Shown here one piece after another: positions 1-64,000 of a stretch of 64,000 nt of DNA (positions are counted from its first letter, which is position 1; each line of letters begins with the position of its first letter). Source of the stretch: Natronorubrum tibetense GA33 (GTDB lineage: Archaea > Halobacteriota > Halobacteria > Halobacteriales > Natrialbaceae); assembly GCF_000383975.1 (NCBI RefSeq), contig NZ_KB913017.1:1407105-1471104 (forward strand), read 5' to 3'. The notes under the pieces are model-generated. The model did not search any database. It was given only the letters and a program-made list of their open reading frames with translations, and was not told the DNA's origin. The position numbers and the translations under genes were made by a program.

Positions 1-885
1 GTCTTCGCGGATACCAGAGAGGTCGCCAACCGCGATGATTCCAACACCCTCGTCAACACACCGCTGGACGATGTGTTTTGAGAGTGTGTGGAAGTAGTGA
101 GTACGGCGAGCTGATTTCTTCTGGTTCAACCGCGTGGCCTGTTCGGAGTTCGAATCGTCACACCGGGCAATCCGCTTGCTGAAGTAGTAGTCGTCCTGCT
201 TCAGGCAGCTCAGCGGGTACAGTTCGCTGTGGCCGTCTTCGTAGGCGAGTGCGGCAAAGTTGTTGATGCCGAGGTCAATACCCACCGTCTTCTCACCAGG
301 TGATTCGGCCACTTCGATCTCGACTTTGCACACGAAGTGTAGTTCCCACTCATCACCTGTCCAGACTGCCCGTACTTGTTGGACGCTCTCTACGGTGGAG
401 AGGTCAACGTCGGGACGAGTCTGGTATTCGCAGAGGATGAAGTCCGACCAGTGCTCTTTGAGATTCGAGCCTTTTGAGAGCCGAACACGGTCGTACTGGG
501 TATCGAGCTTGAAGCCAGCGGCTTTGAACGTGATTGTGCTTCGTGGATGTTCGTCACCGTATTTGCGGTAGCCGGGCGGATTCGCCCGCGTGTCTCCGTT
601 GCGCCGTTTGCCGTACCAGCCGTTGAACGCCTCAGCGAGTTCTTGAAGGACTCGCTGACTTGACTGAGAATGTAGGTCATCGTAGCGTTCGTACGACTTG
701 AGGTACGAGGTGAGTTCGTCGTGTTCTGGGATATAGTCGATTTCATCCCAGACACGACTAATTGTCCACCGTCCGACGTTCCAGAGTTTGCTGGCGGCGA
801 ACCCGAGCGAATCGAGGTCGTCGGACACCCGTGACTGGTTTCTGATGGAAGCAGTGTAGGTGCGGGTGACGACCTCTTTCGCCAT
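1..885 (-). CDS. tnpB: TnpB, RNA-guided nuclease of an IS200/IS605 (IS1341-type) element, partial
   Basis: Reading leftwards from the ATG at 885, an open frame of 295 codons runs off the window edge, so the C-terminal third (zinc finger and last RuvC motif) is missing here. The N-terminus begins MAKEVVTRTYTASI, which is typical of haloarchaeal IS1341-type proteins. The RuvC-I motif is visible as GIDLGINNFAALAY and a later catalytic segment as GIIAVGDLSGI. TnpB of this family is a transposon-encoded endonuclease guided by an RNA from the element's right end; that is family knowledge. No tnpA gene lies upstream in the window, so this may be a TnpB-only element. The frame is intact as far as it can be seen. 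Confidence 0.93.
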   Translation of the reverse strand, partial: MAKEVVTRTYTASIRNQSRVSDDLDSLGFAASKLWNVGRWTISRVWDEIDYIPEHDELTSYLKSYERYDDLHSQSSQRVLQELAEAFNGWYGKRRNGDTRANPPGYRKYGDEHPRSTITFKAAGFKLDTQYDRVRLSKGSNLKEHWSDFILCEYQTRPDVDLSTVESVQQVRAVWTGDEWELHFVCKVEIEVAESPGEKTVGIDLGINNFAALAYEDGHSELYPLSCLKQDDYYFSKRIARCDDSNSEQATRLNQKKSARRTHYFHTLSKHIVQRCVDEGVGIIAVGDLSGIRED

Positions 886-989
886 ACGTAACCTATGTAA
901 ACAAATCTACTTGAAAGTATGGATTACGCAGCGTGGCATATCCTGCCGTGCCATCGAGTAGTGGTTGGTGTAGGGTAGTGTCGGATTCA

Positions 990-1011
990 TCCCCGCCCTA
1001 AAGGACCGGGC
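990..1011 (-). repeat. Hairpin resembling an IS200/IS605 right-end motif
   Basis: Bases 991-998 and 1003-1010 form an 8-bp stem with one G/G mismatch and one G-T pair around a TAAA (TTTA on the minus strand) loop. On the minus strand it reads like the CCTTTAGGGCGGGG element that I associate with right ends of haloarchaeal IS200/IS605 elements. It lies about 105 bp upstream of tnpB rather than downstream, so it may be the end of another, lost element. The assignment rests on recollection of the motif. Confidence 0.5.
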
Positions 1012-1099
1012 TTTCTCCTTGATTCTCCGTAACAGGTCCGGCGGAGACTCGCCGCACGTCGGCACTGAAACCACGACTGTGCCGGCCTGACAATTCGAA

Positions 1100-1108
1100 C
1101 CTACTAAG
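1100..1108 (+). promoter_or_regulatory. TATA-like box of the 1132 gene
   Basis: The sequence cctactaag is centred 28 nt before the ATG at 1132, the spacing expected for a leaderless haloarchaeal transcript. Confidence 0.45.
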
Positions 1109-1131
1109 ACGGTGCCGCAATATTCGCCACT

Positions 1132-2130
1132 ATGAACACGCTTCTCCTAGACAGCGACGACGTCGACGACTACGCGCGACTCGACGGTGTAATCGATGCA
1201 GTCGAGCAAGCATTCGCCGCTTTCGAGCGCGGAGACACGCAGATGCCCGCGAAATCCTACATCGATCTCCCGCAGTACAACGGCGATTTCCGGTCGATGC
1301 CGGCCTATCTGTCGACCGACGAGTGGGACGCCGCCGGACTGAAGTGGGTCAACGTCCACCCGGACAACCCCGAGGACCACGACCTGCCCACCGTCCTGGG
1401 AACGATGATTTACTCCGACCCCGAGACCGCCTTCCCGAAGGCGATCATGGATGGTACGACGCTCACGATGAAACGTACCGGCGCAGCGGCGGCCGTCGCG
1501 ACCGACTACCTCGCCGTCGACGACGCCTCGAGCCTCGGTATCGTCGGCGCTGGCGTCCAGTCCTATACGCAGCTCGACGCGATCAGCGAGATTCGATCGA
1601 TCGAGGAAGTCGTCGTCTCGGACCCCGACGACGCGCGCGTCGACGCGTTCGTCGACGCCTACGACGACCGGTTCGACGTTCGCAGCGGATCCATCTCCGA
1701 AGCTGGCCACTGCGACATCCTCTCGACGGTGACCCCCGTCGAGGACCCCATCGTCGGCCCGGACGATGTCGGCGACCACACGCACATCAACGCGATCGGT
1801 GCCGACGCCGAAGGGAAACACGAACTGGCCGACGACCTCCTGCAGGCGGCCACGATCGTCATCGACGATCACGAGCAGTGTACTCACTCCGGCGAAATCA
1901 ACGTTCCATACCACGAGGGTGTGCTGACCGACGACGACATCCACGCCGAGATCGGCGAGGTCGTCGTCGGCTCGAAACCGGGCCGGACGGACGAGACCGG
2001 CGTCACCGTCTTCGATTCGACCGGACTGGCCATCCAGGACGTCGCTGCGGCCCACGTCGTCTACGAGAACGCGCGAGCCGCGGGCGAGGGCCAGCCGTTC
2101 GATCTCGTCGGCGTCGGCGACTCGGACTGA
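1132..2130 (+). CDS. Ornithine cyclodeaminase / alanine dehydrogenase family protein
   Basis: This 332-residue protein belongs to the ornithine cyclodeaminase/mu-crystallin family, which includes archaeal alanine dehydrogenase and related imine reductases. Visible features are the substrate-side lysine in GLKWVNVHP (about residue 71), the conserved MDGTTLTMKRTGAA segment (106-119), and a Rossmann dinucleotide-binding loop GIVGAGVQS (136-144). Length matches the family. Archaeal members oxidatively deaminate L-alanine with NAD, but the sequence alone does not separate alanine dehydrogenase from ornithine cyclodeaminase or ketimine reductase. The gene stands alone, with a TATA-like box suggesting a leaderless start. 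Confidence 0.88.
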   Translation: MNTLLLDSDDVDDYARLDGVIDAVEQAFAAFERGDTQMPAKSYIDLPQYNGDFRSMPAYLSTDEWDAAGLKWVNVHPDNPEDHDLPTVLGTMIYSDPETAFPKAIMDGTTLTMKRTGAAAAVATDYLAVDDASSLGIVGAGVQSYTQLDAISEIRSIEEVVVSDPDDARVDAFVDAYDDRFDVRSGSISEAGHCDILSTVTPVEDPIVGPDDVGDHTHINAIGADAEGKHELADDLLQAATIVIDDHEQCTHSGEINVPYHEGVLTDDDIHAEIGEVVVGSKPGRTDETGVTVFDSTGLAIQDVAAAHVVYENARAAGEGQPFDLVGVGDSD

Positions 2131-2147
2131 AATCGCGCCGCGTCGAA

Positions 2148-2972
2148 CTACCGCTGATCGCGGAGTCGTCGGGGAACCGACCCCGTCATCCGAAGCTCGT
2201 CGCAGTAGTAGACGACGGGGTCGCCCGTCGGTACCGGCAGGTCGTTCGCTTCGAACATCGTATTCTCGTCGATCGTGACGGTTGCGGGCTGTAACGGCCA
2301 CGGGTCGTGTGCGATTTCGCCCGTCAAGACGCCACGATTCTCCTCGGCAGCGTAGAACCGCCGCCGTTCGACGAGCCAGTGCGCCAGCGTCCCCGACTCC
2401 GGCATAAAGACATCACCGTCGGGCTGATACGTCGCGGAGAACCGCGCCGTAGACTGGTCGTCGTCGAACCGCGGTCGAGCACCGACGGCAGTCTGGCTTC
2501 GCGTGCTCGAGAACGCGACGGCCTCGTCGTTGGCACCGACTCGCATGTGGGCGTGGTAGACCGGCAGCCGGGTCGTTCGCCCGACGGCCGCGGCGACCAA
2601 CGGGCTTCCGACGTCGATACTGAAGAAGAACAGGCCGGGATCGCCGCGGTGGCGAACGTACGTCCGGACGTTGAGTTCGGCGACCGCCGTCCGGGCGATG
2701 GGGGGCGATCCACGGATACCCGCGTTCGTCAGCACGAACGGGAGGATGCTGAGCCAGGCGTCGCCGTCGTACGTCTCGAGCGCCAACTGATCGGGGACGC
2801 GCGGACGAAGCGCGTCGGGATCGACGGGCCAGTTAAGGAACGCGCCGTCCCGCCACGTCATCGACGCGACGTGTGGCGCGGTCGGCGACGAGCCGTCCGC
2901 GAACGTCCATCGGAACGGGTCGGTTCGTTTCCGTCGTCGTGTCCGCGTCCGTTGCTGTCTGTGTTGTGTCAT
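2148..2972 (-). CDS. DUF2071 (YqjF-type) protein
   Basis: The 274-residue product matches the DUF2071/YqjF family: the WRDGAFLNWPVDPDALRP block (residues 41-58), WLSILPF, LNVRTYV, and FFFSIDVGSPLVA follow in the usual order. Structures of this family resemble acetoacetate decarboxylase, but no reaction is established. The first 20 residues are arginine-rich and may be an over-long N-terminus; no better start is obvious before the conserved block. It converges with the preceding gene, their stops being 17 bp apart, and shares no operon with its neighbours. Confidence 0.82.
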   Translation of the reverse strand: MTQHRQQRTRTRRRKRTDPFRWTFADGSSPTAPHVASMTWRDGAFLNWPVDPDALRPRVPDQLALETYDGDAWLSILPFVLTNAGIRGSPPIARTAVAELNVRTYVRHRGDPGLFFFSIDVGSPLVAAAVGRTTRLPVYHAHMRVGANDEAVAFSSTRSQTAVGARPRFDDDQSTARFSATYQPDGDVFMPESGTLAHWLVERRRFYAAEENRGVLTGEIAHDPWPLQPATVTIDENTMFEANDLPVPTGDPVVYYCDELRMTGSVPRRLRDQR

Positions 2973-3086
2973 CCTCGAGAATCAGCGTGCGGGCTGTACG
3001 ACACGGTACGTTGGGAAACGGTATAAAGTAGACAGCCGTCTGTCAGAAGTGGTGGTGGTTCGAGACCTGAAGACGCGTTTGTCCGT

Positions 3087-3170
3087 TATAGTAACAACTG
3101 GAACTGTTCACACACCGATCGTATAGCTGCCATGCGATCGGGTGTGCACTGAGTTCCAGTGGTCACTATA
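3087..3170. repeat. 84-bp palindromic element, copy 1 (MITE-like)
   Basis: The ends read TATAGTAACAACTGGAACTG and, inverted, TATAGTGACCACTGGAACTC, and a 6-bp stem CGATCG/CGATCG (3117-3122 and 3135-3140) closes the centre, so nearly the whole element is an imperfect inverted repeat. A related copy of identical length lies at 32045-32128, with about 65 of 84 positions identical by hand count. It has no coding capacity. It sits between the DUF2071 start and the leuS stop. Confidence 0.75.
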
Positions 3171-3198
3171 GTCGGCCGATCCGTCGCTCGAACCGAAG

Positions 3199-5859
3199 TT
3201 AGTCGTCGATCTCGATCGCCGGCCGTCCGGGTTCGGCGTTTTTGATCGCGCTGTCGTCGGCTTTCTCGGCGTGGACGACCGACACCGGCGCGTCGAACTC
3301 GCGTTCGATCAGCCAGGCTGCAGACTCGAGGGCCGCGTGCTCGTCGTCGGGACCGAGCGTCATCGAGAGCGCCTCGCGTTCGGCCTGCAGGTCCTGCCCG
3401 TAGCTGGCGGCGTCGTCACCCTGCTCGCGGATGTGTGATTCCTGCATGAGTTCGCCGATCAGGTTGTCGGCGTCGCTCTCGATGGCGATCTCGAGGGCGT
3501 CGTACATCCAGTCCGGAGCGACGACGACGTCGATCGCCTCGGGATCCTCGATACCGGCTACCTCGACGATGTCGCGGATGTCCTCGCGGGTGTTCTGGAC
3601 CAGTCGTCGGCGTTTGGCAACGTAGTCGCGGTCGACCTGTGCGGTCGGCCACTCGGCGTCGACGACGAACCCGTCGTAACCCAGTTCGTCCCACAGCTCT
3701 TCAGCGAGGTGGGGAGCGACCGGCGCGAGCAGGCGAACGACGGCCGACAGTCCGCGTTCGTAGGTTTCGGCGTGGGGATCGGTGTAATCGGCGTACTGCC
3801 GGAGCGTCCGCGTCAGATCCTGCGTCTCGCGCAGCGCCCGGTTGAACCTTAGCTCGTCGTACTCGCCGCTGGCGATGGCGATCGTCGCGTCGATCTCCGC
3901 GTCGACGTAGCTGGCGATGGCATCGTCCTCGCCCTTGGGATCGTCCGAAACGTAGCCTTCCACCATCTCCTGCAGTCGACTCAGGAACGCGTACGTCGAT
4001 CGAACGCCCTCCTCGCTCCAGTCGAAGTCCCGTTCGGGCTGGGCGGCCTGCATCATGAACAGCCGGGCCGTGTCAGCGCCGTACTCCTCGACGATCCGCT
4101 GGGGCGAGACCGTGTTCCCCTTCGACTTGGACATCTTCTCGCCCTCCAACTGGACCATCCCCTGGGCCAGCAGGTTCGTGAAGGGTTCGCGGTGCTCGAG
4201 CCCCTCGTGGTCCGCCAGCACCTTCGTAAAGAATCGGGAGTAAAGCAGGTGCATCACGGCGTGTTCGATGCCGCCGACGTACTGATCGACGGGCATCCAG
4301 TCGTTGGCTCGCTCGAGGTCGAACGGCGCGTCCTCGAGGCCCGGCGAGACGTAGCGCAGGAAGTACCACGAGGAGTCGACGAACGTGTCCATCGTGTCCG
4401 TCTCGCGGGTGGCCTCGCCGCCGCAGGCGGGACAGGTCGTCTGCTTCCACTCCTCGGCGGCGTCCAGCGGATTGCCGGTGGTGTTGATGAATTCGGGCAG
4501 TTCGACGGGGAGTTCGTCCTCGGGCACGGGCACGGCGCCGCAGTCGTCGTGACAGTGGACGATCGGGATCGGCGTCCCCCAGTAACGCTGGCGGGAGATC
4601 CCCCAGTCGCGAAGCTGGTACTGCGTGGACTCCTCGGCACTGTCGATATCGACGGTCAGCCGTTCGCGGGCTTCGGCGCTCTCGAGACCGGAGTACTCGC
4701 CCGAGTTCACGAGGACGCCGTCGTCGGTGAACGCTTCCTCGCTGACGTCCGGCGCGTCGGGGACCGTCTCGCCGTCCCAGTCGTCCGGCTTCGGCGCGAT
4801 GACCGGCTTGATTTCCTCGTCCATCTTCGTCGCGAAGGCGTGGTCGCGCTCGTCGTGGCCCGGAACGGCCATCAGCGCGCCCGTCCCGACGTCAGAAAGG
4901 ACGAAGTCGGCGACGTAGACCGGGATCTCCTCGCCCGTGACGGGGTTCGTCGCGGTCAGATCCGTTGCGACGCCGTTCGGTTCGTCGCCCTCGGGGTCCG
5001 CTTCGTGCTCGACGAACTGGTGAACGTCGTCGTCCACCTCGGCCAACTCCTCGCTGATCGGGTGGTCCGGCGCGAGCGCGAAGAACGTCGCGCCGTGGAT
5101 GGTGTCGACGCGGGTAGTGAAGGCCTCGACGGAGCCGTGACCCGCCACCTGAAACTCCAGTTCCGTCCCGAACTGTCGGCCGATCCAGTTGCGCTGCATC
5201 TGGCGGACCGAGTTCGGCCAGCCCTCGAGGTCGTCGATGGCCTCGAGCAACTCGTCCGCGTACTCGGTGATCCGCAGGAACCACTGCTCGAGTTCCCGCT
5301 GTTCGACGGGCGTATCACAGCGCCAGCAGAGTTCGGCCTCGCCCTCGACCTGCTCGTCGGCCAGCACGGTCTCGCAGTGGGGACACCAGTTGACCTCGGC
5401 GTCGCGACGCTCGACGAGTCCTTCCTCGTGGAACCGCGAGAAGAGCCACTGGTTCCACTGGTAGTACTCCGGCGTGCAGGTGGCGATCTCGCGATCCCAG
5501 TCGTAGCCAAAGCCCATCGACTCCATCTGGTCGGTCATCGTGTCGATGCAGTCGAACGTCCAGTCTCGCGGATTGGTGTCGCGTTCCTTGGCCGCGTTTT
5601 CGGCGGGGAGACCGAAGGCGTCCCAACCCATGGGGTGGAGGACCTCGTCGCCGCACATTCGTCGGAATCGGGCATAGGCGTCCGTAATCGTGTAGTTCCG
5701 AACGTGGCCCATGTGGAGTTTGCCCGACGGGTAGGGGTACATGCCAAGGACGTACGTCGGATCCTCGACGTCGTCGGGCGTCCGATAGGCGTCTTCGTCG
5801 TCCCACGCCTCCTGCCAGCGCCGTTCGACCGCCGCATGGTCGTATCCCGCGTCGCTCAT
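3199..5859 (-). CDS. leuS: Leucyl-tRNA synthetase
   Basis: This class I aminoacyl-tRNA synthetase charges tRNA-Leu with leucine. The 886-residue protein shows the HIGH-type motif HMGH in PYPSGKLHMGHVRN (residues 49-52), a zinc-type CPHC/CWRC pair, an editing domain with TTRVDTIHGATF, the WGTPIPIVHC block, and the KMSKS signature in EKMSKSKGN (about 573-577). The open frame extends 43 codons further upstream, but that stretch is arginine-rich and unconserved; the ATG at 5859 gives the usual start (MSDAGYDHAAVERRWQ). The domain order looks bacterial-like, as is known for haloarchaeal LeuS. Confidence 0.97.
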   Translation of the reverse strand: MSDAGYDHAAVERRWQEAWDDEDAYRTPDDVEDPTYVLGMYPYPSGKLHMGHVRNYTITDAYARFRRMCGDEVLHPMGWDAFGLPAENAAKERDTNPRDWTFDCIDTMTDQMESMGFGYDWDREIATCTPEYYQWNQWLFSRFHEEGLVERRDAEVNWCPHCETVLADEQVEGEAELCWRCDTPVEQRELEQWFLRITEYADELLEAIDDLEGWPNSVRQMQRNWIGRQFGTELEFQVAGHGSVEAFTTRVDTIHGATFFALAPDHPISEELAEVDDDVHQFVEHEADPEGDEPNGVATDLTATNPVTGEEIPVYVADFVLSDVGTGALMAVPGHDERDHAFATKMDEEIKPVIAPKPDDWDGETVPDAPDVSEEAFTDDGVLVNSGEYSGLESAEARERLTVDIDSAEESTQYQLRDWGISRQRYWGTPIPIVHCHDDCGAVPVPEDELPVELPEFINTTGNPLDAAEEWKQTTCPACGGEATRETDTMDTFVDSSWYFLRYVSPGLEDAPFDLERANDWMPVDQYVGGIEHAVMHLLYSRFFTKVLADHEGLEHREPFTNLLAQGMVQLEGEKMSKSKGNTVSPQRIVEEYGADTARLFMMQAAQPERDFDWSEEGVRSTYAFLSRLQEMVEGYVSDDPKGEDDAIASYVDAEIDATIAIASGEYDELRFNRALRETQDLTRTLRQYADYTDPHAETYERGLSAVVRLLAPVAPHLAEELWDELGYDGFVVDAEWPTAQVDRDYVAKRRRLVQNTREDIRDIVEVAGIEDPEAIDVVVAPDWMYDALEIAIESDADNLIGELMQESHIREQGDDAASYGQDLQAEREALSMTLGPDDEHAALESAAWLIEREFDAPVSVVHAEKADDSAIKNAEPGRPAIEIDD

Positions 5860-5953
5860 TCTTATATACGTGTCCGAGCGTCGCCGCCCTATAGCTTTCC
5901 ATACCAGCCGTCGGTAACGCAGGAAAATCGCCGATCGCCGTCTCCGACCAGTG

Positions 5954-6373
5954 TTACTCGATGTCGATCTCCTTCGACGTCTCGCCACCGGTGATCTTCG
6001 GCAGGCGAACGGTCAACACGCCGTTCTCGTAGCCGGCCGAGACCTCCTCTTCCTCGACCGGCTCGGGAAGACGAATGCGGCGGTTGGCCGACGTTCGCGT
6101 CCGCTCGCGCCGGAGGTAGCGTCCGTCCGCCGAGGCCTCCTCATCCTCGCGACTGGCCTCGAGGCGCAGCGTCCCCTCCGAGAGCGTCAGTTCGATATCG
6201 TCAGTCTCGTAGCCGGGTAGATCGGCCGTGACGAGGTACTCTTCACCCGTGTCGACGACGTCGGCCGGGACCGATCCCGGCACCTGGAGACCGCCGCTGG
6301 TCATCCCCGATTCGACCTGCTTGCTGACGCGGTCGAGCATCTCCTCGATATCTTCGAAGGGGTTCTTTCGCAT
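5954..6373 (-). CDS. Hsp20/alpha-crystallin family small heat-shock protein
   Basis: The 139-residue product has an N-terminal MRKNPFEDIEEMLDRVSKQ helix followed by an alpha-crystallin domain. Recognisable parts are DTGEEYLVTADLPGYETDDI, the RERTRTSANRRIRLPEPV strand and the ENGVLTVRLPK motif near the C-terminus. These proteins bind unfolding proteins and hold them for refolding. A TATA-like box 29 nt before the ATG at 6373 supports this start over upstream ones in the same frame. The gene is separate from its neighbours; heat induction is plausible but no operator is evident. Confidence 0.93.
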   Translation of the reverse strand: MRKNPFEDIEEMLDRVSKQVESGMTSGGLQVPGSVPADVVDTGEEYLVTADLPGYETDDIELTLSEGTLRLEASREDEEASADGRYLRRERTRTSANRRIRLPEPVEEEEVSAGYENGVLTVRLPKITGGETSKEIDIE

Positions 6374-6398
6374 ACTCGCTGCTACGGGTTCGAGCAGG

Positions 6399-6405
6399 AT
6401 AAATT
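6399..6405 (-). promoter_or_regulatory. TATA-like box of the Hsp20 gene
   Basis: On the minus strand aatttat is centred 29 nt before the ATG at 6373, consistent with a leaderless transcript. Confidence 0.55.
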
Positions 6406-6455
6406 CTGCCCGCGGTGGAAGGTCACAACCGGCTACTCCGGCAGCGACTCCAACC

Positions 6456-6914
6456 CTACTCCGGCAGCGACACAAGCCCGTCGTCGAGCGCGTCTAACAG
6501 TACGTCGCGCGCGTGGCCGTCCGGATCGACACCGTCGTAGACCGCCTTCACCTCGCCGTCGGCGAGGAAGAAGGTCGTCCGCGTAGTGACGCCGCTGTCC
6601 CGCAGTTCGACGTCGAAGGCATCGGCAATCTCGGCGTCCGGATCGGCGAGCAGGTCGAACTCGAGTCCCTCCTGCTGACAGAAGGAGTCGTGCGAGTCGA
6701 CGTCGTCCCGCGAGACGCCGTAGACCGTTACGCCGGCATCCTGGTAGGTCTCGTGCTCGCGCTGGAACTGATTGGCTTCAATCGTACAGCCGGGAGTGTC
6801 GTCTTTCGGGTAGAAGTAGACGACAGCGGGGTCGTCGAACTCGAGGCTGACCTCCTCGCCGTCCTGGTTCGGTGCAGTCACGGTGGGGGCGTCGGCCCCT
6901 TCGTCGAGTGTCAT
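6456..6914 (-). CDS. bcp: Peroxiredoxin, Bcp/PrxQ type
   Basis: This 152-residue thioredoxin-fold protein reduces hydroperoxides in the cytoplasm. The peroxidatic cysteine is Cys43 in KDDTPGCTIEANQF, the hallmark of the Bcp/PrxQ group. A second cysteine, Cys79 in SHDSFCQQEG, is a candidate resolving or structural residue. The family pattern VVYFYPKDD and GVSRDDVDSH is complete. The start at 6914 was chosen because the preceding in-frame residues are not conserved. Downstream of the stop codon the final codons are duplicated out of function. Confidence 0.94.
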   Translation of the reverse strand: MTLDEGADAPTVTAPNQDGEEVSLEFDDPAVVYFYPKDDTPGCTIEANQFQREHETYQDAGVTVYGVSRDDVDSHDSFCQQEGLEFDLLADPDAEIADAFDVELRDSGVTTRTTFFLADGEVKAVYDGVDPDGHARDVLLDALDDGLVSLPE

Positions 6915-7055
6915 ATGCGTACTCCCGCGGGGGATGCGGAAAACCGTTTTCGGTCCGACGAAGCAGACCGGTCGAATCGCAGCGACGCCGCTCAACGAAC
7001 GAGATCAAAGCGAATCGTTCCGAGACCGCCCCACTCCGGTTTCGAACCGCCGGCC

Positions 7056-7868
7056 CTATCCGACCACGTGCTCGGTGTCGTACGATCCCAGCCGCCGGAC
7101 CCACCCCTTCTCGGCTAACTCCTCGAGTTCCTCGATCGCCTCCTTCGTCCGGGCCTCGTAGAGGCCGGCCTCGATGTCGATGTGGAAGACGTAGTCGCCC
7201 AGTCGCTGGCCGCTGGGACGGGATTCGACCCGCGTGAGGTTGATATCGCGGTTCGCGAAGGGCTGGAGCAGTTCGAGCAACAGCCCCGGATAGTTCGCGT
7301 TCGGGTAGACCACGAGCGAACTCTTGCCGCCGCCCTTCGAGCGGTCCTCGGCGGGCGCGAGCGCGAAAAAGCGCGTCGCATTCGAGTCCTGGTCCTGAAT
7401 GTCCTCGGCGAGCACCTCGATGCCGTCGCCGCCGTTGTCCGGGTGGGCGATGCCCGCGGTCAACGGGTCGTCGCGGGCGAACTCGACGCTCTGGGCCGTG
7501 CTCGCGACGGCCTCGAGCGTGGCGTCGGGGTACTCGCGCTCGAGGTAGGACCGACACTGGGCGAGCGCCTGCGAGTGGCTGGCGACGGTGTCGAACTCCG
7601 GCCCCTGTGCGAGGAGCGCGTGTTTGATGGGGGTAACGATCTCGCGGACGACGGCGACGTCGTACTCCGCGAGCGCGTCGAGGCTCTCCGTGACGGAGCC
7701 CTCGATGCTGTTTTCGATCGGAATGACGCCGCGGTCGTACTCGCCGCCGGCGACGGCGTCGACGATCGCCGTCACCGACTGGCGGAAGTCGATCTCGTCG
7801 CCGTTCGCGACCGCCGTTGCCGCCCGGTGTGAGTAGGTTCCTTCGGGACCCAGCGTAACTGCAGCCAT
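7056..7868 (-). CDS. pheA: Prephenate dehydratase
   Basis: The 270-residue enzyme converts prephenate to phenylpyruvate in phenylalanine synthesis. The N-terminal catalytic domain starts AAVTLGPEGTYSH and contains GVIPIENSIEGSV and the SNATRFFAL signature, whose threonine is catalytic in the family. The C-terminal ACT domain (about residues 185-265) carries the ESRPSG motif that binds phenylalanine for feedback inhibition. It is monofunctional, without a chorismate mutase domain. A TATA-like sequence lies 28 nt before the ATG. Confidence 0.97.
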   Translation of the reverse strand: MAAVTLGPEGTYSHRAATAVANGDEIDFRQSVTAIVDAVAGGEYDRGVIPIENSIEGSVTESLDALAEYDVAVVREIVTPIKHALLAQGPEFDTVASHSQALAQCRSYLEREYPDATLEAVASTAQSVEFARDDPLTAGIAHPDNGGDGIEVLAEDIQDQDSNATRFFALAPAEDRSKGGGKSSLVVYPNANYPGLLLELLQPFANRDINLTRVESRPSGQRLGDYVFHIDIEAGLYEARTKEAIEELEELAEKGWVRRLGSYDTEHVVG

Positions 7869-7937
7869 TGCGTGGTGATACCCGCGACGGGATGAAAAGG
7901 TCTCGGGTCCGATAGCAGTCGACCGTCGGTTCGTGAC

Positions 7938-8303
7938 TTAGGCCGTCGCCGTGACGATATCGTCTTCGTACTGACCGACGGCCTCGAGGACCGCCTGCCG
8001 GTCGTCCGCCGGGACCTCGAACTCCTCGAGGCTGGCCTCGAGATGGGCGACGATGGCATCGAAGTCGGGTTTCGTGATCCCGAGGTCGTCGTGTGCGGCC
8101 TCCATGTCTTCGCCGGAGTAGTCGACGGGCCCGCCAGCGACCGCGCTGATGAACTGGGCCTGGTGGGCGCGCTGTTTCTGCATGTCGACGTCGTCGAAGT
8201 AGTGGGCGACCTGTTCGTCCGCAATCACGCGTTCGTAGAACCGGTCGACGACTGCCGCGATGGCGTCCTCGCCGCCGAGTCGGTCGTACAGAGTTTCGCT
8301 CAT
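7938..8303 (-). CDS. Group I truncated haemoglobin
   Basis: The 121-residue protein matches the 2-over-2 truncated haemoglobins: it begins with the TLYDRLGGEDAI motif, has an aromatic pair FY at 22-23 (B10 position), the HQAQFISAVAGGP segment, and a proximal histidine at residue 71 in MEAAHDDLGI. Family members bind oxygen or nitric oxide and may detoxify NO; the physiological role here is unknown. A well-placed TATA-like box 29 nt upstream fixes the start at 8303. It is transcribed divergently from hemC. Confidence 0.93.
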   Translation of the reverse strand: MSETLYDRLGGEDAIAAVVDRFYERVIADEQVAHYFDDVDMQKQRAHQAQFISAVAGGPVDYSGEDMEAAHDDLGITKPDFDAIVAHLEASLEEFEVPADDRQAVLEAVGQYEDDIVTATA

Positions 8304-8328
8304 CCGGCCGATTCTACGAATGGCGAGT

Positions 8329-8336
8329 GTATAAGT
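8329..8336 (-). promoter_or_regulatory. TATA-like box of the truncated haemoglobin gene
   Basis: On the minus strand acttatac is centred 29 nt before the ATG at 8303, predicting a leaderless message. Confidence 0.6.
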
Positions 8337-8508
8337 GTCCGTCCGAACGTGTTCCCGCCGGAATTTCGGGAAGAGATCGACCATCGATACCGATCAGGTT
8401 CCGCCACAAATCGCCCACAGCGAAGCCCCGCAGACACATATAATCGAGTCGACCGGTCAGCGACCGACAAGCGTGCGCTTTTCATACCCGAGGCGACGAC
8501 TCATCTCT

Positions 8509-9654
8509 ATGAGAACGCGCGGGACGCTTCGATTGGCGACACGGGGGTCCACACTCGCTCGGCGGCAGGCCTCGCTGGTACAGGAGGCCTTAGAGGATCG
8601 ACGGTACGAGGTCGAACTCGTCACCGTCGACACGACGGGCGACCAGATCAGAGACGAACTCATCCATCGACTGGGGAAGACCGGCGCGTTCGTCCGCGAA
8701 CTCGACGAGCGCGTCCTCGAGGGCGACCTCGACGGCGCGATCCACTCGATGAAGGACATGCCCACCGAACAGCCCGAGGAACTGGTGACCGCCGCGGTGC
8801 CGGAACGGGGGAAACCGGGAGATATCCTCGTCACGCCCGACGGCTCGAGGCTCGAGGAACTCCCCGACGGCGCGACCGTGGGGACCTCGAGTCTCCGCCG
8901 TCGCGCGCAACTGCTCTCGGAGCGGCCCGACCTCACGGTCGAACCGTTGCGCGGAAACGTGGATACGCGCCTCGAGAAACTGCTCGCGCCCGCACTGCAG
9001 GCGGAACACGAGGAACGGACGGAAGCTGATAAAGAACGCAAAGGGAACACCGGGAACGACGACTTCGAACCCGAGTTCGACCAGACCGTCGACGACTGGT
9101 TCGACGGCCTCTCCGAACTCGAACGACAGACCCTCGGCCGCGAGGTCGAGACCGAGTTCGACGCCATCGTGCTAGCCCAGGCGGGCCTCGAACGCAGCGG
9201 CTTCGCTCACTACGTCGACTACCGGAAACTGCCGACGAACGCGTTCGTCCCCGCGCCGGGCCAGGGCGCGCTCGCGGTGACCGCGGTCGACGGCGAGACC
9301 GCCCGCGAGATTCAGTCGGTGATCGACCACCCGCGCAGCCGCGTCGAAACGACTGTCGAACGGACGATCCTCGCGGAACTCGGCGGCGGCTGTATCGCGC
9401 CGATCGGGATCTACGCGGTCGTCCAGGGCGAGTACGTCCACGCGAACGTCAGCGTCTTCGACCGCGACGGCGAGGAGTCGGTCGTCGCCGGCCGGGACCT
9501 GCCGATCGAGAGCCACGTCGAGGCTGCTCGTGACTTCGCGCAGGATCTGGCCGACCGCGGCGCCGCAGAGTTGATCGAGCAAGCGCGTGAGAAAGCCGAC
9601 GAAGATGAGGACGAGGACGGCGTCTCCGAGGCAGAGAAGCCGGAGGGAAAGTAG
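8509..9654 (+). CDS. hemC: Hydroxymethylbilane synthase (porphobilinogen deaminase)
   Basis: HemC polymerises four porphobilinogens to hydroxymethylbilane. The N-terminus RLATRGSTLARRQA, the MKDMPTE motif with its catalytic aspartate region, the TSSLRRRAQL block and the cofactor cysteine in LGGGCIAPIG are all present. The protein is 381 residues, longer than the usual ~310, because of an acidic insert at about residues 160-215 and an acidic C-terminal tail. The ATG at 8509 is preceded by a TATA-like box about 27 nt away. The stop abuts the next start codon, so hemC, cobA and hemD form an operon. Confidence 0.97.
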   Translation: MRTRGTLRLATRGSTLARRQASLVQEALEDRRYEVELVTVDTTGDQIRDELIHRLGKTGAFVRELDERVLEGDLDGAIHSMKDMPTEQPEELVTAAVPERGKPGDILVTPDGSRLEELPDGATVGTSSLRRRAQLLSERPDLTVEPLRGNVDTRLEKLLAPALQAEHEERTEADKERKGNTGNDDFEPEFDQTVDDWFDGLSELERQTLGREVETEFDAIVLAQAGLERSGFAHYVDYRKLPTNAFVPAPGQGALAVTAVDGETAREIQSVIDHPRSRVETTVERTILAELGGGCIAPIGIYAVVQGEYVHANVSVFDRDGEESVVAGRDLPIESHVEAARDFAQDLADRGAAELIEQAREKADEDEDEDGVSEAEKPEGK

Positions 9655-10482
9655 ATGACGGACGCGGACACGTCGACTGAGTCCTCCGGGTTCGATCCCG
9701 TCGACGTCGACCCCGGCACCGTCTACCTCGTCGGCAGCGGACCCGGCGACCCCGAACTCCTGACCGTGAGAGCCCACCGGCTGCTCGAGTCGGCCGACGT
9801 CGTCCTCCACGACAAGCTTCCGGGCCCGAAGATCATCGAGATGCTGCCCGAAGACCGCCGCGAGGACGTCGGCAAACGCGCCGGCGGCGAACGCACGCCA
9901 CAGTCCGAGATCAACGAGCGACTGGTCGAACTCGCCCGCGAGGGGAAGAGCGTCGTTCGGCTCAAGGGCGGCGACTCGTTCGTCTTCGGCCGCGGCGGCG
10001 AGGAGGCGGAGTACCTCGCGGCCCACGACGTCCCCTTCGAGGTCGTGCCCGGAGTTACGTCAGCTATCGCGGCGCCCGCGGTCGCTGGCGTCCCAGTCAC
10101 CCACCGCGATCACGCCTCTTCCGTCTCGTTCGTCACGGGTCACGAAGACCCGACGAAAGAGGAGTCCGCCGTCGACTGGGGTGCTCTCGCAGCGACTGGC
10201 GGCACCATCGTCGTCCTGATGGGCGTCGGTCGGCTTCCCGACTACACGAACGCCTTACTCGAGTCCGGAATGGCCCCCGAGACGCCCGTTGCCCTCGTCG
10301 AACGCGGCACCTGGCCGGGACAGCAGGTCGCGACGGGAACGCTCGAGACGATCGTCGACGCCCGCGACGAGGCCGAGATCTCGCCACCCGCCGTGACGGT
10401 GATCGGCGATGTCGCCGGCAGTCGCGAGTCGGTGGTCGACTTTCTGCAAAACGACTACGGCGCGGCCAGCGAGGACGACTGA
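9655..10482 (+). CDS. cobA: Uroporphyrinogen-III C-methyltransferase
   Basis: This 275-residue SAM-dependent enzyme methylates uroporphyrinogen III at C-2 and C-7 to give precorrin-2, the branch point to sirohaem, cobalamin and the alternative archaeal haem route. Signature segments are VYLVGSGPGDPELLT near residues 23-37, KGGDSFVFGRGGEEAEYL, and VPGVTSAIAAPAVAGVPVTHR split over the active site. Its ATG follows the hemC stop with no gap, implying translational coupling. It is the single-domain form, without a fused HemD domain. Confidence 0.96.
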   Translation: MTDADTSTESSGFDPVDVDPGTVYLVGSGPGDPELLTVRAHRLLESADVVLHDKLPGPKIIEMLPEDRREDVGKRAGGERTPQSEINERLVELAREGKSVVRLKGGDSFVFGRGGEEAEYLAAHDVPFEVVPGVTSAIAAPAVAGVPVTHRDHASSVSFVTGHEDPTKEESAVDWGALAATGGTIVVLMGVGRLPDYTNALLESGMAPETPVALVERGTWPGQQVATGTLETIVDARDEAEISPPAVTVIGDVAGSRESVVDFLQNDYGAASEDD

Positions 10483-10494
10483 GAGGGACCCACG

Positions 10495-11247
10495 ATGAGC
10501 GAAACACCAGAGACACCCACCGTTGCCGTCTTTCGCCCCGACGACGAGCGAATCGAAGATGCTGTCAGCCTGCTCGAGGAGTTCGGGACCGATCCCCTGC
10601 CGGACCCGATGCTCGCCGTCGAGCCAACCGACGCGACGCCCCGAACCGACGCCGACTACGTCGTCTTCACCAGCAAGACGGGTGCGGAACTCGTCTCCGA
10701 GGCGGGCTGGGAGGAGAGCGGCGAAACCGTCTGTGCGATCGGTCCCGCAACCGCCGACGCGCTCCGCGAGGAGGGGTACGCAGTCGATATCGTCCCCGAA
10801 GAGTTCACCTCGAGCGGACTTGTCGCTACGCTAGCAAACGAGATCGACGGTGCGCGCGTCGAAGTCGCCCGCAGCGACCACGGGAGCCCGGTGTTGCTCG
10901 AGGGCTTCGAAGACGCGGGTGCGTACGTCCACGAGACGGTCCTCTATCGACTGGTGCGACCTAAGGGGAGCGGCGAGTCCGCCACCCTCGCCGCCGCAGG
11001 CGACCTCGATGCCGTCTGCTTCACCTCGTCGCTGACCGTCGAACACTTCCTCGAGGCCGCGGCCGAGCGAGGGGTCCGTGCGGACGCACTCGAGGGACTC
11101 GCCGAGGCCACCGTCGGCGTCATCGGTGCGCCGACGGCCGAAACCGCCGCAGCGCACGGACTCGATGTCGACGTGGTCCCCGACGAGGCCACGTTCGAAG
11201 CACTCGCGCGGGAGACGCTCGAAGCCGTTCGACGCGCTCGCGAGTAG
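10495..11247 (+). CDS. hemD: Uroporphyrinogen-III synthase
   Basis: HemD closes hydroxymethylbilane to uroporphyrinogen III with inversion of ring D. The 250-residue protein is divergent, as HemD always is, but has the family's two-lobed pattern: TVAVFRPDDERI at the start, DYVVFTSKTGAELV, a CAIGPATADALREEGY block and the C-terminal CFTSSLTVEHFLEAA followed by VGVIGAPTAETA. It begins 12 bp after cobA and completes the operon. Confidence 0.93.
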   Translation: MSETPETPTVAVFRPDDERIEDAVSLLEEFGTDPLPDPMLAVEPTDATPRTDADYVVFTSKTGAELVSEAGWEESGETVCAIGPATADALREEGYAVDIVPEEFTSSGLVATLANEIDGARVEVARSDHGSPVLLEGFEDAGAYVHETVLYRLVRPKGSGESATLAAAGDLDAVCFTSSLTVEHFLEAAAERGVRADALEGLAEATVGVIGAPTAETAAAHGLDVDVVPDEATFEALARETLEAVRRARE

Positions 11248-11363
11248 CCAGGGCGGTCGCGCGATCGAACCGAGCAGACGGGCGTAGAGCGGGTGTGATT
11301 GCCTCACAACCAGCGCTGGCAAGGTCAATATCTTCCCCCGTGAACCCCTTCTATCTACTGTCT

Positions 11364-11723
11364 ATGGCAGTTGAAACGCTCCGAAAAGGTAGCCTGGATC
11401 CGCCGAACTCCGTCGGGCTCCGAGCCGCGTTTCTCGTCCTCTGGGCGATCGACGCCATCGCAGCGACGCTGTTCTTTCTGGTCCCGTACGCAACCGAACT
11501 CAACCCCATCACCGTTTTGTTCTATCAGCTGTTCGGACTGCCCGGTGTCCCGGTCGCGGCCCTCTGCTACGCCGCCGCCGTCGTGATGATCGGCCACGTC
11601 CTCTCGGACCCGATGGACGTCCGCTTCGTCGGGGTCGTCGTCGTGCTGTACACCCTGTTCGCGGTCAACAACATTCTCCTGCTCCTGTTCCGCGAACCCG
11701 TGGTCGAGATGCTCTTCCTCTGA
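11364..11723 (+). CDS. Small membrane protein of unknown function (DUF5658-like layout)
   Basis: I do not recognise this 119-residue protein with certainty. It has three or four hydrophobic segments: about residues 22-42, 52-82, and 88-112. Short polar loops contain TELNPIT and SDPMDVR. The pattern of a first helix rich in DAIATL and a TELNP loop recalls the small haloarchaeal DUF5658-type membrane proteins, but this is a weak match. The ATG at 11364 is chosen since the in-frame extension upstream is not hydrophobic or conserved. It precedes the RecJ-like gene by 44 bp. Confidence 0.7.
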   Translation: MAVETLRKGSLDPPNSVGLRAAFLVLWAIDAIAATLFFLVPYATELNPITVLFYQLFGLPGVPVAALCYAAAVVMIGHVLSDPMDVRFVGVVVVLYTLFAVNNILLLLFREPVVEMLFL

Positions 11724-11735
11724 GCCAGACCGCAA

Positions 11736-11743
11736 GTTTATGA
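11736..11743 (+). promoter_or_regulatory. TATA-like box of the DHH exonuclease gene
   Basis: The sequence gtttatga is centred 28 nt before the ATG at 11768, so this gene probably has its own leaderless promoter. Confidence 0.6.
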
Positions 11744-11767
11744 TCGAAGCCGAACCAACGACCCTCC

Positions 11768-13285
11768 ATGGCAGGGCCAGTACCCGAACTCGAGGATCGT
11801 GCGACTCGGTGTGCAACGCGGCTGTCCGACGCCGACCGCGTGCTGCTGGCCTCCCACATCGACGCCGACGGGCTGACCAGCGCCGCGATCGCCGCTAGCG
11901 CGCTCGAGCGGGCAGAGATCCCGTTCGAGACAGTCTTCGAGAAACAGCTCGACGAGACCGCTATCGCCGATATCGCGGCGACGGACTACGAGACTGTACT
12001 CTTTACCGACTTCGGGAGCGGTCAGCTCGATATCATCGGCGAACACGAGGAAAACGGCGACTTCACACCCGTCATCGCGGACCACCACCAGCCCGCCGAC
12101 CGGGAGACCGAGTACCACCTCAACCCGCTGCTGTTCGGGATCAACGGCGCCTCAGAACTCTCGGGTGCGGGCGCGAGCTACGTGCTCGCCCGCGCGCTCG
12201 CTGAGGTTTGGAATGGGGAACGGCGTTCGACTGAAGAAACGTCGGCCGAAAGTGAATGGATGGACCCACGGTCCGACGGCGGGATCGTCACCGCGAGCGG
12301 TACTAACGATGCCCGCGCCGACAACCGCGATCTGGCCGCACTGGCCGTCGTCGGCGCCGTCGGCGACATGCAGGCCTCGAGCGGCGAACTCCACGGCGCG
12401 AACGCGAAGATCGTCGAGGAGGGCGTCGAGGCCGGCGTCGTCGAGACCGGGACGGACCTCGCACTCTACGGGAAACAGACCCGACCCCTCCCCAAGCTGT
12501 TCGAGTACGCCACCGACGTCCACATTCCCGGCATCTCCAACAACGAAGGTGGTGCGCTCCGATTCCTCGACGGACTCGATCTCGACCTAAAACGGGATGG
12601 CGAGTGGCGCCGGTGGTCCGGCCTCTCGAACGACGAGAAACAGACCGTCGCCAGCGCGCTCGTCCAACGGGCCGTCTCGAAGGGCGTTCCCGCGAGTAAG
12701 ATCGACCAACTCGTCAGCACCGCGTACGTCCTGCCCGCAGAACCCGTCGGCACCGAACTCCGAGACGCCAGCGAGTTCTCGACACTGCTCAACGCGACCG
12801 CACGCTACGAACGCGCCGACGTCGGTCTCGGCGTCTGTCTCGGGGACCGGGGCGACGCACTCGAACGCGCGCGAAAACTCCTCCGAGATCACCGACGGAA
12901 CCTCTCGAACGGAATCGACCTCGTCACGCGCGAAGGCGTCACGCACGAGGACCACCTCCAGTGGTTCGACGCGGGCGACGAGATCCGCGAAACTATCGTC
13001 GGCATCGTCGCCGGGATGGCGATGGGGAACGAGGGGATCAGCCGATCGAAGCCGATCCTCGCGTTCGCGGAGAAAAACGAGGACGAACTGAAGGTCTCCT
13101 CCCGCGGGACCCACAATCTGGTCCGAGAGGGACTCGACCTTTCGGTCGTCATGGGCGAGGCCTCTCGAGCCGTCGGCGGCGACGGGGGCGGTCACGACGT
13201 CGCCGCCGGTGCGACGGTACCGAAAGGCGAAGAATCGGCGTTTATCGAACGGGCCGACGAGATCGTCGGCGAACAACTCTCCTGA
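11768..13285 (+). CDS. RecJ-like DHH/DHHA1 single-strand exonuclease
   Basis: The 505-residue protein belongs to the archaeal RecJ/GAN branch of the DHH phosphoesterases. The first metal motif is in ASHIDADGLTSAA (residues 28-40), followed by TDFGSG and the DHH motif in VIADHHQPAD. The C-terminal DHHA1 part ends with a glycine-rich stretch GGDGGGHDVAAGATVP that contacts the nucleic acid backbone. An insert of about 40 residues near 148-187, rich in serine and glutamate, interrupts the DHH domain. Archaeal homologues associate with the replisome (GINS, CMG), which is family knowledge. Confidence 0.9.
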   Translation: MAGPVPELEDRATRCATRLSDADRVLLASHIDADGLTSAAIAASALERAEIPFETVFEKQLDETAIADIAATDYETVLFTDFGSGQLDIIGEHEENGDFTPVIADHHQPADRETEYHLNPLLFGINGASELSGAGASYVLARALAEVWNGERRSTEETSAESEWMDPRSDGGIVTASGTNDARADNRDLAALAVVGAVGDMQASSGELHGANAKIVEEGVEAGVVETGTDLALYGKQTRPLPKLFEYATDVHIPGISNNEGGALRFLDGLDLDLKRDGEWRRWSGLSNDEKQTVASALVQRAVSKGVPASKIDQLVSTAYVLPAEPVGTELRDASEFSTLLNATARYERADVGLGVCLGDRGDALERARKLLRDHRRNLSNGIDLVTREGVTHEDHLQWFDAGDEIRETIVGIVAGMAMGNEGISRSKPILAFAEKNEDELKVSSRGTHNLVREGLDLSVVMGEASRAVGGDGGGHDVAAGATVPKGEESAFIERADEIVGEQLS

Positions 13286-13306
13286 ACGTCGGTGTATCTA
13301 GCGACC

Positions 13307-14062
13307 CTATCCTGACCGCTCCATCGACGCCGGAACCGTCGGCACCAGCGGCGCACGTTTGGTCAACAGATACGTCGACTTGCGGACCGCCCCCTTGGCG
13401 TACTGAACCGTGCTCTTGTGGATCGGCGTGCGCTTGCCGCGGATTTGCGTTCGGCCCTCGAGAATGGCATCGACGAGTTCCTCGCCGTCGATGTCCGCCC
13501 TGGTCGGATTCTCGGAATCCGGTGTGACGAGTATTTCTGTGTAAGCCTTGCCGACGTTTGGGAGATAGTGAGCGTCGCTCGCGCCGATTTCCGGATAGTC
13601 GCGGCGGCGCGCGAACGTGCGAGCGCGACGGTTGCGGTAGCCGGTGAAGACCATCGAGTTGTAGGTCTCGATCGCATCGGCATCCTTGATCCGCCGTTTT
13701 CGGACGCCGTGGCGGCTTCGCTGGAAGGGGTGGGGGACGATCGCGATTCCGCCGAGTTCACGAACGGTTTGGACGGTCTCCATGAACGGTTGACCGGGGT
13801 CTGGACGTTCCTCGACACCGATCGCCAGCAGGTGGCCGTGCCTAGTCGAAACTTCGACGCCGGGGATGCCGATCAGGCCGTACTCCGGTGCGAGTTCGGC
13901 GGCCCGAATCGACTCGCTGATCTCGTCGTGATCAGTGATAACGACTCCGTCGAGACCGATATCGGCCGCCTGCTCGAGGATGAGTTCGATCGGTTCGTGG
14001 CCGTCGTACGAGTCGTCCGAATGAACGTGAAAGTCGATAGCAAAGGGAATCTGAGATATCAT
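13307..14062 (-). CDS. PHP domain phosphoesterase
   Basis: This 251-residue protein has a complete set of PHP metal-binding motifs: DFHVHSDDSYDG (residues 9-20), VITDHDE (40-46), IPGVEVS, HGHLLAIGV, PHPFQRSRHG and GASDAHYLPNVG. PHP proteins hydrolyse phosphoesters using two or three metal ions; this haloarchaeal type stands alone and its substrate is not known. The C-terminus (about 210-251) is basic with hydrophobic residues and looks like an extra helix. It converges with the RecJ-like gene. Confidence 0.88.
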   Translation of the reverse strand: MISQIPFAIDFHVHSDDSYDGHEPIELILEQAADIGLDGVVITDHDEISESIRAAELAPEYGLIGIPGVEVSTRHGHLLAIGVEERPDPGQPFMETVQTVRELGGIAIVPHPFQRSRHGVRKRRIKDADAIETYNSMVFTGYRNRRARTFARRRDYPEIGASDAHYLPNVGKAYTEILVTPDSENPTRADIDGEELVDAILEGRTQIRGKRTPIHKSTVQYAKGAVRKSTYLLTKRAPLVPTVPASMERSG

Positions 14063-15201
14063 AGGACCATCGGGTGGCTTCCGTGTCTACGCATTCGTTG
14101 ACGAGAGCATAAGCGCTCCGCCAGTGAGATCGTCGCCGGACGGGAGATTCAATATCGTACTATAGAGTTTATTGATTGATTACTCCGGAAGTTCGAGCAA
14201 CCGCCGACAGAACCGCGAACTCGAGGTTCGCCGGATACACTCGGTCCAGACGACCCCATACGGTAGCCAGGCAATCAGCCTGAGACGGATGTCGACAGCA
14301 CACTCGAGCCACCCGCTCGAGGAGAGCTCCACGAAAAACCGCGAATTCGAACGGGTCGCAACCGTTTGACCCCACCCTAATCGAGTGGGGTCCCCTCCCA
14401 AACCGATCGATCGCGTTGTGACACGCGAGTACCGAACGAAGAGTGACCGCGGTGTATCCTCGCGTGCGCGAAAAACGCGTTCGAACCACACAGCAGTACC
14501 CCACGCGAGGGAGAAGCAAATACGGCCGCCGAGCCAACAGCCAGGTCCGGTGTTCTGTGAAACGACGTCGTTTCGCAGCGTTCATGCTCGAGGGGCCAGC
14601 GACAGGACGAGAAGACATGGTCAAACGGAGGGTGTGGCGAAGCACGATATGTCTCGTCGTCGTTCGAGAGAGGAGCTCCGCATGACGAGGATTTCTCGTC
14701 TGGCACACAGGATGTACGTTTCGCAGAACGCCGAGCTACTGACCACGTCGAGCGACTGGACTCGAAACGATCGTGACGAGACTGACTATGTACCGCCGCA
14801 TTCGACCTTCCACGAATACCGTCGACCCCCGAGGAAGGGATGCGTATTTTCGAATGTCACGATGTCCGCGTCGTAGCGAACAATAGCGATACTGTCGATC
14901 ATGAATCCGTGGACACGACGTTGCAGGGTTCGGGGTTTCAACCCACTGTGACTGCCCAAACGCTAGGGTCGTTATCACGTACTGGTGACCGACAGGATGG
15001 CATCTGAGCCGCAACTTCGACGGTCCGCAATTCGTTACCGCCTCGTGGACAGCGAACCAGGGTAGTTACCGGATTCGCCTAGATCGGCGTCAGCGGTCGT
15101 CGAAGCACGCTACGGACTCGAGACAGCGTTGACTTGGGGATTATATATCACACTATGCTATATTGAATTGGTCGAATTCGCTAACGGCGGCCACGAACCA
15201 G
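14063..15201. other. 1.1 kb without a supported gene
   Basis: Open frames exist here on both strands but none shows a recognisable family, a good start or conserved composition. One minus-strand frame (14180-14491) ends with a hydrophobic LRLIAWLPYGVVWTE segment that might be a gene remnant. A hairpin with an 8-bp perfect stem, GACCCCAC/GTGGGGTC, lies at 14368-14392. TATA-rich bases occur at 15137-15160. Confidence 0.5.
14368..14392. repeat. Hairpin, 8-bp perfect stem
   Basis: GACCCCAC (14368-14375) pairs with GTGGGGTC (14385-14392) across a 9-nt loop in an otherwise non-coding stretch. There is no adjacent T-run, so a terminator role is doubtful. Confidence 0.5.
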
Positions 15202-15591
15202 TCACCTTGTCGGCGACTGACCATCCGGAACCACATCCGAGAACCGAACTCGATCGAGGACATCCTGTATCTCGACTGGGCCGCACAGTTCGTCGACGGA
15301 TTCGTGGATGTGGTGCATACACTGAAGTACGCCCTCGACGGCCGCTCGGCGAGTCGAGACGTGCCCGATCGACTCGGCGATCGACTGATCGCCGAGCGAG
15401 TACTGGTATCGGAGTTCCCAGCATCGACTGAGTCCGAGTCCGGGGTGAGACCGAGTGGCCGCCGTTCGATCCGCGACGAGTTCGATCGGCGCCTGTCTGT
15501 GACGATACGCGAATTGGCCGTCGCAGAACGTCACGGCACCCCATCCCGGTGGTAGTTCTTCGCGTGGAATGGGGGGGCCATCCGGGGACAT
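15202..15591 (-). CDS. Conserved haloarchaeal hypothetical protein
   Basis: I do not know a function for this product of about 129 residues. The reading frame looks genuine: it has a balanced acidic composition, the segment PPGWGAVTFCDGQFAYRH followed by IELVADRTAA, LGLSRCWELRYQY and an amphipathic region RRAAVEGVLQCMHHIHESVD, a pattern I have seen in uncharacterised haloarchaeal proteins. The ATG at 15591 follows a GAGGT two bases away. A longer in-frame start at 15684 would add 31 less convincing residues. It stands alone on the minus strand. Confidence 0.65.
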   Translation of the reverse strand: MSPDGPPIPREELPPGWGAVTFCDGQFAYRHRQAPIELVADRTAATRSHPGLGLSRCWELRYQYSLGDQSIAESIGHVSTRRAAVEGVLQCMHHIHESVDELCGPVEIQDVLDRVRFSDVVPDGQSPTR

Positions 15592-15786
15592 GTACCTCGT
15601 GAGGAGCGTCGCAGGAGTGTTGGTTCCGCTTGCGCACGCATCGTCCGTATGTAGGACACCCCTACCAGGGTAGTTGGTTGTCACGTTCCGGGAACGCGTC
15701 TCGCGTCGTCGAGATCAACTACTGGATCACGACACGGCTGTCGACCGATCGTCCGACTTTTGTCTCCGCTCACCCTCGGTTCGCGT

Positions 15787-16104
15787 ATGGCTGACTTCGA
15801 CCCCGAAAAATTCGAAGACAAGTACGCGAACTACTTTCCCGAACTCCAGCAGGCGTACAAGAACGCGTTCAACCGAATGAACGACAACTACGACTCCGAA
15901 CTCGTCCACGCGATCGACCAGCAGGTGTTGAACGAGAGCGAACCGTTCTACGAGGGTGAGGGAGAGTTCCGTATCGAACTTCCCGACAACCCCCACGGGC
16001 GACTGTCGGGCGTTCTCGTCGATGAAGAGCGATTCGAGCAGGTCCTCGAGAAACACGTCGAAGAGATCGAAACCGAACTGCAGCGCGTTTTCGGATTCGC
16101 CTGA
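15787..16104 (+). CDS. DUF5783-like small haloarchaeal protein
   Basis: This acidic 105-residue protein starts MADFDPEKFEDKYANYFPEL and ends with a helix VLEKHVEEIETELQRVFGF. It resembles the uncharacterised haloarchaeal family DUF5783, which consists of short soluble proteins of this length. The start at 15787 is chosen over an in-frame upstream ATG at 15760 because the product then begins at the conserved MADFDP. No enzymatic motif is visible. It precedes the NifU-like gene, which has its own promoter. Confidence 0.75.
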   Translation: MADFDPEKFEDKYANYFPELQQAYKNAFNRMNDNYDSELVHAIDQQVLNESEPFYEGEGEFRIELPDNPHGRLSGVLVDEERFEQVLEKHVEEIETELQRVFGFA

Positions 16105-16156
16105 TCGACCAGTCAGGATCGATAACGTGTTCCCAGACGAACATAGATGACGGAAG

Positions 16157-16164
16157 GTTTAGGG
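16157..16164 (+). promoter_or_regulatory. TATA-like box of the NifU-like gene
   Basis: The sequence gtttaggg is centred 28 nt before the ATG at 16188, predicting a leaderless transcript. Confidence 0.55.
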
Positions 16165-16187
16165 GCTCTCGTACCCAAGCGAATCGT

Positions 16188-16550
16188 ATGAGTACCGAGA
16201 CCCAGGACGGGGACGACCTCGAGGACCGCGTCGCGAACTTCCTGCGTCGGAACTTCCCGCAGATCCAGATGCACGGCGGTAGCGCGGCGATTCAGGACCT
16301 CGACCGCGAGACCGGCGAGGTCACCATCGCGCTCGGCGGCGCCTGCAGTGGCTGTGGCATCTCGCCGATGACGATTCAAGCGATCAAGAGCCGAATGGTC
16401 AAGGAAATTCCCGAAATCGAGCAAGTCAACGCCCACACCGGCATGGAGGGCGAAGCTGACATGGGCGGCGATGGCGGCATGAGTCCGTCGTTCCCCGGCG
16501 AAACCGTCGACGACGGCGACGCGGACGAAGGTCCCGAAGCCCCGTTCTAA
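16188..16550 (+). CDS. NifU-like (C-terminal domain) iron-sulfur protein
   Basis: The 120-residue protein consists of a NifU C-terminal domain (about residues 11-80), which acts as a scaffold or carrier for iron-sulfur clusters. The ligand motif is CSGC at residues 53-56 within GGACSGCGISPMTIQ, and the N-terminal part carries the usual QMHGGSAAIQDLD. A glycine- and aspartate-rich tail follows. Stand-alone NifU-like domains of this kind are common in haloarchaea, where the related SUF system supplies clusters; a partner gene is not present next to it. Confidence 0.92.
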   Translation: MSTETQDGDDLEDRVANFLRRNFPQIQMHGGSAAIQDLDRETGEVTIALGGACSGCGISPMTIQAIKSRMVKEIPEIEQVNAHTGMEGEADMGGDGGMSPSFPGETVDDGDADEGPEAPF

Positions 16551-16729
16551 GTTCTCGAGCGTTCGATCCGTTTGTTTTCGGTGGAATCACTACGACGTAG
16601 CCGCTGGTACAGTTTCGAACTGGCTTCGAACGACGACGAGCGTAACATCGTGGCCGAACAGCGCGACAGCCGGCCCTCGGTCGATCGCCGTCGGTTTCGT
16701 ATCGCCGCATCTAGTATATCGACAGTCGA

Positions 16730-17635
16730 TCAGCGAAGCCCGCGTCCTCGCTCCCACGTCCGAATCAGTGCCGTCAGAAGGCGGTTCGTCGGTGTCTCGA
16801 GCCCCAGTTCTGACCCTCGATCGACGACGAAGCCGTTGATCGCGTCGATCTCGGTGCGTCGCTCGGCGAGAACGTCCTGGTGCATAGAGGAGGTGTTAGC
16901 CGCGGTATCACCGGCAACGGACTCCATCACGTCGATAGCCACAGGGTTCGACAGCTCCACGTCGTCGGCGCGGGCGACTCGAGCCGTCTCGCGTGCGGCC
17001 GCGCGCGAAAGGTCGTTCGCCTCGTTCGCGAGGACGCTCCCGTTCTCGGTTCTGGTCAGCGCCGTCACGGCGTTGATTCCGGCGTTGACGGCGAGTTTCT
17101 CCCACAGGCGACGGGGCATGTCGTCGGCGACGGTGGTCTCGAGACCCGCCGCCGAAAACAGGTCGCCGATCCGGGTGGCTCGCGTCGATGAACCCCCGAC
17201 TCGAGCACCGAGGACGACATCGCCGATACCGGTGCACTCGATCACGCCCGGTTCTCGCAGGAGCGCGCCGTAGGAGGCCGTTCCGGCGAGAACGGGTGAC
17301 TCGAGGGCGGTGGCGAGCGTCTCCTCGTTTCCCATCCCGTTCTGGAGGGAGAGAACGGCGTCGTACGATCCCGTCGCGAGCGTCTCGGCGGCGGCCGCCG
17401 TATCGAACGATTTGACCGTGACGATCGCGAGGTCGGCCGTGAGGTTGCGACCGTCGGTCGTCGCACTGGGGGTGGTCGTGGCCTCGAGTTCACCGACGAG
17501 TTCGAGACCGCTCTCGCGCACGGCGCGCACGTGGGGGTCGCGCCCGACGAGCGTAACATCGTGTCGCGACTCGCGTGCGAGGGCCCCACCGACGAGACTG
17601 CCGAGGCTACCGGCTCCGAAGACCACGATCTCCAT
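16730..17635 (-). CDS. Ketopantoate reductase-like (ApbA/PanE family)
   Basis: The 301-residue protein has an N-terminal Rossmann fold, MEIVVFGAGSLGSLVGGALA, and the family signature TVKSFDTAAAAETL followed by SLQNGMGNEE. The C-terminal helical domain carries RRLWEKLAVNAGINAVTAL, with the catalytic lysine. Ketopantoate reductase uses NADPH in coenzyme A synthesis, and archaea make CoA through a dedicated route with this enzyme. Because the family contains paralogues of other specificity, panE is likely but not certain. A TATA-like box 26 nt upstream (17656-17665) supports the start at 17635. Confidence 0.88.
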   Translation of the reverse strand: MEIVVFGAGSLGSLVGGALARESRHDVTLVGRDPHVRAVRESGLELVGELEATTTPSATTDGRNLTADLAIVTVKSFDTAAAAETLATGSYDAVLSLQNGMGNEETLATALESPVLAGTASYGALLREPGVIECTGIGDVVLGARVGGSSTRATRIGDLFSAAGLETTVADDMPRRLWEKLAVNAGINAVTALTRTENGSVLANEANDLSRAAARETARVARADDVELSNPVAIDVMESVAGDTAANTSSMHQDVLAERRTEIDAINGFVVDRGSELGLETPTNRLLTALIRTWERGRGLR

Positions 17636-17672
17636 GTCGGAGGCTGGGGCCACCGCGATAAAAACGGTTGTC

Positions 17673-17972
17673 CTAATCCTCGGTCCAGTAGTAGAGATTC
17701 TCGCGTTCGGTCCCACAGGACGGACAGTTCTCCGGCAGGTCCTGGTCGAGTTCGTCCATCTCGCCGCACTCGAGACAACGCCACATCAGGTGTGCCTCGC
17801 CGAACTCGTGGCCCGATCGAACGTGGTCTACGCTCAGTCCCTCGAAGCCGTCACGGAGGGTGACGTAGAAGCCGTCCTCGTCGAAGCCGCGAATGTGGCC
17901 GACCTTCTCGCCGTCCTCGGTGTAGAGTTCGGTTCCGAAGCCGAGTCGCGGGGGGTCTGGTTCTGTGGCCAT
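17673..17972 (-). CDS. Zinc-ribbon protein with PRC-barrel-like N-terminus
   Basis: The 99-residue protein combines a beta-rich segment GEKVGHIRGFDEDGFYVTL (about residues 21-39), similar to a PRC-barrel strand pattern, with a zinc ribbon made of CLEC (66-69) and CPSC (83-86). It resembles small uncharacterised haloarchaeal proteins with the same order (I recall the label DUF7130). A nucleic-acid or protein-binding role is plausible from the ribbon, but nothing defines it. The start is supported by a TATA-like box at the expected distance. Confidence 0.8.
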   Translation of the reverse strand: MATEPDPPRLGFGTELYTEDGEKVGHIRGFDEDGFYVTLRDGFEGLSVDHVRSGHEFGEAHLMWRCLECGEMDELDQDLPENCPSCGTERENLYYWTED

Positions 17973-17995
17973 GTCAATAGCTCACGCTTCGAAGC

Positions 17996-18005
17996 GGTAT
18001 AAAGC
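17996..18005 (-). promoter_or_regulatory. TATA-like box of the zinc-ribbon gene
   Basis: On the minus strand gctttatacc is centred 28 nt before the ATG at 17972, a textbook leaderless arrangement. Confidence 0.65.
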
Positions 18006-18424
18006 CGCCACGGTGTTCAAATCGACTGAATAGCGCTGTCTCGAGATTGTACCTGTATCGAGAACAAGAACATTGTGAACCGATAATCGATATACGAAAT
18101 TGATCTCCACTACGTCTCGGTCGTGATGGTAGCATGCCAATATGGCTCACGGTAATAGAAAACAATATACATCCATAGTTCAGACTCACGGAGGATGATA
18201 GGCGACCGCACAACTGGGACGCGTGCCGATGCGCTTCCAGTCGAATCAGGGGGCGTTCAATTGGGACAACAGGAAATCGTACGGTCGAGGGATGGTGGAC
18301 AGCCTACCGAACGGTCAACACTATTGAAAGCGGTGTATTCTACAGTTCGCACTACTGAGGAACCCGTCAGCTGCCCACCGGTTTTTGATATGTTAGCAGC
18401 CCCCAATACTCGTGTGATTCGAGT
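18006..18424. other. Intergenic stretch before the hydrolase gene
   Basis: About 420 bp, AT-richer than the surroundings between 18050 and 18190. A 77-codon open frame starts at 18195 directly behind GGAGG, but it has no recognisable content and touches the next gene, so I do not call it. No repeat or RNA gene was recognised. Confidence 0.45.
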
Positions 18425-19333
18425 ATGACGGGAACTGGCGTTACTACCGTTGGCGACTGCCGGATCGGCTACTGCCGAGCGGGGACGAGCGGCCCGCCCG
18501 TCGTCCTCTGTCACGGGGCGGGCATCGACGACGCGACGGTTTCCTGGCGACACGCCATTGACGCGCTCTCGGACGACTACCGCGTTTACGGCTTCGATTG
18601 GCCGGAGTACGGACGGAGTACGGGTGACGTAACGCACACCATCGAAACGTACGTCGACGTCCTCGAGGGGTTCATCGAGACGATTCCCGACGATCGAGTA
18701 TCCCTCGCCGGCATCTCGATGGGCGGCGGGGCCGCACTCGGCTACGCGCTCGAGCACCCCGAGCGCGTCGAACAGTTGGCGCTCATCGACAGCTACGGGC
18801 TCGGTGGCCGACTCCCCAACGCGCTCCCCTGGAAGCTTCTCTCGCAGATCCCGGGAATGACCGAGTTCGGCAAGATCGCTGCCAGCGCCACTAGCGATAG
18901 CGTCCGCATGGTACTCGACAGTCTCGTCGCCGACTCGAGCGCGCTCCCCGACCCATTCGTCGAGGACGTCAGACAGAAACTGATGGAACCGGGCTCGATC
19001 CAGGCGTTCAAGCAGTTTCAGAACAACGAACTCTCGTTCAACGGCCGCGTCGCGACGAACTTCGTCGACGACCTCGACTCGCTTGCCGTGCCGACGCTGC
19101 TCGTCCACGGCAAGGAAGACCCCCTGGTCCCCGTCGAGTGGTCGGCCCGCGCGGCGCGTCGAATTCCGGATGCCGAGTTAGATCTGGTTAGAAACTGCGG
19201 CCACTGGACCCCTCGAGAGCGGCCGGAACGGTTCAACGAGAGCCTCCGAAACTGGCTGCCCGACTACCGACGCGTGCCGAAGCCGCGGTATCCGAAGGCG
19301 CAGATGCCCGGGGTTACTCGAGCGAGTTACTGA
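18425..19333 (+). CDS. Alpha/beta-hydrolase fold protein
   Basis: The 302-residue protein has an oxyanion-hole segment VVLCHGAGIDD (about residues 27-37), the nucleophile elbow GISMGGGAALGYALEHPERV (serine near 100), an acid in LLVHGKEDPLVPVEWS, and the catalytic histidine in NCGHWTPRERP. This is the full triad of an alpha/beta hydrolase of the lipase/epoxide hydrolase-like branch. The substrate cannot be told from sequence. It lies alone and converges with the large PolD subunit gene. Confidence 0.9.
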   Translation: MTGTGVTTVGDCRIGYCRAGTSGPPVVLCHGAGIDDATVSWRHAIDALSDDYRVYGFDWPEYGRSTGDVTHTIETYVDVLEGFIETIPDDRVSLAGISMGGGAALGYALEHPERVEQLALIDSYGLGGRLPNALPWKLLSQIPGMTEFGKIAASATSDSVRMVLDSLVADSSALPDPFVEDVRQKLMEPGSIQAFKQFQNNELSFNGRVATNFVDDLDSLAVPTLLVHGKEDPLVPVEWSARAARRIPDAELDLVRNCGHWTPRERPERFNESLRNWLPDYRRVPKPRYPKAQMPGVTRASY

Positions 19334-19543
19334 TCGGTTTCGGCTACTGTTTTAGCGAAATGGCCGGGAGCATGGCTCGAGCAACGCGAGAGTCGTGCGA
19401 CTCGGGGAAGGGCAGGTAGTCACCGATACCGACCGCGAGCGAGGCCAAAGGCTGAGCGAGCGGGCCGACGACTGATGTGAAGGGACGCTTTGTGTCCCGT
19501 AACGGAAAGAGGAGTGCTTTTGATGGAGCTTTTACCGAGGGAC

Positions 19544-19572
19544 ATCGCGGTCGCGGCGGTCGCGACCGCGAT
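19544..19572. repeat. Perfect 12-bp stem hairpin between convergent genes
   Basis: ATCGCGGTCGCG (19544-19555) pairs perfectly with CGCGACCGCGAT (19561-19572) across a 5-nt loop GCGGT. It lies 21 bp beyond the polC stop and 211 bp beyond the hydrolase stop. A pause or bidirectional end signal is possible, though archaeal termination normally relies on T-runs, which are weak here. Confidence 0.6.
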
Positions 19573-19592
19573 AGACCGCAGGGTAAAAGGTC

Positions 19593-22500
19593 CTACATGA
19601 AATCCTCGATCCCACTCTGCTTGTTCTTGTCGTTCTCGAAAATGCTCTCGAGGGCCTTCTCGAGCACCTCCAGGCGCTGTTTCGTGTAGTCTCGACAGTC
19701 GTACTCGTCGGCGACCTGAATCGCGGTCTGCATGTACTTGTTCACCGAGCCCTTGTGGACGGTGAGGTTGACGCGGCCGCCACACTCCCGGCAGTCCCCG
19801 GTCAGGGGCATCCGCCGGAACTTCTCGCCGCAGTCGAGACAGCGGGTCTCTTGCCGGGAAAACGCCCGGAGGTTCCCGATGAGGTCCGGCAGGAAGTGGT
19901 ACTCGATGACCCGCTCGGCGACGTCGGTCTCGTCGACCGACTCGAGTTTGCGCGAGAGCTCGAGCTGGGCGTCCATCTTGTCCATCATCGAGCCGAGCGT
20001 CTTGTACGCCGAGAGATCCGGCCCCATCGCGATGTCGGTGGTGTCGTGGGTGTGCTCGAAGCCCGTGTACTCGTGGTCGGTTCCCAACGTGTCTTCGCCC
20101 ATCTGGATCTCGACCGATTCGGGGTCGGCCTGCTCGAGGGTCGCGAGGTAGAACTCGCGGGGGTACTGCGAGACGATGTCCATGTTGTGGGCCTCGTCGT
20201 CGATTTCGGAGGGATCGATTCGGGAGGACATGACGAGAGGTGCGTCCATTTTTCCCCCTCTCTGGTCTGGCAGAAAACTGGTACTAAAGTTCAATAACCC
20301 GTCCATGAGCAGCATCACGCAATCTTCATCACCGTCACAATTACGGCGTTTAGCGGCGTGGAAGTACGGATGCGCGTATCCGACCGCCGCGCTCGTGAAA
20401 CCAATCACCCTCCCGACAGTTGCCGCACTCGTGTGCGGTGCCATCCCGAAGACGAGTTCGCCGACGAGCTCCTGTCGGTCGTCGATCTCGTAGAACCGCT
20501 CGAGGCCGTAGTACTGCTCGAGTAAGTCGTCTATGAAGTCCGCGGTCTGCATCATGTGCTCGGCTGCGCCGTCCGAAAGGACGATATCCTGCACTTTGAG
20601 TTCGACTAGCTGGTCCTCGTGGGTCAGCGGGTCGCCGCGCATGTCCTCCTCGTAGCCGAGCGCCTGCAGTTGGCCGACATCGATGTCGAGTTCGGCGGCG
20701 CGAACCGACGTGACGGGCAGGTCGGTCATGTCGTAGCGGACGGTGCCGTCTTTGAACGTAGAGACATCGTGTTTGGCCCGCAGGATCCCCTTCTCGATGG
20801 GTTCGGGGACCTTCGTGTTCGAGGACAGCCCCTTGACACCTTTCAGGATCTCGAAGGCGTTTTCGCGCTCGCCGACCGACTCGAGGGCGTTGCGGTACTC
20901 CTCGTGGATGTCGACGTCGATGTTCTCGACGCAGGTGGCCTCGCGCTCGCAGTGGCCGCACTCGACGCGGCCGGCCTCATCGGGTTCGATCCGCTGATCG
21001 CAGTCGGGACAGCGGTAGTCGGGTTTCGTTCGGGCCTCACACTCCGGACAGCGGTTTTTGAACGTCTCCGTCTCGCAGTCCGGACAGCGGTTGCGGCCGA
21101 TCTGGACCTCGACGACGCCGGGCGTATCGGACATCGTCTCGGCGTGTTTGGCCGCGTTGGCGACGTTGCGCTGTGCGCCGCCGGCCTCGCCGATCGGGAA
21201 CAGCGTGTGGACCGGCGGACTCAGGTCCCGTCGCTCGGACTTTTCGGGCCGGCCCATCCGGTTGCCGATCCGCGTCGGTGCGCGTTCGCGGACTTCGAAG
21301 GGAGCGACCTCGTTGACCGCTTCGATCGCGTTGTCGCCCTCGGTCTCGTGGCCCCACGTCCGGGCGCGCTCGGAGAGGTCCCCGTCGCTCCAGGTGCGCT
21401 CGAGTTCGACGCTGGGCACCCCATCTTGCCCGTCGGCGTCGAGTGCGGCCCCGTCGGTGACGGCCTGTCTGGGTTCACACCCCAGCGTTCGGGCGAACGG
21501 CCGCCAGTCGTCGATCTCGATCCGATCCTCGTCCGGGCGCTGGCGGTGTTCGATGATGATCGTCTCGAGGGCCACCGCGGTCGACTCGCTGTACTCGATC
21601 ACGAGCGTGCCGTCGCCGTCGGAGTCGTTCTCGACGCAGCCGTCGGCGACGGTCGTTGCGAGGTCACAAAACGTCTCGACCGAGATATCGTGCCAGAGGT
21701 AGGTGTATTGGGGATGCAGTGGCGCATCGTACTCTGTGGCCCACTCGAGGGCCTCGTCAGCGTCGGGGAATTCGAGGTCGATTCGGGGGTCGTCCTCGAG
21801 GGCTTGTGTGTCTGCACCGGCGTCCGCCATGTCCTGAATCCACCACTCGTAGACGTAGGAGGCCGGGGCGAGCGGATGGTTGTTCTCGACGAACTCGCCG
21901 TAGTTGACCAGATACTCGCCGGTGTCTAAGATCTTCTCGACGCCGTTTCTGATCTCGAGGGCCTCCTCGGGGTCGTCGATCCGCCGGACGTCACCGTTCG
22001 CCAGTTTAACCGTGGGACCGTCGATGCTGTCGACGGGGATAACGCCGTGGGCCTTCCCAGGTCGTTCGGTCTTGATCTGGGTGCCAGTCGCGAGGAAGTC
22101 GTCGACCAGATGCATCGTCGCGGGGTGAACCCCGCCGGTCGCAAAGCCGTGGTTTCGTGCACGGCCGTACCGAAGCCGAAAGCCGCCCTCCGCGCTGGGG
22201 TGGGAGAAGACCGGCCGGCCGGCGATCAGATCACGGAGGAACTTCGCCGACGGGTCGGCTCGCGGCGGGCCGGCCGATTCGTCGACCGCTTCGTCGTCGG
22301 CGTCGTCAGCGTTGCCGTCGCTCCCGTCTGTTTCCGCGTTCGATTCCGTCTCATCGCCGTCTCCGTCCGCACCGCCGTCGTCGGCCGTATCCCCCTCGTC
22401 GTCGGCGTAGTTGCCGTCGATCAGATCCTGCAGCCACGGCCAGTCGACCTCGTCCAAGTTCCGGGTGTAGCGCTGGATCTTCGGGGCCTTGAGCGCGATC

Positions 22501-23243
22501 CCCTCAGCCATGACGAGACACATCCCGCCGCGGGCGCTGTTGGTGTCGACGCGCTCGAGATCGCGAAAGCCCGAGACCTCCTCGTCGCCGGTAGCCTCCC
22601 CGTCGAGCATGATAGGGAGGTTCTTGGCGATGAACTTGGCCTCCTTCGCCTTCGGCGTGTACTGGAGGCCGGTCTCTTTGTCGTAGAGGGCGAGCTCCTC
22701 GGCGTAGCGTTCGATCTCGTCCTGGCGCGCACTGTACTGGTCGATGCCCACGAGCGCGCGCGTATAGTCTGCCACGAGCACGGAGAGCGCCTGTGCCGTT
22801 CCGCCCGCGGAGCGGATCGGGCCGGCGTAGTAGACGTTGACGAACTCGGTGCCGTCGTCGTTCGTGAGAATTTCGACCCGGTCGATCCCCTCGATGGGCG
22901 CGGCGACGACACCCTCGGTCAGCAGGGCGACCGCGGTCCGAACCGCTCCTTCGATCTTCCCCGCTTTCGTTTCGTAGTCGCCGACGCGGCCCTCCGCGAA
23001 ATCCTTCGCGAGTTCGAGGGCGGCTTCCTCGCGGGACATCTCGCCCTCGAGTTCACGGACCCGTTCGGCGACGCCGTCGATCCCGAGGATGTTCTCGACG
23101 CGGTCGGCCATGTCCTTGGCGACCGGAATCTCGACCTCGGGTTCGGGATCCGCGCCGCGTTCTTTGGCACGCTCGGCGACGTCGAACGCCTCGTCTAGCT
23201 GGGACTCGAGTCGCTGGAAGTACCGGGTATCCTCCTCGCGCAT
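19593..23243 (-). CDS. polC: DNA polymerase D large subunit (DP2)
   Basis: The 1216-residue protein is the catalytic subunit of PolD, the replicative polymerase of Euryarchaeota. The active-site aspartates are in RRNCDGDEDCVMLLMDG (near residues 966-972), followed by LNFSTSFLPDQRGGKMDAPL. Zinc modules with paired CxxC motifs occur near 718-770 (CPDCETETFKNRCPEC) and near 1133-1155 (CLDCGEKF...CREC). An acidic low-complexity linker of about 50 residues at roughly 275-330 separates N-terminal domains. No intein interrupts the active-site region. The start codon is 1 bp from the stop of the upstream PPC-domain gene, implying co-transcription. Confidence 0.97.
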   Translation of the reverse strand: MREEDTRYFQRLESQLDEAFDVAERAKERGADPEPEVEIPVAKDMADRVENILGIDGVAERVRELEGEMSREEAALELAKDFAEGRVGDYETKAGKIEGAVRTAVALLTEGVVAAPIEGIDRVEILTNDDGTEFVNVYYAGPIRSAGGTAQALSVLVADYTRALVGIDQYSARQDEIERYAEELALYDKETGLQYTPKAKEAKFIAKNLPIMLDGEATGDEEVSGFRDLERVDTNSARGGMCLVMAEGIALKAPKIQRYTRNLDEVDWPWLQDLIDGNYADDEGDTADDGGADGDGDETESNAETDGSDGNADDADDEAVDESAGPPRADPSAKFLRDLIAGRPVFSHPSAEGGFRLRYGRARNHGFATGGVHPATMHLVDDFLATGTQIKTERPGKAHGVIPVDSIDGPTVKLANGDVRRIDDPEEALEIRNGVEKILDTGEYLVNYGEFVENNHPLAPASYVYEWWIQDMADAGADTQALEDDPRIDLEFPDADEALEWATEYDAPLHPQYTYLWHDISVETFCDLATTVADGCVENDSDGDGTLVIEYSESTAVALETIIIEHRQRPDEDRIEIDDWRPFARTLGCEPRQAVTDGAALDADGQDGVPSVELERTWSDGDLSERARTWGHETEGDNAIEAVNEVAPFEVRERAPTRIGNRMGRPEKSERRDLSPPVHTLFPIGEAGGAQRNVANAAKHAETMSDTPGVVEVQIGRNRCPDCETETFKNRCPECEARTKPDYRCPDCDQRIEPDEAGRVECGHCEREATCVENIDVDIHEEYRNALESVGERENAFEILKGVKGLSSNTKVPEPIEKGILRAKHDVSTFKDGTVRYDMTDLPVTSVRAAELDIDVGQLQALGYEEDMRGDPLTHEDQLVELKVQDIVLSDGAAEHMMQTADFIDDLLEQYYGLERFYEIDDRQELVGELVFGMAPHTSAATVGRVIGFTSAAVGYAHPYFHAAKRRNCDGDEDCVMLLMDGLLNFSTSFLPDQRGGKMDAPLVMSSRIDPSEIDDEAHNMDIVSQYPREFYLATLEQADPESVEIQMGEDTLGTDHEYTGFEHTHDTTDIAMGPDLSAYKTLGSMMDKMDAQLELSRKLESVDETDVAERVIEYHFLPDLIGNLRAFSRQETRCLDCGEKFRRMPLTGDCRECGGRVNLTVHKGSVNKYMQTAIQVADEYDCRDYTKQRLEVLEKALESIFENDKNKQSGIEDFM

Positions 23244-23244
23244 G

Positions 23245-23664
23245 TCAGAGCCAGAGGTCGAGTTCGGTAGTCTCGTCGTACTCGCGTACCAGTTCGTCAG
23301 CGAAGACGCGCATGTAGAGTTCGCCCGCCCAGACCGTCGCCTCGTTCAAGTGACCCGCGAGGGCGTCGCCGTCGGGATCCGAGAGGACCGCGTGGGTGTG
23401 TGCGAACCGTTCGCCATCCAGCCAGGAGACGTTGCCGACGCAGCTAGCGACCTCGAGCGGCTCGTCGAACTCGACGGCCTCGTAGGTGCAGTCGTCCTGA
23501 TCGTAAAACCAGACTTCGGCGTCCTGGACCGCACCGAGGGCCTGAAACCAGGCCGCATCGGCCTCGACCTCGTTCGCGAGCGACTCGATTTCGGCCCGCC
23601 AGTCGGCGCCGGTCTCGAGGCGGGCGACATACTCCGATTCCGTCTCGACCGCCCTGTAGTTCAT
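23245..23664 (-). CDS. PPC (DUF296) domain protein
   Basis: The 139-residue protein is a single PPC/DUF296 domain: GADWRAEIESLANEVEADA, WFQALGAVQDAEVWFY, and the diagnostic histidines in FAHTHAVLSDPDGDALAGHL. Related archaeal and bacterial proteins form trimers and bind a metal; the same domain is fused to AT-hooks in plant DNA-binding proteins. Its job here is not known. Being only 1 bp upstream of polC, it is probably its operon partner. The ATG at 23664 is preferred to one four codons upstream. Confidence 0.88.
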   Translation of the reverse strand: MNYRAVETESEYVARLETGADWRAEIESLANEVEADAAWFQALGAVQDAEVWFYDQDDCTYEAVEFDEPLEVASCVGNVSWLDGERFAHTHAVLSDPDGDALAGHLNEATVWAGELYMRVFADELVREYDETTELDLWL

Positions 23665-24028
23665 ACCGGATATCACTGGTGCTACGACAAAAATGTCACT
23701 GGTACACCGTCGGCGAACGTCAGTCGCTAGTGAGACGAACGGGTCCCGACGCGAACGCGTTCAAACGGTGTGTCGGTACTGTGTCGGATGGTGGCAGTGC
23801 CGAGTGGGGTGGCAGTACCGAGCAGCGTATCGGTATCACCACGAATGAACGGGTGAGTAAAGGAGTGATGAGGCGATTACATCAGCGTTCGGAAGCGTTC
23901 ACTGGTGTAATAGTGATATCACGCGAGCAGAGATGTGTCGGGGACCGTATCCGTATGTATAGAGTAAAACCACCTTGTAAATCGTAGGTCCCTGCTACCA
24001 ATGTACATAGACGTGAGAGAACAACGGG
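23665..24028. other. Upstream region of the peptide ABC operon
   Basis: About 360 bp without a supported gene. It holds a direct repeat GGTGGCAGTRCCGAG (23790-23804 and 23808-23822), a perfect inverted pair TCGGTACTG/CAGTACCGA (23773-23781 and 23813-23821) and the palindrome GTGATATCAC (23913-23922). A TATA-like gtatgtatagag occurs at about 23953. These may be control elements of the operon. Confidence 0.45.
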
Positions 24029-25627
24029 ATGGTATCAGATCAGTTCACCGCCACGCGACGGCGGCTTCTCGCATCGGGTGCAGCGGTCAGTGCAGCGATG
24101 GTTGCAGGGTGCATCGGTGGGAACGGAGGACCGGGAGACGGTGGACTCCTGTACACGCAGGAGGTCAATCCGGAGGGTGACTTCGATCCGGTCGTGTCGA
24201 ACGATGCCTACAGCGCACAGGTCATCCACCAGGTCTACGACGGGCTCTACGAATACGACTACGACCTCGAGCTCCAGCCGAAACTCGCCGTCGGCGAGCC
24301 CGAGGAAGAAGAAGACGGCGAACGATACATCATCGAGATCGTCGACGACGCGGAGTTCCACAACGGCGATCCCGTCACCGCCGAGGACGTCGCCCACTCG
24401 TTTACCGCACCCGTCGAAGAAGACACCGACAACCGGCCGGAGTACGACTTCATCGACGTCGACGGCACCGAAGCCATCGACGACCACACGGTACAGATCG
24501 ATCTCGAGCACCCTTATGGACCGTTCGAAACGCTCACCGTGGCGACGTACGTCGTCAACGAGTCGGTCCGGACCGACGACCCTGACGAATACAACACGAA
24601 CCCCGTCGGCTCCGGTCCCTTCACCTTCGAGGACTGGACCTCCGACGAGTACGTCGAACTCGAGGCCTGGGACGACTACTGGGGCGATCCCCAGCCCGAA
24701 CTCGAGTCGGTCCGATTCGAGGCGGCCGAAGACGACGCGGGCCGGGTCTCACAGATTCTCGCGGGCGACACGGACGCGATCGCGACCGTCCCGCCGGAAG
24801 ACTGGGACCAGATCGACGGCGAGGAGGGGATCGAGGTTCACCGGACCGAGAGCCCGTCGTACATGTACGTCGCGTTCAACTGTAACGAGGGGGAGACGAC
24901 GGATGCCGACGTCCGTCGGGGGATCGCCCACGCGTTCTCGATGAGCGAGTTCGTCGACGCGAACCTGGGCGACAGCGGAACGCCGATCGCCTCCCCGATC
25001 CCGCCGATCGTCAACGAGATCTGGGACTTCCCGACGGACGAGTGGCAGGAAGCCTCGCCGGAGTACGATCCGGATCGGGCCGAGGAGTTACTCGAGGAGG
25101 GCCTGGACGATCCCGACGACTGGAATCCGACCATCATCGTCCCGCCGGACGACGTCCGCATCGCGCTTGGCGAACTGATCGCCTCGCGGCTGGACGAACT
25201 GGGCTACGACGCCGAGGTCCAGAGTCTGGACTTCGCGACGCTGACCGACACCTACATCTCCGGCGACGCGGACGACTACGAGATGTACATCCTCGGCTGG
25301 ACGGGCGGTCCCGACCCGGACGTCTACCTCTACAACCTCTTCCACGAGGAGAACGCCGGCGTCACGCAAGGGCACTTCTACGAGGGGAGCGACGACTTCC
25401 ACGATAACATCCTCGAGGCCCGACAGATACCCGATCAGGAGGAACGACGCGAGATTTACATGGACGTCATCGACGAGATCGTCGAGGAACTCCCGGCGAT
25501 GGCCGCCTACTCCGAACACAACACGATCGCCACACAGGACTACGTCAACGACATGCAGCCACACCCGAACGTCTCGTACAACCCGGAGCTCGTCTCCGAC
25601 GAGAACAACGTCAGCCTCGACGAGTGA
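24029..25627 (+). CDS. dppA: Peptide/nickel-type ABC transporter substrate-binding lipoprotein
   Basis: This 532-residue protein is a family 5 solute-binding protein. The N-terminus TRRRLLASGAAVSAAMVAGC is a twin-arginine signal with a lipobox cysteine at residue 28, so the mature protein is exported folded and lipid-anchored outside the membrane. The family motifs VIHQVYDGLYEYD and HNGDPVTAEDVAHSF follow, with a C-terminal VYLYNLFHEENAG block. It captures dipeptides or oligopeptides, or a related ligand, for the four downstream transporter proteins. The gene symbol is by analogy only. Confidence 0.92.
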   Translation: MVSDQFTATRRRLLASGAAVSAAMVAGCIGGNGGPGDGGLLYTQEVNPEGDFDPVVSNDAYSAQVIHQVYDGLYEYDYDLELQPKLAVGEPEEEEDGERYIIEIVDDAEFHNGDPVTAEDVAHSFTAPVEEDTDNRPEYDFIDVDGTEAIDDHTVQIDLEHPYGPFETLTVATYVVNESVRTDDPDEYNTNPVGSGPFTFEDWTSDEYVELEAWDDYWGDPQPELESVRFEAAEDDAGRVSQILAGDTDAIATVPPEDWDQIDGEEGIEVHRTESPSYMYVAFNCNEGETTDADVRRGIAHAFSMSEFVDANLGDSGTPIASPIPPIVNEIWDFPTDEWQEASPEYDPDRAEELLEEGLDDPDDWNPTIIVPPDDVRIALGELIASRLDELGYDAEVQSLDFATLTDTYISGDADDYEMYILGWTGGPDPDVYLYNLFHEENAGVTQGHFYEGSDDFHDNILEARQIPDQEERREIYMDVIDEIVEELPAMAAYSEHNTIATQDYVNDMQPHPNVSYNPELVSDENNVSLDE

Positions 25628-25720
25628 TCCTCGAGGCGACGTTTCGGGATCGGCACTGGCAGCGACCAGAGATAGATCACAGGACGATGTCGCGGACACC
25701 GTAATTGCAGAGACGAACAC

Positions 25721-26719
25721 ATGGGACTGCTCCGATACACGATTTACCGACTGATACAGGCGATTCCCGTCCTGATAGGGATTTCCGTGATCACGTTCGT
25801 GTTGGCGAACCTGGCACCGGGCGATCCCGTTCGGCTGATGTTACAGGGCCAGCAGGCCGACGAGGAACTCATCAGGACGATCGAACAGCGCTACGGGCTG
25901 GACCAGCCGCTACACGTTCGCTACTGGAACTACATGACCGGCCTCGTACAGGGCGATCTGGGCTACAGCATTCACCGCGACCGTCCGGTCACCGACCTGA
26001 TGCTCGAGCGGACCGGTCCGACGCTCCTGCTCGTGCTGTCGGCGTACCTCTTCGCGATCCTCACGGCGATTCCGCTCGGCGTTATCGCGGCCAAGCGCCG
26101 AAACGAGCCGACCGACCACATCTCGCGGATCGTCGCGCTGATCGGCGTCAGCACGCCATCCTTCTGGATCGGCATCATGCTGATCATCGTCTTCGCGGTC
26201 AAACTCGGCGTCCTGCCGTCGGCGGGGCTGGTCTACCCGTGGCAACCGCCGGAAGCGGCCGGCCACGGCAGCTACCTCGAGCACTGGATCGAGACGATCA
26301 GACACCTGATACTGCCGATGATCGCGCTGGGAACGCTCCAGATGGCGACGCTCATGAGAGTCGAACGAACCCAGATGATCGAGTCGCTACAAGAGGAGTA
26401 CGTCAAACTCGCTCGCGCGTACGGCGTGCCTGAGCGGACGATCCTCCGGAAACACGCCTTCCGGTCGGCCCAGCTTCCGATCATCACCATCATCGGTCTC
26501 AACCTGTCGACGGCCCTCGGCGGCGCCGTCCTGGTCGAGACCGTCTTCGCGATCAACGGGATCGGACGGCTGTTCATCGAGGCGATCCAGCAACTCGACT
26601 ACCAGCTGATCATGGGGATCACGATGGTCCTCGGGTTCATGTTCGTCATCGGCGTCGTCATTACGGACATCTCCTACGCGTACATCGATCCGCGCGTGAC
26701 CTACGGGGAGCGTGACTGA
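25721..26719 (+). CDS. dppB: ABC transporter permease, DppB-type
   Basis: The 332-residue integral membrane protein has about six membrane segments, starting IYRLIQAIPVLIGISVITFVL (residues 6-26). The LAPGDPVRLML motif and the EAA cytoplasmic loop ARAYGVPERTILRKHAFRSA, which contacts the ATPases, are typical of DppB permeases. It forms the pore with the next gene product. It begins 93 bp after the binding-protein gene and 20 bp before the second permease. Confidence 0.95.
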   Translation: MGLLRYTIYRLIQAIPVLIGISVITFVLANLAPGDPVRLMLQGQQADEELIRTIEQRYGLDQPLHVRYWNYMTGLVQGDLGYSIHRDRPVTDLMLERTGPTLLLVLSAYLFAILTAIPLGVIAAKRRNEPTDHISRIVALIGVSTPSFWIGIMLIIVFAVKLGVLPSAGLVYPWQPPEAAGHGSYLEHWIETIRHLILPMIALGTLQMATLMRVERTQMIESLQEEYVKLARAYGVPERTILRKHAFRSAQLPIITIIGLNLSTALGGAVLVETVFAINGIGRLFIEAIQQLDYQLIMGITMVLGFMFVIGVVITDISYAYIDPRVTYGERD

Positions 26720-26739
26720 CGATGGTAGGGACATAACAC

Positions 26740-34502: not shown

Positions 34503-36279
34503 ACACGAACACGCAGAGACGACGGCGACGACGGACGAATCGACGAGCGAGCAACTGGTTGAACTGGCCAAGCGACGGGGCTACTTCTTCCAGTCTTCCG
34601 GCGCCTACGGCGGCGTCGGCGGCTTCTACACGTTCGGTCCCCAGGGCGCCTCGCTGAAGGGCAACGTCGAGGACGCCTGGCGCGACCGCTTCGCCGTCGC
34701 CGAGGGGAACATGGAAATCGACGCGCCGACGATCATGCCCGAACCCGTCTTCGAAGCCTCGGGCCACCTCGACGGCTTCGACGACATGCTCATCGAGTGT
34801 CCCGAGTGTGAGACGAGCAGCCGTGCAGACCACCTCGTCGAGGACAATACCGAGTACGAGGACGCTGAAAGTCTCCCGATTCCGGAGGTCGAGGAAATCA
34901 TCGCGGAGTACGAACTCGCCTGTCCCGAGTGCGGCGCCGGGCTGGCCGACGTCGCCGTCGAGAACTTCAACCTCATGTTCGCGACCAACATTGGCCCCGG
35001 CGACTCCGACCCCGGCTACCTCCGCCCCGAGACCGCACAAGGCATCTTCGTCGAGTTCCCGCGACTCAAGGAGTACGCGCGGAATCAACTGCCGTTCGGC
35101 GTCACCCAGATCGGTCGGGCCTACCGCAACGAGATCAGCCCGCGGCGTTCGATCATCCGAACCCGCGAGTTCACACAGGCCGAACTCGAGTACTTCGTCG
35201 ACCCCGAAGAGGACGAGCCGGATCTCGAGTCGGTCGCGGACGTCGAAGTCACGCTCTACCCGGCCAGCGAGCAGAATAAAGACGATGGCGACGAGATCGA
35301 GACGACCATCGGCGACGCCGTCGAAGAGGGCGTTATCTCGAGTCCGTGGGTCGCCTACTTCCTCGGCGTCGCGAAGCCGTGGTACGAGTCGGTCGGCGTC
35401 GACATGGACCGGTTCCGGTTCCGTCAGCACCTCTCGGGCGAGCGGGCCCACTACGCCAGCGACTGCTGGGACGCCGAAGGCGAGATCGACGGCAACTGGA
35501 TCGAGCTGGCCGGCTTCGCTTACCGCGGCGACTACGACCTCTCGAAACACGCCGAGCACTCCGGCGACCGCTTTACCGTCTTCAAGCAGTACGACGAACC
35601 CAAGACCGTCGAACGAGCCACCGTCGATCCCGACATGAGCTATCTGGGGCCGGAGTTCGGCGGCGCGGCTCAGGACGTGGTCGAGGAACTCGAGTCCCTC
35701 GCCGGCCGCGACCGCACTGCGTTCGAGGGCGACACCGTCGCAATCGATCTCGACGGCGAAACACACGAACTCCCCGTCGAGAAGACCGGCTTCTCGGTCG
35801 ACGAGGAGACGATCGCCGGCGAGCACATCGTCCCCCACGTCGTCGAACCTTCCTTCGGTGTGGATCGGCTGGTCTACACCGTGCTCCACCACGCCTACCG
35901 GGAGGACGAAGTCGACGGCGAGGAGCGAACGTATCTGGACCTCGAGCCGGAAGTCGCCCCGACGTTCGTGGGCGTCTTCCCGCTGCAGAACGACGCGGAA
36001 CTCGAGGCCCAGGCGAACGAAGTCGTCGCCGACCTGCGCGCGGAAGGGCTGTCGGTCACCTACGACGACTCGGGCAACATCGGCCGGCGCTACCGCCGGC
36101 AGGACGAGGTCGGCACGCCGTTCTGCGTGACCGTAGACTACGAGACGGTCGAAGACGAAGAGACGACCGTGACGGTTCGCGAGCGAGACACGACCGACCA
36201 GAAGCGCCTGCCAGTCGAGGGTCTCGCGGAGACGCTAGCCGAGATTCGAGAGGGCGACCTCGAGTTCGACGAACTGTAG
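34495..36279 (+). CDS. glyS: Glycyl-tRNA synthetase (homodimeric type)
   Basis: The 594-residue class II synthetase charges tRNA-Gly. Visible are the opening LAKRRGYFFQSSGAYGGVGG, zinc-type pairs CPECETSS and CPECGAGL, motif 2 with YRNEISPRRSIIRTREF, a motif 3 arginine in FGVDRLVYTVLHHAY, and a C-terminal anticodon-binding domain (VFPLQNDAELEAQANEV, SGNIGRRYRRQDEVGTPFCV). The start at 34495 overlaps the CBS gene; an in-frame upstream ATG would lie deeper inside that gene and is not needed. Confidence 0.97.
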   Translation: MSEHEHAETTATTDESTSEQLVELAKRRGYFFQSSGAYGGVGGFYTFGPQGASLKGNVEDAWRDRFAVAEGNMEIDAPTIMPEPVFEASGHLDGFDDMLIECPECETSSRADHLVEDNTEYEDAESLPIPEVEEIIAEYELACPECGAGLADVAVENFNLMFATNIGPGDSDPGYLRPETAQGIFVEFPRLKEYARNQLPFGVTQIGRAYRNEISPRRSIIRTREFTQAELEYFVDPEEDEPDLESVADVEVTLYPASEQNKDDGDEIETTIGDAVEEGVISSPWVAYFLGVAKPWYESVGVDMDRFRFRQHLSGERAHYASDCWDAEGEIDGNWIELAGFAYRGDYDLSKHAEHSGDRFTVFKQYDEPKTVERATVDPDMSYLGPEFGGAAQDVVEELESLAGRDRTAFEGDTVAIDLDGETHELPVEKTGFSVDEETIAGEHIVPHVVEPSFGVDRLVYTVLHHAYREDEVDGEERTYLDLEPEVAPTFVGVFPLQNDAELEAQANEVVADLRAEGLSVTYDDSGNIGRRYRRQDEVGTPFCVTVDYETVEDEETTVTVRERDTTDQKRLPVEGLAETLAEIREGDLEFDEL

Positions 36280-36405
36280 CGGTTCGGTTCAGTTTCTGCG
36301 CCCGATTCGGTTTCGAAACGGCTCTGTGCGGATTGCTGTCCCAACGCACCAATACAATCGCAGACGGGTCGCTGCCGAATCGAAAACGACGCACGAACGT
36401 CCGTC

Positions 36406-36804
36406 TCAGTCCGGGCTCCAGTCGCCGATACCACGAGCGACGAGCAAGTGGCCGAGAACGTAGAGCGGAACCGTGATCATGACACCGACCAGACCGTCGA
36501 CGGCGATTTCGCCCGGGATCGGCGGCAGAAACAGGAGCACTAGCACGGCGACAATTCCGATTGCGATAACGAGAAGGCGTCCAGCCAGCCCGAGATCTCG
36601 GGTCGCCGATCCGATCCACCGACCGATCGGCGACTGGGCGAGCGGTCCCAGCATGATCGCACCGACGACGGCCCCGACGGCGACCCAGTGCCAGTCGTGG
36701 ACAGTGGACGCATTGAGCGCCACGAGGAGGACACCACAAACGGCGCTCACGAGGTCGACCTTCGTCGGCGGCCGATCCGGAAAGAATCCGTACCAGCGTT
36801 GCAT
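36406..36804 (-). CDS. Small membrane protein, unknown function
   Basis: The 132-residue protein begins MQRWYGFFPDRPPTKVDL and has four hydrophobic segments: about residues 17-33, 41-57, 74-94 and 102-123. The loop between the second and third contains PIGRWIGSATRDLG. No family could be named. It stands alone, convergent with glyS and divergent from the dolichol kinase-like gene. Confidence 0.7.
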   Translation of the reverse strand: MQRWYGFFPDRPPTKVDLVSAVCGVLLVALNASTVHDWHWVAVGAVVGAIMLGPLAQSPIGRWIGSATRDLGLAGRLLVIAIGIVAVLVLLFLPPIPGEIAVDGLVGVMITVPLYVLGHLLVARGIGDWSPD

Positions 36805-36977
36805 CCTCTCGAGACCCGATTATTACAGCCGGACCGAATAGCTATCGGTTCGTCAACAGCTTCGTCGGAACCGGCTTCGGCCGATCGCTCGAGGGCTCAC
36901 CGATGACCGCAACCGACGACCCCGCGGCGCACACACAACCGACGGACTGAAGGTCCCGTTGTCCGAGGGGAAATGTG

Positions 36978-37568
36978 ATGGCCGACGAACTGAAGCGACG
37001 ACTCGTCCACTCGAGCGGGGCGGGGCTCGTCGCGCTCTACCTCCTCGCAGATTACTTCGAACTCGGGCTAACGTGGCCCCGGTTTCAGGTCCTGATGGTC
37101 GTCCTCGCCGTCGGTACGATCGGGCTCGAGTTCCTCCGCCTGCAGGTTGGACTCGACTGGCAGATCTACGACAAGCTAACGCGCGACTACGAGCAAGACC
37201 AGTTCGCGGGCTACGGCTACTACATGGTGAGTATGACCGTCGCCGTGCTCCTGTTCGATCCACAGATCGCCCTCCCCGCGATGTTGATGCTCGCAATCGG
37301 TGACCCGATCAGCGGGGCCGTCTCCGACGACAGCCTCAAGTTCGTCAAGGGGCCGAAAGTGCTCGTCACGATGTTCGTCGTGAGCGCGATCATCGCCGCG
37401 CCATTTCTCTTCGAGTACCCGCTCGCGGTCCTCGCGGCGGCGCTCGGCGCGACCATCGCCGACGGAATCAAGGTTCGGATCGGCGACTACATCGTCGACG
37501 ACAACCTGACGATCCCGATCTACGCGAGTCTGTTGGCGTGGGTCGTCATCGAATTTGTTCCCGTCTGA
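36978..37568 (+). CDS. Dolichol kinase / CTP-dependent lipid kinase-like membrane protein
   Basis: The 196-residue protein opens ADELKRRLVHSSGAGLVALY and has about six membrane segments, with the cytidylyltransferase-like block LMLAIGDPISGAVSDDSL and VKGPKVLVTMFV in the middle and ATIADGIKVRIGDYIVDDNL near the end. This is the layout of the SEC59/DGK1/VTE5 group, which uses CTP to phosphorylate polyprenols or diacylglycerol-like lipids. In haloarchaea a role in dolichol phosphate or prenol salvage is plausible. A purine-rich GAGGGG lies before the ATG at 36978; a GTG one codon earlier is an alternative start. Confidence 0.82.
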   Translation: MADELKRRLVHSSGAGLVALYLLADYFELGLTWPRFQVLMVVLAVGTIGLEFLRLQVGLDWQIYDKLTRDYEQDQFAGYGYYMVSMTVAVLLFDPQIALPAMLMLAIGDPISGAVSDDSLKFVKGPKVLVTMFVVSAIIAAPFLFEYPLAVLAAALGATIADGIKVRIGDYIVDDNLTIPIYASLLAWVVIEFVPV

Positions 37569-37651
37569 ATCGAGGTCGAAGCGATCCCGTTCCGGTCGAG
37601 ACCGCTCTCGAGGCGACGCAAAACAACAAGAACAGACGCCATCAAGAGCGA

Positions 37652-37831
37652 TCAGAGATCGGTCGCTCGGAACCGCCAGTAGCCGACGCCGATCGTGGCG
37701 ACGATCCAGCCGACGAGCACCGCGAGCGCGACGGCGAGCATGAGTCACTGTGCCATCCCCTTCGAGTACTCCGAGACGGGATACGCATCCGGGCCGCGCA
37801 TGCCGACGCGCTCTAGAAGGCGTACAGTGAC
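37652..37831 (-). pseudogene. C-terminal remnant of an ABC-2-type permease
   Basis: One minus-strand frame reads LERVGMRGPDAYPVSEYSKG, then a TGA stop at 37745-37747, then directly in the same frame MLAVALAVLVGWIVATIGV and GYWRFRATDL before a final TGA. The second part is a typical last membrane helix of an ABC-2 permease. The rest of the gene and its ATPase are missing, so this is a degraded fragment of about 180 bp. Confidence 0.6.
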
Positions 37832-37959
37832 GGAGTCTCGAGTTTGACGTACACAAAAACAATTGCCATCCAGAATATATCTATTTTGCGGTTAGTGTTA
37901 GAATTTACCATGCTAGGGATGAACGTTAGGAGAGCAAGCCCCGAATCCTGCGTCGAACC
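37832..37959. other. Upstream region of the PBP4-type gene
   Basis: An AT-rich patch with atatatctatttt at about 37875-37887 may contain the promoter of the following gene, which would then have a leader of roughly 50 nt. Nothing else was seen. Confidence 0.4.
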
Positions 37960-39423
37960 ATGTTCGAGACGTTTCGACTTGGCCGACGGCGGTTCGTACA
38001 GGCGACGGGACTCACAATGATCGCGGGAGCGGCGACGGGCGGGCAGGTGTCGGCCGCGACCGACTCTGACTCCGGAGAGCCGCCGGTCGACGCCGGCGAC
38101 GTGTTCGACCACCTCGATCGGGCGGCGATCAGCGTCTTCGCTCGGGACCTCGAGACCGGCGAGTCGATCGCAGACAGCGGTTCGTCCCGACCCGTGCCAC
38201 CGGCGTCGACGACGAAGGTGTTGACGACCGCGACCGCGTTCGACGAACTCGGCCCCGACTACCGGTACGAGACGACCGTCGGCGTTGTCGGCGACCGGCG
38301 GAATGACCGGGTCGTCGAATCGCTCGGAATTGTCGCTCGAGGCGATCCGGACGTGACGGCGGCGGATCTAGAATCGCTCGCGGAAGCCGTCGCCGAGACC
38401 GGCGTCCGGCGAGTCACCGACCGACTCGTCGTCGACGTCTCCGCGTTCGACGACGGCGAGCACGCGCCGGCGTGGACGCTCGGCGATGCCGTGAACTCCT
38501 ACGGCTCGAAGAGTTCGGCGTTTGTCGTCGATCACAACGAAGTCGAGGTCACGGTCAGTCGGCAGGGTAACGACTGCGAGTTCGACGTCGCGGTCGAACC
38601 CGATTCCGGGCTGATCGACGTCGACGTGGATGTCGAGTGCGTCGACGAGGACCGGTTCGTGACGATCACGACGACCGATCACTGGACGAACACCGTCGAA
38701 GTCGGTGGGCGGATGGTGCCCGACGACGAGGCGACGGCGGACGTTCCCGTCGGGACGCCCAACGAACACGCCGCCGGCGTCTTCGTCAGGGCGCTCGAGG
38801 AGGCAGGGGTCAACATCACACCGGACGGAGGTGGGCCCGAACCCGAGGTCGAGATCACCGACGAGCCGATCGAACTCACGGAAGAGCTCGCGACCCACGA
38901 GTCGAGACCGCTGTCCGCGATCACGGACGGACTCAACGACTGGTCGTACAACATGGTGGCCGAGAACATCGCCCGGACGGTCGCCGCCGAACGGGACGGC
39001 GTCGGCTCCTGGGCCGCCTGGGAGGGGATCCTCGGGTCGGCACTCGAGGACGCCGGCGCGGAGACGGCACAGATCCGCGACGGGTCCGGGCTCTCGAGGC
39101 ACGACCTCGCGTCCGCTCGCGACGTCGTCGCGATGATCGAGTGGGGACTCGAGGCGGAGTGGAGCGACACCTTCCGCGAGACGATCCCAATCGCCGGCGA
39201 GGAGGGAACGGTCAGAAACCGTCTGACCGACGTCGAGCCAACGGTTCGGGCCAAAAGCGGCTCGCTTCGGGGCGTGACGTGTCTCGCTGGCGTCGTCGAG
39301 GACGACGAGGAGCCGATCGCGAGCTTTGCGGTCCTCGCGGCAAACCTCACCGGCGAGCGAGCCAGCGGCGCGTCGCCGCGGGTCGACGAACTCGTTGCGA
39401 AGATCGCCGACGAAGCGACGTAA
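37960..39423 (+). CDS. dacB: PBP4-type D-alanyl-D-alanine carboxypeptidase/endopeptidase (peptidase S13)
   Basis: The 487-residue protein has a Tat signal (GRRRFVQATGLTMIAGAA) and an S13 peptidase domain. All three penicillin-binding motifs are present: SxxK as STTK at about residues 83-86, SxN as SYN near 329-331, and KTG as KSGS near 432. The DSV...SYGSKSSAFVVDHNEVEV part forms the extra domain of PBP4. In bacteria these enzymes trim peptidoglycan; haloarchaea have no murein, so the natural substrate is unknown and may be another peptide or an ester. The symbol follows the bacterial family. Confidence 0.9.
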   Translation: MFETFRLGRRRFVQATGLTMIAGAATGGQVSAATDSDSGEPPVDAGDVFDHLDRAAISVFARDLETGESIADSGSSRPVPPASTTKVLTTATAFDELGPDYRYETTVGVVGDRRNDRVVESLGIVARGDPDVTAADLESLAEAVAETGVRRVTDRLVVDVSAFDDGEHAPAWTLGDAVNSYGSKSSAFVVDHNEVEVTVSRQGNDCEFDVAVEPDSGLIDVDVDVECVDEDRFVTITTTDHWTNTVEVGGRMVPDDEATADVPVGTPNEHAAGVFVRALEEAGVNITPDGGGPEPEVEITDEPIELTEELATHESRPLSAITDGLNDWSYNMVAENIARTVAAERDGVGSWAAWEGILGSALEDAGAETAQIRDGSGLSRHDLASARDVVAMIEWGLEAEWSDTFRETIPIAGEEGTVRNRLTDVEPTVRAKSGSLRGVTCLAGVVEDDEEPIASFAVLAANLTGERASGASPRVDELVAKIADEAT

Positions 39424-39456
39424 GTGGTCGATCGGCGAGACGGGGTCGGACTCGAG

Positions 39457-39963
39457 TCAGGCGTTCAGCCGCCAGATTTCGAAGTTGAGCACCGTCGCGA
39501 ACGTCACCCACGCGAGATACGGCACGAGCAGCGCCGCGGCGCGACGGTCGACCCGACGGAAGGCAGCGATCGTCGCGACGACCAGCCCCCAGAGGACGAG
39601 GATGATGCCGAGGGCGATCAGCGGCGCCTCGAGCGTGAAGAATGCCGGTGTCCAGGCGACGTTGAACGCCATCTGCACGCCGAACAGGCCGAACGCGAGC
39701 CAGCGACCAGAAGAGTCGCTGCGCCAGACGAGCCACAGCGCGACGCCGAGGAACGTGAAGATCGCCGTCCAGACGATCGGAAACGCGATTCCGGGCGGGT
39801 AAAACCACGGCTTCGTGAGGCTCCGAAACCAGGGCGTATCGGGCGACGAGAGAACCCCGGGGAGGCTCCCGATCAGGTTGATCGCGAGCACGAATCCGAC
39901 GGCCTGAAGGAACGGATCACGGTCAGGTAGTCGACGCGTGACGCGGGCGAAGTCGGCGACCAT
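39457..39963 (-). CDS. tspO: TspO/MBR family protein
   Basis: The 168-residue protein has five membrane segments and the tryptophan-rich TspO motifs: PWFRSLTKPWFYPPGIAFPI (about residues 44-63), the helix FGLFGVQMAFNVAWTPAFF, and NFEIWRLN at the end. TspO proteins bind porphyrins and other tetrapyrroles and are linked to oxidative or osmotic stress. The ATG at 39963 fits the first hydrophobic segment; the 30 further in-frame residues upstream are not conserved. It is divergent from the first HTTM gene. Confidence 0.93.
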   Translation of the reverse strand: MVADFARVTRRLPDRDPFLQAVGFVLAINLIGSLPGVLSSPDTPWFRSLTKPWFYPPGIAFPIVWTAIFTFLGVALWLVWRSDSSGRWLAFGLFGVQMAFNVAWTPAFFTLEAPLIALGIILVLWGLVVATIAAFRRVDRRAAALLVPYLAWVTFATVLNFEIWRLNA

Positions 39964-40100
39964 AACGCGCGTACGACTCCAGTCCGGAAAGCGCTGGTGC
40001 TGTCGACGAACGGGAACGATACCGACGCGATCAGCGCGCACGACGCGTTCCATCGCGACCGATCCGAACGGTTCCGAACGGCGACTCTCCTAATGGAAAT

Positions 40101-40109
40101 ACCTATAGT
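40101..40109 (+). promoter_or_regulatory. TATA-like box of HTTM gene 1
   Basis: The sequence acctatagt is centred 29 nt before the ATG at 40134, consistent with a leaderless start. Confidence 0.6.
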
Positions 40110-40133
40110 GTTCGGTTAGAATCACGTTGACAG

Positions 40134-41786
40134 ATGGGTCCCGCTCTCCGTCCCGCCCTCCTCGAGTCGGGACGCTGGCTCCGAACCGCCCTCCACCGGC
40201 GCGTCCAGATCGACACGCGAACGCTGGCCGTCTTCCGGATCTTCGTGGGGTTGCTCGTCGTCGCCGACCTGCTGCTCCGGTCGCGGAACTTCCGGTACTT
40301 CTACACCGACGAGGGCGTCGCCCCGCGGTCGCTGGTGCTTGAGGCCTCAGCGAGCGATCCGTTCTCGATCTACCACCTGACGACGGATCCGACCCTGATC
40401 GCGGCCCTGTTCGTCCTCCAGGGGCTGATCGCCGTCCAGTTGATCGTCGGCTACAAGACGCGACTCGCGACAGTGTTGACGTTCCTGTTCGTCATCTCGC
40501 TGGATCACCACAACCCGTTCGTGCTGAGCTACGCCGACACGCTCTTCCGCCTCCTGCTGTTCTGGGCCGTCTTCCTCCCGTTGGGCGAGCGCTGGTCGGT
40601 CGACGCCGTTCACGCCGGCCGCGAGCCCAGATCGGCCGTCGCGAACGCCGCGACCGCGCTGATCATGGGCCAGATGGTCTACATGTACCTCACGAACGGG
40701 GTCATCAAATCCCAGTCCGACGTCTGGACGAGCGGCGACGCCGCACCGCTGGTGCTCGGCATCGACGAGATTACCTTCCTACTGGGCGACACCATCCGCC
40801 AGGTTCCGGCCTTTCTCGAGCTCGGCGGCCTGATCTGGTTCATCATCCTCCTGCTCTCGCCGCTGCTGATCCTCCTCCCCGGCCGGTGGCGATACCCCCT
40901 GATCGCGCTGTTCGCCGCGGGCCACCTCTCTTTCGCCATTTCGGTCCGCATCGGTGCGTTCCCCTACGTCGCGCTCGCGGGCCTGCTTGTCTTCCTCCAA
41001 ACACAATTTTGGGACGACCTGCAGCGGCTGGGACGGTACGCGGGTATCGATACCGAGCGGCTCTCCGCCCGCGCCGGGTCGCTCGAGCGGATCGCCACCG
41101 CGTTCCCGAGCTATCGACTGGACTCCGACCGGGCGGTGCGGATCCGTGGCCACGCCTACACGCTCGCACTCGGTGCTGTCGTCGTCACGCTCCTGTTCGT
41201 CGCGGCCGTCATGGTGTTCAACGTCGGGGCCGCGCTGGCCGACGACGGGAGCGACCGACCGATGGAAGATCGGGTCGAGGGGACGGTCGAAGAAACGCTC
41301 GCGGAGACGAGAGGCGTGAGTCAGGTCGAATCGACCGCCTCGAGATTCGGCGTCGATCAACCCATCGGCTGGGGCGTTTTCGCCGGGCCGGATCCGCGGA
41401 CGACGGACCGCTACTACGTCTTCCCCGCCGAAACCGAACACGGCGAGGTAGTCGACGCCTACACCGAAGGGCCGCTAACCTACGAGCGCCCCCACGACGG
41501 CCAGTTACAGAAGCAGTACGACACCTATCGAGAACGGTTCTACATGAACAGCGTCCGCCGCGGCAGCGTCCAGAACGCGGTCCCCGAACACCTGGCCGAG
41601 CACGTCTGCGAGCAGTGGGCCGAAGACCACGACGAGGAACTCGCGTACGTCAACATGTACGCGGTCCACGAGGACGTGACGTACGAGACGATTACCGACC
41701 CGAAGAATCGGGACCGGGAGTACCTCGAGATCTATCGCCACGGCTGCAGCGACAACGAGCCGAAAGTGATCGAACCGCCGGAATGA
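40134..41786 (+). CDS. HTTM domain membrane protein 1
   Basis: The 550-residue protein has an HTTM (vitamin K-dependent gamma-carboxylase-like) membrane domain in its first 370 residues, with about eight hydrophobic segments. Conserved blocks are IDTRTLAVFRIFVGLLVVAD, YHLTTDPTLIA, VGYKTRLATVLTFLFV, SLDHHNPFVLSYADTLFRLL and PLGERWSVDAVHAG. The last 170 residues are hydrophilic, with RTTDRYYVFPAE and a final DNEPKVIEPPE. Eukaryotic relatives oxidise vitamin K to drive carboxylation; the archaeal function is not established. It is a close paralogue of the gene at 48791 and a distant one of that at 46890. Confidence 0.9.
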   Translation: MGPALRPALLESGRWLRTALHRRVQIDTRTLAVFRIFVGLLVVADLLLRSRNFRYFYTDEGVAPRSLVLEASASDPFSIYHLTTDPTLIAALFVLQGLIAVQLIVGYKTRLATVLTFLFVISLDHHNPFVLSYADTLFRLLLFWAVFLPLGERWSVDAVHAGREPRSAVANAATALIMGQMVYMYLTNGVIKSQSDVWTSGDAAPLVLGIDEITFLLGDTIRQVPAFLELGGLIWFIILLLSPLLILLPGRWRYPLIALFAAGHLSFAISVRIGAFPYVALAGLLVFLQTQFWDDLQRLGRYAGIDTERLSARAGSLERIATAFPSYRLDSDRAVRIRGHAYTLALGAVVVTLLFVAAVMVFNVGAALADDGSDRPMEDRVEGTVEETLAETRGVSQVESTASRFGVDQPIGWGVFAGPDPRTTDRYYVFPAETEHGEVVDAYTEGPLTYERPHDGQLQKQYDTYRERFYMNSVRRGSVQNAVPEHLAEHVCEQWAEDHDEELAYVNMYAVHEDVTYETITDPKNRDREYLEIYRHGCSDNEPKVIEPPE

Positions 41787-42102
41787 GACGGCTCGACACG
41801 TACGGCAGCAAGAATCGTCCGTTGTGCAACCGGTAGCGAGCGTCCCACCGCCGTGAGACGATCATCGATCGCCGATCTGTCGTTTCATCGCGTTCCGTGC
41901 TGCTCTAGCTCGCTGCGCCGCGTCGGTCTCGTTCCAAAATCCAGCTCCGTTACGGACATCGTCCATGGATGCTACTATTCGGTACCGGTCTAAAATTCTT
42001 GTCTCCAGTGGCACAAGCGGAGGCCGTCTCTCGAATAACGGGTGGTTTTACTTCCGCTACGGTACGAGAACCCTTATTCACGCCGACGATGAACCATCGC
42101 CA
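41787..42102. other. Intergenic stretch before hef
   Basis: About 316 bp. It contains the hef promoter at its end but no supported gene or repeat elsewhere. Confidence 0.5.
42070..42079 (+). promoter_or_regulatory. TATA-like box of hef
   Basis: The sequence acccttattc is centred 28 nt before the ATG at 42103 and supports this start over an in-frame ATG at 41965. Confidence 0.55.
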
Positions 42103-44559
42103 ATGGCAGCAACGGACGAGGGCACAGAGATCCCCTCCATCGAGCATCCACTCCTCGAGCCGAACTTCCTCGAGCGTCGACTCTACCAGCTCAAACTCGC
42201 CGGCACGGCCGCGAACGGACACACCCTCGTCTGTCTCCCGACCGGCCTGGGCAAGACGACGGTAAGTCTGCTCGTCACGGCGCGCCGACTCGATGAGGTC
42301 GGCGGCAAGGCCCTGATGCTCGCCCCCACCAAACCCCTCGTCCAGCAACACGCCGATTTCTACCGCGAGGCGCTGCAGGTTCCAGACGACGAGATCGTCG
42401 TCTTCACCGGCGACGTGAGCCCGGACGACCGCGCCGAGACGTGGGAGCAGGCGACGGTCGTGATGGCGACGCCGCAGGTGATCGAGAACGACCTCGTCGG
42501 GAGCCGGATCTCGCTTTCCGACGTCACCCACCTCACCTTCGACGAGTGCCACCGCGCGACCGGCGACTACGCCTACAACTACATCGCCGAGCGCTACCAC
42601 GCCGACGCGAGCCAGCCGCTCGTGACCGGCATGTCGGCCTCGCCCGGCGGCGACGAGGAGGCCATCCTCGAGGTCTGTGCCAATCTCGGCATCCAGGACG
42701 TCGAGGTAATGACCGAGGAGGACGCCGACGTCAGCGAGTTCACCCACGACACCGATGTCGAGTGGGAGCGCATCGACCTCCCCGAGGAGGTCATCGAGAT
42801 CCGGGACGCGCTGAACGAGGTGATCACAGATCGCTTAGAGAAGCTCAAAGAACTCGGCGTCGCGAAATCGACCCAGCCCGACCAGTCCCAGAAGGACCTG
42901 AACCGGATGCGAGCGGAACTCCAGCAGCTGATCAACAACGACCAGTCGGAGGGATTCAAGGGCATGTCCGTCCACGCGGAGGTGATGAAACTCCGGCAGG
43001 CCGTCACGCTCGTCGAGACCCAGAGCGTCGAGGCGGTCTGTCGATACTTCGACCGCCAGCGCAATCAGGCGCGGTCGTCTGGTGCGTCGAAGGCCAGCCA
43101 GCGGATGGTCTCCGATCCGCGGGTTCGGGAGGCCATGCGAAAGGCCGAGTCCTTCGACCAGTTGCACCCGAAGTACCGCAAGACCCGGATGCTGCTGGCG
43201 GAGACGCTGGGGCTCGAGGGCGGCGAACGAGTCATCGTCTTCACCGAGTCCCGCGACACAGCGGAGGCGCTGACGGAGTTCCTGAACGACAGCTTCGACG
43301 CCAAGCGCTTCGTCGGACAGGGCGACCGCGAGGGATCAGACGGGATGACCCAGAACCAACAACAGGAGGTGTTAGACCAGTTCCGCGCCGCCGAGTTCGA
43401 GGTGCTGGTCTCGACGTCGGTCGCCGAGGAGGGACTGGACGTCCCCGAAGTCGATCTTGTACTCTTTTATGAACCTGTCCCGACCGCGATTCGGTCCATC
43501 CAGCGCAAGGGCCGGACGGGCCGCCAATCCGAGGGCCGCGTCGTCGTCCTCATGGCCGAGGACACCCGCGACGAGGCCTACTTCTGGATCTCCCAGCGCC
43601 GGGAGAAGGAGATGGAGTCCGAACTGCGTGAACTGAAGGGGATGGCCGACACGCTCGCCGAGGAACTGGACGACTCTCAGCAGGCGCTGTCGGACTTCGA
43701 CGGCAACGCGGCCGGAGGTAGTGAAGTGAAAGTGAATGTCAACGACGGAAATTCGACCGCAGTCGGCGATTCTTCCAGTGGAAGTGAGGGGGTTTCGTCA
43801 CAGCCCGGACTGCAGGATTTCTCGAGCCACAACTCGGACGACGAGACCGACGAGATCGAAGCTGAGAGTGTCGAAACCCACGAACCCCACACCGAGGGCG
43901 ACGAGATCGAAATCGTCGCCGACCAGCGCGAGATGGACGCCAACATCGCGCGGGATCTCTCGAGGCGCGCGGAGATCGAAATCCGCCTCGAGACACTCGA
44001 TGTCGGCGACTACGTCTGTTCGGATCGGGTCGTCGTCGAGCGCAAGTCCGTCGCGGACTTCGTCGACTCGCTGGTCGGCGGCGACCGGTCGATCTTCGAG
44101 CAGGTCGGCGCGATGGCCCGTCACTACTCCCGGCCGATCGTGATCGTCGAGGGCGAGGGAATCTACGAACAGCGGGATATCCACCCGAACGCGATCCGCG
44201 GCGCGCTCTCGAGTCTGGCCGTCGACTTCGGCGCGAGCGTGTTGCGAACCGAAGGCGAGAACGAAACGACCGAACTGCTCGCCGTGATCGCCGGCCGCGA
44301 GCAGGAGACGTCCGACCGCGAGGTGTCGGTCCACGGCGAGAAAGGCGCGAAGACGGTCGCCGAACAGCAGGAGTACGTCGTCTCCTCGATCGCCGAAATC
44401 GGGCCGGTGACCGCGCGGTCGCTGCTCGAGGAGTTCGGCACCGTCGAAGCCGTGATGATCGCGAGCGAGGACGAACTGCAAGCGGCCAACGGCGTCGGCA
44501 AGGTAACGGCCGAACGAATGCGGGAGGTCATCGGGACCGAGTATACGGGATCGAACTGA
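42103..44559 (+). CDS. hef: Hef, XPF-type helicase-nuclease
   Basis: The 818-residue protein fuses an SF2 helicase to an XPF-family nuclease and acts on stalled or branched replication forks. The helicase has Walker A PTGLGKT (46-52), the DECH box (about 146-149) and motif VI in SIQRKGRTGRQSEGRVV. An acidic, serine-rich linker follows (about 540-600). The nuclease motif is ERK in VVVERKSVADFVDSLVGGDR near residue 646, and tandem helix-hairpin-helix motifs (IGPVTARSLLEEFGTV, NGVGKVTAERMREV) end the protein. It matches archaeal relatives of FANCM in design. Confidence 0.97.
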   Translation: MAATDEGTEIPSIEHPLLEPNFLERRLYQLKLAGTAANGHTLVCLPTGLGKTTVSLLVTARRLDEVGGKALMLAPTKPLVQQHADFYREALQVPDDEIVVFTGDVSPDDRAETWEQATVVMATPQVIENDLVGSRISLSDVTHLTFDECHRATGDYAYNYIAERYHADASQPLVTGMSASPGGDEEAILEVCANLGIQDVEVMTEEDADVSEFTHDTDVEWERIDLPEEVIEIRDALNEVITDRLEKLKELGVAKSTQPDQSQKDLNRMRAELQQLINNDQSEGFKGMSVHAEVMKLRQAVTLVETQSVEAVCRYFDRQRNQARSSGASKASQRMVSDPRVREAMRKAESFDQLHPKYRKTRMLLAETLGLEGGERVIVFTESRDTAEALTEFLNDSFDAKRFVGQGDREGSDGMTQNQQQEVLDQFRAAEFEVLVSTSVAEEGLDVPEVDLVLFYEPVPTAIRSIQRKGRTGRQSEGRVVVLMAEDTRDEAYFWISQRREKEMESELRELKGMADTLAEELDDSQQALSDFDGNAAGGSEVKVNVNDGNSTAVGDSSSGSEGVSSQPGLQDFSSHNSDDETDEIEAESVETHEPHTEGDEIEIVADQREMDANIARDLSRRAEIEIRLETLDVGDYVCSDRVVVERKSVADFVDSLVGGDRSIFEQVGAMARHYSRPIVIVEGEGIYEQRDIHPNAIRGALSSLAVDFGASVLRTEGENETTELLAVIAGREQETSDREVSVHGEKGAKTVAEQQEYVVSSIAEIGPVTARSLLEEFGTVEAVMIASEDELQAANGVGKVTAERMREVIGTEYTGSN

Positions 44560-44656
44560 TCGACGCTCGAGTTATCGACTCCTTACGGCTCGAGCGGGCG
44601 GCTGTTTCCACGAACTACTGAAACGATAGCTCGACGAGGCGGTCAGCGAGGACACT

Positions 44657-44743
44657 CAGTGACGGACCCCGCGACAATCGGACGACAGTGACAGACCCCG
44701 CGACCGTCGGATAACAGTGATAGACCCCACGACGATCGACCGA
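44657..44743. repeat. 29-bp tandem repeat, three units plus a partial fourth
   Basis: Units start at 44657, 44686 and 44715, each opening CAGTGAY and continuing with RGACCCCRCGAC; a fourth, truncated CAGTGAC begins at 44744. The period is exactly 29 bp with no spacers, and the period is not a multiple of three, so it is not coding. The array ends 10 bp before the start codon of the antiporter gene and occupies its promoter region. Confidence 0.8.
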
Positions 44744-44753
44744 CAGTGACGCG

Positions 44754-46883
44754 ATGAACGGAGCCAGCCCGGGGGAAACCTCGTCGATGCATTCCGCGAC
44801 ACCACCCACGGAGCCAGCGACACCGCTGGCGACCGGCCCCTCACTGACCCCGCCGTTCGATGATCCCGTGCTGATCTTCGGGCTCGCGATGGTGATCTTC
44901 CTCGTCGCGCCGCTCGTCCTCAAACGCTACCGGCTTCCGGGGATCGTTGGCGTCATCCTGATCGGGGCGGCGATCGGCCCGAACGGCGTTCACCTGCTCG
45001 AGCGCGACGCGACGATCCAGTTGCTCGGCGAGGTCGGACTGATCTATTTGATGTTCATCGCGGGCCTCGAGATCAACCTCAACCAGTTCATCGAGTACAA
45101 GGACCGAAGCATCGTCTTCGGGCTATTTTCGTTCGTTATTCCGCAGGCGATCGGAACGGTAGTCGGCGTCTACGTGCTGGATCTGACGGTCGCTGCGGCG
45201 TCGCTGTTCGCGGCCGTCTTCGCCTCACATACGCTGCTCGCCTATCCCGTCGTCAACCGCCTCGGCATCGCGACGGACGAAGCGATGACCGCGACGATCG
45301 GCGGCACGATCCTGACCGATACGCTCGCCCTCCTCGTGCTCGCGGTCGTGATCGCGTCCATCGACGGTGCCTTAGATGCCGCGTTCTGGCTGCAACTCGG
45401 CGTCGGCCTGACGCTCTTTTTCGTCGGCATCTGGCTGCTCGTCCCCCGACTCGGACGGTGGTTCTTCCGGATCCACGACGAGGAGAGCTACTTCGAGTTC
45501 CTGTTCGTGATGGCCGTCCTGTTCATCTGTGCCTTCCTCGCCGAACTCGTCGGCGTCGAACACATCATCGGGGCCTTCCTCGCCGGTCTCGCGCTCAACC
45601 GACTGATCCCCGAGTCGGGGCCGCTGATGAACCGTATCGAGTTCGTCGGGAACGCGCTGTTCATTCCCTTCTTCCTGCTTTCCGTGGGAATGCTCGTCAA
45701 CGTGGGCGTCTTCCTCGAGGGAACCGGAACGCTCGTGATCGCGGCCTCGTTGATCGTGATGGTGCTGACGACGAAATACGTCGCCGCGTGGGCAACGGGG
45801 CGAGTCTACGGCTACGACCGTGACCAGGTGCTCGGCATGTTCGGTCTCTCGGTCGGCCAGGCCGCCGCCGCGCTCGCGATCGTCCAGATCGGCTTCGAGG
45901 CGGGCGTTCCCGGCTTCGACCAGAACATGATCAACGCCGTCGTGCTGATGATCCTCGTCGTGAGTCTGGTCAGCCCCGCGCTCGTCGAACGCGCCGGCAG
46001 CGCGCTCGTTCGCGCACGCGAACACGAGGAGTACGATCCGAGCGACACCCGACAGCGAATCCTCGTCCCCGTCTCGGAGCGTTCGAAGTACAAGGAGTCG
46101 CTGCTGGATCTGGCGTTTACGATCCGCAACGAGCGCGACGACGAGGCGATCCACACCGTCGCGGTCGTCCGTCCCGACGCCAACGCGCGAACGGACGCGA
46201 AAGTCGCCAGAGCGGAGGCGTTGCTCGAGGAGATGGAGGCCTACGCCTCGAGCGCCGAGGTTCCGATCGAGGAACACACTCGGGTCAACCACAACATCGC
46301 CTCCGGCATCGTCGACTCGACCGTCGAGAACCGGATCACCACACTCGTCATCGGCTGGGACGGCGCGCGCTCGCGAACCCAGCAGGTGTTCGGCCACACC
46401 ATCGACCGGGTGCTCAGCCGAACCACCCAGTTAGCGCTGGTCGGCCGTGTTCGAGAACGGCTCAACGCGACTCGGCGGATCGTCCTCGTCCTTCCGCCGG
46501 GAATCGATCATAACGACGGTTTTTCCGAGGCGTTGCACACGGTAAAGCTCATCTCCGAACAGACGGGCGCGCCAATTCGGGGACTCGTGATCGACGGGGA
46601 TCGAGCGCAGTGTCAGCGGCTGTTCGGCCTCGTCGAGCCGGACGCACCCGGCGAGTTCGTCGACCTGAACGACTGGGACGAACTGCTCGCGACGCTTCGC
46701 GACGACGTTCGCTCGGACGACCTCGTCGTCTGCATGAGCGCGCGCCGGAACGACGTCGGCTGGGACCCTCGACTGCAGTCGCTCCCGAAAAGCATCTCCA
46801 CCCTCACGAACGGCAACTTCGTCGTGATGTATCCGGCGACCGAAGAGCGAGCCGATGATCGCCAGTTCCTCCGGTTCTCCTGA
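44754..46883 (+). CDS. CPA2-type cation/proton antiporter with C-terminal Usp-like domain
   Basis: The 709-residue protein has an N-terminal membrane domain of about twelve helices (residues 40-410), with the typical [16 protein letters not shown] segment, [20 protein letters not shown], and [21 protein letters not shown]. The remaining 280 residues are soluble and split into two Usp-like halves, [20 protein letters not shown] and [15 protein letters not shown]. It resembles Kef/NapA-type Na+ or K+/H+ exchangers in which a nucleotide-binding-like tail regulates the transporter. The ion cannot be assigned. A tandem repeat precedes the start codon. Confidence 0.9.
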
Positions 46884-46889
46884 GGAATC

Positions 46890-48557
46890 TCAGCACCGCT
46901 GTTCGACGAGCGTGACCTGACGCGGCTCCTCGTACTCACCGTCGACCGGACTCTGTTGGATAAATCGATGCACTGTTATCGTCTCGAGATCGTCGCCGAG
47001 ATAGGGCGTTAACTGGACACAGACCCAGTTGGCGTACTCGCCGGAAATCATTTCAGTCGGTTCGTTGCCCGCCGAGTCGCGGACTGACTCCATATGTTTG
47101 CGGTGACGGAACGTCTCGTACTCCTGGGAAGCGTCCGGTGGACGATCGCTCACCACGGCTTCACCATCGAAAGCGTTGAACGTCGATCCGTCTTTCGTCT
47201 CCGCTTCGGCGGCGTACCAACTGTACGACTGCGACGGGTCGGGCGTGTACAACCCCCATCGCTGTTCGTCGGGAAGGTTCGATTCCATCTCGTCTGGGAC
47301 GGCCATCCCGGTCGCGTGACTCGCGCTAAACACCAGGATCCAGACGAGAAAAATAACGCCGACGACGGTCTTCAACGATCGACCGTACGTAACGACGAAC
47401 GACGTGGCCGATTCGTAACCCCTTCGACGGAGGGCGTCGCGTACGCGCCGTTCCACGGGTGGTTGGCCGATCGGGCCGAGGTGAGACGTGGTTGGGAGTC
47501 GATCGACCAACCGACGAGATGGGATCAGCGAAACGGCCGTATCCCAGAACGGAGCCGTGAGGAACGGAAGCACCGCTGCGATTAGGACGAGCGGAAACAG
47601 GCCGACGGACATCACGGGCAGCATTCCGAGGAACGCACCGATATACACGAGGGCAAAGAACGCTCGCAACCGCCCGGTAGTCGACAGGAGGAACACGATC
47701 GAGCCGGCCAGTAACGTAACCCAGATCCAGTTGAGAATCTCGAGCAGTGGCGAGAACTCACCGAGATGATTTCCGAGAGAGATCGTCATCACGTCGTTAG
47801 CGAGGGCAATTCCAATCGCTTCGCCGGCGAACCAGGTGTCGCCTTCGTGTTTGAGAACCGCGTTCTGGGTCAGGACGGCAACCGGCTGGACGAGGAGCGC
47901 GGCGGTCGCGAATCCAACGACGGTCGTTCGGGCTGTGCCGCGACGGAGTGCGTCGATCGACCATCGTTCCCCGAGCGGGACCACGATTGCGACCAAGAGA
48001 AGGACTCGAAGTAATCGGTCTGCACCGTTGAGGACCAGTGGGTTTCGAACCTGTAACGAGACGAGCAACAAAAGCGAAACGAACGCGACCAGTCTCGTTC
48101 GATATCCCAGTATCAGCGCGACCGCAAACGCCGCGGCGACCACGAACAGCAGTTGCTGAAACCACAGTTCGCCGGAGAGGCCGTGGAACGAGTAGCCATC
48201 GTACAGACTGGACGTCGACTCGTAAAGTGCGACCGGATAGACACCATCGTCGGTGTAAAAGTACCGCATATCTCGGGCGCGGTGGAACAGATCGACCAGG
48301 AGTATCACTCCGAGTGCGATACGAAGTGCCGCGAGGGCGCGTGTATCGATCTCGAATCGAGACTGGATCCGGCCGCGAACCGACTCGAGTCGGTCCCTCG
48401 GAGAGCGAACGCCATCGGTCGCGGGCTCTTTCTGGTCCGGCGTTAGCTCCCAATCCATGGTTCCCGAGTCACCCCTTGGAGAACTGTGTACCGTTCCCGG
48501 CGATCCGTCCTTCCAGCGAAGGAATTCTGTGTCTTGGAGGAAGACATGATACTTCAT
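46890..48557 (-). CDS. HTTM domain membrane protein 2
   Basis: The 555-residue protein has the HTTM blocks IDTRALAALRIALGVILLVD, RYFYTDDGVYPVALYE, ILGYRTRLVAFVSLLLLVSL and PLGERWSIDALRRG in a divergent form; in place of the HHNP of its paralogues it has QVRNPLVLNGADR. The C-terminal soluble part contains RWGLYTPDPSQSYSWYAAEA and ends in cysteine. A TATA-like aacttatg lies about 23 nt before the ATG at 48557; a shorter start at 48458 is possible. It is transcribed divergently from the third HTTM gene, sharing a 230-bp intergenic region. Confidence 0.88.
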   Translation of the reverse strand: MKYHVFLQDTEFLRWKDGSPGTVHSSPRGDSGTMDWELTPDQKEPATDGVRSPRDRLESVRGRIQSRFEIDTRALAALRIALGVILLVDLFHRARDMRYFYTDDGVYPVALYESTSSLYDGYSFHGLSGELWFQQLLFVVAAAFAVALILGYRTRLVAFVSLLLLVSLQVRNPLVLNGADRLLRVLLLVAIVVPLGERWSIDALRRGTARTTVVGFATAALLVQPVAVLTQNAVLKHEGDTWFAGEAIGIALANDVMTISLGNHLGEFSPLLEILNWIWVTLLAGSIVFLLSTTGRLRAFFALVYIGAFLGMLPVMSVGLFPLVLIAAVLPFLTAPFWDTAVSLIPSRRLVDRLPTTSHLGPIGQPPVERRVRDALRRRGYESATSFVVTYGRSLKTVVGVIFLVWILVFSASHATGMAVPDEMESNLPDEQRWGLYTPDPSQSYSWYAAEAETKDGSTFNAFDGEAVVSDRPPDASQEYETFRHRKHMESVRDSAGNEPTEMISGEYANWVCVQLTPYLGDDLETITVHRFIQQSPVDGEYEEPRQVTLVEQRC

Positions 48558-48757
48558 CTGAATAAGCTCGGCATAAGTTTTGTGTGATCACCAACCATCA
48601 CTCTCGGTTCGCCACGAGCGTGCTCTTCTCCGCCATATTTCCACCCCTTTTGGACGGATAGCAAACACACGTTCGGAACGTTTTCGAGGTGGTTCGAGAG
48701 CGCCAACCGACGGAACGTGTTCGGCCCGGAAGATGTCACCCGGAGAACGATCGAAAC

Positions 48758-48766
48758 GATTATCTC
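48758..48766 (+). promoter_or_regulatory. TATA-like box of HTTM gene 3
   Basis: The sequence cgattatct is centred 29 nt before the ATG at 48791, which favours this start over longer in-frame ones. Confidence 0.55.
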
Positions 48767-48790
48767 GTCGGTCTTGACATCTGTGAAAGG

Positions 48791-50380
48791 ATGGAACGTT
48801 CCGTGCGGTCACGACTCGAGACGCTCGCACGGCGAGTGCAGCGAAACGTCGCCCAGTGTGTGCGGATAGACACGCGGACGCTGGCCGTCTTTCGGGTGTT
48901 TGTCGGCCTGCTCATTATTGCGGACGTGCTGTTGCGGGCGCGGAATTTTACGCACTTCTACACCGAGGAGGGCGTCGTCCCGCGGTCGCTTGCGATGGAT
49001 TTGAGCGCGGACAACGCGTTCTCGTTCTACCACCTGACGACCGATCCGACGCTGATCGCCCTCCTGATGGGGATCCAGATCCTGATCGCCGTCCAGTTGA
49101 TCGTCGGCTACAAGACCCGGATCGCGACGATCCTCTCGTTCCTGTTCGTCGTCTCGCTGGATCACCACAACCCGCTAGTGTTGAGCTACGCCGACACCCT
49201 CTTTCGGCTCCTGCTGTTCTGGGCCATCTTCCTGCCGCTGGGCGAGCGCTGGTCGGTCGACGCCGTCCACGCCGGCCGCGACCCCAGGCCGTCGGTCGCC
49301 GGCGTCGCGTCCGCGCTGATCCTCTGCCAGATGGTCTATATGTACTTCCTCAACTGGTACCACAAGTCCGAGAACGAGCTGTGGACCAGCGGGGAGGCGA
49401 CGCCGCTGATCATGGGGCTCGACGACATGACGTTCCTCCTCGTCGGCTACGCCCGAGAGGTCCCGGTGTTGCTCGAGTTGGGCAGCTACATGTGGTACTA
49501 TATGCTCATGTTCTCGTGGCTGTTGCTCGTCCTCGTCGGCCGAAAGCGCATGTTCCTCGTCGCGCTGTTCGCGGGCGGTCACGCCTCGTTCATCCTCACG
49601 GTTCGCATCGGGGCGTTCCCCTACGTCGCGATGGCCGGCCTGCTCTTGTTCCTGCAGGCGCAGTTCTGGGACGACCTGCAGGCCGTCGCCGCGCTCGTCG
49701 ATTTCGACGTGTCCCGACTCAGCGAAACGCAGACCAGACTCGAGTCGGTCGCCGCCGCCGTCCCGTACCCGCGCGTGAGTGCACCGTCGGTCGATCAGAT
49801 CCGAACCGGTGCCTACAGCGTCACCCTCGGCGTCGTCCTCGGCTCGCTCGTTTTGCTGTCGATCCTGTCGTACATCCCGGCCGTCGCGCTCATCGACGGG
49901 AACTCGACGCCCGAGGAACGGGTCGACGACGTGGCCTCGAGTTTCGGCGTCGATCAGCCCAACTGGAGTGTGTTCGCGCCGAACCCGCGGACGACGGACC
50001 GCTACTACGTTTTCCCGGCCGAAACTGCGGACGGTGATCGGATCGACGTCTACAACGACCGGCCGCTGACATACGAGCGGCCGTCCGACGAACTGCACAC
50101 GCAGTACGACACCTATCGCTACCGGTTCTACATGAACAGCGTCCGCAGCGGCGGGTTCAGCGACAACGACGTGCCGCCGATCCTCGCCGACCACCTCTGT
50201 GAGACGTGGGAGGAGGAGTACGGCGTCGAACTGACGCACATCAACATGTACGTCGTCTACGAGGACATCACCTATGACACCATCGACGACTACGAGAACC
50301 GGGAGACTCGCACCTCGCTGCTGTACGAACACGGCTGCGGCGACAACGAGCCGAAGGAGATCCAGCCGCCGGAGTTCTAA
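48791..50380 (+). CDS. HTTM domain membrane protein 3
   Basis: The 529-residue protein is closely related to the gene at 40134: over the first conserved 65 residues, from IDTRTLAVFR on, about 48 are identical by eye. It keeps the YHLTTDPTLIA, VGYKTRIATILSFLFV, SLDHHNPLVLSYADTLFRLL and PLGERWSVDAVHAG blocks, then a soluble C-terminal part with RTTDRYYVFPAE and the ending DNEPKEIQPPEF. The pair is best explained by duplication. The function, possibly a quinone-linked modification by analogy with gamma-carboxylase, is untested. Confidence 0.9.
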   Translation: MERSVRSRLETLARRVQRNVAQCVRIDTRTLAVFRVFVGLLIIADVLLRARNFTHFYTEEGVVPRSLAMDLSADNAFSFYHLTTDPTLIALLMGIQILIAVQLIVGYKTRIATILSFLFVVSLDHHNPLVLSYADTLFRLLLFWAIFLPLGERWSVDAVHAGRDPRPSVAGVASALILCQMVYMYFLNWYHKSENELWTSGEATPLIMGLDDMTFLLVGYAREVPVLLELGSYMWYYMLMFSWLLLVLVGRKRMFLVALFAGGHASFILTVRIGAFPYVAMAGLLLFLQAQFWDDLQAVAALVDFDVSRLSETQTRLESVAAAVPYPRVSAPSVDQIRTGAYSVTLGVVLGSLVLLSILSYIPAVALIDGNSTPEERVDDVASSFGVDQPNWSVFAPNPRTTDRYYVFPAETADGDRIDVYNDRPLTYERPSDELHTQYDTYRYRFYMNSVRSGGFSDNDVPPILADHLCETWEEEYGVELTHINMYVVYEDITYDTIDDYENRETRTSLLYEHGCGDNEPKEIQPPEF

Positions 50381-50405
50381 CGGCTAACTACCGGTCATCC
50401 GCCGT

Positions 50406-51122
50406 TCACCGCAACGTCTCGAGCGTCTCGCTCGCCTCGCGGGCGGCCTCGAGACACTCCTTCGCGTACCGCGGATCGTCGGTTTCGGCGGCCTTACGGG
50501 CGAACTTCTCGAGGGACTGTACGAGCGAGGCGTGGGCGGCCTCGAGGTCGCCATTGGCGGGCGAGGACTGGGTGGTCGACCGACGGCCGTCGAACGACCG
50601 AGGTGAGGGAGTCGACGGCGGGGTCCCGGGCCGTGGCTCGTCCTCGGTTCTCGAATCGACCGCGCGCTCGGGAGCAGAACCGGTCTCAGCGGTCGACTCG
50701 TCCCGGCCGTCGGCGTCGGCAGGGTCGTGCCCGCGGGCGGCCGCTTCGTCGACCGCTGGACTCGCGTCGGCAACCGTCTCGTCGCCCTCGGAACCGGTCG
50801 ACGTCGACGGCGCACGGTTCGGCGTTGTGTCCGACTGCGGAGCTTCGGTATCGGCAGTCACCTCGTCGGCCGTCTCTTCGGCCGGCTGGGCCTCGAGTTC
50901 CGTCCCCTGAACGGCGTCGGGGTTGCCGTGACAGCTCGGGCAGAACGTGGTGCCGTCCTCCTGAAAAAGTGGGTCGCCGCAAGTGCCACAGTGGGCGTTC
51001 GTCATCGTGGCTCCCTTGAGCAGTAGGTCGCTCATGCGCTGGGTCGCCTCGCGCTCCCGTTCGTCGCGCTCGTACTTCTCCCGGAGTTTCTCGCGTTCGG
51101 CTTCCTTGTCGAAGTCGCTCAT
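50406..51122 (-). CDS. Sjogren's syndrome/scleroderma autoantigen 1 (p27)-like zinc-ribbon protein
   Basis: The 238-residue protein opens with a charged coiled-coil-like segment (KEAEREKLREKYERDERERE) and a ribbon AHCGTCGDPLFQEDGTTFCPSC at residues about 44-64, quoted here only as its outer motifs CGTC and CPSC. This is the p27 autoantigen domain found in many archaea. A long low-complexity, acidic, threonine/proline/serine-rich linker (70-190) leads to a helical C-terminus SLVQSLEKFARKAAETDD. The role is unknown; it lies 71 bp downstream of the GNAT gene on the same strand. Confidence 0.82.
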   Translation of the reverse strand: MSDFDKEAEREKLREKYERDEREREATQRMSDLLLKGATMTNAHCGTCGDPLFQEDGTTFCPSCHGNPDAVQGTELEAQPAEETADEVTADTEAPQSDTTPNRAPSTSTGSEGDETVADASPAVDEAAARGHDPADADGRDESTAETGSAPERAVDSRTEDEPRPGTPPSTPSPRSFDGRRSTTQSSPANGDLEAAHASLVQSLEKFARKAAETDDPRYAKECLEAAREASETLETLR

Positions 51123-51193
51123 ACTCGTCTAGAGGGAGCGGAACGTCGAAAAAGCTGCGAACGGTCGCGCACCCGGAAATCCACGGCAGGGCG

Positions 51194-51622
51194 CTACTCG
51201 ATTCTGCGGTACATCCCCTTCGAGGCGGGCCGGACTTCTTCGAAGCCGAACCGTTCGTAGAAGCCGTCGACATCGGCGATCAGATTCACGTACGCCTGCG
51301 ACGGGGCCGTTTCGTCGATGTAGTCCTCGAGAGCCGCCATGATCCGCGTCCCGAGCCCGCGTCGCTGGTGGTCCGGGTGGACCGCCATATCCGAGATCTG
51401 GTAGACGGTTCCGCCGTCGCCGACGATTCGCCCCATTCCGACGATCTCGCCGGTGGGCTCGTGGGCCACCACGACGCCGTACAGCGAGTTCGGCAGACCG
51501 CGTTCGACCCCCTCGAGCGAGCGCGGCGGCATCCCAGCGGCCTCCCGTAACGCGGCGAACGTCTCGGGGTCGGGGAGTTCCTCCCGGATGCAGTACGGAT
51601 CAGACGCGTCGGCATCGACCAT
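51194..51622 (-). CDS. GNAT family N-acetyltransferase
   Basis: The 142-residue protein has the acetyl-CoA-binding motif A of GNAT enzymes, [20 protein letters not shown] (residues about 72-91), with the RRGLGT pyrophosphate loop, and the motif B region [18 protein letters not shown] at the end. It transfers an acetyl group from acetyl-CoA to an amine of unknown identity. It is upstream of the zinc-ribbon gene and may be transcribed with it. Confidence 0.9.
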
Positions 51623-51734
51623 ACCGGCACTCGCTCACGCGCCGACCAAGATGATTTCGGGTTCTGCCGTTTCGATTGCGGCCGGGTTCAGTCGGTGCGG
51701 TCGCGGTTCCGGGTTCAGTCGTTTCAGTTGCGGT

Positions 51735-52199
51735 TCACGCCTCTCCCTCGAGCGCAGCCTCGACGGCGTCGACGGCCGCTTCGGGGGTGTCGACGGTCTC
51801 GAGATCGATATCGGTGGCGGAGATGTCGTGGGTCTCGAGGCCGACGACGGGGCGGTCGTAGATGCCCGCGAAGCCGATCTCGGTGAGCGTACCGACGCCG
51901 CCGGTGAGCGCGATAACCGCATCGCCGTTCAGTGGAACGAGCGCGTTCCGAGCGTGGCCCAAACCGGTCGCGATAGCGACGTCGACGTACTCGTTCGCGT
52001 CGTCGGGCTGGTCGCCCGGCAGAATCCCGATCGTCGTTCCGCGCTCGGCTTTCGCGCCGCGGCAGACGGCTTCCATCGTTCCGCCGCGACCGCCGCAGAC
52101 GACCGTGTGTCCGCGGGCCGCGAGTTCGCGGCCGACAACTTCGGCCCGAGATCGCTGCTCGTCGGTGATCACGCCGCCGCCGATAACGCTGACTCGCAT
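51735..52199 (-). CDS. TIGR00725-type LOG/lysine decarboxylase-like protein
   Basis: The 154-residue protein is a compact Rossmann-like fold of the LOG group. The motifs are [15 protein letters not shown] at the start, [16 protein letters not shown] (about residues 35-50), and [15 protein letters not shown]. Related enzymes in plants and bacteria release cytokinin bases from nucleotides, and others bind DNA-processing cofactors; this short archaeal form has no assigned substrate. The ATG at 52199 gives a natural N-terminus; the upstream in-frame start at 52295 adds 32 unrelated residues. Confidence 0.83.
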
Positions 52200-52490
52200 A
52201 CGGGAGTGACTGCGGCCGGTGACAATGACCCGTTCGGTCTCGAAACGAATCGACGGATCGGTCTCGAGACGATCGCCGAGCGCGTCGGTATCCATCTCGA
52301 GCGTGCGTCCCCGCCGGGGCCGAGGGACGTCGAGAGCGACGAGTCACCCCGATCCCGTAACGTGGCGGTTCGCCAACGAAAGTCACGAGCCGAACTATGT
52401 TCGACAGCTGTCGATATGATTCTCGTCGAATCGTGCGAAGGAGCAATTTCCGACGGATTTAACGCTCGGGATGGTGGAGCATTACGTGGT
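52200..52490. other. Divergent intergenic region before mdh
   Basis: About 290 bp between the LOG-like gene and mdh. The sequence gatttaac at 52456-52463, 31 nt before the mdh start, is the only likely promoter element seen. Confidence 0.45.
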
Positions 52491-53405
52491 ATGACGAAAG
52501 TTAGCGTGGTCGGCGCGGCCGGGACGGTCGGGGCCGCCGCAGGCTACAACATCGCACTTCGGGACATCGCGGACGAACTCGTCTTCGTCGACATCCCGGA
52601 TCAGGAGGATACGACGATCGGACAGGCTGCAGACACCAATCACGGGGTGGCCTACGATTCGAACACGACGATCCGACAGGGGGGGTACGAGGACACCGCA
52701 GGATCTGATGTCGTCGTTATCACGGCCGGCATCCCGCGCCAGCCGGGCCAGACGCGTATCGACCTCGCGGGCGACAACGCACCGATCATGGAGGACATCG
52801 GCGCCTCGCTCGCGGAGCACAACGACGACTTCGTCACCGTCACGACGTCGAACCCCGTCGACCTGCTCAACCGCCACCTCTACGAGGCCGGCGACCGCGC
52901 TCGTGAGCAGGTGGTCGGCTTCGGCGGACGACTTGACTCCGCTCGCTTCCGGTACGTCATCGCCCAGCGCTACGACGTCCCTGTCCAGAACGTCGACGCG
53001 ACCATCCTCGGCGAGCACGGCGACGCACAGGTTCCCGTCTTCTCGAAGGTCCGCGTCGACGGCCGAGATCTCGAGTTCACCGACGACGAGAAAGAAGAAC
53101 TGCTCGAGGAACTCCAGACCTCGGCGATGAACGTCATCGAGAAGAAAGGCGCCACGGAGTGGGGGCCGGCCACCGGCGTCGGCCACATCGTCGAAGCGGT
53201 CCTGCGAGACACCGGCGAGGTGCTCCCCTGCAGCGTCCCGCTCGAGGGCGAGTACGGCCACGAGGACACCGCCTTTGGCGTCCCGTGTAAGCTCGGTTCG
53301 AACGGCATCGAGGAGGTCGTCGAGTGGGACCTCTCGGAGTTCGAACGCGACCAGCTCGGCGAGGCAGCCGAGAAGCTCTCCGAGCAGTACGACGAAATCG
53401 CGTAA
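52491..53405 (+). CDS. mdh: Malate dehydrogenase (LDH-like, haloarchaeal)
   Basis: The 304-residue enzyme interconverts malate and oxaloacetate in the citric acid cycle with NAD. It has the dinucleotide loop [13 protein letters not shown] (8-20), the substrate arginines in [16 protein letters not shown], the aspartate-arginine pair near [11 protein letters not shown] and the catalytic histidine in [12 protein letters not shown]. This matches the tetrameric, lactate dehydrogenase-like malate dehydrogenase well studied in Haloarcula. A TATA-like box 31 nt upstream supports the ATG at 52491, not the longer frame beginning at 51453. Confidence 0.97.
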
Positions 53406-53410
53406 TCGCT

Positions 53411-53431
53411 GCGGTCGACACCGCGTTTTTT
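53411..53431 (+). terminator. Hairpin plus T-run after mdh
   Basis: GCGGT (53411-53415) pairs with ACCGC (53420-53424) around CGAC, followed by GTTTTTT. It lies 5 bp after the mdh stop and looks like an intrinsic terminator; the T6 run is the part expected to matter in archaea. Confidence 0.65.
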
Positions 53432-53467
53432 CGCCGCCGATCGAGGCCTCGACCGGGAGCGGCGGCG

Positions 53468-54910
53468 CTATGACCGTCGAACCCGCATCTTCACCGGACC
53501 GGGATCGAGCGACACCTTCGGCGTCGGATCGATCGACTCCGTCACTCGCTCGAGGTCGACGCGACGAACCAGCGTCGCCAGCGAGAGTTTGAGTTCGGTC
53601 ATCGCGAACCGCATCCCGATACAGTGTCGCGAGCCACCGCCGAAGGGGAAATAGGCGTACTCGGGCCGGTCGTCGGGGTCGGCGACGACGGATCGGCCGT
53701 TCTCGTCGTCCGCCAGCCATCGATTCGGCCGAAACGCGTCGGCCTGGGCCCACCAGCGTTCGTCGCGGTGGATGCCGTACATATTCAACTGAACCGTCGT
53801 TCCCGGTTCGATCCGGTAGCCGACGAGGGCGGTCTCCTCGTGGGGCTCGCGCTGTAAGAACGGCAGCGGCGGGTAGAGACGCATCGCTTCTCGGCCGACG
53901 GCCTCGGTGACCGCCAGGTCGCGAAGGTCCGCAAACGTCGGATCCCGGTCGCCACAGACCGAATCGACTTCCCGCTCGAGTCGGTCCCGAACGTCGTCGG
54001 CATCGTCGGCGGCGAGCAGCCAACAGGCGTAGGTCAGCGCGGTCGCCGTCGTCTCGTGGCCGGCAAGCAAGAACAGCTGTAACTGGTCGGCGATCTCCTC
54101 GGCCGTCGGCCTCGAGCCGTCGGGGTACTCCCCGGTTGCGAGCAAGGAAAGCAAGTCGTTGCCCTCCCCGTCGGATCGGCGACGTTCGGCTACCAGGTCA
54201 TCGACGAGGGACGCTATGTCGGCCGTCGCGCGCCGGTATTCACGTTCGGCCCGGCTCGGAAGCCACGTCGGAAGCACGGCGCGGGTGCCGAAGAACTCGT
54301 TGTCGCTGTACGCACCCATGGCGTGGACCCAGCGTCGCACGCGGTCGGCGCGTGCGTCGCCCAACTCGAGGTCGAAGAGGGACCTGGTAAGCGCTCGCAG
54401 CGTCAGCGTCGACATCGCCTCCCGGATATCGACCACCTCGCCGTCAGACCAGTTCTCGACCAGACGCACGGTTTCCTCGACCATGTCGTCGGCGTAGGAC
54501 TCGATTTGTGCCGGCGTGAAGGCGTTCTGGAGCAACATTCGTTGCTGTCGCCAGCGTTCACCCTCCGCGAAAAACAGGCCCTCGACGTCGAGGAGGTCGC
54601 TGAACTCGTGTTCGAACTCGCCCCGCCAGAACTCGTCGTCCCGGGCGACGGTTACCTCCTCGACGAGTCCGGGGTCCGAGACGACCACGAACTCGCGGCC
54701 GAACGCCTCGTACCGGGCGACGTCGCCGTACTCACGAATCGAGACGAGGAACTCGAGCGGATCGAGAGCGAACGCGAGGGTGCTATCGATCAGTGGAAGC
54801 CCGCGCGGGCCGGGTGGCGGCGTTCCGACCGCCGCTCGCGTCCGTCCAGTGTCGCTGTTCGCGTCGGTCGTCGATTCTCGGTCGTCTGCCGTCGCGTGCG
54901 TCTCGGTCAT
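53468..54910 (-). CDS. Cytochrome P450
   Basis: The 480-residue protein is a soluble P450 monooxygenase. The haem-binding loop is FPFGGGSRHCIGMRFA with the cysteine ligand at about residue 429; the I-helix oxygen-activation motif is LLAGHETTATAL near 281, and the K-helix ExxR is EAMR near 340. The N-terminus is acidic and polar, with GTPPPGPRGLPLI as the proline-rich hinge, so it is probably cytoplasmic. The substrate is unknown. It is divergent from the HTH-10 regulator, and a ferredoxin gene lies beyond that regulator. Confidence 0.95.
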   Translation of the reverse strand: MTETHATADDRESTTDANSDTGRTRAAVGTPPPGPRGLPLIDSTLAFALDPLEFLVSIREYGDVARYEAFGREFVVVSDPGLVEEVTVARDDEFWRGEFEHEFSDLLDVEGLFFAEGERWRQQRMLLQNAFTPAQIESYADDMVEETVRLVENWSDGEVVDIREAMSTLTLRALTRSLFDLELGDARADRVRRWVHAMGAYSDNEFFGTRAVLPTWLPSRAEREYRRATADIASLVDDLVAERRRSDGEGNDLLSLLATGEYPDGSRPTAEEIADQLQLFLLAGHETTATALTYACWLLAADDADDVRDRLEREVDSVCGDRDPTFADLRDLAVTEAVGREAMRLYPPLPFLQREPHEETALVGYRIEPGTTVQLNMYGIHRDERWWAQADAFRPNRWLADDENGRSVVADPDDRPEYAYFPFGGGSRHCIGMRFAMTELKLSLATLVRRVDLERVTESIDPTPKVSLDPGPVKMRVRRS

Positions 54911-54914
54911 ACTG

Positions 54915-54931
54915 GTTCGTTCGGAACGAAC
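54915..54931. promoter_or_regulatory. Perfect inverted repeat just upstream of the P450 start
   Basis: GTTCGTTC (54915-54922), centre G, then GAACGAAC (54924-54931) form a 17-bp palindrome five bases before the P450 start codon. It may be an operator or lie in a short leader. Confidence 0.6.
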
Positions 54932-54937
54932 GACTGT

Positions 54938-54958
54938 CAGTGCTTTCCCGAAGCACTG
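54938..54958. promoter_or_regulatory. Second inverted repeat in the P450/regulator promoter
   Basis: CAGTGCTT (54938-54945) and AAGCACTG (54951-54958) are perfect arms around TCCCG. The repeat is next to the TATA-like box ctctttatc (54963-54970) of the regulator, a position suited to a repressor or activator site. Confidence 0.6.
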
Positions 54959-54991
54959 AACCTCTTTATCAACCGCTGCCGAACAACCGGT

Positions 54992-55645
54992 ATGCAATCG
55001 GCAGACCTCAGCCTGCGACTCCCCCCGTCGATGCAACTGCCAGCGCCCGAGGATCCGCTCGAGGCGTTCGAGCGCGAGGAAGTGCTCTCCTGGGAGGTCG
55101 ATCCCGACGCCGAAACCGTCCGCTTTCTCTCCCTGGTCGTCGGCGACCCCGGTGCACTCGGGAACCTGGCCGAGGACCTCGAGTCAGTGCGGCGGTACGA
55201 CGTCACGCCCGTCGACGAGGACACGTTCTACGGCTACGTCGAGATGGACCTGCGGGCCGCCGACGCCACGCTGCTGGGTACGTTCGACGTTCCCGGGCTG
55301 ATGATCGTTCCGCCGATGGTCTACACCGGACGGGAGAACGTCCACGTCACCGTCCTCGGCGAGCCAGAGGCCATGGCGGGACTGCTCGAGACGGCTCCCG
55401 ACGAAGTCGATGTCGAGGTCACGCGCGTGAGCGAACACCAGCGACGCACGGAGACGCTGGCCGGGCGTCTCACGGCCAGACAGTTCGAGGCCCTCGAGGT
55501 CGCCCGCGAGGCGGGCTACTACGAGGTGCCACGGAGCGGCGAACTGGCGACTGTAGCCGAGGCACTCGAGTGTTCCGAGAGCGCGGCGTCGACGCTGCTA
55601 CGATCGGCGGAGAAGGAACTGGTCGATGCGGCGTTACGACGGTAA
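54992..55645 (+). CDS. HTH-10 (bacterio-opsin activator-type) transcriptional regulator
   Basis: The 217-residue protein has an N-terminal sensor-like half (SWEVDPDAETVRFLSLVVGD) without a recognised ligand site and a C-terminal HTH-10 domain: LTARQFEALEVAREAGYYEV, then ELATVAEALECSESAASTLL as the recognition helix region. HTH-10 regulators of the Bat family are typical of haloarchaea. A TATA-like box 24 nt before the ATG supports the start. Its promoter is shared with the P450 gene, so control of that gene and of itself is likely. Confidence 0.9.
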   Translation: MQSADLSLRLPPSMQLPAPEDPLEAFEREEVLSWEVDPDAETVRFLSLVVGDPGALGNLAEDLESVRRYDVTPVDEDTFYGYVEMDLRAADATLLGTFDVPGLMIVPPMVYTGRENVHVTVLGEPEAMAGLLETAPDEVDVEVTRVSEHQRRTETLAGRLTARQFEALEVAREAGYYEVPRSGELATVAEALECSESAASTLLRSAEKELVDAALRR

Positions 55646-55650
55646 GACAC

Positions 55651-55896
55651 TCAGGGGATAATTTGCTCGCCGTCGTCGTCGTAGATCCTGATCGCGTCGA
55701 CGGGACAGGTCCGCGCGGCGAACTTCGCGTCGAGTTCCGCATCCTCGGGCACCTCGCGGGCGAAGACGCCGTCTTCGACCTCCTCGCTGTCCTCGAGGAT
55801 CGCTTTCCCGCTCGCTTTGTCCTCCTCGAAGGCGTCCCATTCAGCCACACACTGATACATGCCGATGCAGGTGTCTTCGTCGAACTCGACTCTCAT
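55651..55896 (-). CDS. Ferredoxin with a single [3Fe-4S]-type ligand set
   Basis: The 81-residue acidic protein starts MRVEFDEDTCIGMYQC and later has ARTCPVDAI. It contains only three cysteines, at residues 10, 16 and 64, the ligand count of a [3Fe-4S] ferredoxin; such small ferredoxins often feed electrons to P450 enzymes. An acidic insert between the ligand groups (roughly 21-58) replaces the second cluster. It converges with the regulator gene, five bases apart, and completes the P450 cluster. Starts at 55923 or 55941 are also in frame. Confidence 0.88.
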   Translation of the reverse strand: MRVEFDEDTCIGMYQCVAEWDAFEEDKASGKAILEDSEEVEDGVFAREVPEDAELDAKFAARTCPVDAIRIYDDDGEQIIP

Positions 55897-56022
55897 ACGT
55901 GACGGTTCGAGCGTCTGGGACATACCGCTTCCGGACCACACTCGGTGGCTGGCGAACGAGTCGGCCCACGAGTCGACCGAGGGAACGCTTTTCCGGTCCG
56001 TCGTAGAACAGTGAGAGACGGA

Positions 56023-57231
56023 ATGGTCGCACTGTCGTTCGCCGTACTCGTCGGGACCGCCATCCTCACCTGTCTGTTCATGGCGTGGGTGCTTGGGGCG
56101 AACAGCAACTCGCCGCCCTTCGCGCCTGCGATTGGCGCGAACGCGATCTCGACGATGCGAGCCGCGTTCGTTATCGGCCTGCTCGCGGCCGCCGGCGCGC
56201 TCATGCAGGGTGGGAGCATCTCGGAGACGGTCGGCGCAGACCTCATCGACGGCGTGGCGATCACGCCGCTCGCGGCTACTGCAGGCCTGCTGACGGCGGC
56301 GACGTTCATGGCGGTCGGCATCTACACGCGGTATCCAATCCCCGCAGCGTTCGCGACGACGGGCGCGATGGTCGGCGTCGGCCTCTCGCTGGGCGGCGAC
56401 CCCGCGATGGCAACGTACCAGCGACTCGGGACGTTCTGGCTGATGGTTCCGATCATGTCCGGTGGCCTGGCGTACGTGACGGCGATTTTGTTGCGGCGCG
56501 ACGACGTCCCCGAAACCGTCGGCGTCCCGTTGCTCGCTGGGGTCGTCGGGGCCATCGTCGCCAACATCCGACTCGGGGTTATCCCGGATCCGGCAGCCGA
56601 CCAGGGCACGCTCGCCAGAGTCGTCTCCCGACAGTTCGGCGGCGGGACGACGCTCGCCGCGGGCGTCGATCTCGGAACAGTCCTGGTCACAATCGTCGTC
56701 GGTGCCCTCGCGTTCTACTGGGTCCGACAGCGTGTCCTCGTCTCCGTCGAGAGCGGCATTCGATCGTTTCTACTCGTTCTCGGTGGTATCGTCGCCTTCT
56801 CCTCGGGCGGTTCGCAGGTCGGGCTCGCGACCGGCCCGCTCGAGAACCTCTTCCGGATCGAACTCGGCCTCCCGGGGACCGTCCTGCTCGCAATCGGCGC
56901 GACCGGCATCCTCGCTGGGGCCTGGATGGCCGCACCGCGACTGCTGCAGGCAACCTCGAGGGAGTACGCCCAGCTCGGCGTTCGGCGGTCGATCGCGGCG
57001 CTCGTGCCGGGCTTTATTATCGCACAGCTCGCGATCGCGCTCGGGATTCCGATCTCGCTCAACAACATCATCCTTTCGGGGGTTATCGGCGGCGGGCTCG
57101 CGGCGGGTTCGGCCGGCGTCTCGAAGCGAAAGATCGGCTTTACGATCACCTTCTGGCTGCTGACGCTCGGGAGTTCGATCGTCGTGGGGTACGGACTCTA
57201 TCAGCTGCTAGCCGCGATCATCGGCGGGTGA
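56023..57231 (+). CDS. PiT-family inorganic phosphate transporter
   Basis: The 402-residue integral membrane protein has about ten hydrophobic segments and the PiT signature in both halves: GANSNSPPFAPAIGANAIS (about residues 25-43) and, near the end, ALGIPISLNNIILSGVIGGG. PiT carriers take up phosphate with a cation, H+ or Na+. The second signature is less typical (SLNN in place of the usual T-N motif), so sulfate or another anion cannot be excluded. The start at 56023 avoids 26 polar residues that are not expected before the first helix. Confidence 0.88.
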   Translation: MVALSFAVLVGTAILTCLFMAWVLGANSNSPPFAPAIGANAISTMRAAFVIGLLAAAGALMQGGSISETVGADLIDGVAITPLAATAGLLTAATFMAVGIYTRYPIPAAFATTGAMVGVGLSLGGDPAMATYQRLGTFWLMVPIMSGGLAYVTAILLRRDDVPETVGVPLLAGVVGAIVANIRLGVIPDPAADQGTLARVVSRQFGGGTTLAAGVDLGTVLVTIVVGALAFYWVRQRVLVSVESGIRSFLLVLGGIVAFSSGGSQVGLATGPLENLFRIELGLPGTVLLAIGATGILAGAWMAAPRLLQATSREYAQLGVRRSIAALVPGFIIAQLAIALGIPISLNNIILSGVIGGGLAAGSAGVSKRKIGFTITFWLLTLGSSIVVGYGLYQLLAAIIGG

Positions 57232-57256
57232 GGGCGGCTCCGACGAGGGAAATCGC

Positions 57257-57484
57257 TCACTCCGCCGGTGACAGCAGGTAGCTTCCACCGAGCGCGGTGA
57301 TCCCGATGAAGACGCCGAGCAGTCCGACGGGTGGAGAGACGAGCGTCAACGCTCCGCCGAAGATGAGCGCACCCGCGCCGAACCGCCAGACGATCGACTG
57401 GGGATGATAGCCACAGTGGGGGCACTCCTCGGCGGTTCGCGAAATCTCTTCGTCACAGCGGCTACAGAAGTAAATCGGTTTCAT
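57257..57484 (-). CDS. Small zinc-ribbon membrane protein
   Basis: The 75-residue protein begins MKPIYFCSRCDEEISRTAEE, with CSRC and CPHCG forming a zinc ribbon in the first 30 residues, followed by two hydrophobic segments (FGAGALIFGGALTLVS and VGLLGVFIGITALGGSYLL). It is a typical uncharacterised haloarchaeal small protein. The start at 57484 places the ribbon at the N-terminus; an in-frame ATG 11 codons upstream is less likely. Confidence 0.78.
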   Translation of the reverse strand: MKPIYFCSRCDEEISRTAEECPHCGYHPQSIVWRFGAGALIFGGALTLVSPPVGLLGVFIGITALGGSYLLSPAE

Positions 57485-57611
57485 ACTGGTGAGTTTCTCG
57501 GCGGCCGATCGACCCATGCGATGCCCGGGACGAGTCGCTCGGCATCACGATCGAACGGAGGGACTCGAGCGACAAAATCACCCACCATCTCGAGGCGAGA
57601 CAGTGCGGCGA

Positions 57612-58046
57612 CTACTCGAGTACCGTCACCGGACTCGAGGTCCGTTCGACGACCGTCGACGCGATGCCGCGACCGAGGAACCGCCGGACGAACCCCTTCG
57701 TGTCGCTTCGGTGGCCGTACAGCACGACGTGGTCGACGTCCTCCTCGCTCGCGTACCGGGGGACGACAGTGCCGGGCCGCCCCTCGGCGACCTCGAGTCG
57801 AACTCGCTCGGACGCGGTCGGTTCGCCGACCGCCTCGAGTAGCGTCGTCGCTCGCTGGCGTGCCTGTGTCGTTCGTTCGTCGTCGCGCTCGAGGATCCCG
57901 CCCTCGCTCATCGTCGCGTCCAGCGGCGTTGCGACGGCGAGCAGCGTGACATCGGCGTCGGGGAACGTCTCGAGGGCGTACGCGAGCGCCTGGTCTTCCC
58001 GCGGACGGCCGAACGTCGGGACGAGGACGTGATCGGGAGCGAGCAT
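57612..58046 (-). CDS. UspA-type universal stress protein
   Basis: The 144-residue product begins [20 protein letters not shown] and ends with [20 protein letters not shown] and SSPVTVLE, the classic ATP-binding G-2x-G-9x-G(S) region of UspA in somewhat altered form. Usp proteins bind nucleotides and accumulate under stress. The start at 58046 begins at the first beta strand; the frame continues to 58127 without conserved residues. It is divergent from hel308. Confidence 0.88.
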
Positions 58047-58237
58047 ACGGCCGTGTTCAGCCGCCAGCCCCATCGGTGTATCGACGGGCAGGTGCAGGTC
58101 GGACCGCCGGACTGCGTCAGCAACCACTCTCGAGTCGCTCGTCCGGCATCGATCCGGCAGTCACCGTCCCAGCGTGTCCGTCTCCTCGTACGAGTCGAAT
58201 CCGACGGCGGCGACGTGTGCACGCTGTCGAGACGACA

Positions 58238-58245
58238 GTTTAAAC
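58238..58245 (+). promoter_or_regulatory. TATA-like box of hel308
   Basis: The sequence gtttaaac is centred 28 nt before the ATG at 58270; it probably drives both hel308 and the following gene. Confidence 0.6.
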
Positions 58246-58269
58246 CACGGGACGCGCCAAGAACGAGTA

Positions 58270-60642
58270 ATGAATATCGAGGAGCTGTCGGGGCTCCCGG
58301 CCGGTGCCGTCGATCACTTCCGAAACGAGGGCATCGAGGAGCTCTACCCGCCACAGGCCGAAGCGGTCGAGGCCGGCGCGACCGACGGTGAGAGCCTCGT
58401 CGCCGCCGTCCCGACCGCAAGCGGAAAGACGATGATCGCCGCGCTCTCGATGCTGTCGGCGGTCGAACGGGGCGGAAAGGCGCTGTACATCGTCCCCCTG
58501 CGAGCGCTCGCCAGCGAGAAAAAGGCCGAGTTCGAGGCCTACGAACGGTTCGGCGTCACGACAGGCGTGACGACGGGGAACTACGAAAGCACCAGCGAGT
58601 GGCTCGCTACGAAAGACATCATCGTCGCGACCAGCGAGAAGGTCGACTCGCTCGTCCGCAACGGCGCCGACTGGCTCTCCGATCTCACCTGCGTCGTCAG
58701 CGACGAGGTTCACCTGATCGACGACCGGAACCGGGGACCGACGCTCGAGGTCACTCTCGCGAAACTCCGACGGCTCAACCCCGCAATGCAGACGGTCGCG
58801 CTCTCGGCGACGGTCGGCAACGCCGACGAGATCGCAGACTGGCTCGACGCCGCACTCGTCGACACCGACTGGCGGCCGATCGACCTCCGGATGGGCGTCC
58901 ACTACGGCAACGCCCTGAACTTCGACGACGGCTCGACGCGAGAAGTGCCCGTCGAAGGATCGGAAAAACAAGAGTCCGCCCTCGTCCGCGACATTTTGCA
59001 GGAAGGCGGCTCCTCACTGGTCTTTGTCAACTCCCGGCGAAATGCGGAGGCCGCCGCGAGCCGGTTAGGGCAGGTCTCGAGTCGCGAACTCGACGGCGAC
59101 GAGCGGGAAGCGTTAGTCGATCTGGCCGAGGAGATCAGGGAGGACAGCGACACCGAGACGAGCAAGGATCTGGCCGACTGCGTCGAGCGCGGCGCGGCGT
59201 TTCACCACGCCGGACTCTCGAGCACCCAGCGAACGCTCGTCGAGGACGCCTTCCGCGACCGGCTGTTGAAGGTGATCTCGGCGACGCCGACGCTCGCTGC
59301 CGGGGTGAACACCCCCGCACGCCGGGTCATCGTCCGTGACTGGCGGCGCTTCGACCCCAGCGCGGGCGGGATGTCTCCGCTGGACGTCCTCGAAGTCCAT
59401 CAGATGATGGGCCGAGCGGGGCGGCCGGGGCTCGACCCCTACGGCGAGGCCGTCCTGCTCGCGAAGAGCCACGAGGAGAGCGAGGAGCTGTTCGACCGCT
59501 ACATCTGGGCCGACCCGGAGGCCGTCCGATCGAAACTCGCCGCCGAACCCGCCCTGCGGACGCACGTCCTCGCAACCATCGCGTCCGGTTTCGCCCGCAC
59601 GCGTGAGGGACTGCTCGAGTTCCTCGAGGCCACCCTCTATGCTAGCCAGTCGACCGAAGCCGGCCGGCTCGAGCGCGTGACCGACGACGTCCTCGATTAC
59701 CTCGAGCGAAACGACTTCATCGAGCGTGAGAGAGCGGGTGGCGATTCAGGCGACGACGCCGAAATCGACGCCGGCGCGTTCACCTCCGCAGCCGACCTCG
59801 CGGACCAGCAGGAATCGACTCGCGAGGAGGCCCTCGAGGCCACCAGCCTCGGCCACACGGTCTCGCGGCTCTACCTCGACCCGATGAGCGCCGCGGAGAT
59901 CGTCCACGGCTTAGAGCGGGCCGACGACCGCCCGACCGCACTCGGCCTCTACCAGCTCGTCTCACGGACGCCCGATATGTACGAACTCTACCTGCGCTCG
60001 GGCGAGGACGAGAAATTCGGCGAACTCTACTACGAACGCGAGGCCGAACTGCTCGGTGACAGGCCGAGCGAGTACGAGGAGGACCGCTTCGAAGACTGGC
60101 TGGCCGCCCTCAAGACGGGCAAACTGCTCGAGGACTGGGCCAGCGAGGAAGACGAAGAGCGACTGACCGACCGGTACAAGATCGGTCCCGGTGACCTCCG
60201 CGGGAAGGTCGACACTGCCGAGTGGCTGTTGGGTGCCGCCGAGTCGCTGGCCGCGGAGATCGACAGCGAGTGGACAGTCGCCGTCCGCGAGGCCCGCGCT
60301 CGCGTGGAACACGGCGTCGGGGAGGAACTGCTCGAGTTGGTCTCCGTCGGTGGCGTGGGTCGCAAACGCGCCCGACGGCTCTACGAGGTCGGCATCGAGG
60401 AGCCGGCAGATCTCCGAAGCGCCGACAAAGGCGTCGTTCTCAGCGCGCTCAAGGGGACGAAGACGGCCGAGAACATCCTCGAGAACGCCGGCCGCGAGGA
60501 TCCCTCGATGGAGGCCGTCGAACCGGCCGACGGACCGGCGAACGCAGGGGCCGCCAGCTCGATCGCGCTCGAGGACGGCGACGACGAGGAAGCGACGAAC
60601 GAAGCGGCGGACGACAGCCAGTCCAGCCTGGGTGACTTCTGA
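58270..60642 (+). CDS. hel308: Hel308 ATP-dependent DNA helicase
   Basis: The 790-residue SF2 helicase unwinds forked DNA with 3'-5' polarity and helps restart stalled replication. Walker A is PTASGKT (48-54), the DEVH box lies near residue 145 in [10 protein letters not shown], motif VI is in [19 protein letters not shown], and a C-terminal helix-hairpin-helix occurs at [17 protein letters not shown]. The ratchet domain and winged helix region in between are present by length. An acidic tail rich in alanine and aspartate ends with SSLGDF, a PCNA-binding-like motif. Its stop shares one base with the next start. Confidence 0.96.
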
Positions 60643-61217
60643 TGGAGTTGCTCGAGTGCACCCTCGCGATCGATGACCTCGACGGCTTCGTCGCAGATAT
60701 CGGCGAGATCGGTGACCGACATGACGTGACGGTACAGGCCTTCGACGCGCGTTACGTCGCCGACCCATCCCACCTCGAGCGGGCCGTCAAACTGGCCGAC
60801 CGCGCCATCGCCCGCGGAACGAACGTTGCCCGGGATCGGGCCGTCGAGATCCTGCTCTACGCCGCCGGCCGCCGACAGATCGATCGCGCCCTCGAGATGG
60901 GCGTCGGCGAGGGCGAGAATCGGTCCGTGATCCTTGTTGACACAGGTTCCACCGGAAACGAAGGGGGTCGAGAGGCCGAGGACGACGGAGAAATCGACGC
61001 AGTGGACGGTGAGGAACCCGACGCCGACGAGACGGCGGCACTCGAGGAACTCGCGGAACTGGACGCCGTCGTCGAAAGGGAGCCGACGCTCGAGTCCCGG
61101 AACGAAGAGACGCTGTGTGCTTTTTTCGACGTCACCGACGCCGAACGCGGGGCGACCGACGCCCCGCTTGGAACGCTGGTTCGCGAGCGCGTCGCCTTAC
61201 TCGAAGTGGAGAAGTAG
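60642..61217 (+). CDS. cgi121: KEOPS complex subunit Cgi121
   Basis: The 191-residue protein matches Cgi121/TPRKB, the KEOPS subunit that binds tRNA and helps form N6-threonylcarbamoyladenosine. The N-terminal strand LLECTLAIDDLDGFVADI, the QAFDARYVADPSHLERAVKL segment and the RDRAVEILLYAAGRRQIDRA helix are typical. A central acidic linker of about 45 residues lengthens it compared with other archaeal forms. The start overlaps the hel308 stop by one base (TGATG), so the two are co-transcribed, a gene pair common in haloarchaea. Confidence 0.93.
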   Translation: MELLECTLAIDDLDGFVADIGEIGDRHDVTVQAFDARYVADPSHLERAVKLADRAIARGTNVARDRAVEILLYAAGRRQIDRALEMGVGEGENRSVILVDTGSTGNEGGREAEDDGEIDAVDGEEPDADETAALEELAELDAVVEREPTLESRNEETLCAFFDVTDAERGATDAPLGTLVRERVALLEVEK

Positions 61218-61269
61218 GAGTGCAAGGCGGAGGGTTTTGCTCGCAGCCGAGATATTGTGCCGTGGTATC

Positions 61270-62313
61270 ATGCAAGCAGCCAGACTCCACGAGTACACCG
61301 ACGAGATGAGCGAGGCGCTGGAGGTAGAAGACATCGACCGGCCCGAGATCGACCAGTCCGACGGCGTCCTGGTCGAGGTCGAAGGAGCGGGGTGGTGCCA
61401 AACGGATAACCACATCGTCGAGGGAATGTGGACCGAGTACGCACCCCAAGAGCTCCCGATGACGCTCGGCCACGAGAACGCCGGCATCGTCGCCGAAACC
61501 GGCGAGGAGGTGACGCTGGTCGAGGCGGGTGATCCCGTGATCTGTCACCCCGTCCAGACCTGTGGCATCTGTCGGCCCTGCCGGCTCGGCGAGGACATGT
61601 ACTGCGAAAACAGCGCGTTTAACGGCCTCACCACCGACGGCGGCTTCGCCGAGTACCTCCGGACGAACGAGCGGGCCGTGATCCCGCTTCCCGACGGCGT
61701 CGATCCGACGGAGATCGCCCCCCACGCCGACGCAGGGATCACGGCCTATCACGCGGTCAAGAAGGCCGTCCGCGAACTGAATCCGGGCGACACCTGCGTG
61801 GTCATCGGCGTGGGCGGGCTCGGCCACATCGGCCTCCAATGTCTCGACGCCATGAGCGCCGCGACCACCGTCGCCGCCGACATCAAGGACGAGGCGCTCG
61901 AGTTGGCGACGGAACTGGGAGCCCACCACACTGTCAACTCGGCCGACGAAGACGTCTCGAGCGTGATCACGGATCTGACCGACGACGAGGGCGCCCAGCA
62001 GGTGATCGACTTCGTCGGGAGAGACGAGACGACCGCCCTGGCTCCGGAGATCGTCGCCGCCGGCGGCGACCACCACATCGTCGGCTACGGTGGTCACGTC
62101 CACGAACCCAGTCAGGCGCTGGTCAACGGCGAGTTCGCGTTTCGCGGCACGCTGGTCGGGAAGTACGCCGAACTGCAGGAACTCGTTTCGCTCGTCGACC
62201 GCGGCGACGTCGAGTTGCGGACCGAAACCTACGACCTCGCGGACATCAACACGGTCGCGGAACGCCTCGAGCACAACGAAATCGAGGGGCGCGCGGTCGT
62301 CCTGCCGCCCTGA
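61270..62313 (+). CDS. Zinc-dependent alcohol dehydrogenase (MDR family)
   Basis: The 347-residue medium-chain dehydrogenase has the catalytic zinc ligands Cys43 (GAGWCQTDNH), His68 and Glu69 in GHEN, and a structural zinc site with Cys98, Cys101, Cys104 and Cys112 (CGICRPCRLGEDMYC). The NAD(P) loop is VIGVGGLGHIGLQCL, and a following acidic residue in AADIKDEAL suggests NAD preference. The substrate may be an alcohol, glucose-like polyol or threonine-like compound. It starts 53 bp after cgi121 and runs with the next oxidoreductase gene, 45 bp downstream. Confidence 0.93.
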   Translation: MQAARLHEYTDEMSEALEVEDIDRPEIDQSDGVLVEVEGAGWCQTDNHIVEGMWTEYAPQELPMTLGHENAGIVAETGEEVTLVEAGDPVICHPVQTCGICRPCRLGEDMYCENSAFNGLTTDGGFAEYLRTNERAVIPLPDGVDPTEIAPHADAGITAYHAVKKAVRELNPGDTCVVIGVGGLGHIGLQCLDAMSAATTVAADIKDEALELATELGAHHTVNSADEDVSSVITDLTDDEGAQQVIDFVGRDETTALAPEIVAAGGDHHIVGYGGHVHEPSQALVNGEFAFRGTLVGKYAELQELVSLVDRGDVELRTETYDLADINTVAERLEHNEIEGRAVVLPP

Positions 62314-62358
62314 TTCGAGCGGCGCTACGCTCTTGTACGGCGGCGTGATACGCCCTGC

Positions 62359-63738
62359 ATGGCGACGCTCGAGGACCCCATCGAGATCGGCAGCTGCGAG
62401 GTTCCCAACCGGCTCTATCGCGCGCCAGTGCTCGAGTGTGCGGGCAACGGACCCGACGCCGTTGACACGCTTATCGACGACCTCGAGCCGGCCGCCGAGT
62501 CCGGCGTCGGCCTCCTTTGTCAGGGCGCGACGATCGTCCGCGGCGACGGTGGCTGTGCCGCACCGGGGATGACTCGCGTACACGACCCCGAGTTCGTCTC
62601 CGAACTATCGCGGCTGACCGACCGAATTCACGAGCACGGCAGCCGGATCTTCGTGCAACTCGAGCACGGCGGGCTGCGGAGCATGGAGACCTGGCACGCC
62701 GAGTACCGCGAGGAGCACCCGGACCTGGAGCAACTGGCAGTATCGGAGCCGCCCTGGCAGTTGCGACTGCTGGATCGGTTGGGCTTTCTCGCCTACGATC
62801 CCCACGTCCTCGAGACCGAGGAGGTGTACGAACTCGCGGCCGATTTCGGCCGGTCTGCGGCCCACGCTGCGGCGGCGGGCTACGACGGCATCCACCTCTC
62901 GGGGGCGAACATGGGCATCGTCCAGCAGTTTCTCTCGCCGTTTTACAACCGGCGGGACGACGAGTTCGGCGGCTCTCCGGAGGCGAGACTCGAGTTCCTC
63001 GCGCTCGTCCACGACGAGATCCGCGAACGAGCGGGCGACGTTCCGCTGATGACCAAGGTGCCTGCCGAGACACCCGCACCGCCCGCGCCAGTCGTGCGCC
63101 GAAAGCTCTCGCTCGAGGACGGAATCGAGATCGCCCGGCGACTCGAGCGAATCGGCTACGACGCCGTCGTTCCCGTCCAGACGTCGGTCGTCTGGGACAT
63201 GAGCATCGTCCGCGGGGAGTATCCCGAGCGCGCGTGGGGGAACGAGCAGTTGCACGAGGCGTACGACGCGGCGTTCGGCGGCGCGACGCGAAGACGGCTG
63301 GTCGCCGCCGCGAACCGGGTCCAGTCGCTGCAGTACGATTTCGACCCCGCGTGGAACGAGGAGTTCTGCCGGCGGGTTCGCGAGCAGGTGTCGATCCCCG
63401 TGCTCGCGGAGGGCGGGATTCGCGAGCGAGGGGAGATGGATCGATTGCTCGGCTCGAGTGGCGTATCCAGCGACGGCACTCGAGAGAAAGCGGCTTGCGA
63501 CATGGTCGGCATGGCTCGCCCCTTCTACGCCGAGCCGCGACTGGGGGCGCGGCTGCTCGAGAACGGTACCGACGCCGAGACGCCGACGGACGGCGGTCTG
63601 CGCGTGCTCTGTGAGAACTGTAACAACTGTACGGTGCCGCAAGCGACCGGCGCGCCGGGCATCTGCCGGACGCCGAGCGTGTTGCGAAAACGGGGCGAAC
63701 TCGAGCGCGAGGGCGCGTACGAACGCTCCGAGACGTAG
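62359..63738 (+). CDS. NADH:flavin oxidoreductase, Old Yellow Enzyme family
   Basis: The 459-residue protein has an FMN-binding TIM barrel: LCQGATIVRGDGGCAAPGMT, the substrate region LEHGGLRSMETWHAEYREEH, GYDGIHLSGANMGIVQQFLSP and YNRRDDEFGGSPEARLEFL, which is a firm family signature. The C-terminal LCENCNNCTVPQATGAPGIC has cysteines resembling the cluster ligands of 2,4-dienoyl-CoA reductase, though the second domain is absent. The enzyme reduces activated carbon-carbon double bonds; the natural substrate is not known. It probably forms a pair with the upstream dehydrogenase. Confidence 0.92.
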   Translation: MATLEDPIEIGSCEVPNRLYRAPVLECAGNGPDAVDTLIDDLEPAAESGVGLLCQGATIVRGDGGCAAPGMTRVHDPEFVSELSRLTDRIHEHGSRIFVQLEHGGLRSMETWHAEYREEHPDLEQLAVSEPPWQLRLLDRLGFLAYDPHVLETEEVYELAADFGRSAAHAAAAGYDGIHLSGANMGIVQQFLSPFYNRRDDEFGGSPEARLEFLALVHDEIRERAGDVPLMTKVPAETPAPPAPVVRRKLSLEDGIEIARRLERIGYDAVVPVQTSVVWDMSIVRGEYPERAWGNEQLHEAYDAAFGGATRRRLVAAANRVQSLQYDFDPAWNEEFCRRVREQVSIPVLAEGGIRERGEMDRLLGSSGVSSDGTREKAACDMVGMARPFYAEPRLGARLLENGTDAETPTDGGLRVLCENCNNCTVPQATGAPGICRTPSVLRKRGELEREGAYERSET

Positions 63739-63740
63739 AA

Positions 63741-64000
63741 TCAGGCCGTAACGACGTCGCTCGTCAGTTCCTCGAGCGTCAGTTCGCGGGTGTAGTCGGG
63801 GGTCTCGACCTCGATCAGGGTGTCGTCCTCGAGGTCGGTGAAGTGAAGCGTTAGCTCGTAGGAGCCGTCGGCGGCGATCTCGCCGGGTTCGCGCTGCCCG
63901 GTCTCCGGTTCGTGGACCCAGGCGTACTCCCCGGCGTGGTCGGGATCACTCTGTCCCTGAACGTCGTAGGCGGGGAGTTGCTGGTCGACCTCCGAGCCCT
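63741..64000 (-). CDS. C-terminal end of an unidentified protein, partial
   Basis: The minus-strand frame enters from the right edge and ends at a TGA at 63741. The visible 86 residues are acidic and beta-rich: DVQGQSDPDHAGEYAWVHEP, then SYELTLHFTDLEDDTLIEVE and a final TRELTLEELTSDVVTA. Codon composition is that of a real haloarchaeal gene. I cannot name the family from this fragment. Confidence 0.7.
   Translation of the reverse strand, partial: GSEVDQQLPAYDVQGQSDPDHAGEYAWVHEPETGQREPGEIAADGSYELTLHFTDLEDDTLIEVETPDYTRELTLEELTSDVVTA

Follow-up and report, generated by a model that had tools for sequence, protein, structure and literature searches.

The arrangement closest to the locus described here is, by analogy, the divergent gvpA-gvpD promoter pair of haloarchaea (PMC4390858). 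There, the UAS lies near the BRE, and a short UAS-BRE distance is essential for activation by GvpE (PMC4390858). The cytochrome P450/regulator locus analyzed in this study likewise has divergent haloarchaeal promoters with a central activator site near the BRE, which in our case is predicted. The GvpE system differs in having two partly overlapping UAS for its two promoters, with GvpE as the activator, whereas in our locus the box is single and asymmetric, the regulator is of the HTH_10 type and the target is a P450 gene.

A second point of comparison is Bat, an activator with a C-terminal helix-turn-helix that acts through a UAS (PMC2253796, PMC1502140). This UAS is found at bop, brp and crtB1, upstream of a weak TATA box (PMC2253796, PMC1447603, PMC1502140). 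Bat and the regulator of the P450 locus both have an HTH_10-type helix-turn-helix at the C-terminus, and a UAS role is predicted for the box of the P450 locus. Bat, however, carries GAF and PAS domains and has several targets, while the regulator described here carries an HVO_0513_N domain and apparently has one target.

Haloarchaea have numerous regulators, HTH_10 proteins among them (27 HTH-10 genes were reported for Natrialba magadii (PMC3403918)), but a DNA site is known for few of these proteins. A pair consisting of one regulator and one predicted site next to it, kept across several families, offers a simple system for testing HTH_10 recognition. The same system would serve to test how haloarchaeal P450s are controlled, and in Halobacterium one such P450 influences pigment production. 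Deletion of CYP174A1 of Halobacterium raises bacterioruberin and lowers the bop transcript (PMC6212597). CYP174A1 is a haloarchaeal P450, as is the P450 of our locus; an adjacent HTH_10 regulator is not mentioned in the passages considered (PMC6212597). A literature search returned no paper on the P450/regulator pair or on HVO_0513.

The locus is part of a stretch of 64,000 nucleotides, which as a whole is referred to as the window, and all positions are counted from its first nucleotide. The features of the locus are the following.

53468-54910, minus strand: cytochrome P450 gene, 480 aa (Pfam PF00067, E = 1.2e-76)
54915-54931, no strand: palindrome 1, GTTCGTTC-G-GAACGAAC (8-1-8, perfect)
54936-54944, minus strand: second, less strongly conserved block, which resembles AAnnnCGAC when read on the P450 strand and lies about -26 to -34 relative to the P450 start
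54938-54958, no strand: palindrome 2, CAGTGCTT-TCCCG-AAGCACTG (8-5-8, perfect)
54949-54961, no strand: asymmetric 13-letter box CGAAGCACTGAAC, the proposed regulator site, with the right arm of palindrome 2 inside
54964-54969, plus strand: TATA-like box CTTTAT of the regulator gene, -28 to -23 relative to its start codon, with a conserved TTTAT core
54992-55645, plus strand: regulator gene, 217 aa, with an HVO_0513_N sensor-like domain followed by a C-terminal HTH_10 domain

The two start codons are separated by an intergenic region of 81 bp (54911-54991). The match of the P450 to PF00067 (258.8 bits) covers 459 of the 462 profile positions, and the heme-binding Cys motif is present in the translation (FPFGGGSRHCIG). 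In the regulator, PF24278 (HVO_0513_N) was assigned to residues 26-149 (E = 8.6e-18; 64.7 bits versus a cut-off of 29.8) and PF04967 (HTH_10) to residues 160-211 (E = 1e-13; 51.3 bits versus a curated cut-off of 23.1). Its near matches come from Natronorubrum and Natronococcus species. When it was used as the query (E 1e-3), 37 matches were obtained in its own genome. A search of solved structures by sequence returned no relative of the regulator; its structure model has a mean pLDDT of 79.9, and all matches in a fold search have a TMq of about 0.2. Downstream of the regulator, on the same strand, the window contains a PHO4-family (phosphate transporter family) gene at 55945-57231.

The original prediction was that the intergenic region contains two perfect palindromes, and both are indeed found there. 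Most bases of palindrome 1 are reused in a second perfect register (TCGTTCG-GAA-CGAACGA, 7-3-7, 54917-54933). Palindrome 2 can be extended by one more pair (9-5-9, 54937-54959) and overlaps the conserved box. In the whole 64-kb window, there are 23 inverted repeats whose arms are 8 bp or longer and whose spacer does not exceed 5. This count also brought up two other long inverted repeats, one with 12-bp arms and a spacer of 5 (19544-19572) and one with 8-bp arms and a spacer of 5 (CGGTCAGAAACCGTCTGACCG, 39209-39229). Among 5000 dinucleotide shuffles of the 81 bp, 0.6% had at least one repeat of this quality and none had two. Two palindromes are thus unlikely to have arisen by chance in an 81-bp stretch taken alone, which is to be read with the caveat that the region was chosen post hoc. 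This improbability speaks for a dimeric regulator with a palindromic operator at each of the two promoters, of which the orthologs would have degenerate versions.

In its own genome, palindrome 1 has three perfect occurrences, and 231 places per strand match with at most two mismatches. It is made of TTCG/CGAA words, which are frequent in this genome. One of its two other perfect copies is located inside the ORF of a paralogous regulator, and the other looks to be coding, as judged from its flanks only. A second copy of palindrome 2 was not found in the same genome, where the nearest match has three mismatches.

The regulator was searched in relatives, in the family, in the order and in a set of named genomes, and both proteins were located on the extracted loci. 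This resulted in 63 distinct P450/regulator pairs (regulator identity of at least 46%), which were anchored without gaps on the region of box and TATA. The anchor was placed where the box-TATA consensus matches best, so that conservation of this region is somewhat favored by construction; a MAFFT alignment of 43 intergenic regions, which is independent of the anchoring, left the picture unchanged. The divergent gene order and a near-constant gap are found across Natrialbaceae and several other families.

Conservation of both palindromes among the orthologs, which had been set as a test of the original prediction, was not observed: each palindrome in its exact form is restricted to one of the 63 promoters, which is the window itself, and dyad symmetry is not conserved among the orthologous promoters. 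Palindrome 1 in its alternative register (TCGTTCG-N3-CGAACGA, 54917-54933) occurs in five of the 63, these being the closest genomes with the window included, and it is lost beyond regulators of about 85% identity. Its conservation (mean pairwise identity of 0.40) is near background (0.35 for 54970-54988). In palindrome 2, the A at position 54939 is unique to the window, with G in 51 of the 63, while position 54957 is T in 61; the pair 54939-54957 is therefore complementary in the window alone. On the side of dimeric operators, positions 54937, 54938 and 54944 in the conserved left block are complementary to 54959, 54958 and 54952, respectively, in 46-59 of the 63. However, in one genus the right half of palindrome 2 has changed from TGAAC to TTGG, and the left half did not follow with a matching change. 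A dyad search over every center and spacer revealed none that is prominent, and the center of palindrome 2 ranked 8th of 546 choices in the more distant orthologs. An alternative consensus dyad (GAAG-N7-CTTC, 54950-54964) was also considered and rejected, being broken in the window (CCTC) and lost in the TTGG genus. We thus regard binding of a dimer to two palindromic operators as unlikely. The perfect symmetry of palindrome 2 appears to be mostly incidental, a local sequence state of its own genome built on a conserved half, and palindrome 1 may at most be a clade-specific accessory site. From the proposal of regulator-linked operators, a conserved, locus-specific element within which the right arm of palindrome 2 lies is retained, while the two palindromic dimeric operators are not.

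The retained element is the box CGAAGCACTGAAC, which is strongly conserved, lies at a near-fixed distance from both genes and, together with the TATA box, is specific to this gene pair. Among the 63 orthologs, the information content per site is 1.41 bits for the box and 1.75 bits for the TTTAT core, compared to 0.78 for the left arm, 0.47 for palindrome 1 and 0.30 for 54970-54988. In mean pairwise identity, the box (0.78) exceeds fourfold codon sites (0.49). In the weaker block on the P450 side, the bases at 54937 and 54944 are unchanged in 61 of the 63. The distance from the box to the ATG of the P450 is 37-39 nt in all 63 pairs, and that to the regulator start is 36-45 nt in 62 of them.

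In Haloferax volcanii, 72% of the protein-coding transcripts are leaderless (PMC4983044), and the promoter positions given here assume leaderless starts for both genes. On this assumption, the TATA core of the regulator is at -27 to -23, and its BRE position is inside the box. On the P450 side, a BRE-like A at -34 (in most cases AA at -33/-34) comes immediately downstream of the box. At -27, the P450 promoter has CGA rather than TATA, and TATA-like words occur in only two of the 63 P450 promoters. With both starts taken as leaderless, the element thus adjoins or overlaps the BRE at a fixed spacing, which is the UAS-BRE geometry of the GvpE type.

For specificity, a blind search with the combined pattern of box and TATA (CGAAGCACTGAACNTNTTTA, at most one mismatch) was run over 293 genomes of the order. 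It was found in 18 genomes with one match each, and all 18 matches are at the P450/regulator locus, with the start of the regulator 37-44 nt away. In the own genome, the box alone matches at 152 places when up to two mismatches are allowed, but exactly only at this locus; none of the other copies with at most one mismatch has a TATA box behind it. Four P450 homologs (60-61% identical) without an adjacent regulator lack the box. Natural losses of the box alongside the pair are represented by few cases: in L059, whose regulator is no longer opposite a P450, the box is worn (CGAGGGACGCTGAAC), and where P450 and regulator are convergent (L129, L161), no box was found.

These data bear on a rival explanation, that the box is merely an extended core promoter (BRE and TATA) for the regulator gene and not the target of any specific regulator, and that the palindromes are due to chance. 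The box does abut the TATA box and has AA at the BRE position, and the words of palindrome 1 are frequent in the genome. Its conservation beside the TATA box could reflect core-promoter constraint in part. A generic version would, however, recur in the genomes of the order, rather than having all its matches at one locus. In addition, the distance to the P450 start is also kept, and in loci that lack a divergent P450 (L059, L129) the upstream part is degraded or absent. We consider it very improbable that core-promoter function explains the box by itself.

Judging from its sequence context, the box is probably the cognate site of the divergently encoded HVO_0513_N/HTH_10 regulator. We consider it rather likely that the 81-bp region consists of back-to-back haloarchaeal promoters sharing this one predicted site, by which the regulator would activate the P450 gene and limit its own. 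The divergently encoded protein is predicted to bind the box. On the P450 side, the box is just upstream of the BRE-like A and the promoter lacks a TATA box, so that the bound regulator would recruit TFB and TBP to a TATA-less promoter and switch the P450 on, in the manner of a UAS. On the regulator side, the TATA box is a good one and the conserved box overlaps the adjacent BRE, so that the bound protein would be in competition with TFB and hold down its own production. A UAS of the P450 that is bound by the neighboring regulator and also overlaps that regulator's BRE is the simplest interpretation. The sign of regulation (P450 up, own gene down) is probably as given, and is read from the geometry alone.

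In bacteria, divergent repressor/P450 pairs are common. By this precedent, the regulator could repress both the P450 gene and itself by blocking TFB at both promoters, with release once the HVO_0513_N domain senses a ligand or substrate. Site and geometry are identical under repression, the box overlapping the regulator BRE and adjoining that of the P450. On the other hand, the lack of a TATA box in 61 of the 63 P450 promoters is a better fit to dependence on an activator, and Bat, a characterized HTH_10 regulator, is an activator (PMC2253796). We therefore think that repression of both genes is improbable and prefer activation of the P450 with restraint of the regulator's own gene.

The region of the recognition helix (CSESAASTLLR, CTESTASALLR or CAESTAS...) varies in parallel with the type of box (TGAAC, TTGG or CTAG). 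This covariation was rejected as independent proof of recognition. It is confounded with ancestry, since the regulator tree requires only about three changes, which is the minimum. In L140 and L141, the box has changed while the recognition helix is unchanged. More tentatively, the locus may represent an order-wide single-target switch, in which an HVO_0513_N/HTH_10 regulator coevolves with a private non-palindromic site, activating a TATA-less P450 promoter and restraining its own. Should this possibility, which we see as somewhat doubtful, hold true, the TGAAC, TTGG and CTAG lineages would be a readout of an HTH_10 recognition code.

The CTAG type was observed for more distant HTH_10 regulators that are 35-42% identical (L018, L019, L025, L028, L145, L149-L153 and L155), most of which have a divergent P450. 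In this set, CTAG replaces TGAAC at the corresponding place, and in the regulator tree its members all fall to one side of a branch. The UAS of bop contains ACTAG, and CTAG is thus shared between that UAS and the box of these more distant P450 pairs.

A second P450 lineage (L156-L159), 60-61% identical to the P450 of the window, is devoid of the regulator and has an AT-rich promoter. The P450 of L156 adjoins ORFs which, by their translations only, are phosphoribosyltransferase-like and prenyltransferase-like. In two genomes, one from the same genus as the window (L062 in G005) and another (L050 in G132), adjacent fragments of P450 and regulator were found, with the intergenic region deleted; as we read these fragments, the pair is undergoing joint loss in some strains.
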